NCBI GenBank assembly: GCA_015063035.1
Contig: SUTG01000011.1
Span: 1-44,776, forward strand
DNA: 44,776 bases
DNA from: Methanobrevibacter olleyae
GTDB taxonomy: Archaea > Methanobacteriota > Methanobacteria > Methanobacteriales > Methanobacteriaceae
Direction: 5' to 3'
Shown: positions 1 to 44,776 of the stretch, piece by piece
Position numbering within the stretch: position 1 is the stretch's first letter
How the letters are laid out: every line of letters starts with the position of its first letter
Notes under the pieces: generated by a model
Told to the model about the DNA's origin: nothing
Databases searched by the model: none
What the model saw: only the letters and a program-made list of their open reading frames with translations
Made by a program: the position numbers and the translations under genes

Positions 1-247
1 TTCATTACTTGTTATTCTTTTTATTCTTATTTGTTTTCAATGTTTCAATTCAAGTAAGAATTCATTACTTGTTATTCTTTTTATTCTTATTTGTTTTCAA
101 TGTTTCAATTCAAGTAAGAATTCATTACTTGTTATTCTTTTTATTCTTATTTGTTTTCAATGTTTCAATTCAAGTAAGAATTCATTACTTGTTATTCTTT
201 TTATTCTTATTTGTTTTCAATGTTTCAATTCAAGTAAGAATTCATTA
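1..247. repeat. Four perfect 60-bp tandem repeats plus 7 bp of a fifth
   Basis: Positions 1-60, 61-120, 121-180 and 181-240 are identical, and 241-247 begins a fifth copy before unique sequence takes over. The array starts exactly at the first base of the window, so its true length to the left is unknown. The last copy contains the stop codon and final residues of the leftward DUF1998 helicase gene, so the unit is a duplicated gene 3' end plus downstream DNA. There are no variable spacers, so this is not a CRISPR array. Because 60 is a multiple of three, the plus strand is open through all copies; that frame is treated as a by-product. Confidence 0.95.
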
Positions 248-2967
248 GCCTCTTCATGTCCTGAATCAATTGAAATAGCCTTTTTAACAAAGGATAAGGC
301 ACCCAACTTATCATCTTGCTCAAAAAGTATTTTGCCAATTAGATAATAGGCATCTGCACTATCCTTCTTAATGATGATATTGGTCAGTATCTCTTTGGCA
401 ATGCTGTAATTTCCTTTATTGAACTCTTCAAGGGCATCACAATATGCTTCATCTAATGGATCTGTCTCTTCTTTATCATCAATTTTATCATCAATTTTAT
501 CATCAATTTTATCCTCTATTTCCACTATATTCTCTTCATTTGATTCATTGGAATTATCCTTTTGACTGTTCACTTTATCTTTTTGGTTATAATATGTTTC
601 ATTATAGGATATATTATCCTCTAAATCCTGATTTTCCAATGCAGATAATTCCTCTGGAGATAGCTTATTCATCTCTTCCCACATATAATCCAAAATGAAT
701 TCAGTTGCTTTCTTATGCAATGGCTTATTGTCATTTCCGCATTTAGGAGAGTAAATGCAGGAAGGGCAACCGTTTTCACATTCACATGTCTTAAGCAGAT
801 TCCTTGTGGAATTGGTTAGTTTGCTGAATACATCAATAGCCTTTTCACAAATACCAATTCCTCCCTCATAAGCATCATAAATGAAAATGGAAGCTTCTTG
901 AGTGTCTTCATGATAATTGGTTGAAAGGCCGCCAATATCAAACCTATCGCACATCACATGAAGTGGGAATAGTCCTATCAATGCATGTTCTGCACCGTGA
1001 AGGCCTCCAGCAAACACTTCACTATCATTTTTAAACCTTTCTTCCAATGTCTCTTTGACACTGTCTGGAATGGTAAACCATAATCCTTTTGTCTTGAATT
1101 TCAAAGGAGGCAAATCCAGAATGTATGTTCCAATTGTCTTTGAAAACTCCATTCTCTTGTATTTGTAATAGTCTTCCTCCACTTCAAGCTCGCCATAATG
1201 AACTGTGAAATCTCCAATTTTAACCTTTTTGATCTTTTTAATGATTTTTGTTTGAGTTCTCTTAAGTGCGATTGTATGGGCATTCACATCTCTTTTAATC
1301 ACATCTATAATGTGAGTGTTGAAGTCAACATCAGTTACAATGTAAGTCTGTCCCTTATTGATTAAAATGGCTCCTTCATGAGCTTCCCTATACATTTGAG
1401 ACCTTTCAATCTTTTCAATCAATTGATTTCCATTCATTACGCTGAATATTTCATTGGAAATCTGATCAAGTGAAAATTCAAAAGCAGGATTATCGTCATA
1501 TGGGTAAATGTAAAGTCCTGCACTCTTTCTTAAGTCTCTGTTTTGAACGATATGGTCTATGAATTCCTCATCTACACCAAATACTTCCTCTATCTCTTCT
1601 GGAGCGATAGGCAATTCATTTGCAGCACAAATGATATGATTGTTCAATAGCTTTTCATTATTCAAATCGATAACAACATTTTCATGAGGCTTGTCAAAGA
1701 AGAATTTAGGGTTTTTCATAAAGTACTGGTCCAGTTGGTTTTCAAAGGCAACCAAGATTACTAGGGATTTCTGATTTCCTCTACCTGACCTTCCCCCTTG
1801 TTGCCAAGTTGAAATCATGGATCCTGGGAATCCGGAAATGATAACTGCATCGAGGCTTCCTACATCTATACCTAATTCAAGTGCATTTGTAGATGTGACC
1901 CCCAAATATTTTCTTGATTTGAGGCCATCTTCAATTTCTCTTCTATCTTCAGCCAAATAACCTGCCCTATAAGCTGAAATCCTATCCACATACCTTTTTT
2001 TAGTATGCTCCATATCCCTTTTTGTCCATAATGCAATCAATTCTGCAATCTTTCTGCTTGATGTGAAGCATAATGTTTGTATGTCTTTGAGCAGCAAATA
2101 AAGGAATATCCTTTCTGTTTCCTGGTGAATGGATAGATTTTCATCATCAGAATGGACTGGCAATTTCTTATATGGATTATATAGTATGAAGTCTTTCTCA
2201 CCGCTTGGAGAGCTATCCTCATCAATCAATTCAAATTCCTCTCCAGTCAACTTTTCAGCAAGTTCCAAAGGATTTGCAAGTGTTGCAGAAGACAATATGA
2301 ATTTAGGATCTGATCCATAGAAATTGGCAATTCTCTTAAGTCTTCTGATTAGGAATGCTACATTTGAACCGAATATCCCCTTATAGTAATGGGCTTCATC
2401 AATAACTATATACTTTAGATTTGAATAGAAGCGTTCCCATTGGTGATGCCATTGCAAAATCAAATGGATTTGGTATGGATTAGTAAGGATAACCCTTGAT
2501 TCCTGCCTTATCTTATATCTTTTAGCCTTTGGAGTGTCTCCATCATATGGATTTGGATTGATGTCAAGGTCCAATTTCTCATCGAATTTCCTTAAAACCT
2601 TCAATTGGTCATAAGACAATGCCTTTGCAGGATAAATGTATAATGCACAAGCGTCATTATCCTTTATAAGCTCCTCCAGAACAGGCAAATTGAAGGACAA
2701 TGTCTTTCCGCTTGCAGTTGGTGTTGTAATGATTATGTTCTTGTCCTCTCTGGACTTTTCAATAGCTAAAGCCTGGTGTTTGTATAGCTTTATTTCCCTT
2801 TCCTCAAGGTATCCTAAAATCTTCTTCTCTAATTTATCCACCTTTTTATAGCTAGCCTCTTTTGCAGGAATGGTCTCGACATGCTCAATCTTTTTCCTAA
2901 AACGAATATCGTTTTTGAACTTGTCAATATTTTCCATCTCATCTTTGTCTTTAGCTACATTTGTCAT
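217..2967 (-). CDS. DEAH-box helicase with DUF1998 (MrfA/Hrq1-like) and C-terminal TPR
   Basis: Probable ATP-dependent superfamily 2 DNA helicase. Numbered from an upstream ATG at 2997, Walker A (TPTASGKT) lies at residues 92-99 and DEAH at 200-203. The helicase C-lobe (LGVTSTNALELGIDVGSLD, then QQGGRSGR) follows. A four-cysteine DUF1998 site (CECENGCPSC followed by PKCG) lies near residues 738-756. This order matches the MrfA/YprA and Hrq1 families; B. subtilis MrfA acts in repair of mitomycin C damage. After an acidic linker with a KIDD repeat, the last 75 or so residues look like a tetratricopeptide pair, an unusual addition. The start is uncertain: ATGs occur at 2997, 2976, 2967 and 2937, none with a strong ribosome binding site; 2967 is a compromise. 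It is divergent from the UvrD-like/nuclease genes, which suggests a shared repair role (inference). Confidence 0.85.
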   Translation of the reverse strand: MTNVAKDKDEMENIDKFKNDIRFRKKIEHVETIPAKEASYKKVDKLEKKILGYLEEREIKLYKHQALAIEKSREDKNIIITTPTASGKTLSFNLPVLEELIKDNDACALYIYPAKALSYDQLKVLRKFDEKLDLDINPNPYDGDTPKAKRYKIRQESRVILTNPYQIHLILQWHHQWERFYSNLKYIVIDEAHYYKGIFGSNVAFLIRRLKRIANFYGSDPKFILSSATLANPLELAEKLTGEEFELIDEDSSPSGEKDFILYNPYKKLPVHSDDENLSIHQETERIFLYLLLKDIQTLCFTSSRKIAELIALWTKRDMEHTKKRYVDRISAYRAGYLAEDRREIEDGLKSRKYLGVTSTNALELGIDVGSLDAVIISGFPGSMISTWQQGGRSGRGNQKSLVILVAFENQLDQYFMKNPKFFFDKPHENVVIDLNNEKLLNNHIICAANELPIAPEEIEEVFGVDEEFIDHIVQNRDLRKSAGLYIYPYDDNPAFEFSLDQISNEIFSVMNGNQLIEKIERSQMYREAHEGAILINKGQTYIVTDVDFNTHIIDVIKRDVNAHTIALKRTQTKIIKKIKKVKIGDFTVHYGELEVEEDYYKYKRMEFSKTIGTYILDLPPLKFKTKGLWFTIPDSVKETLEERFKNDSEVFAGGLHGAEHALIGLFPLHVMCDRFDIGGLSTNYHEDTQEASIFIYDAYEGGIGICEKAIDVFSKLTNSTRNLLKTCECENGCPSCIYSPKCGNDNKPLHKKATEFILDYMWEEMNKLSPEELSALENQDLEDNISYNETYYNQKDKVNSQKDNSNESNEENIVEIEDKIDDKIDDKIDDKEETDPLDEAYCDALEEFNKGNYSIAKEILTNIIIKKDSADAYYLIGKILFEQDDKLGALSFVKKAISIDSGHEEANEFLLELKH
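475..510. repeat. Three in-frame 12-bp repeats (KIDD) in helicase linker
   Basis: The unit atcatcaatttt occurs three times head to tail and encodes KIDD repeats on the minus strand, in the acidic linker between the DUF1998 region and the C-terminal TPR. In-frame expansion or contraction would change linker length only. Confidence 0.9.
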
Positions 2968-3317
2968 GATAATCATTAAAAAATTAAGTATAATCAATAA
3001 ATTAATAATATGAATTTAATAAAAATTTAATTTAAATTAACTTCAAATTGCGTAAATATTAATAAATATATATTTGTAAAGCGAATTTAATAAAACTTAT
3101 CATATATTTCTTTTTGTATTAAATAAAACTTTTCCTATTAGTTTTCATTTGCTCTATGTTTATTTATTTAAATACAAAAATTAAAATATTTCTTAAATTA
3201 ATATAAGTATAGATATGATTATGAATATGATTATGAACATGACTATGAATCATGAATATTATCATGACTAATATTATGACTATAATAAATTTTTTATAAA
3301 ATGTAAGAGGGGTAAAT
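2968..3317. promoter_or_regulatory. Divergent intergenic region of the two helicase genes
   Basis: About 350 bp of AT-rich DNA separates the divergent helicase genes and must hold both promoters. Positions 3210-3285 carry imperfect repeats of an ATGATTATGAA-like word. No gene is visible. The plus-strand gene is preceded by a purine-rich ribosome binding site (agagggg) at 3305-3312. Individual TATA boxes cannot be chosen reliably because TA-rich words are everywhere. Confidence 0.5.
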
Positions 3318-5828
3318 TTGATAGATTATAAAGAATTTGAAGAAATCGTTGTAAATGTTTTAGAAAGGGATATTTCTTCAAATGAAGACCAGAAATTAGC
3401 CATTTCATCACCTAAAGATCAATCATTGTTCATTGTTGCAGGACCCGGTTCAGGAAAAACAACTGTCATGGTGCTTAAGATATTGAAGTTCATTTTTGTA
3501 GATGGAGTTTCACCTAATGAGATATTGGCAACCACTTTCACCAGAAAGGCTGCAAGCGAACTCTTATCTCGTATTCTTAGCTGGGGAGACAAGATAAAGT
3601 CTCAGCTCATTGCCAATTATATGGAAAAAATGTTCAACGGTAAAATCACAGATGATTCCATAATTAAGGAAATCAACAGAATAGATTTCAATCAAATCAA
3701 TATAGGAACTATAGACAGCATTGCTGATGAATTGTTGCGCATTCACCGTCAAGCGGGAACAAGCCAACCTATTTTAATAGAGGATTTTGTTGCAAATTCA
3801 GTTATGATAAATGAATGCCTGGTAAAGGATGACAGATATAAGCATGACTCATTGCAAGAGTATTTGGCAGATATTACAGGAAAGCAATTCAATACAGAAG
3901 AAAAGCCTAAAGTAAAGAATCTCACCAAGATGGCAAGCATATTGATTGAAATCAAGGAACACATATACTACAACATGGTGGATATCAATAAAATCTTAAA
4001 TAATGTTCAAGATACAGAACTGGGAAAGCAATTGGCTTTAAAGCTAATTTTAGAATATACAGAAATACTTAAAAGCCAAAATATCTATGATTTTGCAATG
4101 CTTGAAACTGAATTCTTAAGAAGATTGGATTCAGATAGCTTAAAAGCATTCTTAAGCGATATTAAGATCATTCTAGTGGATGAATATCAGGATACAAACC
4201 TTCTGCAAGAGAGCATTTACTTTAAAATTGCCGAATCAGCCATTGAAAATGGCGGAAACATCACTGTTGTAGGGGATGATGACCAGTCCTTATACAGATT
4301 TAGAGGGGCTAGTGTAGACTTATTCACTAATTTCATTGAAAGAATCGCCAATATTGGAATTGAAGCAAAGGAAGTCAATCTTAAAACCAATTACAGATCC
4401 ACTGAAAACATAATTGACTTATGCAATGACTTTGTTGAATTGGATGAGGAGTACCAATCAGCAAGGGTAAAGGAAAAGCCAAATATTGAAGTGCCAAGCT
4501 TTAATGATAATTCTAATCAAGTGCCTATTTTAGGAATGTTTAGAAACAATGAGCAGCTTCTTGCAAATGACTTGGCTAAATTCATTGATGAATTAAACAG
4601 AAATGGAATAGTTAAACGAAAGATTAAAAGGGTTTTAACTAAAGATGAAAATAAAAAGCTTAATTCAGACAATAAGACAAGCTTAATCAATTATAGGGAT
4701 AAGGGATTTGACCTGGCAGAAGGTGAAGATGAGATAGTAATAGAGCTTGGAGAAGATGGTTCTGCTGAAGACATTGCATTTTTAACTTATTCCCCTAAGG
4801 AGTTAACTGCTACAGGAAGTCGTACATTTACTTTTGCATTAAAAAAGCAATTGGGAAGACTAAGGCATCCTATTGAAGTCTTCAATCCTAGAGGTCAAGA
4901 CTTGCAGAATATTGATTGTGTAGCCGTCTTTTGCGGTTTGATGTTGGAATGCATAGACCCTAGTTCAAAATACCAAAGGACTAATGATAAATTGCCTAAT
5001 GCTGCAAGCATGAATATGAATGTTTGGCGTAGAAAGGCAATTTCCTATATGAACGATGTCAATCCAGAGCCACACTCACCTGTTTCATTGGAGAAATTCG
5101 TTACCCATTGGCAAATAAGGCACCCATTTTCATCTGATGAATCTAGTGAGATTAAATGGCCTATAAAAGCTAATCTAATGGAATTGGCATATAAATTAGT
5201 CAGTTGGATACCTGGATTCCAGGAAGACGATGAAGGAGTGGTTTATCTTAAGGCGATTACACAAACAATCACCCAAACAAGTTTCTTTAATAGGTATTCC
5301 GCTAACATAGATTTCTCTTCACCAGAAGCGGAAAAGGAATCAATAAACGAAGCATTGCTAAACATCTTTGTTCCAATAGCTACAGGTGGAGTGCAGATTG
5401 ATGAAAATTATTTTGAAGTCATTCCTTCAAATCGCTTCAATATCATGTCAATCCATCAGGCAAAAGGATTGGAATTTCCTCTTGTCATTGTTGATGTCGG
5501 ATCTAGATTTAAGAAGAACCTATCAAAGGACGCTAATCTAAGATTCCCTAAGGATGCAGATTCATCTTCAATCATACGGGATAAGATAAGAAAATACAGT
5601 GCATTGTCCAATAAGGAGAGGGATTCTAAAGACATGGCATTTGATGACTTGACAAGATTGTATTTTGTTGCATTCTCAAGAGCCAAAGATGTTTTGCTAT
5701 TAGTTGGATTAAATCCAAACATTGATGGATATAAACAAAATGATAAACAAATGAAAATACCTAATGTTGCATTAGGTTGGAATAGGGATGAAGAATTCAT
5801 AGGATTTGACAGTATATATTTAATTTAA
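3318..5828 (+). CDS. UvrD/Rep-type superfamily 1A DNA helicase
   Basis: Probable 3'-5' ssDNA translocase/helicase of the UvrD/PcrA/AddA group. Walker A GPGSGKTT is at residues 42-49 and motif Ia (TTFTRKAASEL) follows. The Walker B motif DEYQDTN is near 287, motif III (VGDDDQSLYRFRGA) near 318-331, motif V (HQAKGLEFPLVIVD) near 713 and motif VI (TRLYFVAFSRAKD) near 777. The start is TTG, 5 nt after a GAGGGG ribosome binding site; no in-frame ATG fits as well. At 836 aa it is longer than typical UvrD, with a poorly conserved central region of about 300 residues between motifs IV and V. The Cas4/RecB-like nuclease gene lies 200 bp downstream on the same strand, so the pair resembles a split AddAB/AdnAB-type helicase-nuclease (inference). 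Confidence 0.88.
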   Translation: MIDYKEFEEIVVNVLERDISSNEDQKLAISSPKDQSLFIVAGPGSGKTTVMVLKILKFIFVDGVSPNEILATTFTRKAASELLSRILSWGDKIKSQLIANYMEKMFNGKITDDSIIKEINRIDFNQINIGTIDSIADELLRIHRQAGTSQPILIEDFVANSVMINECLVKDDRYKHDSLQEYLADITGKQFNTEEKPKVKNLTKMASILIEIKEHIYYNMVDINKILNNVQDTELGKQLALKLILEYTEILKSQNIYDFAMLETEFLRRLDSDSLKAFLSDIKIILVDEYQDTNLLQESIYFKIAESAIENGGNITVVGDDDQSLYRFRGASVDLFTNFIERIANIGIEAKEVNLKTNYRSTENIIDLCNDFVELDEEYQSARVKEKPNIEVPSFNDNSNQVPILGMFRNNEQLLANDLAKFIDELNRNGIVKRKIKRVLTKDENKKLNSDNKTSLINYRDKGFDLAEGEDEIVIELGEDGSAEDIAFLTYSPKELTATGSRTFTFALKKQLGRLRHPIEVFNPRGQDLQNIDCVAVFCGLMLECIDPSSKYQRTNDKLPNAASMNMNVWRRKAISYMNDVNPEPHSPVSLEKFVTHWQIRHPFSSDESSEIKWPIKANLMELAYKLVSWIPGFQEDDEGVVYLKAITQTITQTSFFNRYSANIDFSSPEAEKESINEALLNIFVPIATGGVQIDENYFEVIPSNRFNIMSIHQAKGLEFPLVIVDVGSRFKKNLSKDANLRFPKDADSSSIIRDKIRKYSALSNKERDSKDMAFDDLTRLYFVAFSRAKDVLLLVGLNPNIDGYKQNDKQMKIPNVALGWNRDEEFIGFDSIYLI

Positions 5829-6028
5829 TTAATCGTTCTTTTAAGTAAAATATATGAAAATATTTTATGAAAATTATATGAAAAATGTATAATTATTATT
5901 AAAAAATTATAAAATTAATATATAATCATATAAAACATTTTAAAATTAATTTATAAGTATTATTAAAAGATTATATAATTGATTTATAATATTTTAAAAC
6001 ATTAGAAAATTATTAGATTGGTGTAAAA
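5829..6028. repeat. AT-rich spacer with an imperfect ~63-bp duplication
   Basis: Between the helicase and nuclease genes, two imperfect copies (about 5895-5945 and 5958-6005) share words such as attattaaaa and ttttaaaacatt. There is no gene. The nuclease start at 6029 is preceded by ggtg at 6020-6023. Confidence 0.55.
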
Positions 6029-7330
6029 ATGAAATTATCAACTAGATCAAGGGAATATATTATACCGGAATATAGCTTAACTGGTGATTTATTATCATTT
6101 TTAACTTGCAATTTACAGTACCGTTATCAAAACAAGGGGAATCTCCCTCCATCAATGCCTGTTCAATTGTGGTTTGGGGAATTCATTCATGGAGCCTTGG
6201 AAGAAGCATTTTTAAAATGGAAAAAGTATTCAAATACAGACAAATTAGGGTTTCCTTGGGAATGGGAAGAGGAAATAAAGCCAATCGAGGACTTAATTAC
6301 AGGCAGATTAAAGGTTAAAGGACTAAATCCCCCATATGAATATGTAAACAATTATGGTCCAAAAGATAATATATACAGTGCAAGATTAGAGCGTTCCATT
6401 AACCTTTGGGGACCTCATCTGTTCCCTTTGATTGAAGATACAGAAGTATTGATAAAGGGATTGAGACAATTGACCGATAAGAATGCCAGGTCTGATTACT
6501 ATTCAATAAATGGTGTTGTGGATGTCTTAAGTTCAAGAATGGTGGATAAGTTTTATCAAAAAACCAATAATAATCCATTTCAGAAGACTTTAGATGATTA
6601 TTTCAATCTTTCTCAAACTAACAGCATAATAAATTACTTGTATAATAATGATGAGTTCAAGAAATTATTGGATGATGAATTGAATGAATATGAAATAATC
6701 ATTGATTATAAGGGAATGAGAAGGCCTAGTGCACCAACTAATGATGAATTATTGGAAATTCAGTCATTGATGGAAAATGGAACTCTTTTTGATTCAGAGG
6801 CATATGAAAAGTATAAGGTTTGGATTCAGCATGAATGGCAGATTTTAACTTATGCTTGGCTTAGAAAAAATCAGGAAAATTCAGATAAGCCTATAGTGGG
6901 TATTATTTTTTACTTAAATGAATTGGTTCCATCGAATGATGACTTGAAGGCAATAAAGGAAGATTTATTGAATAATCAAACTGATATTTCCTTAAGTCAA
7001 ATTCTTGAAGAGGATTGGGTAAGGTTAAGGAATTGGAATGAAGACTCTGAAATAGCTATTCATAGGGACTTGTCAGACAAGTTTAAGATGGATAGATCCA
7101 TTAGGATAATCAATGTTGAAGAGGAATTGATAGATAATTCCCTATACCAATTCGATAATGTTGTAAATGATATAGAATCATCCTTGATAAAGGAAATGAA
7201 TGGCTGCAAAATAAAGGACGCTTGGAAGGCTGAAGCAGAAGAGAGAACCTGCAGTGCATGTGACTTTAGAACATTCTGCAATAAGAAAAAAGGCCAATCA
7301 GAGAATAAGCAAGTGTTTACAATTCCTTAA
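6029..7330 (+). CDS. PD-(D/E)XK nuclease, RecB/Cas4/AddB-like, with predicted Fe-S cluster
   Basis: Probable DNA exonuclease of the RecB/Cas4 superfamily, 433 aa. Visible signatures, in order: Cys27; a GEFIHGALE motif with His54; GVVDVL with an acidic residue near 166; IIIDYKG near 225-229 supplying the D-x-K pair; QILTYAWL near 271-275, the Q-x3-Y motif of RecB-family nucleases; and C-terminal Cys408, Cys411 and Cys417 in a CX2CX5C spacing. One N-terminal Cys plus CX2CX5C is the iron-staple arrangement of AddB and Cas4, so a 4Fe-4S cluster is likely. No cas1/cas2 or CRISPR array is nearby, so a Cas4 adaptation role is not supported here. Position directly after a UvrD-like helicase suggests a DNA-end resection partner (inference). 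Confidence 0.85.
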   Translation: MKLSTRSREYIIPEYSLTGDLLSFLTCNLQYRYQNKGNLPPSMPVQLWFGEFIHGALEEAFLKWKKYSNTDKLGFPWEWEEEIKPIEDLITGRLKVKGLNPPYEYVNNYGPKDNIYSARLERSINLWGPHLFPLIEDTEVLIKGLRQLTDKNARSDYYSINGVVDVLSSRMVDKFYQKTNNNPFQKTLDDYFNLSQTNSIINYLYNNDEFKKLLDDELNEYEIIIDYKGMRRPSAPTNDELLEIQSLMENGTLFDSEAYEKYKVWIQHEWQILTYAWLRKNQENSDKPIVGIIFYLNELVPSNDDLKAIKEDLLNNQTDISLSQILEEDWVRLRNWNEDSEIAIHRDLSDKFKMDRSIRIINVEEELIDNSLYQFDNVVNDIESSLIKEMNGCKIKDAWKAEAEERTCSACDFRTFCNKKKGQSENKQVFTIP

Positions 7331-7531
7331 ATTATAAAAATTGCTGTTTTTAAATAGTAAATTAATTAAAATTAGTAAAAATTAATTAAAATTAGTAAAA
7401 ATTTATTAAAATTAATTAAAATTAGTAAAAATTAATAAAAATTAATAAAAATTAATAAAAATTATTAAAAATAGTAAAATAATAAAAAAATAGATAAAAA
7501 AGAATTTTTAGTTATGAATTTCATAACTAAT
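7331..7531. repeat. Simple AT repeats between convergent genes, with hairpin
   Basis: Positions 7362-7480 are mostly repeats of an attaattaaaattagtaaaa word and shorter attaataaaa units. The region separates the convergent nuclease and DUF169 genes, and nothing in it looks coding. It ends in the hairpin at 7508-7530. Confidence 0.7.
7508..7530 (-). terminator. Stem-loop terminator of DUF169 gene
   Basis: An 11-bp perfect inverted repeat (TTAGTTATGAA with its complement, one base between the arms) starts one base past the stop codon of the leftward DUF169 gene. On that strand it is followed by a T-rich run. The arrangement resembles an intrinsic terminator. Confidence 0.65.
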
Positions 7532-8209
7532 TTAAATATTTTCAAATGCTTCCATTAATGGCTTGATGTTATCAGTGGATAAACCGTAGATGATTTCCTC
7601 ATCTTCGATTCCTGCATAGCTTCTGGAACCGTTACATGCCAATGTTGCATTGGCCTTTTTGCTTACATAAGGAGCGCTTACTGCATCTGCACATAATGAT
7701 TGGATTCCTGCACAGCTGTATTCCACTATTCCTCCTTGATTGTAAACGATTCCTTGAGTAATATACATACCGAATTTAGGAAGTGTGATGACAACTATAA
7801 CATCAGGAATGAAATCCGCTTCTTCTAATGGTGCATAGATGATTCCTAAGCTTTCCTCTTCTTTTCTTGGAATACTGTCAATTACGGATTTAGCGGTTTC
7901 AACACTATCAAATCTTCCTAACTTATAATAGAATTCACCTGAAGCGATCTTAGGTGGAAGTGGTTCCAATCCCATAGCAGATGATCCGCCCTTACATTTT
8001 TGCTCTTCGGCAGTTGAATAGAACATAACACCTTCAGCTGCTTTTGTAACCATTTCACAATGTCTGAGGCTTTCGCCAATCTTTTCTACACCTTCAGGTA
8101 TTTCACTTTCATCATTGAAAAACTTAATGGCTACAGGATGTCTGGTTAAGTTAAGTTTCTCTTTTAAAACTTCAGCTGTTTTTACATTATCTTCCTTTTT
8201 ATAATCCAT
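7532..8209 (-). CDS. DUF169 family protein
   Basis: 225 aa, matching the DUF169 family (COG2043) that is frequent in methanogens and some anaerobic bacteria; biochemical function is unknown. Family-like features are the N-terminal LNLTRHPVAIKF segment, several conserved cysteines (RHCEMV, QKCKGGSSAMGL, EYSCAGIQSLCADA, ATLACNGSRSYAG) and a glycine-rich C-terminal part. The cysteine density suggests metal or cofactor binding (inference). It has no signal peptide or membrane segment and is probably a cytoplasmic monocistronic gene. The start is preceded by a GGTGAT site. Confidence 0.85.
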   Translation of the reverse strand: MDYKKEDNVKTAEVLKEKLNLTRHPVAIKFFNDESEIPEGVEKIGESLRHCEMVTKAAEGVMFYSTAEEQKCKGGSSAMGLEPLPPKIASGEFYYKLGRFDSVETAKSVIDSIPRKEEESLGIIYAPLEEADFIPDVIVVITLPKFGMYITQGIVYNQGGIVEYSCAGIQSLCADAVSAPYVSKKANATLACNGSRSYAGIEDEEIIYGLSTDNIKPLMEAFENI

Positions 8210-8500
8210 ATTATCACCGATAAATTATTATTATATTAATTATTTATATCTAAATCATAATATATTAAAGTTATGAATTATTATTCATTATACTTCTCTT
8301 CATATTTATACGATTACATCATATTTTTTTAAATTTTTTAACTGATTCTACAATAAGTTTATATGATTTAAAAGTCAATATTATATTTGTTTATAGTTTT
8401 AATAAACAAGAATATTTTTTAAATTAATTTATTTATGATTTGGGCTTAAATTAATTTTTATTGAATTAATTTTATTTATTTAGTTTAGGGATGCAATATA
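8210..8500. promoter_or_regulatory. Divergent promoter region, DUF169 gene / ExoIII gene
   Basis: 291 bp of AT-rich DNA between divergent genes. No ORF, tRNA or convincing dyad is seen. The ExoIII gene has an AGGGATG ribosome binding site at 8487-8493. Promoters for both genes must lie here. Confidence 0.45.
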
Positions 8501-9253
8501 ATGAGTGAATTAAAGATAATTTCATGGAATGTAAATGGTATTAGAACTCATATAAAAAATAAGGATGTAAATCCAGTTTTGGAAAAAGAAGCGGATATCA
8601 TTTTATTCCAGGAAACAAAAACATCTTATGAAAAGATGGATAAGAAATTCTTGGATAAATGCGATTATGAATATTATTTCTTAAAAGGAGAAAGCGCTAG
8701 AACCGGAGGATTAGCTACTTTTTCAAAAGAAAAGCCAAAGATTGTAAAAAGATTCTTTAAAGAGTCTGGCGATGCATTAGGCAGAGCTTCACTTTTAGAT
8801 TACGGTGACTTTACTTTAATTCATGTTTATGCTCCAGTTGGAACTGGCAATAAGGCTAAATTACAAGAAAAATTAGATTACTTTAAAAACTTATTATACT
8901 TTGCTCAAAAAAATAAAGACCAAGATTTAATCATCACTGGTGACTTTAATATAGCTCATAAAGAAGCAGACATTTCTGATTTGAACACTAAAGTCACATT
9001 CACAGATGAAGAAAGGGAAGTTTTAGATGCTTTAGAATCCTTCGGTTTTGTGGATGCATTCAGGTTATCCAACAGTGAAGAGAAACAATTCACCTCCTGG
9101 AAAAATCAGGAAGCCCGTGAAATGAATGAAGGTGCACGTTTAGATTATTTCTTTGTCTCTAAATCATTAGCGGACAAGATTGGATCATGCACAATTTTAG
9201 ATGAAATTGATGGTTCTAAACATGCTCCAATTGAGTTAATTTTAGACCTTTAA
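8501..9253 (+). CDS. xthA: Exodeoxyribonuclease III (AP endonuclease family)
   Basis: 250 aa, typical length for the ExoIII/Ape1 family. Motifs seen: ISWNVNGIR at the N-terminus, DIILFQETKT (metal-binding Glu), HVYAPVGTG, TGDFNIAH (catalytic Asp/Asn), and near the C-terminus RLDYFFVS and KHAPIELIL with the catalytic His. The enzyme cleaves DNA 5' of abasic sites in base-excision repair. The related M. thermautotrophicus enzyme Mth212 also nicks at deoxyuridine, an activity worth considering here because no uracil-DNA glycosylase is visible in the window (family knowledge plus inference). Monocistronic, with a T-rich downstream stretch. Confidence 0.93.
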   Translation: MSELKIISWNVNGIRTHIKNKDVNPVLEKEADIILFQETKTSYEKMDKKFLDKCDYEYYFLKGESARTGGLATFSKEKPKIVKRFFKESGDALGRASLLDYGDFTLIHVYAPVGTGNKAKLQEKLDYFKNLLYFAQKNKDQDLIITGDFNIAHKEADISDLNTKVTFTDEEREVLDALESFGFVDAFRLSNSEEKQFTSWKNQEAREMNEGARLDYFFVSKSLADKIGSCTILDEIDGSKHAPIELILDL

Positions 9254-9265
9254 TTTTATTTAATT

Positions 9266-9345
9266 ACTTTTTTACTTTTTTTACTCTTTTTTACTTTTTT
9301 TACTCTTTTTACTCTTTTTTACTTTTTTATTCTTTTTTCTTTTTT
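9266..9345 (+). terminator. Serial T-tracts after ExoIII gene
   Basis: At least seven runs of five to eight T separated by AC or ATTC triplets follow the ExoIII stop codon. Archaeal RNA polymerase terminates at U-rich stretches without needing a hairpin, so this is a plausible multi-site terminator. Confidence 0.65.
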
Positions 9346-9564
9346 ATAATGGGATTATTCCACTATTTTTATTAAATTTTCCATTGTCTCTTATTCATTT
9401 AATTGAATAATATTTATTCTTATCCCATTTTCATTTTAATTAATTTATTTAAGTTTATTTTAAATTATACTAACTTTTATTAATTAGAATATACATAGAT
9501 AATTACATATAATAGATTATTATCTATAATTAATTAATATTATACAAAAATCATATGTGAAATC
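9346..9564. promoter_or_regulatory. Upstream region of Mur ligase gene
   Basis: AT-rich, no gene. An inverted repeat with arms tagataat (9496-9503) and attatcta (9519-9526) lies about 40-70 bp before the start codon. It could be an operator or chance in AT-rich DNA. Confidence 0.35.
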
Positions 9565-10890
9565 ATGAAAGCAGCTGTTATAGGTTTAGGTGTAGAAGGC
9601 AAAAAGGCATTGAATTCCTTATTGAAACATGATTGGGAAGTCTATGCTACAGACTTGAATGTAAATATCAGTCTGGATGACTTGCCTATATCCCTTGCAG
9701 GTGTTGACATCTCCCCTCAAAAGGACAGAATCAGTTTCATTAAAGATAATTTATCCCTAGATTTAGGATTTAACAATCAGGAAGAAATAGATTTATGTGA
9801 CGCAGTTGTTTTAAGCCCAAGCATATGGGGAAGCAGAATATCAGAGCACTATAAGAACTCTCATAAATTGCTTTGTGATGTTAAGACAAAACATAGGGAC
9901 ATCTTCACTATAGGTGTGACAGGAACCAATGGAAAAACCACTACAGTAAGCATGATTAATGAAATCCTTGAAAATGCAGGAAAAAGGGTTTTGCTTGGAG
10001 GAAATGCAGGTGGTGGATTTGAAGGTTACTATGACCTTATCCTTGAAGCTGAAAATGGAGATTATGACGTTTTGCTTGTTGAAGTCTGTGACATGACAGT
10101 TGGATTCTGCAGCTATTGCTTCGACTTTGATTTGATTGCCCTAACTAATATGGGCAATGATCATATGAATGTTCATGGTTCAATGGAAAGGTATAAAGAT
10201 TCACTTAAAGGATTTTTCGAAGGCAAAACCATCTTTATCAATGAAAATCAGGAATATGGTGAAGAATTTAAGGAAGTTGCTGAATCAACCGTTGTATGTG
10301 GTGAAACAGACTATGATTTAAACCTCTTCGGCAAATTCAATAAATTGAATGCAGGCCTTAGTGAAGCTATTGCAAATTACATTGATAAAAACGTTTTTGA
10401 AATTGATGAGGCCATAATCAAGGATAGCTTGGAAAATTTCAAGCCGGTGAAAGGTCGTTTAGATGTATTAAAATTAAATGATTGTGAGATATATATTGGA
10501 AAATCCGACAATTCAGATGCAATTAAGCCGATATTGGAGGAAGTGGATTTCTCAGCTATCTTTATAGGAACTCCAAGACATAATGAAAATCACAGGTTAG
10601 ACATATTGAATGAGGTTGTCAATGCCAATCCAGAAGCGATAATTCTCTTTCCAGGATTGGAAGATACATTAGATCAGGCTAAATATAGGTTAAATTCTCT
10701 AGATTATAAAGGAAGAATTGAGATAGCCAATAATCTTGATGAAATCATTGCATTCGTTGCAGAGTTTTCTCACGAAAAGGCTATTCTGATTGGAGGAAAT
10801 GGTCAGGAAAACATTATTAAAATACAAGATAGGCTAAAGCAGATCTGTGATTCCGGTAACTTTAAGGAAAATAAGTTAATGTTCGAATAA
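9565..10890 (+). CDS. Mur ligase family protein (MurC/MurD-like)
   Basis: 441 aa ATP-dependent peptide ligase-like protein. An N-terminal Rossmann-type segment (MKAAVIGLGVEGKKAL) precedes the Mur ligase P-loop GVTGTNGKTT at about residues 118-127. A central domain follows (DVLLVEVCDMTVG; TNMGNDHMNVHGSMERY, where Asn/His normally contact nucleotide/metal), then the C-terminal ligase domain (FKPVKGRLDVLK). Pseudomurein-walled methanogens carry several Mur paralogues (pMurC, pMurE) thought to build the wall peptide without D-amino acids; another paralogue, CfbE, closes the last ring of coenzyme F430. The LVEVCD centre departs from the common LEVxE motif. A pseudomurein role is favoured because the next gene encodes a VanW-like envelope protein, but CfbE cannot be excluded by eye. 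Confidence 0.75.
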   Translation: MKAAVIGLGVEGKKALNSLLKHDWEVYATDLNVNISLDDLPISLAGVDISPQKDRISFIKDNLSLDLGFNNQEEIDLCDAVVLSPSIWGSRISEHYKNSHKLLCDVKTKHRDIFTIGVTGTNGKTTTVSMINEILENAGKRVLLGGNAGGGFEGYYDLILEAENGDYDVLLVEVCDMTVGFCSYCFDFDLIALTNMGNDHMNVHGSMERYKDSLKGFFEGKTIFINENQEYGEEFKEVAESTVVCGETDYDLNLFGKFNKLNAGLSEAIANYIDKNVFEIDEAIIKDSLENFKPVKGRLDVLKLNDCEIYIGKSDNSDAIKPILEEVDFSAIFIGTPRHNENHRLDILNEVVNANPEAIILFPGLEDTLDQAKYRLNSLDYKGRIEIANNLDEIIAFVAEFSHEKAILIGGNGQENIIKIQDRLKQICDSGNFKENKLMFE

Positions 10891-11060
10891 AAGAATTCTA
10901 AAATAATTAATCAATCATAATCATATATTAATAAATTTAAGATTTGAATAAACTCTAAAATAATTAATCAAAATCATATATTAATAAATTTTAAGATTTG
11001 AATAAACTCTAAAATAATTAATCAATCATAATCATATATTAATAAATTTTAAGATTTAAA
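10891..11060. repeat. Three tandem copies of a 54-57 bp unit
   Basis: The words ctaaaataattaatca, atcatatattaataaa and taagattt recur in order three times, with copies beginning near 10898, 10955 and 11009. Copies 2 and 3 differ mainly by a small insertion (aatcaatcataatc versus aatcaaaatc). The array fills the gap between the Mur ligase and the VanW-like gene and must include the latter's promoter. Confidence 0.85.
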
Positions 11061-11065
11061 TAAAA

Positions 11066-11080
11066 GGAAGTGTAAGTATT
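11066..11080 (+). promoter_or_regulatory. Ribosome binding site pointing to an ATT start codon
   Basis: GGAAGTG at 11066-11072 is followed after 5 nt by an in-frame ATT (11078-11080). No ATG, GTG or TTG is in frame between the upstream stop (11057) and a TTG at 11129. Starting at ATT restores a charged signal-peptide N-region, so ATT is the likelier start. Confidence 0.6.
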
Positions 11081-12322
11081 AGCTCAAGAAGTTTAACACA
11101 AAGAAATTCATTTAAGATATTTGTTGCATTGATTGCAATAATTATTGTTCTAATACCTGTCTCCCTTGCAACAGCAACCCCTCATCATCAGAATATGAGT
11201 GAAATAGCAAAGTATGAAAACGGAAGCACTGTATTTGCAGGAGATAATGTAATAGATAAAAACAAGATAGACAAATCCCCTATCGTTTCCAATTTAGGTT
11301 CTCTAATTACCCAAATAGGAGATGGGGAAATCGTTGATGCCTTTTTCTCAATAGCTACTGGAGCAGTTCCAACACCATCCTCTGAATTGCTTTATGGAAA
11401 TGTAAGTTCAGATGGTGTAGTTGATGAGTTTGAAGGCCCTGGATATGTAGTGGTAGATAATGATAAGATTACTGTAAATCCCCCAGGGGAATTTGTTTGG
11501 GGATATAACAGTCCTTATATTCAAGCAAAAATTGTTCCAAGTGGAATAGACATCATTAATAATAAGACCAATGAAACAATTGGCCATATAGATCCTAAAA
11601 CCATGACTAACGATACGATTCCTGGTGATAGGGTAAATGTGGAAACCTTAAAATACTGGTACAACCATTATGGTCAAGGTTCTAAATACAATTTGGATTT
11701 CTGTATTAATGGTATTAACGACAATAGGTCTTATATCACTCCGGATATGCTAAGAGAAAAGTTCCCTGAAGCTTATGAATATTCAGTCAAATATCCTGGA
11801 GGTTCTCCTGTTGTTGTCTATGGTGAAAACTATACAGAAACCAAAGTTGCAAGCACATACACTTATTTGGATTCTCACCCACAATACAATGATAGAAACA
11901 GAGAATTCAATGCTAGACAGTTTGTAAAGGCTTGGAACGGCACTATAATCCCATCAAATGCCTATGCATGCGGAAGAGAAGGTGTTGGATTCAGTTCAGT
12001 TCCTGAAAGTGATGCAGAATCAGGAATGGCTACACATGGAGTATGTCCTCCAGCAAGATCCTTAAGAAATGCAGTTTTATCTTTAGGTTTCAGCTTGCCG
12101 ATTGGTATGGATTCAGGACGTGACGCTGTGCTTTATGGTTTCAGCCCTTCAACTGGAATCAAGATTAACAACACCCTTAAATATCCAATTAAGATTAATA
12201 TGTGGACTGAAGGTTCCGGTGCTGGAATGAGAATCTACACTGATGTTTATGAAATGATTCCTAATAGCTATATTGCTAATAATACAAACAGTACCAATTC
12301 AACCAACAGTACAAATAATTAA
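11078..12322 (+). CDS. Secreted VanW-like envelope protein
   Basis: 414 aa if started at ATT. The N-terminus would read SSRSLTQRNSFKIF followed by a hydrophobic stretch VALIAIIIVLIPVSLATA, a complete signal peptide; the first conventional start (TTG at 11129) would delete the charged part. The C-terminal third resembles VanW: THGVCPPARSLRNAVLSLGF parallels the family's GGGxCQxSSTLxNAVL, followed by SGRDAVLYGF and NNTLKYPIKINMW. VanW domains occur in Gram-positive cell-wall proteins and their biochemical role is unclear. The N-terminal 250 residues are unassigned. The protein ends in an NST-rich tail with four N-glycosylation sequons. The upstream Mur ligase suggests a pseudomurein-wall role (inference). 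Confidence 0.72.
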   Translation: MSSRSLTQRNSFKIFVALIAIIIVLIPVSLATATPHHQNMSEIAKYENGSTVFAGDNVIDKNKIDKSPIVSNLGSLITQIGDGEIVDAFFSIATGAVPTPSSELLYGNVSSDGVVDEFEGPGYVVVDNDKITVNPPGEFVWGYNSPYIQAKIVPSGIDIINNKTNETIGHIDPKTMTNDTIPGDRVNVETLKYWYNHYGQGSKYNLDFCINGINDNRSYITPDMLREKFPEAYEYSVKYPGGSPVVVYGENYTETKVASTYTYLDSHPQYNDRNREFNARQFVKAWNGTIIPSNAYACGREGVGFSSVPESDAESGMATHGVCPPARSLRNAVLSLGFSLPIGMDSGRDAVLYGFSPSTGIKINNTLKYPIKINMWTEGSGAGMRIYTDVYEMIPNSYIANNTNSTNSTNSTNN

Positions 12323-12487
12323 AATTTATTGATTAATCTTGTATTAAATTAATAAAATAGATTAATTAATTAAATGGGATTAATAAAAATTGATTAATTA
12401 ATTAAATTAATAAAATTGGATTAATAAAATTGATTAATTAAATTAGATTAAATTTATTAAATGAAAATTATTAATTAAGGTAATATT
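12323..12487. repeat. AT repeats of gattaattaatta / ggattaataaaa words
   Basis: The gap between the VanW-like gene and the nucleotidyltransferase gene is filled by imperfect repeats of 33-40 bp built from gattaattaa and ggattaataaaatt. An aaggtaat ribosome binding site sits at 12476-12483. No gene. Confidence 0.6.
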
Positions 12488-13156
12488 ATGCTTACAGTTT
12501 CAGCAGTAATCACTGCAGCTGGAAAAAATTCTAGAATGAGAAAGGACCAGGAAAACTTGAATATTCCCCTACAAAATAAACTTACACTTCCATTGAAAAA
12601 CGGGGAATATTCCAGTACAATCATTGAAACTACTATTCATAACGTATTGAATACTGAAAATATCGATGAATGTATCGTGGTTTTGGGTCATTACTGTGAC
12701 GAAATATTGCCTTTTATTAATAATATTCATGATGATAGATTGAAAATTATTAAAAATGACCCTGTAATGGTAGGTCTTTCTGTTTCTTTATTAAATGGTC
12801 TTCAAAACATTAATTCAGATATCGCTTTATGTGTCACTGGAGATCAACCTACAGTAAGTACGGGCACTTTCAATAATATTTTAAAGGCTCTTTTTGACTC
12901 AGATAATCCTAGAAAGACAATTTCAATTCTTAGAAGGCGGAAGATTGGAAAATTGGATACTGCTGAAGGGTTGGGAATGCCTTTTGCTGCGGATAGGATG
13001 GAACTCATCAAGTATCTAAAGGATAAGGATGACAATTTGAATCCTATTTTAAGGGAGATATTTGCAGATGGATTTGATTTTTATGGGGTTAAGGAGAATC
13101 ATCCAAATGAATTAATCAATATTAATCATTACAGTGAATATGAAAGTATTTTGTAA
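12488..13156 (+). CDS. MobA/MocA-like NTP transferase
   Basis: 222 aa. The N-terminal VSAVITAAGKNSRM is the nucleotide-binding loop of the MobA-like / GT-A nucleotidyltransferase fold. A Lys-containing segment (NKLTLPLKNG) replaces the usual KPLL. CVTGDQPTVS corresponds to the metal-binding GDqP motif that follows VSLLNGL. Closest family features are those of molybdopterin cytidylyl/guanylyltransferases (COG2068). Substrate cannot be fixed: cofactor nucleotidylation or a sugar nucleotide for the envelope are both possible given the neighbours. Confidence 0.75.
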   Translation: MLTVSAVITAAGKNSRMRKDQENLNIPLQNKLTLPLKNGEYSSTIIETTIHNVLNTENIDECIVVLGHYCDEILPFINNIHDDRLKIIKNDPVMVGLSVSLLNGLQNINSDIALCVTGDQPTVSTGTFNNILKALFDSDNPRKTISILRRRKIGKLDTAEGLGMPFAADRMELIKYLKDKDDNLNPILREIFADGFDFYGVKENHPNELININHYSEYESIL

Positions 13157-13222
13157 ATACTATAAATTACTAACATAATTTTTTTAAATGATAAGCAATC
13201 TATTATTAGAATGAATACGAAA

Positions 13223-13272
13223 GTTTTTATAAAATTTTATACTTATTATATAATATACATTAAGGTGAAAAT
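13223..13272 (+). promoter_or_regulatory. Promoter and ribosome binding site of M42 peptidase gene
   Basis: A BRE/TATA-like element (cgaaa then gtttttataaaa) at about 13218-13234 lies 40-55 bp before the ATG, consistent with a short leader. AAGGTGA at 13262-13268 is a strong ribosome binding site. Confidence 0.5.
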
Positions 13273-14322
13273 ATGTCTTTTGAAAAAGAAATTAAATTAG
13301 TTGAAGAACTCTGTATGACTCCAGGTATTTCTGGACATGAAGAAAAGATTGCAGAGATTATTAAAAGAGAATTAAAAGATGTAGCTGATGATATTGAGAC
13401 AGATTTAATGGGTAATGTAATAGCTACTAAAAAAGGTTCCTCTAAAAAAGGACCAAAAGTTATGCTTGCAGCTCATATGGATGAAATTGGTTTGATGGTA
13501 AGGTATATTGATGATAACGGTTACATAAAATTCTCAACCATTGGTGGAATAAATGACCAAATGCTAATGAATCAAACTGTTGTAATTCACTCTAAAAATG
13601 GTGATTTTACTGGTGTAATCGGTTCTAAACCACCTCATGTCACTAAACCTGAAGAGCGTAAGAAAGTTGTTCCTTACGATGAAATGTTCATTGACATTGG
13701 AGCAAAGGATAAGGAACAGGCTGAAGAGATGGTCTCAATTGGAGATCCAATTACATTCAAATCATGGTTTGAAGCATTCCCTAATGACTTGGTAATGTGT
13801 AAGGCATTGGACAATCGTCTTGGATGCTATGTGATGATGGAAGTTTTAAAGAGAGTAGACTCCAAAGCAACCGTTTATGGTGTTGGAACAACTCAGGAAG
13901 AAGTCGGATTGAAAGGAGCTAAAGTAACATCCTATAAATTAAACCCTGATATGGCATTCGCTTTAGATGTAACATTATCCGGTGACCACCCAGGAATCAA
14001 ACCTGAAGAAGCTCCTGTAGTCATTGGAAAAGGACCTGCAGTAATTATAATTGATGCAAGTGGAAGAGGAATCATCACTCCTAAAATCATTAGAGACTTA
14101 TTGATTGGAACTGCTGAAAAAGAGGAAATTCCATTCCAGCTTGAAGTGAGTGATGGTGGTACAACTGATGGTTCAGCTATTCACCTTACTAAGGAAGGTA
14201 TTCCAACAGGGGTATTATCTGTTCCAACCAGATACATTCACACAACTGTTAGTGTAGCAAGCATGGAAGATGTTGAAAACACTATCCAATTGATTGTAGC
14301 TGCCATTAACAGTTTAGAATAG
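13273..14322 (+). CDS. M42 family glutamyl aminopeptidase / TET-type peptidase
   Basis: 349 aa, normal for the M42 metallopeptidase family (TET aminopeptidases, formerly called endoglucanases). Metal and catalytic motifs are in order: [11 protein letters not shown] (His/Asp), ALDNRLGCY (bridging Asp), [11 protein letters not shown] (catalytic Glu and metal Glu), [12 protein letters not shown] (Asp), [11 protein letters not shown] and PTRYIHT (last His). Such enzymes form dodecameric tetrahedra in archaea and trim N-terminal residues from peptides released by the proteasome. No signal peptide, so cytoplasmic. It has its own promoter. Confidence 0.93.
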
Positions 14323-14580
14323 ATTTGAATAATTTAGAATTAGATTTAAATTATTTCGAATATTTAAATAATTAGAATTAGATTTAATTTATTTAGAAAA
14401 AGATTTTAATTATTTAGAATAAGATTTAAATTATTTCGAATATTTAAATAATTTAGATTTAAGAATAATAAGAATAAAATAAGAATAATTAAAATTTCAT
14501 TATTCTATTTATTCTCTTTTTTTATTTTTTTTATTTTTTTATTTATAATAACCATATTTTTCTATTTCTTATTTTATATA
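14323..14580. repeat. Repeats and T-rich terminator between convergent genes
   Basis: A 31-bp word (agatttaaattatttcgaat onward) occurs at 14342-14372 and again at 14422-14452, with shorter related units between. Positions 14499-14545 are T-rich and could terminate the M42 peptidase transcript. No gene. Confidence 0.7.
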
Positions 14581-15720
14581 TTATCCATAAGGACTGAATC
14601 CTTCTTGGAAATGCTCACATACCTCTTCTAACTTTTCTGGAATGTTTATTTTTTGTGTACAGTAATCAATGCAGGTTTCACATTGGGTACAATCGCTTGC
14701 AGGAACCTTTTCCTCACCTAGTTTATCATAATACAATCTGTATATATTTGACTGTTTCTGTACATTATGATGGTTATATAATCTGAAATATTCTGGAATT
14801 GGGATTTCCAATGGGCAAGCTTTTAGGCAGTATCCGCATTCACTGCATGGTACAGCAAGATTTTCCCTTAATTTGTCTGCCTCTTCCAATAAGAATTCAC
14901 ATTCCTCTTCACTCAATGGCTCAAAGTTTTCAAAGGTATCTATATTATCCAATAGGTCTTCCGTCTTATTCATTCCACTTAAAACCATTTTAACATGTTC
15001 CAATGAAGCGCAGAACCTCATTGCAAAGCTTGCAATTGACTTATTTGGATTGAATGCCTTAAAATCATCATTAATGCTATCTGGTTGATTTACAATGACT
15101 CCACCTTTGAGTGGTTCCATAACATAAACGTCAAGTCCATGCTTTACACATAAATCATAGCATTTGTGAGCTTCAATAGCAGGATCTTCCCAATCCAAGT
15201 AATTAAGCTCCAATTGCACTATATCAAGAATATCTGCATATTTATCAAGGAATTTCTCAAGCAAATCAGAGTTGTCATGGAAACTGATGCCTATTTTTTT
15301 AGCTATTCCCTTTTCTTTCATGCTCTTTACATATTCGAAGGTGTTGTGCTCTTCAGCTAACTTTAACCATGGAACATTTATATTATGTACAAAAAATACA
15401 TCAAAATAGTCTATTCCAAGCCTTTCAAGCATGGTATTTACAAATTTATCGTTATCCTCTTCACTTGTCAATGCCCATGTAGGCATTTTATCACATATCT
15501 GGTAGGATTCACGAGGGTATCTATCAACAATTGCCTTTTTCATTGCAACTTCACTCACTCCATTATGATAAGCAAATGAGGTATCAAAGTAATTGAATCC
15601 TTTTTCCATATAAAGGTCTACCATTTCATTAAATAATTCCTGGTCAATTTTAGTAGGGTCATTCTCGTCAGTTAGAGGCAATCTCATGCATCCAAAACCA
15701 AATTTTGATTTATATTCCAT
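14581..15720 (-). CDS. Aldo/keto reductase with C-terminal 2[4Fe-4S] ferredoxin domain
   Basis: 379 aa from the ATG at 15718-15720, chosen because GGAGTGA sits 5 nt upstream; a frame extension of 14 residues to 15762 has no such site. The AKR barrel has FGFGCMRLPLT at the N-terminus, YFDTSFAYHNGVSE (Asp and Tyr of the catalytic tetrad), CDKMPTWA (Lys) and DVFFVHNI (His). The C-terminus holds CSECGYCLKACPLEIPIPEY and CTQCETCIDYC, two four-cysteine clusters. This fusion (COG1453) is common in anaerobes, where electrons probably pass between the flavin-independent AKR site, NAD(P)H and ferredoxin; the substrate is unknown. Confidence 0.9.
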   Translation of the reverse strand: MEYKSKFGFGCMRLPLTDENDPTKIDQELFNEMVDLYMEKGFNYFDTSFAYHNGVSEVAMKKAIVDRYPRESYQICDKMPTWALTSEEDNDKFVNTMLERLGIDYFDVFFVHNINVPWLKLAEEHNTFEYVKSMKEKGIAKKIGISFHDNSDLLEKFLDKYADILDIVQLELNYLDWEDPAIEAHKCYDLCVKHGLDVYVMEPLKGGVIVNQPDSINDDFKAFNPNKSIASFAMRFCASLEHVKMVLSGMNKTEDLLDNIDTFENFEPLSEEECEFLLEEADKLRENLAVPCSECGYCLKACPLEIPIPEYFRLYNHHNVQKQSNIYRLYYDKLGEEKVPASDCTQCETCIDYCTQKINIPEKLEEVCEHFQEGFSPYG

Positions 15721-16148
15721 TTTTTCACTCCAAATATTATAATCATCCAAATCTATAAACAAATTACTAAATGAATTTAAATGATTATAAAATATTTATA
15801 AAATTTTATGAAATAACTATAAAAAATTATAAAATATTCATAAAATAATAGATAAAATAATTTATTTTATATATACAAAATTATTTTAATTATTTGTATA
15901 TATAAATGTTTTTATATGAAAAAACGATTAAAATTTAAATTAATATTTATCTTTTATTGGACTAAAAAAGAATAAATCATCCTTATTTTTTAAATTAGAT
16001 TAAAATTTGATATTTATTTAAACATTGCTATTTACAAAACTTTATAAATTACTATAAATATAAATATAATTGTATCAAAAAATTATTAGGGATTTCAAAT
16101 AAATCTTAAAAATTTTAATTTTATTTCACCTAAAAAGGGATTATTAAT
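15721..16148. promoter_or_regulatory. Divergent promoter region before giant helicase-nuclease gene
   Basis: About 430 bp of AT-rich DNA between the leftward aldo/keto reductase and the rightward giant gene. No ORF of note and no clear dyad. A ribosome binding site (aaaaaggga) at 16132-16140 precedes the giant gene start. Confidence 0.45.
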
Positions 16149-19100
16149 ATGCAATTTCGAACACCATCAAAAAACAACACTATATCTAATAAGGATATTG
16201 AGAAGGAGTTTAAGAATCTAAGAAAAGAACTCTTGGATTTGACTTTAAGAAACCCTCTTCTAAGCTTTAAGGCAAGGAACAGGAATCTCAGTATCATCAA
16301 CCAATCACCTATGAATGCATATAAGATCCTTGTTTTAGAGAATAAGAAAATGTATTTCTCTCCTAATAAGGCAGAGACTAAAAAATCTAGAGCTCACACT
16401 TTTATAGATCAAACCAAGGAATTCCTATCATCTGAAAGCGATAAAACCTTAAAAGCAGATTTGACACCTAGTGAGCTTCAGAAAAGACTATTTTACATTG
16501 ACCAGCAATCAAAGACTATGGTTCAGGAGCAAGGTTACAACATCTTGTATATGGCTCTTGGTTTTATAGAATGGATTGACAAGAAGAAGCCAAGACAAAA
16601 GAATTTAGCTCCCCTCATTCTTATTCCAGTAGCTATGGAACGTAAAAAGGTTGGAAACTCATTCTCATTATCATGGACTGGGGAAGACATTCAAAACAAC
16701 ATTTCAATTCAAGCTAAATTGCGTGAAGCAGGAATTGAACTTCCTAAATTTGAGCAAACCTCATACATTGAAGGTGTAAACCAATACTTAGCAGAGGTTA
16801 AAAAGGCAATCAGGCCATTTAGCAAATGGGATGTTAAGGATGATGTTGCATTAGGATTCTTCTCATTCACTAAATTTGTCATGTATAATGACTTGAATCC
16901 TGAAAGTTGGAGCAAAGATGTTGATTTGACTAAAAATGAACTAATTCAGTCCATATTCAATCCAAGCAAAAATGTTTATGAGGATACATTTGAGGAAGAG
17001 GATGTGGATGAAAAACTCCATTATAAAACAATGTATCAGGTCTTGGATGCTGATTCATCACAAATTGCAGTTATTGAAAACGTGAAGGCAGGGCATAATC
17101 TAGTTGTAGAAGGGCCTCCAGGAACAGGTAAATCACAAACTATCGTAAACTTGATTGCAGAGCTTATTGCAGAGGGAAAGACAGTTCTTTTTGTAAGTGA
17201 AAAGATGGCTGCACTTGAAGTTGTAAAAAGCAGATTGGATAGTGTAGGCCTTGGAAAATTCGTATTGGAATTGCATTCACACAAGACTAGACGAAAGCAA
17301 TTCTTGAAAAACCTTAAGAAAGCCACTAACGTAAGGGCTACAAGAGATTTGAAATTGGACCAAACCTTAAGAAAGCTTGAAAACTTACGTGACCAACTGG
17401 ATCAATATGCTGAAATAATACATGCTCCTGTAGCTAATGTGAATCTGACACCATTTGAGTTATATGGTATGAAAGAATCTTCAGAGGATTATTTTGCAAG
17501 AGAGAATAAACTATTGCCTTTGGTTAGATTCAATAATGCTGAAGACTTATCCATGAAAGAACTGGATGATATCATAATTTCATTAGAGAATTTAGCAGAG
17601 CTATATTCCACTATCTCCAAAAACAATCCATGGAGCTATTGCAATCCAAAGAGTTTGCTTCCAGCGGATTTAAGGGAAATTGAATTGTTGATTAGGGATA
17701 GTTTAGAGTCTTTAAGTGATTTCAGATATGAAATGAATGTTGTAAATGAGGTATATGGCATTAAGATTCCTAATACCTTAAAAGAATATGAAGACTCCAT
17801 TACTGCCTTAAACATTTTAAATAGTGAAAGCGCTGACTTAGTGGATAGTTCCATCCTCCTTAGCAAATATTGGTTCAATAGTCCAGAGAAATCATTAGAG
17901 CTTATTAAGCTATTGCAGCATTATCAGCATGCATCTGGATTGTTCAATAAATTTTCAGATTATTTGCTTGTTGCAGACTTAGATACAATAATATATGATT
18001 TGGAAAAGGAATCCAATAAGAAATTCAAGCTATTTGGTGGAAATTCCCATAAGGAAGAGCTTTATAAGCTTTATAATGGCAATGTTCCAAGTGATAGGGA
18101 AGCATTGAATGACTTGATTAAAGTGAGAAATCATATAAAAATCAGACAAAGCCTAAAGGACAACGAAGCTCTTGGAAGAGCATATTTCGGTGATTTGTGG
18201 AGTGAAAATGCTAATGTGAATGATTTGAAGCAAGTGGCAAATTGGATGAATAAATTTGTTTATCTCCTTTCAAATGGCACTTTTAGTGAAACAACAGTTA
18301 AAATGCTTTCAAATGATCTTTTCCTTCCAGATATGGATTCCAGCATAGATGACTATGTTGAAAAGGGAAACAGATTCTATGAAAATCTTAAAAAACTGGA
18401 ATCAAAATTAAATCCAAGAAGCAAGATCATCTTTAAAAGAGAAACAGATGATGTTCCATTTGACAAATGGGAAAATCAATTGAATAAATGGAAAGGACAA
18501 TTATCAAGCTTACATCTATGGTCTCAATATTCCAATACCAAAAGGGCGTGCAGGAATAGTGAAGCGTCACTATTCATTAAAACCATTGAAAAAAGAAACA
18601 TTAAGAAAGATGACGTTAAACCAATGGTTTTAGGCAATTTTGCAGACAGCTTACTTAATATTGTATTCAATGAAAATGACACTTTAGCAACATTTATCGG
18701 AGAATTGCATGAAAACAGAATCAAGGAATTCAAGGACTTGGATGTAAAGATCATTAACTTGAATAGAAAAAGGATTTTCAATAAGCTAAACAGTGAAATT
18801 CCTAAGATATATGGCGCTGCAAATGACCCAGAAGCAAAGGTATTGGCAGGGGAATTTACAAGGAAAAGCGGGCATTTGCCTGTTAGGACATTACTTGAAA
18901 AGGCAGGGGGAACCATTAAGAAAATCAAGCCTGTCTTCATGATGAGTCCATTGTCCATTGCACAATATCTTGATCCAACCAATCCTAAATTGCAGTTTGA
19001 TGTGGTCATTTTCGACGAAGCAAGTCAAGTGAAACCTGAGGATGCATTAGGTGCATTCATGAGAGGCAAGACTGCTGTTGTAATGGGAGACACTCAACAA

Positions 19101-22100
19101 TTGCCTCCAACAAGCTTCTTTGACCAAATGACTGACAGTGAAAGTGGAGAAGAGGTTGCAACTGCTTTGGATATGGAAAGCATATTGCACTTATGTAAGT
19201 TATCATTCCCAGTAAAAATGCTTAAATGGCACTACAGAAGTCGTCATGAGTCTTTAATTAATATCTCTAACAGAGAGTTCTATGATAACGAACTATTGGT
19301 TTACCCATCTCCATCTCACACAGATCCGGAGTTAGGCCTTAAGTTCCATTACAATCCTAATACCCAATATCATAGAGGAGAAGGCTCAGCTAACCCTCTC
19401 GAAGCAAAAGATGTAGTTAAAGAGATATTCAAGCACTTTGAAAAATATGGAGATAAGAAGAGTTTAGGTGTAGGTACATTCTCTGTAGCTCAAAAGAATG
19501 CAATTCTAGAGGAATTGGAGATTGAAAGAAAGGCACACCCTGAATATGAGGCTCTCTTTTCAGAAAACAAGGAAGAGAGATTCTTTGTTAAAAACCTTGA
19601 AACAATCCAAGGTGATGAAAGGGATGTCATATTGATCAGTGTGGGATATGGTTATGACACAGAAGGAAAAATGTCTTTAAACTTCGGTCCATTGAATCAG
19701 GATGGGGGAGAAAGACGTTTAAATGTGCTTGTTACAAGAGCAAGAGAGAAATGTGTAGTGTTCACCAACTTCAGAGCTCATGATATTCATTTGACTGCTA
19801 ATCCTCCATTTGGTGTGAAATCATTGCAGGCATTCTTGGAATATGCTGAAAACTTGCATTATAATCAAGATGTTCAATATGATGATTACGATGAAGCTCC
19901 ATTTGAGGATGCAATTTGCAACTTCATAGCTGAAAATGGCTATGAAGTGGATAAAAAGGTAGGTTGTGCAGGATTTAGAGTGGATTTGGCTATAAGAGAT
20001 CCGGATAATCCTGGAAAATACATTTTAGGAATTCAATGTGATGGACATAATTATGCCTCAAGCAAGGTAGCTAGAGATAGGGATAGATTAAGAGAACAGG
20101 TCTTAAAGGGTTTAGGTTGGAATATCTATCATATCTGGTCTACTGATTGGTATAGAAACCGAGACTTGGCAAGAGCTAAGCTATTGGAGAATATTGAATC
20201 AACAATCGTCAATACTAAAGTCAAGGACTTGAAGAAAAAGATCAATGATGTTGAATCAATGAAAATCAATCCTGTAACCACTGTCATTCTTGGAAAAGAT
20301 GATGATGAAGATGATAATGAGGATTTCATAGAGAATAACGAAGAAAATGATATTGATATTCCAGAGAATATTTCTGATGATGTTGCTGATGATGTTTTAA
20401 ATCAGTTTTCAGATAATGATTTGGCAAATATTCAATCCATTAAAGAGGAAATCGATGAAAAGGCTGAAAAGGATAAGGAAAAAGAGGATTTAATCAACAG
20501 ATACTTGGAAGGATTTGATGATGAATTAACTAAAAACTCTTCCAAAGATGATAAAACTGATATTGATGATATTCATGACCTTATCGATGATGAAGGTGGA
20601 ATAGATATTCCATCTATAGAAAATATTAATGGAGAAGATAAGAAGCCTAATGTTCCTGTAAATAATAATATAGAAAAGAAAATCAATAAGAAAATTAATA
20701 AGAATAAAATTAATGAAAAAGAGGAAAAAACTGATATTCCTAAGGAAAATATCACAAAAGAGGAAAAAACTGATATTCCTAAGGAAAATATCACAAAAGA
20801 GGAAAAAACTGATATTCCTAAGGAAAATATCACAAAAGAGGAAAAGAAAAACAGATCTAATTCTCACACTAATCAGGAAAATGATAAAAAACCTAGTTCA
20901 AAACCTCAAAGAACTCCTAAATTCAATTCATCGAAAGATGCTGTTTCTTCTAAATTTGAGGGAAATTCAAAAGATAATAAAACCAGAGATAGAGATAAAG
21001 ATAGAGATAATTTATCAAATAAAAAAACTATCCAAGATGGTGAATTTAAAGTAAAAGAGAATTCTGCTAACTCTAATAAATCCAAAAATACTTCAAATAG
21101 GAATAAGAATAATGGAAGTACTGTAGCAAAATCTCTTATGAATAGATTAAGGAATATAGGGGATGAATTAGTAAATAATAGGCAAAAAAATGATTCTCAA
21201 TATGTAGAAGAGTCTCAAAAAGCTCAAAAAGAGCAAATTAAGAAGCAATCTAAAGACTCACATGATAAAAATCTTATTAAAAATGAACAAAAATCAAAAA
21301 AAGAAACACATAATGATGAGTCAATTGAATTTGAGGAAACCAATATTCCTGATCAAATTAATGAAAATATTAATAGTTTTGAAGAAAAGGAAAGTATTAT
21401 TAGTGATGATGATATAGAATATACTACTGAAGAAAATCTTGAAGTAGATATTAAAGAAACCATTAAAGAGGATAATATAGAAACATTTGAAGAGAAAATT
21501 AAAGATGAAATTGATGAAGATATCAAAGGTGCACCTGTATACAGTTTTGAAGAAGAAGATGAAGATGATGATGTAATTGTATACAGCCTTGAAGATGATA
21601 TAGAAGATATTTCAGAAGATATTCTACAAGAATTGAACGAAGAAGATTTAGAAACTAATGAATCTGAAGGTATTGAAAATATGAGAGAATATAAAGCTCC
21701 TAGAAGAAAGAAAGATGATGATCCATTTGATGATTCTCCAGATGTTATTGTTCCTATCAGTGCTGAAATAAGAAACAATAATCAAAATAATTCTTATGAA
21801 GAAGATGGTGATTTTATTTCTCCAATTGATGATGAGGAATTTGAAGAGTTTTATGAGGAATCTGAAGATTCCGTCAATGAAATAGATGAGAGTTCCCAAT
21901 CAAATAGGCAATCTCAAGCTAATGATGAGTCTTTCCATGACCCTAATAATCCAGATAGTCCATATTATTACAGTGCAGTAGGAATTGATAATGCTCTTAA
22001 AAAGAATGCTATTCAATATCCGAAAAATAATGATAGGAATAAAACTGGACTTGCAGGAACAGTTAATAGCTTAAAAAATGAGATGTTATACTTAAAAGCT

Positions 22101-23252
22101 TCTATGGATGAGATTGAAAATCCTACTGAAAGGGAAACAGTTTACGTTATAGACCGTAATGCAGATGATGAGTTCTTCGAGGATCCATATGACCCATATC
22201 AAGAGCCTGCAGTTATCGATAATACTCAAAATCCAAAAGAAGAGAACTATGAATCATTATTCACTTCTAAAAAACATGAATATTTAGATAAAATAGAGGA
22301 ATACACTAATTCATCCTCTGATGGATATGTAGACGATTCTGCTGATTCATTCTTAGATGATATTCAAGAATTTGATTATATTGATGATGAAACAGAACCT
22401 ATTATCCCTATAAGTTCATCAATTAATCAGGAAAATAATGTCTATGAAAGAAATGCAGAAACTTATCATGGAAGCGTTGAACCTATTATAGAAGACCATA
22501 TACCTGAGGAATCTATTATTATGGAAGACCTTGGAAATGGATATATTGATCCTGATGATGAGTTTGTGCATATTGATGACATAGAAATAGATGATGATAC
22601 ATTTGAAGATATAATAACAGATGTAGGCCAAGGTTATCAGGATATGGAAGATGAAAGAATCAAGGAAACCAATGTTCTTAGAGCGGTAGACAATACTAGA
22701 TTGACTCCTACTGGTGAATTAAGCGATTACATTGAAGATTATAAGGAAATTGAAAATTTAATCATTCAATCCCCATCTGAAATATATGAAGATGAGAAGA
22801 AATTGGCAACTGCAGTTATGGATATCGTAGCTGCTGAAGGTCCTGTTCATGTAGATACAGTTATCCGTAGATTAAGAGAAGGTTGCGGATTATCTCGTGC
22901 AGGAACTAAGTTTAAAAACACTATATTGGATGTAATAGATAGAAATGAGAACCATTTGCTATTGATTAGGGAGAATGATTTCCTATTCATTGACTATGAC
23001 TCTGTTAAGGTTAGAAAGAGAGTCAAACCTAATATTGATTTAATTTCAGAAGTAGAAATTGAAAAAGCCATTGATCTGGTATTAAGTTTTGAAAAATCAT
23101 TGAAAGTTCAAGACTTAGCTAAGAATGTTTCCAGAACTTTTGGTTTCAGATCAACTTCTAAAAAGACTTCCAATAAAATCACTTTAGTCATTGATTCAAT
23201 GATTGGCAAAGGAATTTTGGTTAATAACAATGGTAAAATTGAATTTAGATAA
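16149..23252 (+). CDS. Giant DUF4011-SF1 helicase-Vsr-like nuclease-DUF3320 protein
   Basis: 2367 aa. DUF4011-type N-terminus (LRKELLDLTLRNPLLSF, residues 24-40, then ILYMALGFIEW). UPF1/DNA2-like SF1 helicase: Walker A GPPGTGKS at 322-329, DEAS at 956-959, GDTQQLPPTSFF near 980, HYRSRHESL near 1028, TIQGDERD near 1151 and NVLVTRAREK near 1190. A Vsr/MTES_1575-type nuclease fold follows at about 1250-1340 (FRVDLAI with Asp1279; GIQCDG at 1294-1299; ARDRDRLREQVLKGLGW; IWSTDWYRN). Residues of about 1384-2180 are acidic and low complexity. The C-terminal 180 residues match DUF3320 (AAEGPVHVDTVIRRLREGCG). Proteins of this architecture occur in defence islands and have been reported as single-gene antiphage systems (Hhe-like, from memory), but may also be housekeeping. 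Gln1296 stands where relatives usually have Glu. It stands alone, with no methylase or partner nearby. Confidence 0.88.
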   Translation: MQFRTPSKNNTISNKDIEKEFKNLRKELLDLTLRNPLLSFKARNRNLSIINQSPMNAYKILVLENKKMYFSPNKAETKKSRAHTFIDQTKEFLSSESDKTLKADLTPSELQKRLFYIDQQSKTMVQEQGYNILYMALGFIEWIDKKKPRQKNLAPLILIPVAMERKKVGNSFSLSWTGEDIQNNISIQAKLREAGIELPKFEQTSYIEGVNQYLAEVKKAIRPFSKWDVKDDVALGFFSFTKFVMYNDLNPESWSKDVDLTKNELIQSIFNPSKNVYEDTFEEEDVDEKLHYKTMYQVLDADSSQIAVIENVKAGHNLVVEGPPGTGKSQTIVNLIAELIAEGKTVLFVSEKMAALEVVKSRLDSVGLGKFVLELHSHKTRRKQFLKNLKKATNVRATRDLKLDQTLRKLENLRDQLDQYAEIIHAPVANVNLTPFELYGMKESSEDYFARENKLLPLVRFNNAEDLSMKELDDIIISLENLAELYSTISKNNPWSYCNPKSLLPADLREIELLIRDSLESLSDFRYEMNVVNEVYGIKIPNTLKEYEDSITALNILNSESADLVDSSILLSKYWFNSPEKSLELIKLLQHYQHASGLFNKFSDYLLVADLDTIIYDLEKESNKKFKLFGGNSHKEELYKLYNGNVPSDREALNDLIKVRNHIKIRQSLKDNEALGRAYFGDLWSENANVNDLKQVANWMNKFVYLLSNGTFSETTVKMLSNDLFLPDMDSSIDDYVEKGNRFYENLKKLESKLNPRSKIIFKRETDDVPFDKWENQLNKWKGQLSSLHLWSQYSNTKRACRNSEASLFIKTIEKRNIKKDDVKPMVLGNFADSLLNIVFNENDTLATFIGELHENRIKEFKDLDVKIINLNRKRIFNKLNSEIPKIYGAANDPEAKVLAGEFTRKSGHLPVRTLLEKAGGTIKKIKPVFMMSPLSIAQYLDPTNPKLQFDVVIFDEASQVKPEDALGAFMRGKTAVVMGDTQQLPPTSFFDQMTDSESGEEVATALDMESILHLCKLSFPVKMLKWHYRSRHESLINISNREFYDNELLVYPSPSHTDPELGLKFHYNPNTQYHRGEGSANPLEAKDVVKEIFKHFEKYGDKKSLGVGTFSVAQKNAILEELEIERKAHPEYEALFSENKEERFFVKNLETIQGDERDVILISVGYGYDTEGKMSLNFGPLNQDGGERRLNVLVTRAREKCVVFTNFRAHDIHLTANPPFGVKSLQAFLEYAENLHYNQDVQYDDYDEAPFEDAICNFIAENGYEVDKKVGCAGFRVDLAIRDPDNPGKYILGIQCDGHNYASSKVARDRDRLREQVLKGLGWNIYHIWSTDWYRNRDLARAKLLENIESTIVNTKVKDLKKKINDVESMKINPVTTVILGKDDDEDDNEDFIENNEENDIDIPENISDDVADDVLNQFSDNDLANIQSIKEEIDEKAEKDKEKEDLINRYLEGFDDELTKNSSKDDKTDIDDIHDLIDDEGGIDIPSIENINGEDKKPNVPVNNNIEKKINKKINKNKINEKEEKTDIPKENITKEEKTDIPKENITKEEKTDIPKENITKEEKKNRSNSHTNQENDKKPSSKPQRTPKFNSSKDAVSSKFEGNSKDNKTRDRDKDRDNLSNKKTIQDGEFKVKENSANSNKSKNTSNRNKNNGSTVAKSLMNRLRNIGDELVNNRQKNDSQYVEESQKAQKEQIKKQSKDSHDKNLIKNEQKSKKETHNDESIEFEETNIPDQINENINSFEEKESIISDDDIEYTTEENLEVDIKETIKEDNIETFEEKIKDEIDEDIKGAPVYSFEEEDEDDDVIVYSLEDDIEDISEDILQELNEEDLETNESEGIENMREYKAPRRKKDDDPFDDSPDVIVPISAEIRNNNQNNSYEEDGDFISPIDDEEFEEFYEESEDSVNEIDESSQSNRQSQANDESFHDPNNPDSPYYYSAVGIDNALKKNAIQYPKNNDRNKTGLAGTVNSLKNEMLYLKASMDEIENPTERETVYVIDRNADDEFFEDPYDPYQEPAVIDNTQNPKEENYESLFTSKKHEYLDKIEEYTNSSSDGYVDDSADSFLDDIQEFDYIDDETEPIIPISSSINQENNVYERNAETYHGSVEPIIEDHIPEESIIMEDLGNGYIDPDDEFVHIDDIEIDDDTFEDIITDVGQGYQDMEDERIKETNVLRAVDNTRLTPTGELSDYIEDYKEIENLIIQSPSEIYEDEKKLATAVMDIVAAEGPVHVDTVIRRLREGCGLSRAGTKFKNTILDVIDRNENHLLLIRENDFLFIDYDSVKVRKRVKPNIDLISEVEIEKAIDLVLSFEKSLKVQDLAKNVSRTFGFRSTSKKTSNKITLVIDSMIGKGILVNNNGKIEFR
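20721..20846. repeat. Three in-frame 39-bp repeats inside giant gene
   Basis: Identical 39-bp units at 20721-20759, 20760-20798 and 20799-20837, with the first bases of a fourth. Each encodes the 13-residue unit EEKTDIPKENITK in the acidic insert. Perfect identity at DNA level implies recent expansion. Confidence 0.95.
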
Positions 23253-23625
23253 TTCAATTTACTATTTATTCCTTATATTAAATTTTTACTATCACAAACC
23301 AATATTCTTATCAGTACTATTAAAATTATTATATCTTTCTTTAATATTTTTAATATATTTGGTTAATTTTATATTATATAACTATTGGATGTATATGCTT
23401 TTGTTATTTTATACATTTTTTGGCTATTTTTATTTTAATCCATAATTAATTTTTATTCATTTTTCTAATTACTGATCAATTATTTTTCTTATCCCATAAT
23501 TTTCTAAAATGATAATTATTAAACTTCTAATAGTTATTACTTTTTTTATATAAATTATTATTAATATATTACTTTTTTCTTAATTAGTAATACTTGAATT
23601 TTTATTGCATTATTAAAAAAATTAG

Positions 23626-23794
23626 AAAAAGTATTACTTAAGAATCAGCTAAAGTATTAAAAATTTGATAATTATTAATACTTTTTATTTTTATAAAAGT
23701 AATAAAAAATCTATAATTTTTATTATTAAATAATAAATAATTCATAAAAAGTATTACTCCATAATATAATAATTTTTTTATAAAAAGTATTACT
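23626..23794. repeat. Three identical AAAAAGTATTACT 13-mers
   Basis: Exact copies lie at 23626-23638, 23746-23758 and 23782-23794. The reverse-complement core AGTAATACT occurs at 23586-23594, and partial copies (aaagtatta, attaatacttttta) lie between. They may be protein-binding sites or duplicated AT-rich DNA. Confidence 0.6.
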
Positions 23795-24105
23795 TTTTAA
23801 CAAAATCCTTAATTTTTATATTTTTTAATTAATGAAGCAGATAATTATAAAATTCATTATTAGTTTACATATATCAAAACAATTTCATGATCAAAATTTT
23901 GGAATTTTATAAAATTATGTTGATTATGAAATGATGAAAAATTTTAAAATTTTTCAAAAAAATATATTGGTTATATTGCAAGTGTAAAATTAAAAAATAT
24001 TAGCTAAAAATCAAAAATGCTCTAAAATACTAAAATGATACAAATCCATATACATCAATTTGTATTTTTTTGATAATTTAGAATATTTAATTTTCAAAAA
24101 TATTT

Positions 24106-24139
24106 TTTACTTCGTTATACTGTAGTTTAACGAAGTAAA
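24106..24139. repeat. Inverted repeat with 12-bp arms around TACTTCGTTA
   Basis: TTTACTTCGTTA (24106-24117) and its exact complement (24128-24139) flank a 10-bp spacer. It could be an operator for a dimeric regulator or an RNA hairpin. Confidence 0.7.
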
Positions 24140-24226
24140 TTTTCATAAAAAATCTCCAAAAAACAGCTCTAAGGCCTTATTTTTGAAAAACTATAAATCC
24201 ATTTTTCGAAAGATTTTTGAAATATT

Positions 24227-24260
24227 TCCTGGTGAAAAATTTCCATGAATTTCATCAGGA
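24227..24260. repeat. Inverted repeat TCCTGGTGAAA / TTTCATCAGGA
   Basis: Eleven-base arms pair with one G-T position around a 12-nt loop. GGAGGAAT follows at once. It is locally more GC-rich than its surroundings, so it may be part of a structured RNA, but no known RNA family is recognised. Confidence 0.5.
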
Positions 24261-24433
24261 GGAATCTGCATAAAAAATACTTTCAAAATTATCATGATTT
24301 TAGCAGATCTGAAAAAAATAAAATTTATTAATAATTATTCTAAAATATACGAATGTTCGTTATATTTAAAATATAATAAATTATTAAAAAATTCCCAAAA
24401 TTTTAAAAAAATAAAATTATTTTATTTATTACG

Positions 24434-24620
24434 AACTATTGGTATAAATTAAAACTATATTTTATGTGAAATAATAAAAAAATTGTTTTATAAATACGAA
24501 TAGTTTAATTATGCATAAATAGTTAGAAATAATACAAATAGTTTATATTTAACCAAATAGTTTTATAAATATGGAATAGTTTATAATTAATTAAACAGTT
24601 TCTAAAATATGAAATAGTTT
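24434..24620. repeat. 19-bp-period array of AATAGTTT direct repeats
   Basis: The octamer AATAGTTT or a one-base variant begins at 24499, 24518, 24537, 24556, 24575, 24594 and 24613, each exactly 19 bp after the last. The remaining 11 bases of each unit are AT-rich and variable. A degenerate copy sits at 24481. Two copies in reverse orientation (AACTATT at 24434, AACTATA at 24453) also lie 19 bp apart. The constant phase with poorly conserved spacers argues for repeated protein contacts, as in iterons or operator arrays. Confidence 0.85.
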
Positions 24621-24718
24621 ATATTATAATAAAAGATTAGTAAAATAATACTATTTTATAGATTTATAGACTTAAAAAAGATTAAAAAGCGGATAAAAAA
24701 TAAAAATAAGAAATAAAA

Positions 24719-25003
24719 TTACTTTATTTCTTCTAATTCTTCCAGTTCAGCTTTAAATTTATAATCCTGGAATTGATAGTACTTAAATCTATAAGGCATT
24801 TTAGCTCTTTTCGGCCTTTTTTTAGCTTTAGGTTTATTCTTGTTTTTAAGCTTATCCAATTGAGCTCTCTTCTTATCCCTATTTCTTTGAGCTCTTTCAG
24901 CTTGAGTTGTAGCTAACAACTTCTTATTTTTTCTATGATGAGGAGAATTATAAGAGTTAGCTTGAACTAGTCGTCTCCTGCTTCTAATTAATGTAATTGA
25001 CAT
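24719..25003 (-). CDS. Small, very basic hypothetical protein
   Basis: 94 aa, not recognised. It is rich in Lys, Arg and Gln with the stretches SRRRLVQ, HHRKNKK, KNKNKPKAKKRPKRAK and a more acidic C-terminus (KAELEELEEIK). There is no membrane segment or signal peptide. The charge suggests nucleic-acid binding (inference). The stop codon lies about 100 bp from the 19-bp-period repeat array, which is therefore downstream of this gene. The start has only a weak upstream GATAGGT site. Coding status is likely but unproven. Confidence 0.55.
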   Translation of the reverse strand: MSITLIRSRRRLVQANSYNSPHHRKNKKLLATTQAERAQRNRDKKRAQLDKLKNKNKPKAKKRPKRAKMPYRFKYYQFQDYKFKAELEELEEIK

Positions 25004-25073
25004 TTTAAAACCTATCGCATAAAAAGGATTAATATAAAAATAAATAGATCTTTATAATTAAATATTTAAAAAA

Positions 25074-25253
25074 CTAAATGGTATTAGTTCTTTTATCTAA
25101 AGTATTTTGAATCTCATCAATCCTATCAACAACAACACGGATAGCTTGTTCTCCATTTCTGGTAGGATTGATACCTTGTTCTACTAATAATGCATCTCTA
25201 ATATCTCTTAATCTATCAATGGAATCAATTTTCATTATAGTACTGTAAAACAT
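25074..25253 (-). CDS. Small hypothetical protein
   Basis: 59 aa from ATG at 25253, chosen because GGTGA lies 5 nt upstream; a GTG four codons earlier overlaps that site. The sequence is helical and charged (KIDSIDRLRDIRDALLVEQG, then VVVDRIDEIQNTLDK). No family recognised. It lies upstream of, and probably in one transcript with, the 94-aa basic protein (70 bp gap). A ribosome binding site and balanced amino-acid composition make it a plausible real gene. Confidence 0.5.
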   Translation of the reverse strand: MFYSTIMKIDSIDRLRDIRDALLVEQGINPTRNGEQAIRVVVDRIDEIQNTLDKRTNTI

Positions 25254-25524
25254 ATTATTCACCAAATAATCTAAATAAGACTAAGTAAATTCATCAATAA
25301 TGAATTGTATTATGATAAAATTTTTAAGTTAATTCTTAATTAAATATATGAATTTTCTAATATTAATAGTTATTAGTAATTAAAATAAATACAAAAATAC
25401 ATTGAAACAATTTTAAAAGATTAAATTAGAAATTGAAAAATAATTAAAAAAATTAAATTAGAAATTAAAAAATAATTAAAAATAATTAAAATAAAAAAAG
25501 AGTAATATCTTTAAAGATATTACA
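25254..25524. other. AT-rich spacer with adhesin terminator
   Basis: About 270 bp with no gene. It holds the presumed promoter of the two small leftward ORFs at its left side and, at its right side, the terminator palindrome of the adhesin-like gene. Confidence 0.5.
25502..25523 (-). terminator. Perfect 22-bp palindrome after adhesin stop codon
   Basis: Two 11-bp arms (GTAATATCTTT and its complement) meet without a spacer one base past the stop codon. On the transcribed strand they are followed by TCTTTTTTTATTTT, a terminator-like layout. Confidence 0.75.
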
Positions 25525-27747
25525 TTATAATATTGTAACTTTTGCTTGAACAGTATCAGCAATGTAACCTAATGATGTATTGGAATATGAACACTTCATG
25601 GTGTAAGTACCGGAAGCTAAGCCACTAATGGTTGCGAAACCATTTTCATCAGTAGTTACCTTATATGTATCAATATCACAAGGAATTGTATTGTTTAAAC
25701 CAATGCTTAAACCTTTAACTGCATATTTAATGAAGTTATTAGCCATTTCAGTTGCAGTTTGGCCGTAAACATAATCCATATTATGCTCATTTAGGTAAGA
25801 TCCAGGATTAGCTAATCCTGTAAAGCTTTCAGGACTGTAATTATCATCATGAGCCCTTTTAAGCCAACTGCAAGTTGCCAAATCTACTTGAGTTTTGGTA
25901 AATCCCAATACAACTCTATTATCGTATTTGTCTAAATAGTTTTGATACCACTTACTGCTCATATCATAGAACATACCACTGTCACAACCACCAAATATAC
26001 AGAAAACGCAAACGTCTTCATAACCATATTTGTAGATATCCTTACAATGTTCATTAGGACCAATATCATCATTTACTAAAACCTTATATCCTTTAGATCT
26101 TAATATTTTAGCTATATCATTGATGAATTTAAGGTCTGTTGCCTTATTGTAAATATTATCTGAGTCTATGATAATGGTTTTTTTAGTCATTTTAACTCCA
26201 GATCCAGCAGATTGATTACCGAAAAGGGAAGTTATGCTGACAGTTTGATTTACAAGAGGATTTCCTTTCATATCAGTTAATTTAATGGTAAACTCACCAG
26301 GACTAGCGCTTTTTATGGTTATCTTAGCTGTAGCATTAGTCAAGACCTTAACAGTCAAAGACTTGCTGCTTGCTGCATATCCGATAGAAGCTGCATGGTT
26401 CAGTTTAACCTTATATGATTTTGGTACTGAATTTATCTTTAATGAAACTCTACCTTTAGAGTTAGTGGTTTTAGTGAACTTCTTTCCATCAAAGGTAATT
26501 ACAACTTTTTCACCAGATACCGCCCTATTTGAACTGTCTTTCAAGTATGCATAGAAGTACTTTCCTCTAACAACAGTAGAGTTTGCTACTGTAAATTTGG
26601 TCTTAGCGATATAAGACCTTAATTTGAAAGACTCGGTAAAAGGCTTATAGTATCCAGAACCAGCATATATAATACGGGTTGTATAATATCCTGATTTTGA
26701 GTTGATCTTTAAGGATACTCTACCGTTACTGTTAGTTTTCTTATAGAAATTCTTATTGTTAAATCTGATTATAATGGTTTTATTTACCAAAGGATTGCCT
26801 TTTTTATCCTTTAAGTAAGCATATAAATACTTTCCTCTAACAACAGAAGTGCTAGCAACAGTAATGCTAGTTTTGGTTCTGTAAACAGTTAAATAGAAGG
26901 ATTTGCTGCTTGACTTATAACTGGTATTACCTGCATAGGTAATTTTAGTTAGATATTTAGCTGCTGCAGAAGGTATTTTAAGACTTACTCTACCCTTGCT
27001 GTTAGTAACTTTAGTGAAGGTCTTGCCTTTGAATCTGATCTTTACAGTTTGTCCAGCAAGTGCATTTCCAGAACTGTCTTTCAGGTATGCATACAAGTAT
27101 TTTCCTCTAGCAACCGATTCACTCGCTACTGTAATAGAGGTTTTTACCTGATAGATATTCAAGTCAAATGATTCAGCACTTGAGAGATATTCTGAATCCC
27201 CATTAAAATTAACTTTTAGGGTGTATTTACCTAAAAATGAGTTGAACTTTAATGTAACTGCACCATTTGCATCAGTTGTCTTATTGTATTTATTGCCTCC
27301 TATATCCAATAATAGACTCTTTCCGGATATAGGATTTCCATTATTATCTTTCAAATAAATATATAATGTAGTACCTCTTTTAATGGATGTCTTTGAGACA
27401 GAGATACTTGTATTTCCTTTAGATTCTTCTAAAGAAAGGTCAGCATTATCATCTGAATCTGCAGAACCTTCATTATCACTTGCTAACTGTTCTGTAGAAC
27501 CACTATTGCCATTACTCTCATTTGTTTGGCTTTCAGATAATATGCCTGATTGTGAATTTTCTTCCTCCTGATCTTCACTCATGAGGGAAGAAATGTCATC
27601 AGCATTTTCAACTGAATCAATTCCAATTGCATCAGTTGAATCAATACTGTTTAAATCATTGTCATTTATTTCATTAGCTGATATAACATTAATACTCAAG
27701 AACAATATCAATGCCAAAATCAGGGTAAATTTTATCTTTTTCGATAT
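25525..27747 (-). CDS. Adhesin-like secreted protein with Ig-like repeats and a nested domain
   Basis: 740 aa if started at the ATA at 27745-27747, which follows GGAGGTG by 5 nt. That gives SKKIKF plus the hydrophobic LILALILFLSINVISA, a full signal peptide; the first conventional start (TTG at 27717) removes the KK charge. An acidic Ser/Asn/Asp-rich spacer of about 80 residues follows. Then come four Ig-like/Big-type repeats of about 92 residues, each with a RGKYLYAYLKD-like strand, a KTFTKVTNSKGRVSLKI-like strand and a Tyr-containing end. A fifth repeat is interrupted after NQTVSI by about 170 residues (from KKTIIIDSDNIYNKATD to FIKYAVKGLSIGLN) and resumes at TYKVTTDENGFATI. The inserted domain is not identified; it has several Cys, a FGGCDSG motif and a RAHDDN motif. 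Surface attachment or cell-cell interaction is likely. Confidence 0.8.
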   Translation of the reverse strand: MSKKIKFTLILALILFLSINVISANEINDNDLNSIDSTDAIGIDSVENADDISSLMSEDQEEENSQSGILSESQTNESNGNSGSTEQLASDNEGSADSDDNADLSLEESKGNTSISVSKTSIKRGTTLYIYLKDNNGNPISGKSLLLDIGGNKYNKTTDANGAVTLKFNSFLGKYTLKVNFNGDSEYLSSAESFDLNIYQVKTSITVASESVARGKYLYAYLKDSSGNALAGQTVKIRFKGKTFTKVTNSKGRVSLKIPSAAAKYLTKITYAGNTSYKSSSKSFYLTVYRTKTSITVASTSVVRGKYLYAYLKDKKGNPLVNKTIIIRFNNKNFYKKTNSNGRVSLKINSKSGYYTTRIIYAGSGYYKPFTESFKLRSYIAKTKFTVANSTVVRGKYFYAYLKDSSNRAVSGEKVVITFDGKKFTKTTNSKGRVSLKINSVPKSYKVKLNHAASIGYAASSKSLTVKVLTNATAKITIKSASPGEFTIKLTDMKGNPLVNQTVSITSLFGNQSAGSGVKMTKKTIIIDSDNIYNKATDLKFINDIAKILRSKGYKVLVNDDIGPNEHCKDIYKYGYEDVCVFCIFGGCDSGMFYDMSSKWYQNYLDKYDNRVVLGFTKTQVDLATCSWLKRAHDDNYSPESFTGLANPGSYLNEHNMDYVYGQTATEMANNFIKYAVKGLSIGLNNTIPCDIDTYKVTTDENGFATISGLASGTYTMKCSYSNTSLGYIADTVQAKVTIL

Positions 27748-27759
27748 ATTTACACCTCC
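27745..27759 (-). promoter_or_regulatory. Strong ribosome binding site before an ATA start codon
   Basis: GGAGGTG (27753-27759 on the minus strand) is followed after 5 nt by ATA in frame with the signal peptide. The ATG overlapping the site opens a frame of only three codons (ATG GAG GTG then stop). Confidence 0.6.
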
Positions 27760-28339
27760 ATTTTGAAATAAACTGTTCGTATAAACTATATATAAATTCT
27801 TGTGATTAAAATTTTATTTTTTATCTTATATATACTTTTAGTAAAAATTCGCCTTTTTTTCAAAAAATAAGCACAATTTGCTATTATTTAACTAAATAAA
27901 TAACGGATATCCGTTTTTTAAAATTCATTTAAAAAGCAATTAGTTTTTCTATTTAAAAACGAATATTCAAAAATTACTTAAAATGCCTATTTTGGAATAA
28001 AACCAATTATTTTTAAGTTAAAATAGAAAATAAGGAATTTAAGTAAAAATCATTTTAAATTAATTAATCGATTTAAGTTTAACATGTTATTTATTCTTAA
28101 ATCTAATAATAAGGAACTATAAACTATTTTTTTCAAAAAAGAAGCGTTTTAATGACGAATACTTAAAAAATTAATAATATTCTAATTTATTAAATAATAC
28201 AGTATATTAGGATATGTTTTTTCTACAATATTTTCAATATATTTTCAATCTATTTTCCATTTATAAAAACTAATATAAATATCAAATTATAAATATAAAA
28301 AACATATTAAATATTATTTTAATGATTTGAGGAATGAAA
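27748..28339. promoter_or_regulatory. Divergent region between adhesin and DUF368 genes
   Basis: About 590 bp without a gene. The notable element is the perfect 14-bp palindrome AACGGATATCCGTT at 27902-27915, about 155 bp before the adhesin start. Most of the rest is homopolymer-rich AT sequence. GAGGAATG at 28329-28336 is the ribosome binding site for the DUF368 gene. Confidence 0.5.
27902..27915. promoter_or_regulatory. Perfect 14-bp palindrome, possible operator
   Basis: AACGGATATCCGTT is self-complementary, with a GC content well above the surrounding DNA. It lies between divergent promoters of a surface protein and a membrane transporter and fits a dimeric repressor site. Confidence 0.5.
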
Positions 28340-29197
28340 ATGAATATTGATTTAAAAGAAATAATCTTGATTTTCCTTAGAGGATTATTCATGGGATCTG
28401 CAGATATTGTTCCAGGAGTTTCAGGAGGAACAATAGCTTTAATTACAGGAATATATGAACGTTTGATACAGGCTATAAGTAGCATAAAATTCATGTTCCT
28501 AAAGCCACTCATAAAAGGGGATCTTGCTGGTTTCAAAGATGAACTAATGGAAGAAATAGACTTTGAATTGTTCATTCCATTGCTTTTAGGTATTGGAATC
28601 GCTTTCATCACATTGGGAAAAGTAATCAGTTATCTTCTTGATACTCAAACTGCATATACATTTTCATTCTTTTTTGGATTGATTCTTGCTTCCGCATATA
28701 TCCTATACACAAAACTTGAAGATTTCAACATCAAATTAATCCTCATTACAGTCATTGGAATAATTCTATCCTATATATTTGTAGGATTAAATCCAATTGC
28801 AGCTAACCATAGCTTAATTGTAATATTCATATCAGGGCTCATTGCAATATGTGCAATGATATTGCCCGGAATATCTGGATCATTACTATTATTGCTTCTT
28901 GGCCAATACCAATACATGCTAAATGCCTTAAATTCAAGAAACATAATGGAGATTCTTGTCTTTGGCATAGGTGCAGTGATAGGAATATTAGGATTTTCAA
29001 AAATCTTGAATTATTTGCTTGAGAAGTATGAATCCGCTACAATGGCATTTTTAATAGGAATAATGGTTGGAACATTGAGACTTCCGGTAATGGAAATAAC
29101 TGGCAATATTCAAGGTTCATGGATTCCATGCATTATTCTCGCGCTAATCGCCTTTGCGCTTATCATAGCATTAGAGAAAAAATTTAAAAAGGAATAA
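28340..29197 (+). CDS. DUF368 family membrane protein (polyprenyl-phosphate transporter family)
   Basis: 285 aa, about eight hydrophobic segments. The N-terminal RGLFMGSADIVPGVSGGTIALITGIYERLI is the DUF368 signature and a second, similar GxSGG-like motif (CAMILPGISGSLLLLLLGQY) occurs in the middle, showing the internal duplication of the family. Bacterial DUF368 (PopT) proteins recycle undecaprenyl phosphate across the membrane; an archaeal homologue could do this for the lipid carrier of pseudomurein or glycoprotein synthesis (inference). The ATG at 28340 is preferred over the one at 28334 because GAGGAATG lies at a workable distance from it only. The HEAT-like gene follows 51 bp later and may be cotranscribed. 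Confidence 0.88.
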   Translation: MNIDLKEIILIFLRGLFMGSADIVPGVSGGTIALITGIYERLIQAISSIKFMFLKPLIKGDLAGFKDELMEEIDFELFIPLLLGIGIAFITLGKVISYLLDTQTAYTFSFFFGLILASAYILYTKLEDFNIKLILITVIGIILSYIFVGLNPIAANHSLIVIFISGLIAICAMILPGISGSLLLLLLGQYQYMLNALNSRNIMEILVFGIGAVIGILGFSKILNYLLEKYESATMAFLIGIMVGTLRLPVMEITGNIQGSWIPCIILALIAFALIIALEKKFKKE

Positions 29198-29248
29198 TAA
29201 TCTGATTAAAGAATTAAATAAAATATAATTTCTACTTTTGGTGAAAAA

Positions 29249-30943
29249 ATGGGCTTATTTGACTTCATTAAAAAAGATAAGAAAGATAAGAAAGATAAAA
29301 AAGAAAACAATGATAAAAATGACAAAAAGGATAGAAAGAATAAGAAAAGAGATAAATCAATCGATTTTGATTCAATAGAGAAAATAAGCCCAGAAGATTT
29401 AAAAATGGCTAAAGAGAAACGTCTTAAAAATGATATACGTACTGAAGGGGAAATATTGAAAGACGAAACCTTTAGAAGTATTGCAATGAACCACAGCAAT
29501 AGAAACAACAGGATTGCTGCAGTAATGGAAATGAAATCCCAAGATGTTTTGGAAGATTTGGCCATTGACAACAAGGATAGATATGTGAGAACCATTTCAG
29601 CTTCAAGAATAACTGACCCAAATATCCTGAAGGAACTGGCATACAATGCAAAGTACAGCGATGTCAGGCAGATAGCGTTTGGCAAGTTAGACATGGCGGA
29701 AAATGTGCTTGCAGAGATAGCTAAATTTGATAAAAAAGGAAAAAACAGATTATCTGCAGTTCGTGAAATAGAGGATGAACTTATACTGATGGATATAAGT
29801 CTCAATGCAAAGGACCAAAGAGTAAAAATAAATGCAATTGAAAGGATTGAAAACAACGAGATATTAGCGGAAATACTTAAGAATTCCTCTGACAATAAGA
29901 TATTCAATAAAATAATCAATAAGGAAAGCTTTTCTGATGAAAAGATTTTATCCGAAATAGCAAAAAGCAATGAATATGATAAGTTCATTAGAGTTGAAGC
30001 ATTGAATAAGCTAGATAAAGACAATTCCAATGAAACAATAAAGGATATCGCTTTCAATGAAATTGATGAGCATGTATGTTCTGCAGCAATAGAAAAATTG
30101 GATTCGGAGGAAGACTTGATTGAAATCGCATTGAACTCAATCTATTCATCATCAAGAATTAAAGCTACTGAAAAAATCAAAAATGAGGATGTCTTAAAAG
30201 AGATTGCATTGAATGATGAGGACAAGTTTGTTCGTATTGAAGCACTAAAAGATATAAAAAATGATAATATTATCAAAGAGATATATCTCCAAGAGAAAGA
30301 TAATTTCGTTAGAAGTGAAGCAATTAAGAATATTGATTCATTAGATAATTTAATTGATATTAGTATCAAAGATGATGATTTAATTGTAGCTAAAAATGCT
30401 TTAAATAAAGTTATTAGAAATAGGGAAAATTATATTGATGGTGAAGAATCATCATTTGATCTTGAGAATCATTTTAAGGATGTTGCAAATGAATCCAAAC
30501 ATGAAGAAATAAGCAGATTAGCTGTCAATAATATTGAAAATGAGAATCTCTTGATTGATGTCTGTGAACAATCCATATATCTTGACAGCCAACTTGAAGC
30601 CGTATCTAAAATCAAATCTGAAAATGTTCTCTCTGAGATAGTAAAAAGCAATATTGATTCAAACATCAGATTGAATACTATTAGAAGAATTAATGATAGG
30701 AAAATTTTAGAGGACATTTCTATCAATGGAAAATACAATGATGCACGTATTGAAGCGATTTCCAAAATAAAGAACCAAGAGATACTGGTTGATTTAGCGT
30801 ATAATGATGAAGACCCGAAGATTCGTGAATCCGCATGCAAGAACATTCAGACTGTATCTGTTCTAGATGATATAGCCATTAAGGATGAGGATAAATACGT
30901 TAGGGAAGTAGCTGAAAAAAGGTCACTATTGCTTAAAAAATAG
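29249..30943 (+). CDS. HEAT-like helical repeat protein with Lys/Asp-rich N-terminus
   Basis: 564 aa. After MGLFDFI, residues 8-38 are almost only Lys, Asp, Asn and Glu. From about residue 60 to the end runs a solenoid of roughly 20-24-residue units of the pattern ILKEIAxNxxDxxVRxEAlxxI (for example VLKEIALNDEDKFVRIEALK and NILKELAYNAKYSDVRQIAF). This resembles the HEAT/leucine-rich-variant class. No enzymatic motif. Such solenoids act as protein-binding scaffolds; the partner is unknown. A ribosome binding site GGTGA lies just upstream. Probable operon with the DUF368 gene. Confidence 0.8.
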   Translation: MGLFDFIKKDKKDKKDKKENNDKNDKKDRKNKKRDKSIDFDSIEKISPEDLKMAKEKRLKNDIRTEGEILKDETFRSIAMNHSNRNNRIAAVMEMKSQDVLEDLAIDNKDRYVRTISASRITDPNILKELAYNAKYSDVRQIAFGKLDMAENVLAEIAKFDKKGKNRLSAVREIEDELILMDISLNAKDQRVKINAIERIENNEILAEILKNSSDNKIFNKIINKESFSDEKILSEIAKSNEYDKFIRVEALNKLDKDNSNETIKDIAFNEIDEHVCSAAIEKLDSEEDLIEIALNSIYSSSRIKATEKIKNEDVLKEIALNDEDKFVRIEALKDIKNDNIIKEIYLQEKDNFVRSEAIKNIDSLDNLIDISIKDDDLIVAKNALNKVIRNRENYIDGEESSFDLENHFKDVANESKHEEISRLAVNNIENENLLIDVCEQSIYLDSQLEAVSKIKSENVLSEIVKSNIDSNIRLNTIRRINDRKILEDISINGKYNDARIEAISKIKNQEILVDLAYNDEDPKIRESACKNIQTVSVLDDIAIKDEDKYVREVAEKRSLLLKK

Positions 30944-31073
30944 AAATTTTATAAAAAAATTAAAAAAATGTTCTAAATAAAATAAATAAAAATTAAAAAA
31001 GCTATTTTAAAAAATATTCTAAGAATAAAATAAATAAAAATTAAAAAAGCTATTTTAAAAAAAATAAAATATT
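30944..31073. repeat. Two copies of a 48-bp unit between convergent genes
   Basis: The stretch containing aaataaaaattaaaaaagct is repeated with a 48-bp period (gctatttt at 31001 and 31049). It lies between the HEAT-like gene and uvrA and contains no gene. Confidence 0.8.
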
Positions 31074-31101
31074 AGTAAATAATAGATATCTATTATTTAC
31101 T
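31074..31101 (-). terminator. Perfect 28-bp palindrome spanning uvrA stop codon
   Basis: Fourteen-base arms (AGTAAATAATAGAT and its complement) with no spacer. The uvrA stop codon (31093-31095) is inside the palindrome. On the uvrA strand a T-rich run follows, so a terminator or RNA-end-stabilising hairpin is likely; being palindromic it could also act on the convergent gene. Confidence 0.7.
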
Positions 31102-33996
31102 TGCATTCTCTTCAACTAACTCTTTTGCATGAGCAGTCATATTATCGCTTAAGACTTCTTTTAGGAAATCTCCTGTGTAAGTTCCAGATTTAGCGATCTC
31201 TTCAGGAGTTCCAGTAGCTATGACTTCTCCACCGCCATCTCCACCTTCAGGACCTAAATCAATGATATGATCTGCTGTTTTAATGACATCCAAGTTATGC
31301 TCAATCACTACAACAGAGTTTCCTGCATCTGTTAATCTGTTTAAAACGTTCAATAATTTCTTAATGTCATCAAAATGAAGACCTGTTGTAGGCTCATCCA
31401 ATATGTATAAAGTCTGTCCAGTGCTGGACTTGGATAGCTCTTTAGCTAATTTCACCCTTTGGGCTTCACCACCGGAAAGGGTGGTTGCAGGTTGTCCTAA
31501 CTTTATGTATCCTAATCCTACATCATATAAAGTCTGAAGCTTTTTAGCAATTCTAGGGACATTTTCAAAGAATTTTAAAGCCTCTTCAACAGTCATTTCC
31601 AATACTTCATAGATATTCTTTCCCTTATAACGGATATCCAATGTCTCATCATTGTACCTTTTTCCTTTACAGACTTCACAAGGAACATAAACATCGGATA
31701 GGAAGTGCATTTCAATCTGTATGATACCATCACCATAACAAGATTCACATCTTCCTCCTTTTACATTGAAACTGAATCTTCCAGGCTTATATCCTCTTGC
31801 CTTAGATTCAGGAGTGTCAGCGAATAATTCCCTGATTGGAGTGAAAACCCCTACATATGTAGCAGGGTTAGAACGTGGAGTTCTGCCGATAGGAGTTTGG
31901 TCTATTCTGATGATCTTATCGATATTTTCTATTCCTTCAATGTAATCATGCTTTCCAGGATGCAAATACTTCTTGTTTATGATGGTTGATAAGCCTTTAT
32001 ACAAGACCTGATTGATTAAACTGCTTTTACCTGAACCGCTTACACCAGTAACACATGTAAAGAGTCCTAATGGTATATCAACATCTATATTCTTAAGATT
32101 GTTTTCTCTAGCGCCTTTTACAGTCAAGAATTTACCATTTCCAGGTCTTCTTTCTGTATTGATTGGAATGGTTTCCCTTCTTGACAAGTATTTGCCTGTA
32201 ATGGAATCTGGAGAATTCATTATCTCTTCCGGGCTTCCTTCAGCTATTATTTTTCCACCATGCTCTCCGGCACCTGGGCCTATATCAATGACATAATCAG
32301 CAGACAATATTGTCTCTTCATCGTGCTCTACAACAATCAATGTGTTTCCAATGTCTCTCAAATGCTTTAAGGTGCCAATGAGCTTCTTATTATCCCTTTG
32401 GTGAAGACCAATACTTGGCTCATCCAAAATGTATAAGACGCCGACAAGTCCAGAGCCTATTTGGGTTGCAAGCCTTATTCTCTGTGCTTCTCCACCTGAT
32501 AGTGTACCTGAAGACCTTGACATTGTAATATAGTCCAATCCTACATCAACAAGGAACTTCAATCTTGCCTTGATTTCCTTTAGGATCTCTTTTCCAATGA
32601 AAAGTTGTCTTTCTGTAAGCTCTAAATCCTGGAAGAATTGATAACTGTCCTTAATTGACAAGTCACATACATCCATGATGTTCTTATCACCTACAGTAAC
32701 TGCCAAAACCTCTGGACGAAGCCTTCTTCCACCACAAACTGGACATTTGCGGTCACTCATGAATTTAGAGATGTAACTTCTGTTGTAATTGGATTTGGTT
32801 TCAATGTATAAGCGTTCCATTCTTGTGATTACACCTTCAAACTTACGGTTTACTCTATAGGACCTGTTTCTTCTCTTAAATGCAAATGCTACCTTCTCAT
32901 TGGAACCATAAAGAATGATGTGCTGCTCTTCTTCACTTAAATCCTTAAATGGAGTGTCCATGCTAAAGCCAAAGTGTTCAGCCACTGCCTTAAGCATTTG
33001 ATAATAGTAATTTTCCTTTTTAGTTGATTTTGACCATGGAACGATTGCCCCATCATTTAAGCTTAGGTTCTTGTTTGGAACAATCAAGTCAGGATCCATT
33101 TCCATTTTGGTACCTATACCATTACATTCAGGACATGCACCTTGAGGTGCATTGAATGAAAACATACGAGGGGTCAATTCCTGGAAACTTAAGCCGCAAT
33201 CTGTACATGCAAAGTCTTCAGAATAGGTTTTTTCATATGCGGTTTCATTTCCTTCATCATCCCTTTTATTAAACATGACAGTTACAAGACCTTCTGCAAA
33301 ATTACAAGCGGTTTCTACTGAATCTGATAACCTTCTTTGGAAGTCTAATCCTTCCCTGATGACAAGCCTATCCACTACAAGTTCTATGTTATGGCGGAAG
33401 TTCTTTCCAAGCTCAATGTCCTCATCAAGACCTCTTATTTCACCATCTACTCGTACTCTAACAAAACCTTTCTTTCTAAAGTCATCTAAAATGTCCTTAT
33501 GCTCACCTTTACGGTCCTTAACAACAGGAGCAAGGACATGTATTTTAGTTCCTTCTCCCTCTTCAATGATGGATTCTGTTATTTGTCCTATGGTTTGATG
33601 GGATATTTCCTTTCCACAATTAGGGCAATGAGGAATTCCTATTCTTGCAAACAATAAACGCAAGTAATCATAAATTTCTGTAATGGTACCTACAGTTGAC
33701 CTTGGATTTACCTTTGTGGTCTTTTGGTCTATTGAAATTGCAGGTGACAAACCTTCGATATAATCAACTTCAGGCTTTTTCATTTGACCTAAAAACTGTC
33801 TTGCATATGCGGATAATGATTCAACATATCTACGCTGTCCTTCAGCATAAATGGTGTCAAATGCAAGTGTTGATTTACCTGAACCGCTTAAACCTGTAAC
33901 CACTACAAATTGATCCCTTGGTATGGATAAATCAATGTTTTGAAGGTTATGCTCTCTTCCTCCCTTAAGTATAATGTTTTTTCTTTCTGCACTCAT
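31093..33996 (-). CDS. uvrA: Excinuclease ABC subunit A
   Basis: 967 aa, full length. Two ABC ATPase modules: Walker A GLSGSGKS near residue 34 and GVSGSGKS near 650, signatures [12 protein letters not shown] and [12 protein letters not shown], and Walker B motifs [15 protein letters not shown] and [14 protein letters not shown]. Zinc-binding CxxC pairs: [16 protein letters not shown]...CPECNG, CPVCGG and CESCYGDG...CEVCKG. UvrA dimers find bulky DNA lesions and load UvrB for nucleotide-excision repair. Methanogens acquired the UvrABC system from bacteria; uvrB and uvrC are not in this window. The start is ATG after GGTGAAAGG. Confidence 0.97.
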
Positions 33997-34412
33997 CCTT
34001 TCACCATAAGTTAAATGTAAATTAAATAAACATAGTTTAATGTAAAATCAAATTTTATTTAATAAGAATAATTAATTTTAATGTATAATAAATTTTATAT
34101 AAAAATTTGTTATATTATATATAAATCTTAGTAGCAAGAGCTTTTGAAAACTAATAATTTAGTTTTTATTCATACAAACTAATATTAGTCCTAACTATTA
34201 TATAAATATATGTTATATAGGGTATAAATTTGTAAAAAGTTGATAATAAATTATTATTTTAAATTAATAAAAAATTAAAAATATGATTCAATAAGAAGAA
34301 ATATAAAAAGATTGAAAAAAATTGAATAAAAGATAATAAAAATAGTAGATATAGAATAAAAATAGAATAAAAATTGAATAAAAGATAATAAAAAAAAGAA
34401 AAATAAGATAGA
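33997..34412. promoter_or_regulatory. uvrA upstream region with small dyads and 3' repeats
   Basis: 416 bp between htpX and uvrA, no gene. A hairpin-like AAAACTAA / TTAGTTTT pair (34147-34166, 4-nt loop) and the palindrome ACTAATATTAGT (34178-34189) share the ACTAA core and lie 150-195 bp before uvrA. Near htpX, the word attgaataaaagataataaaa occurs at 34321 and 34373 (52-bp period). Confidence 0.5.
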
Positions 34413-35375
34413 TTAACTGTAATCAGCTAATCTTTTTATTCTCTTAAGCATGTCTGGGTGAGTGGACAATAACTCCATAATCTTATTTGAAGTGCCTACA
34501 CTCACTTTAGAATCCCTTAAGACATTTAGCTCATCAACACTGATTGTACCGTCTTTATCCAAGTCCAATTGAGCTAAATTGTTGAATTCATTTCTTGCAT
34601 TAGTGATGTCAGTCAAGAAGAATGCTTTTGTTCCTTCAATGTCCTTGATTTCAGATTGTGGAACTTTTGCTGCACCATAAACCAATTTATATAATGCAGA
34701 AGCCAGCTTTTCAGGTTTGCAACCTAATTCCACACTACCTGCATCTGCATAATACTCTCTTATTCTGGAAATGAAGAGTACAATCAACTGACCTACGAAG
34801 TAAGCAATCAATGCTAAAATGCCTAAAATAGCTCCTCCATTATCATTATCGCCTCCTCCTGAGAACATGAGTGAGAATGACAAATAGTAGCATATCAGTG
34901 GAATAGCACTGACAATGGTTGTAATAGCCATATCATTATGCTTAATATGGGACATTTCATGGCCTAAAACAGCTCGAAGCTCTTCCTCATCGAGAAGACC
35001 AAGGATACCTCTTGTAACGCATACATGTCCACTACGTTTGGATCTGCCGTAAGCAAATGCATTAGGAACCATAGTATTTGATATTCCCACTTTAGGCTTA
35101 GGGATATTAGCTGCAGCAGCCAATTCAGATACCATTTGATGAAGTTCTGGAGCTTCTGCTTCACTTAATTGGTGAACTCCCATTGAACTTTCTACAATCT
35201 TTGGGCCGAATAAGTATTGCAGGAATAATACAAACAAACCTGCAATTGCATAGAATCCATAAAAGCCGCCGTATCCTAAGAAGTTACCGGCAAGCATGAT
35301 TAGAATATAGACTATAGCGAACATTACTAGCATAGAAAGCCATAATCTTAATTTGAGTTTCCAAGTTCCTGTCAT
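34413..35375 (-). CDS. htpX: M48 family membrane metalloprotease HtpX-like, with EF-hand loop
   Basis: 320 aa. Two N-terminal membrane segments (LWLSMLVMFAIVYILIMLAG and a second starting YGFYAIAGLFVLF), then GHEMSHIKHND with the zinc-binding HExxH, two further hydrophobic segments, and EYYADAGSVEL supplying the third zinc ligand. HtpX proteases degrade misfolded membrane proteins. Between this core and the C-terminal helix lies DLDKDGTISVDE at 271-282, a canonical calcium-binding EF-hand loop (Asp at 1, 3 and 5, Glu at 12), absent from the typical family. This suggests Ca2+ control (inference). Ribosome binding site AAGGGG. Confidence 0.9.
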   Translation of the reverse strand: MTGTWKLKLRLWLSMLVMFAIVYILIMLAGNFLGYGGFYGFYAIAGLFVLFLQYLFGPKIVESSMGVHQLSEAEAPELHQMVSELAAAANIPKPKVGISNTMVPNAFAYGRSKRSGHVCVTRGILGLLDEEELRAVLGHEMSHIKHNDMAITTIVSAIPLICYYLSFSLMFSGGGDNDNGGAILGILALIAYFVGQLIVLFISRIREYYADAGSVELGCKPEKLASALYKLVYGAAKVPQSEIKDIEGTKAFFLTDITNARNEFNNLAQLDLDKDGTISVDELNVLRDSKVSVGTSNKIMELLSTHPDMLKRIKRLADYS

Positions 35376-35587
35376 ATTAAAACCCCTTTATATTTTTATT
35401 TGAATAATTTTGATAAATTTATAATATTATTGTTTAATATTATTATTCTTTTTAAATATTACTCTTTTATAATATTACTTTTTAATATTATTCTTTTATG
35501 TTTATTGCTCTTTTAGTATTTAAATATATCATAAATCAAATATAATTTTTATAATTTTTTAAGAAATAATAAACCTATAAATCAATA
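35376..35587. other. AT-rich gap between rfcL and htpX
   Basis: Contains several imperfect aatattact(t/c)ttt words between 35435 and 35500, just upstream of htpX. No gene. Confidence 0.4.
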
Positions 35588-37168
35588 TTAGAAGCTGAAT
35601 AAAGTTGTTTGTCCTTTATCTAGCTGCTCTTCTTTTTTATCTTTTTTCTTACTTGATTCATCATCAGATTTCTTTTTTCTTAATTTTGATTTAGGACCAT
35701 TACTTAATGAGTATTCATTAGCTATTTCATCCAATTCATCATCATCGAAATCATCAAAGATATCTATTACAGTATTGTTCTTATGTGAATCGATATCATC
35801 AAGGTCATCTTCATTTAAATCAGGTTCATTAATTTCCAATTCTTGAGGTGGAATCTCTCTGAATATGCCATCCTTAATGGTCTTTCTCCATTCCTCTTTT
35901 TCTTCTTCCCTCATTTCAGCCTTGACCTTTTCCATTTTATTTGTTACGGATTTCGGAATCTTTTTCTTTCTGAAGAACTTGATCTCATCATCTTCAAGCT
36001 CTAAAAAGTCTGAAATTTCCCAAGCGACTTCATCATTTTCAAACATTATCTCAAAGTATGGGAAAATTGTGTATGCCACTTGAAGTGAAACATGCATCTT
36101 TTCTTCCATTTTAGATGCTATTTGGTCCCTTAAAGCTCTTTTGCCACGGGTTCTTCCCATCATGGAAAACGCCATAGGGCTTACGACCTTGCTGAATTTA
36201 CGGTAAGTGTCCCTTTTTGATACGGATACACCAACACCCATAAAGTCTGATGCGTATTTCCAGTAGCCGTAATATTGGCTGGAACGGGTTCTTCCAAAGT
36301 ATAAGTCCGCTTGAGAAATCATTTCATAGGCTTTCTGAACTTCCCTATTGCTTTCATATTCCCTTGGAATGTTTTCAGCAATGTATTCCATAACCAATGT
36401 TGGGTCTTCATTGTTTTCAAATAAAGAACGCTTTACATGCTCTGGATTCTTGCTTTTCAATACCCATGTAACAGTGTCAAATATAGTGCTTGTATTGTCC
36501 TTTTGGCTAGTTGAATCAAGAGCCTCTTCAGTGAGTTCACCACCGTTTTCAACAAGAGCCTGCAAAGTGTTAACTGCTGAACGCAAATCTCCACTGGACC
36601 TTTTGGATAATTTCATCAAAACATCCTTATCAACTTGAATTTCCTCATTCTTAAGGACTACATCCCGCAAATACTTATTGATAGAAGGGGATTTGATCTT
36701 ATCCATCTTGATTACTTGGGCATTTTTCTTTATAGTGGTTAATTTATTGCTGTAAAAATCATTAGCCATCATCACTATAGGCTGTTTGCTTTCTTTTATG
36801 ATTTTGTTTAAAGCTTTAGTTCCTCCCCTATCATTTGTTCCATGAATACCATCCACTTCGTCCATAATAATTAATTTACGGTTATTTCCAAATAGTGAAT
36901 AGGTATTTGCTGATTCTCCAATAGTTGTCATCAATAAATCATGTGAACGCTTGTCACTTGCATTAAGTTCTATATATTCAGAGAATTCCTCTGCAATGAT
37001 ATGGGCTATTGTGGTTTTACCAGTTCCTGCTGGCCCTATTAGCAATAAAGGTGGTTGAGGTTCTCCATTTTTCCACTTTTCAACCCACTTTTGGATAATT
37101 GCTTTTTGCTTTACATTACCGACTACATCATCAAAAGTCTTAGGCCGGTATTTATCTGTCCATAACAT
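35588..37168 (-). CDS. rfcL: Replication factor C large subunit
   Basis: 526 aa AAA+ clamp-loader subunit. [12 protein letters not shown] at the start, Walker [10 protein letters not shown], Walker B MDEVDGI and sensor 1 region [12 protein letters not shown] charged C-terminal tail (Asp/Glu, then Lys-rich) ends in QTTLFSF, a PCNA-interacting PIP box. RfcL with four RfcS loads the PCNA ring at primer-template junctions. rfcS lies 96 bp upstream in the same direction, so they probably form one transcript. The start follows AGGTAA. Confidence 0.96.
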
Positions 37169-37264
37169 AATTGTTACCTGAAATTAAAATATAATTCATA
37201 AAAATTACTTAATCAATATAGAATTATTTAAACTATTGAATAATTCACATAGTTCTATAATTTT

Positions 37265-38209
37265 CTACAAGAATTTAGCCAATAATGCCTCTAACTGGAT
37301 TCTTGGATTAGCTCCTTCCCTGATTCTGAAATCTGTTTCAGCTATTGCTCCAATCAGATTCATATAAATGTCCCCATCCATTTGACCATTCATTACTCTG
37401 GAAGAGACATCCTGGTAAATCTGATTGACCATATCTTCTCCACTTGTACCCTGCATTATCATCACTTCCCTTAGGATATCACGGGATTTCATAAAGTCTC
37501 CCATTAAAGCCGCATTGACCATTTTCTTGATTTCCTGCGGTTTTGCTTTAGATACAACTTCAAATACATGATCTTCAGTTATTGAACCTGTAGATGCTGC
37601 AGATTGCAACATATTGACAGATTTACGCATATCACCTTCTGCAAAATTGACTATTGTAGTGATAGCCTCATCTTCATATTCGCAACCTTCTGCTTCTGCA
37701 ATGTATTTTAATCTATCAGCTATTTCTTCTGCTTTGATTGGTGTGAATCTGAATATAGCGCATCTGGATTGGATAGGATCAATTATTTTAGAGGAATAGT
37801 TACAGGAAAGTATAAATGAAGCGGTTTTTGTATACATTTCCATTTCACGTCTTAAAGCATGCTGTGCATCTTTAGTCATATTGTCCACTTCATCAAGGAA
37901 GATGATTCTGAATGGAGCTCCAACCGGTTTTAAACGGCAGAAATTCTTAATGTTTGTCCTTACAGTTTCTATCCCTCTTGCATCAGATGCATTCAATTCC
38001 AAGAAGTTTTGTCTCCAGTACTCGCCTAAAATTGATTTGACAAGCGCAAGAGCGGATGTTGTTTTTCCTACCCCTGCAGGACCTGTAAACATTAAGTTTG
38101 GCATGCTTCCCTCTTCCACATACTGTTTTAATCTGCTCACGATATGCTTTTGTCCAACAACATCATCTAAAGTTTGCGGTCTGTATTTTTCTACCCAAGG
38201 TCCTAACAT
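37265..38209 (-). CDS. rfcS: Replication factor C small subunit
   Basis: 314 aa. [20 protein letters not shown], Walker [10 protein letters not shown], Walker B LDEVDNM, sensor 1 SCNYSSKII and the clamp-loader SRC motif ([10 protein letters not shown]) with its trans-acting Arg, followed by the collar domain. Typical archaeal RfcS length. First gene of the rfcS-rfcL pair; its start is preceded by GTGAT. Confidence 0.97.
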
Positions 38210-38674
38210 ATTATCACTTTATAATCATTAATTTCATTTATTTTTTAAATTAAACCGTTTTAAATTCTTTTTAAGATTTAAATATAATTAAACAGTTTTA
38301 AATCGTTTTTTAATTTAAAATTCATATTTGGAAAATACTTAAAATATATTTTTTTATACTATATATAATATGATTTTCATATTTTTTAAAACTTATTATT
38401 TTTATAGTTCATCAAAAAATTTTCAATGAAATTTAATAAAAAAATTAAAGACATTCCTATGAAAAATCAAAATAGGATAAAAATAAGATAAAATAAGATA
38501 ATGCTTAAATAAGGTTAAAATAGTTAAAAATAGGATAAAATAAGATAATGCTTAAATAAGGTTAAAATAGTTAAAAATAGATTATAGGTTAAAATAATTT
38601 AAATAATTAAAATAAATTTAAAAAAAGAAAAGTGATAGAGAAAGGATATTCTCTAATCTTAAATAATTACTTTT
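38210..38674. repeat. rfcS upstream region with 47-bp duplication
   Basis: 465 bp without a gene. A 47-bp unit containing gataatgcttaaataaggtt is present twice (atgc at 38501 and 38548), downstream of the zinc-ribbon gene. A short inverted repeat AGAGAA / TTCTCT (38638-38655) lies just past that gene's stop. The rfcS promoter lies in the left part. Confidence 0.7.
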
Positions 38675-39910
38675 CTAAATGTCAACAGACTCAGGCAATT
38701 CTCCTGTGATTGAATACTCTAAAGTTGGTAAAGTGAATAGCTTAAGCATCATTTTAGGAGAAAGATCAGATGCACCTATTTCGCTAATTCCTACATAATT
38801 AGGAACAGTATCCTTTTGATCCATCCAACTGTGGACTCTTTGAGCCATGCTTAAGTAATCTTCCTTGTCAATGGTTTGGCTTAAGTCTTCACCAGAAGGA
38901 TTGGTGGCAACCTTAACATCCTTGATTTCAATAGAAGAATCCTTATTCTTGTCAATATTCAAAAGATATTCAGAGAAGATGTAAATGCATTGACCTTCAT
39001 CATACTCATTTCCTTCATATTCTATGCTTGAGAAAGCATAGTTCTTTTGTGAAACCAATTGGGCAAGATTAGGGACAGCTTCCATTTCTATTTCACTTAA
39101 GGAAGATTCAGACAGATTATCACTATCGCTATCATTCAAATCATCTGTATCATTGTCATCTAAATCATTATCTTCTGAGTCATTTAAATCATCATCTGAA
39201 TCATTAGCAAATCCTGGAATAACACTATTGATTCCGGAATCATTCTTATCAGATTCAGTTATCTTGCTTTTATCAGATTTATTCTTGCTGTCAGACTTAT
39301 CTGTTTTGTTGACCTTTTCAGTGATGGTTTTAGATGTAGTGTTCTTTGCACTTGAACTGTTTACAGATTTAGAGCTGTTAGTTTGATTTTTAATCTTATT
39401 CACTGTGTCATTTACATTTTTACTGGTCTGATTGCTTTTATTTTCAACCTTCTCAGTTAATGTTTTGCTTGAATTAGTATCATTTTTTGTATCATTTGTT
39501 TTATTTTCATTCTGCATTTGCGCTTGAGTTGGATCATTATTTATATCATCATTAAAGAATCCATTGTCATCGGTAGGGATGATTGTACTGAAACCATCAT
39601 CTCCGTCAGAACCGCCATTGTAATAAGCCATTCCAGTTACAGCTCCAATAGCCAATATGATAACTAAAGCACATATTATAGGCACCTTATACATACTGAA
39701 GAAAGATTTCTTAGTATTTTCCTCAATAACTTGCTTTCTAAATGTGTTTACTGGAGTTAAAACAGTTCCACATTCCTTACAGTATTTGGAATTGGAATCA
39801 TTTGTTTTCCCACAAGTAGGGCAAATTCTTGCTGAATTCAATTGAAAGCCACAATTTCTACAGAATTTCTCTTTATCATCATTTACGGTATGACATTTTG
39901 GACAAATCAT
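38675..39910 (-). CDS. Zinc-ribbon membrane protein with sequon-rich linker
   Basis: 411 aa from the ATG at 39910, preceded by GGGGGTGA; an upstream frame extension of 16 codons lacks such a site. Two zinc ribbons (CPKCHTVNDDKEKFCRNCG and CPTCGKTNDSNSKYCKECG) occupy residues 3-48. One membrane segment (VPIICALVIILAIGAVTGMAYY) lies at about 76-97. Residues 130-270 are a low-complexity Asn/Ser/Thr/Lys/Asp linker holding over ten N-x-S/T sequons. The last 130 residues form an unassigned folded domain. Predicted topology: ribbons inside, linker and domain outside the cell. Probably a membrane sensor or envelope-anchored factor; function unknown. Confidence 0.75.
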   Translation of the reverse strand: MICPKCHTVNDDKEKFCRNCGFQLNSARICPTCGKTNDSNSKYCKECGTVLTPVNTFRKQVIEENTKKSFFSMYKVPIICALVIILAIGAVTGMAYYNGGSDGDDGFSTIIPTDDNGFFNDDINNDPTQAQMQNENKTNDTKNDTNSSKTLTEKVENKSNQTSKNVNDTVNKIKNQTNSSKSVNSSSAKNTTSKTITEKVNKTDKSDSKNKSDKSKITESDKNDSGINSVIPGFANDSDDDLNDSEDNDLDDNDTDDLNDSDSDNLSESSLSEIEMEAVPNLAQLVSQKNYAFSSIEYEGNEYDEGQCIYIFSEYLLNIDKNKDSSIEIKDVKVATNPSGEDLSQTIDKEDYLSMAQRVHSWMDQKDTVPNYVGISEIGASDLSPKMMLKLFTLPTLEYSITGELPESVDI

Positions 39911-40221
39911 ATTTTCACCCCCGAATAGGTTAAAAATGATTGTATGAATATAATGCAATAATAACTAAAGTCATTAAACATTATAAAAAATATTCATCAT
40001 TATTATATTAGTAAACTAATATTTAAATATTTATATAAATTATGTGTGAAAATTAGAAAAAATAAAGCGTGAAAAAGTTTTTAATAGAATAACTAATATC
40101 TATAAAAATCATGAAAATTAATTTAAAAAAAAAGTTTTTAATAGAATATAATCTTAAAAATGAAAAAAATTAATTTAAATGATAAAAAAAATAAAAAAAT
40201 AAAATAATAGTATATGAATAC
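39911..40221. repeat. Gap with a 57-bp imperfect duplication
   Basis: The word aaaagtttttaatagaata occurs near 40073 and 40130 (57-bp period), downstream of the PIN gene. The right-to-left promoter of the zinc-ribbon gene must lie in 39911-40050. No gene. Confidence 0.65.
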
Positions 40222-40680
40222 TTATTTCTCTAAAAGGCCTTCAAGCTCTTTTTGAGATATGATTCCTTTTTTAAATAAATCATTGAAAATGTCTTCAGAA
40301 GTAATGCATCTTAAATCATATTTTTCCAAATAATCCCTTATTGCATTTGGATTGTTATAAGCAACAACTCCCTTGTTTTTAATTGCTATCGCAATGGAAG
40401 AAGCTTCTCCATCTCCTAAAACCTGATTTTTATGGTCATTTTTAATTTCATAGTATATATCAAATGTCCTTGTGTTATATGAGATTTCCTCCACTTTAAC
40501 GAAACCCTCATCAACAAGATCATTCAACTTGTCTTTTATAAAATCAGGAATGCTTGGATTATTTAAAGAATTGAAGACCTTATTGGAAATTACAATATGA
40601 TTGAATAATTCCTCCAGCAAATCTGTTCTTCTTATCTTTAAAAAGTATAACAAGCAGTCTATATCATAAATTATTTTCAT
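40222..40680 (-). CDS. PIN-like (DUF3368-type) protein, putative VapC-like ribonuclease
   Basis: 152 aa from ATG at 40680 after GAGGGTGA. KIIYDIDCLLYFL at the N-terminus gives the first PIN aspartates and LGDGEASSIAIAIKNKGVVAYNN matches the central DUF3368 motif (GxGEAxAIALA). The usual late DD pair is replaced by YNNPN, so activity may be altered. The C-terminal ITSEDIFNDLFKKGIIS helix is family-like. It lies 142 bp downstream of the ImmA/IrrE-like gene and in the same direction; a hairpin separates them. Possible toxin of the cluster. Confidence 0.7.
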   Translation of the reverse strand: MKIIYDIDCLLYFLKIRRTDLLEELFNHIVISNKVFNSLNNPSIPDFIKDKLNDLVDEGFVKVEEISYNTRTFDIYYEIKNDHKNQVLGDGEASSIAIAIKNKGVVAYNNPNAIRDYLEKYDLRCITSEDIFNDLFKKGIISQKELEGLLEK

Positions 40681-40788
40681 ATTCACCCTCTTTACATATA
40701 TTTATTAGTTTTTAAAAAAAAAACTACAAAATCCCTTTACTAAACCTTTACATTTAAATTAAAAACTAAACCTTTGCATATAAATAAA

Positions 40789-40813
40789 AATTCTTTAATA
40801 ATATTAAAGAATT
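40789..40813 (-). terminator. Stem-loop after ImmA/IrrE-like gene
   Basis: Perfect 11-bp arms AATTCTTTAAT / ATTAAAGAATT with a 3-nt loop, followed on the minus strand by TTTTATTTATA. It lies 9 bp past the stop codon. It may terminate or reduce transcription into the PIN gene. Confidence 0.7.
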
Positions 40814-40822
40814 GCACCCCTA

Positions 40823-41605
40823 TTAGAAAAATTTATAGGTCAGATCACTTCTAAAAGCATCCAATAAGAGTTCGTCACGTTTTCCAGGACTTATCTTATT
40901 GTCATTAAATGCCTTTTCAACGGATCTAATATATTTACCTAATGAGAAATATTTTTCAGATTTAGTGGATGGAACATATAAGCTATCACTAAATCCATTG
41001 ATTCTAGCGTTATAACCAATTTGAACTGACCTAAGTTCCTTGCATTCTTCAAGACTTATGAATTCATGTTCTCTAAGTCTGAATAACATTGCATGATGGC
41101 TTATTTGGAAATATTGTTCAGCTCTTATAATCTCTTCTAAAGACCATTCTGTGAGATTGTTTGTTTTTGCATATCTTTCCAATCCCTCATAAGTCATAAT
41201 CAGGTAAGATGCAAAAATATTGGCTTCTATCTCTGAATCATCATCATTTGAAGTCTCACAGATGATTAAGTCTCTCTTATCCTCTTCAAAGAGCAAATGG
41301 TACAATTCATGAGCTAAAGTAAATCTTTGTCTTCCTTTAGACATGTTAGAATTGATGCATATAAACATATCATTGGATAATTTACCTTTAGAAAACTCTA
41401 TTTCCTTCAGTTCATTCAAATCTATGCCATTTATATTCTTAATGCACATTCCACTTGTATTGTCAGACATTGGATAAAAAAGAATGGTTAAGTCAGGCAA
41501 TTTAGATAGAACTATAGAGAACAAATCAATTGGGCTGTATGGATTCAAATCCCAGTCTCTCCTTAATTCCACTGCAAAGGAATTCAATTTGATCTTATCT
41601 CTCAT
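40823..41605 (-). CDS. ImmA/IrrE family metallo-endopeptidase
   Basis: 260 aa from ATG at 41605 (GGTGA 6 nt upstream). RQRFTLAHELYHLLFEED holds HExxH, and ESEIEANIFASYLIM the third metal ligand, as in COG2856 proteins. ImmA cleaves the Xre-type repressor of ICEBs1; IrrE/DdrO of Deinococcus works similarly. The gene overlaps the end of the Xre gene by 11 bp, so the two are translationally coupled, and the Xre protein is the likely substrate (inference). Confidence 0.88.
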   Translation of the reverse strand: MRDKIKLNSFAVELRRDWDLNPYSPIDLFSIVLSKLPDLTILFYPMSDNTSGMCIKNINGIDLNELKEIEFSKGKLSNDMFICINSNMSKGRQRFTLAHELYHLLFEEDKRDLIICETSNDDDSEIEANIFASYLIMTYEGLERYAKTNNLTEWSLEEIIRAEQYFQISHHAMLFRLREHEFISLEECKELRSVQIGYNARINGFSDSLYVPSTKSEKYFSLGKYIRSVEKAFNDNKISPGKRDELLLDAFRSDLTYKFF

Positions 41606-41936
41606 CCAAATCACCATCGTTCAATTCATTTAAAAAGCGCATATTCATGATTATCTTATGCACTGAGGAAATGCAGTCCAAATCCTGTTTAGCTGCATTT
41701 TTTGATCTGAATGAAAAATTGATTGAATTGTATTCATCGCTTTTGCATAGGATGTAGGAATCACTGCATCCATAAAGTGAACACAACTTATCAAGAAGAG
41801 ATAAATTCAAATTACGATTACCAGATTCAATCTGAGACAATAAGGGTTGTGAAATCCCTAAATAACTTGCCAAATCTGATTGGGATAATCCTTTGGACTC
41901 TCTAAGTTCCTGTAATCTTTTACCTATCTTTTTCAT
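41595..41936 (-). CDS. Xre-family HTH regulator
   Basis: 113 aa. The N-terminal 65 residues are a clear Cro/CI helix-turn-helix: LQELRESKGLSQSDLASYLGISQPLLSQIESGNRNLNLSLLDKLCSLY. The C-terminal 45 residues are unassigned and may be the site cleaved by the adjacent peptidase. First gene of a leftward Xre-ImmA/IrrE-PIN cluster and probably autoregulated. Confidence 0.92.
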   Translation of the reverse strand: MKKIGKRLQELRESKGLSQSDLASYLGISQPLLSQIESGNRNLNLSLLDKLCSLYGCSDSYILCKSDEYNSINFSFRSKNAAKQDLDCISSVHKIIMNMRFLNELNDGDLDER

Positions 41937-42286
41937 AGAATCACTATAATATCTCTAATATTATTTTAGTAATAAAAATATATAAATATATCGATTAAAA
42001 TATTACAAATAATTTTTTTAAACAGATTTTTTAAAATAATTTTTTAATCTATATTAAATAAATTTTAATTAAATTTAAAAATATTTGCAAATAATTACTA
42101 TTTTTTAAAAAAAATAAGTTAAAATGAATAAATTAGAAAAATTAATACTATTTAAATAAAAAAATTAGAAATAAATAAAAAATATAAATTATTACAAAAT
42201 CAATTTTTTTGAGATTTATAAAAAAATAATAAAATTAAATAAGTGAAATAACAAATTACAATATAAGCAAAAAGAGGAGAAATAAT
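41937..42286. promoter_or_regulatory. Divergent promoter region, Xre operon / winged-helix gene
   Basis: 350 bp, AT-rich, no gene. A TATA-like gatttataaaaaaata at about 42212-42226 precedes the winged-helix gene, which has a strong AGAGGAG ribosome binding site at 42273-42279. An operator for the Xre protein would be expected near 41937-42000, but no clear dyad stands out. Confidence 0.45.
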
Positions 42287-43129
42287 ATGGCAATTCCGGA
42301 AACCTATGATCTAGTTTTACCTTTACTTGAGATAATCAAGGATAAGGATGAATATAAAGTTCAGGAAATTACAGAAGAAGTTATAGATTACATAGACATT
42401 TCAGATGAAGATAAGGAGATCAGATTAGCTAATAATGAACCTGTAATAAATTCCAGAATCAGCACAGCAAACACTTACCTTAAAAAAGCTGAACTGATTG
42501 AATCCAATAGATTTATGTATTACAATATTACAGAGAAAGGATTGAAAGTACTCTCAGATAATCCTGATAAGATAACTGAAGAAGACCTAATGGAATATGA
42601 TGGATTTAGGGAATATAAGAAAGTATTCATTCATGATGACACAAAAGACCTTGACATTAATGAATTGAACCCAACAGATGCATTAAGAGAAAGCTTTAAA
42701 AAGCAAATGGAAAGTGTTCAAAAGGAAATTGAAGATGAAATGAAAGAAGAGAATAAAAAGTCACAGAATAAAAAATACTTCCAATCCAAGGAATATGATG
42801 ATTCAAATAAGGTCTTTGGAATTAAAGCGAATAGGGAAAAAATAAAAGATAAGGAAGATGATGATGAGGAATACTCAAAAGGCCATCATAAAAAGCATAG
42901 ACATGGCAAAGGCAAATGCCATCACAAACATGATAAAGACAAATGCAAATGCCACAAGCATGGGCATGGAAAATGCAAATGCCACCATAAAAAAATGGTT
43001 TTCAATATTGAATTCTCACCTGCAGAAGAGTTATTGAACTATGCAAAACTCTTTGAAAAAGGCTATTTGACTAAAGAAGAGTTTGAAAAGAAAAAGGAAG
43101 AATTATTGAATATTGAATATAAAATATAA
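42287..43129 (+). CDS. Mrr-N-like winged-helix protein with His/Cys-rich segment and SHOCT tail
   Basis: 280 aa. Residues 1-115 resemble the winged-helix N-terminal domain of Mrr-type restriction proteins (LVLPLLEIIKDKDEYKVQEITEEV; INSRISTANTYLKKAELIE; YYNITEKGLKVLSDN). There is no Mrr nuclease core. Residues 116-198 are charged and probably flexible. Residues 199-236 contain 12 His and 5 Cys in 38 positions, with CHHKH, CKCHKH and CKCHH clusters, a likely metal-binding segment. The C-terminus (EELLNYAKLFEKGYLTKEEFEKKKEELL) is a SHOCT oligomerisation motif. Probable metal-responsive or metal-storing DNA-binding protein (inference). Strong ribosome binding site. Confidence 0.75.
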   Translation: MAIPETYDLVLPLLEIIKDKDEYKVQEITEEVIDYIDISDEDKEIRLANNEPVINSRISTANTYLKKAELIESNRFMYYNITEKGLKVLSDNPDKITEEDLMEYDGFREYKKVFIHDDTKDLDINELNPTDALRESFKKQMESVQKEIEDEMKEENKKSQNKKYFQSKEYDDSNKVFGIKANREKIKDKEDDDEEYSKGHHKKHRHGKGKCHHKHDKDKCKCHKHGHGKCKCHHKKMVFNIEFSPAEELLNYAKLFEKGYLTKEEFEKKKEELLNIEYKI

Positions 43130-43146
43130 GAAAAAAAGAATTTATA

Positions 43147-43310
43147 AAGATTGATTAATCTTCTAATCAATCTTTTTACTACTCTTAAATATTTTTAATT
43201 AAAGATTGATTAATTCTCTAATCAATCTATTTACTACTTTTAAATATTTTTAATTAAAGATTGATTAATCTTCTAATCAATCTATTTACTATTTTTAAAT
43301 ATTTTTAATA
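43147..43310. terminator. Three 55-bp repeats, each a hairpin, between convergent genes
   Basis: AGATTGATTA and its complement TAATCAATCT, separated by 6 nt, occur at 43148-43173, 43203-43228 and 43258-43283, exactly 55 bp apart, each followed by T-rich DNA. The symmetric stems can serve as terminators for both converging genes. Confidence 0.8.
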
Positions 43311-43409
43311 TTTTAAATTTTTTATTAAAACAACTATTTTTAATTCTTAAATTTTTAAATTGAAATAACTATTTTAATTATTTAAATTGTTGAATTAAAA
43401 TAACTATTT

Positions 43410-44603
43410 TTAAAGCATTTCACAGTAAATGTTTACTGCATTCATAACCATTTCATCCTTGGACTTATTGTAGGCCTCCTCTAAATAGAATGAGACTTCA
43501 GTTCCTTCATAGATATAATCCTTATCGTCCTTGAATTCATAGGTATTGAAATAGTATGATTTGCCGTTTGCCTTGATGAATCCTGATTTTCCATGGTCAA
43601 ATACCTTGTCAATTACACCATATTGCCTTTCCTGACCAAAGTATTTCATGCTGATCCACATGTTTTCATATTCCTTGAATAATGACTTGAAGTCCTTGTT
43701 TTCCAAATCAAGACCATAATTGCCTAATAAATCCTTTAATTCATCATCAATAGGCCATTCCTTAGCATTACGAATCACATAATACATATACTTATTCATT
43801 ATAGCCTCATCTTCAAAGCCTTTGATTTCCAAAATGTCTCCAACTAAAGAGAATAGTTTCACTTTGCTTTCAAGCTTACCGTCACGAGCCAATATTCCTT
43901 TGGCTGCCCATTTCAATGATTCGTCAAATTCCTCTTTGAAGAAGTAATTCTCAGCCATATCCCTTGAGATATACCAATCCTGCTTGGTTTTATAGATGTC
44001 CTTTAAGAACTCGATGGAATCATCATACTCTCCTAATTCCTTATAGGATTTAGCTATTCTTAATTTAAACCAAACATCATTATTGTTATTGAATTGCGGA
44101 ATTGTGACTAATGCATCCTGGCAATATTTGATTGTCTGATCGTATTTGTCAATTTCAAGCAGTGCTTTTGTGGTTTGAAGATAGTAATTCTCCTTATTGG
44201 AATTCATGGTCACTTCAGCATTTGGCTTGAATTGCTGATTGCTTAATTTTTTTGGGTCTAGTTTAGATGCCCAACGCAATACATCCAAATACTTTTCATT
44301 TTCTGTATATATTTTCATTAATCTGATTACAGATAAAGTGTATGGGCATGGTTTAGCTGCTTTAGATGAGTCCTTTTGGCTAACAGCACTGACTATCTTT
44401 TTAGCAGACTCCTCAATTTCATCAATGAATTCATTATCCTTAACTTTTACAAAGTACAAATCCCAAGCATATTTATCCTTATCTCCTTGGCTCAATTCCC
44501 CATCAGCTTCCAATGCCAACTCATAATGCTCTAAGGATTCTTCATACTTCTTAACCTTATTGTAGGCTCTTGCTTTTTCTAAATTTACTTCTACACTAGA
44601 CAT
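43410..44603 (-). CDS. TPR protein with C-terminal cold-shock-like domain
   Basis: 397 aa. Residues 1-300 form degenerate tetratricopeptide helices (EKARAYNKVKKYEESLEHYELAL; VWFKLRIAKSYKELGEYDDSI). The last 80 residues (QYGVIDKVFDHGKSGFIKANGKSYYFNTYEF, then EGTEVSFYLEEA) follow the five-strand cold-shock/OB pattern with its GxI and GFI motifs and closing EGTEV strand. Combining a protein-binding solenoid with an RNA/ssDNA-binding domain suggests an adaptor in RNA metabolism or translation (inference). The start follows AAGGGG. Function otherwise unknown. Confidence 0.78.
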   Translation of the reverse strand: MSSVEVNLEKARAYNKVKKYEESLEHYELALEADGELSQGDKDKYAWDLYFVKVKDNEFIDEIEESAKKIVSAVSQKDSSKAAKPCPYTLSVIRLMKIYTENEKYLDVLRWASKLDPKKLSNQQFKPNAEVTMNSNKENYYLQTTKALLEIDKYDQTIKYCQDALVTIPQFNNNNDVWFKLRIAKSYKELGEYDDSIEFLKDIYKTKQDWYISRDMAENYFFKEEFDESLKWAAKGILARDGKLESKVKLFSLVGDILEIKGFEDEAIMNKYMYYVIRNAKEWPIDDELKDLLGNYGLDLENKDFKSLFKEYENMWISMKYFGQERQYGVIDKVFDHGKSGFIKANGKSYYFNTYEFKDDKDYIYEGTEVSFYLEEAYNKSKDEMVMNAVNIYCEML

Positions 44604-44776
44604 TGTTTACCCCTTTATATGATTTGTTTATTATAAATTTAATTTTTTTACTAATATAAAAATACTATAAAATCCGTTTTATATAAATATTTTTAATTTT
44701 TTAAAAAAAAGTAAAATAAATTAAAAAAAGTTTTAAAAAAATAAGTTAAAAAAAAAAATATAAAACTATTGTAAAA
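44604..44776. other. AT-rich upstream region at window end
   Basis: Upstream of the TPR/cold-shock gene; presumably its promoter. Poly-A/T runs only, no gene. Confidence 0.4.

Follow-up and report, generated by a model that had tools for sequence, protein, structure and literature searches.

A phased array of octamers with a 19-bp period beside a probable XerA/dif site at the predicted replication terminus of Methanobrevibacter olleyae

A chromosomal locus of Methanobrevibacter olleyae combines a dif-like dyad with a phased array of short direct repeats, and we are highly confident that it is the replication terminus and dif locus of this gut methanogen, at which chromosome dimers would be resolved. 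It is located in a stretch of 44,776 nucleotides (contig SUTG01000011.1), here called the window, within a 1.47-kb AT-rich gap between a DUF4011 helicase gene and the gene for a 94-aa protein. This intergenic region is composite and contains a cluster of AGTAWTACT palindromes, an Orc1/Cdc6-type ORB core, the dif-like site and the 19-bp array (Table 1). The array is very probably a set of protein-binding sites under selection, binding itself being predicted from the pattern of conservation. As a whole, the locus is of a known kind, archaeal XerA/dif, with additional features that we did not find described in the open-licence literature, as far as the text of these papers was available.

Table 1. 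Features of the terminus region, with positions as in the window
Feature	Position	Strand	Description
AGTAWTACT palindrome cluster	23586..23794	.	copies at 23586, 23630, 23750, 23786
ORB-type core	23976..23988	-	TTTACACTTGCAA here (one mismatch), TTTACACTTGAAA in congeners
ORB-to-dif conserved stretch	23989..24108	.	75-93% identical in G009, G010, G002, G004
dif-like 28-mer	24109..24136	.	ACTTCGTTATA-CTGTAG-TTTAACGAAGT; 11+6+11; kept in nine genus-mates
Inverted octamer pair, 19 bp apart	24434..24459	-	AACTATT and AACTATA
Degenerate eighth octamer	24481..24488	+	AATTGTTT, 18 bp before first array copy
Octamer array	24499..24620	+	seven AATAGTTT-type octamers, period exactly 19 bp, 11-bp unconserved spacers; starts at 24499, 24518, 24537, 24556, 24575, 24594, 24613
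94-aa basic protein gene	24719..25003	-	conserved, no family match
63-aa ORF	25074..25265	-	conserved neighbour, no family match

The sequence-only reading had described seven direct repeats with an exact 19-bp period and, upstream of them, two reverse copies 19 bp apart. Both descriptions were confirmed, the direct copies starting at 24499 to 24613 and the reverse ones lying at 24434-24440 and 24453-24459; a third inverted octamer, still weaker, is found at about 24415. Five of the seven direct octamers are exactly AATAGTTT, and AATAGTTA and AACAGTTT carry one mismatch each. Autocorrelation at 19-bp spacing amounts to 42, as compared to 4 at most in 200 first-order Markov resamplings. When the 1.47-kb intergenic region was searched for chains of any octamer containing G or C at periods of 10-60 bp, the longest chain had seven units, as opposed to two to four in 60 shuffles. 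Identity from octamer to octamer is 0.93, while that of the spacers is 0.41, with 0.40 expected by chance, and this combination of a conserved octamer and phase with spacers at chance level supports the general reading of the repeats as a protein-binding array. The same reading had proposed a search for further copies, and exact three-unit chains were found at the array locus only in the 103 contigs of the own genome (G000), the sole one-mismatch chain of three units elsewhere being a simple repeat on contig C68. The array region gave no match in searches with Rfam, tRNA, Pfam and NCBIfam models. A viral contig, apparently from a bacterial phage (L283, 4837-5311), contains AATAGTTT within a tandem repeat of about 25 nearly identical 19-bp units; we did not accept it as a relative of the array, the likeness probably being a coincidence.

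The dif-like dyad, ACTTCGTTATACTGTAGTTTAACGAAGT, is a 28-bp imperfect inverted repeat in non-coding DNA about 0.3 kb to the left of the array. The exact site occurs once in the own genome and is 96-100% conserved among the five species compared; when two mismatches or fewer to the pattern are allowed, 9 of the 19 genomes of the genus have it, as do six of the eight complete ones. Most genus-mates carry one copy of the exact CTGTAG site, but there are related dyads in other places that differ in the 6-bp spacer, among them that of a full second module in G014. In G012, a genome in one contig of 2,937,203 bp, cdc6 lies at 0.9 kb and the dif-like site at 1,480,135, antipodal to cdc6/oriC, and the GC skew, computed from 80 samples of 20 kb, has a mean of +0.061 up to a change point at 1,496,351 (resolution about 18 kb) and of -0.066 beyond it. 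From this antipodal position at the skew switch we conclude that the locus is the terminus and the dyad a probable XerA site. In G020 (2,868,093 bp), too, cdc6, at 2,026,667, and a dif-like site, at 621,858, are separated by about 49% of the genome, but several related dyads are present in this genome. For the window itself the evidence consists of gene convergence and skew: the genes on either side point towards about 24 kb, where the cumulative GC skew also turns, to fall from there on apart from a rise confined to 28-32 kb. Moreover, genes for XerA-type recombinases, an assignment based on PF00589 matches, are present in G000, G009, G012, and G020. Thus, the 28-mer is probably the site of XerA, whose action on it is predicted from sequence. 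For Methanosphaera stadtmanae, Cortez et al. 2010 (PMC2958812) place the predicted dif about 180 degrees from oriC, with imperfect inverted repeats around it.

The other elements of the intergenic region differ in how widely they are kept. According to the Ori-Finder 2 paper (PMC4164010), the ORB motif of the Methanobacteriaceae has a TTTACACTTGAAA core; this core is found as a pair next to cdc6 and as a single copy beside dif, where it is present as TT[TA]CACTTGAAAT. From the start of the ORB core to the dif core the distance is 131-135 bp in most loci of the genus, the exceptions being 123 in G002 and, taken on the other side, 147 in G011. It is similar in G061 and G063 (genus g6) and in G032 (genus g15), and is 161 in G122 (genus g5), and at dif in these three genera no 19-bp array was seen. 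Judged from the loci compared, the ORB-dif spacing is thus a family-wide feature and the array a genus-level addition, which makes the array more likely modulatory than essential. The conserved stretch between ORB and dif holds an imperfect inverted repeat, TGCTCTAAAAT / TTTAGAATATT, as well as ACATATACATCAA. On the ORB side there are two to six AGTAWTACT palindromes per locus in most loci, and the spacings of 44 and 36 bp are kept in relatives, the background being 37 copies in 1.6 Mb of G012, some other clusters included. Such clusters outside the terminus of G012 are located at about 714 kb, 2,097 kb, and 2,541 kb.

Within the genus, dif is accompanied by a strong 19-bp phase in G000, G009, G002, and G010, i.e. 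multi-unit arrays are found at four of the nine assembled dif loci, and a second module in G014 adds to these. The expectation that the phase would be conserved in relatives therefore held in part: the phase recurs at the same place in G009, G002, and G010, as well as in the second G014 module, but the dif loci of G004, G008, G011, and G012 and the main one of G014 have it in degenerate form or lack it. The side and orientation of the units relative to dif vary as well, the units lying mainly in plus orientation on the right in G000, and on the left in G014 and G004. The second G014 module (G014:C26:43590-43970) comprises an ORB, a dif-like site with the spacer CCAAGG and six octamers with a period of 19 bp, with identities of 0.96 for the octamers and 0.39 for the spacers, and lacks the 94-aa gene. 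G014 is a metagenome assembly, and C26 may come from another strain; this module (L255, 9591-9970) may be a duplicate, a mobile copy or a binning artefact. Beside the dif site of G020 a 19-bp lag was spotted on visual inspection; three other lags rank above it there, and a periodicity at this locus is tentatively suggested.

The genes around the locus encode, besides the helicase, the 94-aa and 63-aa proteins, for neither of which Pfam or NCBIfam gave a family match, and an Ig-like surface protein. The DUF4011 gene (16149-23252, forward strand, 2367 aa) lies directly beside the terminus, and its product is similar to anti-phage proteins, the NCBIfam matches to ProA and Hhe, both anti-phage, covering part of the length and scoring below the cut-offs. 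The 94-aa protein, which the sequence-only reading had suggested testing as a binder of the array, has conserved homologues in seven more species of the genus and weakly conserved ones in another genus, and its gene adjoins dif in the Methanobrevibacter-type genus only, the homologues in other genera not being near dif. In addition, the array module of G014 does without the gene, and the structure model is mostly one long helix of low confidence. The protein is therefore an unlikely binder and probably stands outside the mechanism. A winged-helix regulator lies beside a 94-aa homologue in G022 only and is absent there in the other genomes checked, and this association was dropped.

Several other explanations of the array have to be weighed. 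A functionless, decayed tandem duplication might be expected in AT-rich DNA, which readily yields weak repeats, and the array is indeed degenerate in several congeners. Yet adjacent spacers, with an identity of 0.36 against 0.40 by chance, are no more alike than chance would have it, even though the octamers are 93% identical, and shuffled sequence yields chains of four units at most; these observations argue for selected protein sites and make decay very improbable. Just as improbable is that the region is an origin of replication, for which the sequence-only reading had proposed tests, or that the units are iterons of a plasmid or virus integrated here. The AT-rich intergenic region, the nearby ORB core and the iteron-like 19-bp spacing would fit, but oriC with cdc6 and paired ORB cores lies elsewhere, no replication gene adjoins the array, and the locus is orthologous across species. 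Moreover, the locus lies across the chromosome from oriC, where the GC skew switches, and next to the dif-like site, and the skew, proposed as a check for an origin, goes from plus to minus in G012, the wrong direction for an origin. On the position of cdc6 and the skew we reject an origin.

Distinctly unlikely, although less so, is the view that the array consists of operators of a transcription regulator, the same protein autoregulating its gene elsewhere. A search not aimed at regulators brought up similar AAYAGTT repeats with a 19-bp period immediately in front of a small gene with Pfam winged-helix matches in G005, G006, G013, and G016 (L284, L285, L286, L289). However, a matrix built from the dif arrays alone picks out the winged-helix upstream regions of G006 (p=0.003) and G016 (p=0.025) only, and those of the orthologues in G000 and G009 are not significant (p=0.09 each). 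As the matrix test is unsupportive in the own genome, we do not accept the winged-helix regulator as the binder and keep it as a weak lead. Furthermore, both flanking genes have the array on their 3' side, the left one ending more than 1 kb before it, and the array is therefore not an upstream operator of either neighbour. We take more seriously, while still thinking it rather unlikely, that the octamers bind a protein that arrests or slows forks or condenses the terminus in the manner of Tus/Ter or MatP/matS, dif being merely co-located. The position antipodal to oriC and at the skew switch (G012) and the multiple oriented units agree with such an organiser, which could tolerate a variable side and number of units, but the orientation relative to dif is not conserved (G000 versus G014 and G004) and the genome search for three-unit chains showed no dispersed set of sites. 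We know of no archaeal homologue of Tus, RTP or MatP.

The opinion we favour, and rate as about evenly balanced, is that the array provides Xer/dif, or the terminus, with an accessory platform for protein binding; that its role is specifically an accessory one beside dif we hold with slightly less than even confidence. A sequence-specific protein would bind the octamers cooperatively, with one unit per 19 bp, and the bound octamers would form a nucleoprotein filament next to dif. Possibly together with Orc1/Cdc6 on the ORB, this filament would constitute an accessory or regulatory platform for recombination by XerA or, alternatively, would keep the sister termini together. One may further speculate, although we consider this unlikely, that Orc1/Cdc6 on the single ORB and the cooperative filament couple the completion of replication to XerA recombination independently of FtsK. 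An essential role is contradicted by the distribution: with arrays at four of nine loci of the genus and none seen in g5, g6, and g15, the array is not essential to the XerA/dif system of the family. Against an accessory platform it has to be noted that species differ in the side of dif on which the units lie and in how these are oriented, unlike in classical cer-type accessory sites. XerA from Pyrococcus abyssi recombines in vitro without a partner (PMC2958812), which likewise counts against such a platform.

Known systems share some of these features. With archaeal XerA/dif of Thermococcales, M. stadtmanae, and Sulfolobales (PMC2958812), the locus has in common the 28-bp 11+6+11 dyad, the location at the terminus, a single XerA-type recombinase and conserved sequence around dif, whereas the 19-bp array, the near-fixed ORB and the AGTAWTACT cluster were not found described in the accessible text of open-licence papers. 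The Methanobacteriaceae ORB motif (PMC4164010) shares the core, but this is single at the terminus and paired at oriC. Unlike at an Orc1/Cdc6 origin, there is no adjacent cdc6, the ORB is single and the skew goes from plus to minus. At the plasmid Xer sites cer and psi, proteins bind within a few hundred bp of the recombination core. The same holds here for the putative recombination core and protein-binding sites, but in this case the units are seven and phased, and their side, position and number vary between species. Plasmid iterons and parS/parC consist of short direct repeats with fixed phase and variable spacers, just like the array, which in contrast to them lies at the chromosomal terminus and has no adjacent rep or par genes.

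Dyads of the form TTCGTTATA-N6-TWTAACGAA with many different 6-bp spacers are found family-wide, several per genome (e.g. in G020, G134, and G135), and a control with the reversed pattern gave almost always zero. These variable-spacer dyads may be sites of mobile elements that exploit XerA. Two short contigs of the own genome, C102 and C103 (L264, L265), overlap in a stretch that contains a dif-like dyad whose spacer has a CCATAT-type core, carry virus- or plasmid-like genes and are possibly one element with an Xer site. The dyad pattern is also contained in sixteen stretches of viral contigs (L267-L282).

Most archaea have XerA and dif and no FtsK, and how the place and timing of dimer resolution are controlled is an open question (PMC2958812, PMC8371274, PMC5357621). 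A terminus with a near-fixed ORB-dif distance, a palindrome cluster and a phased array offers defined DNA baits and mutants with which this question of dimer-resolution control may be addressed.
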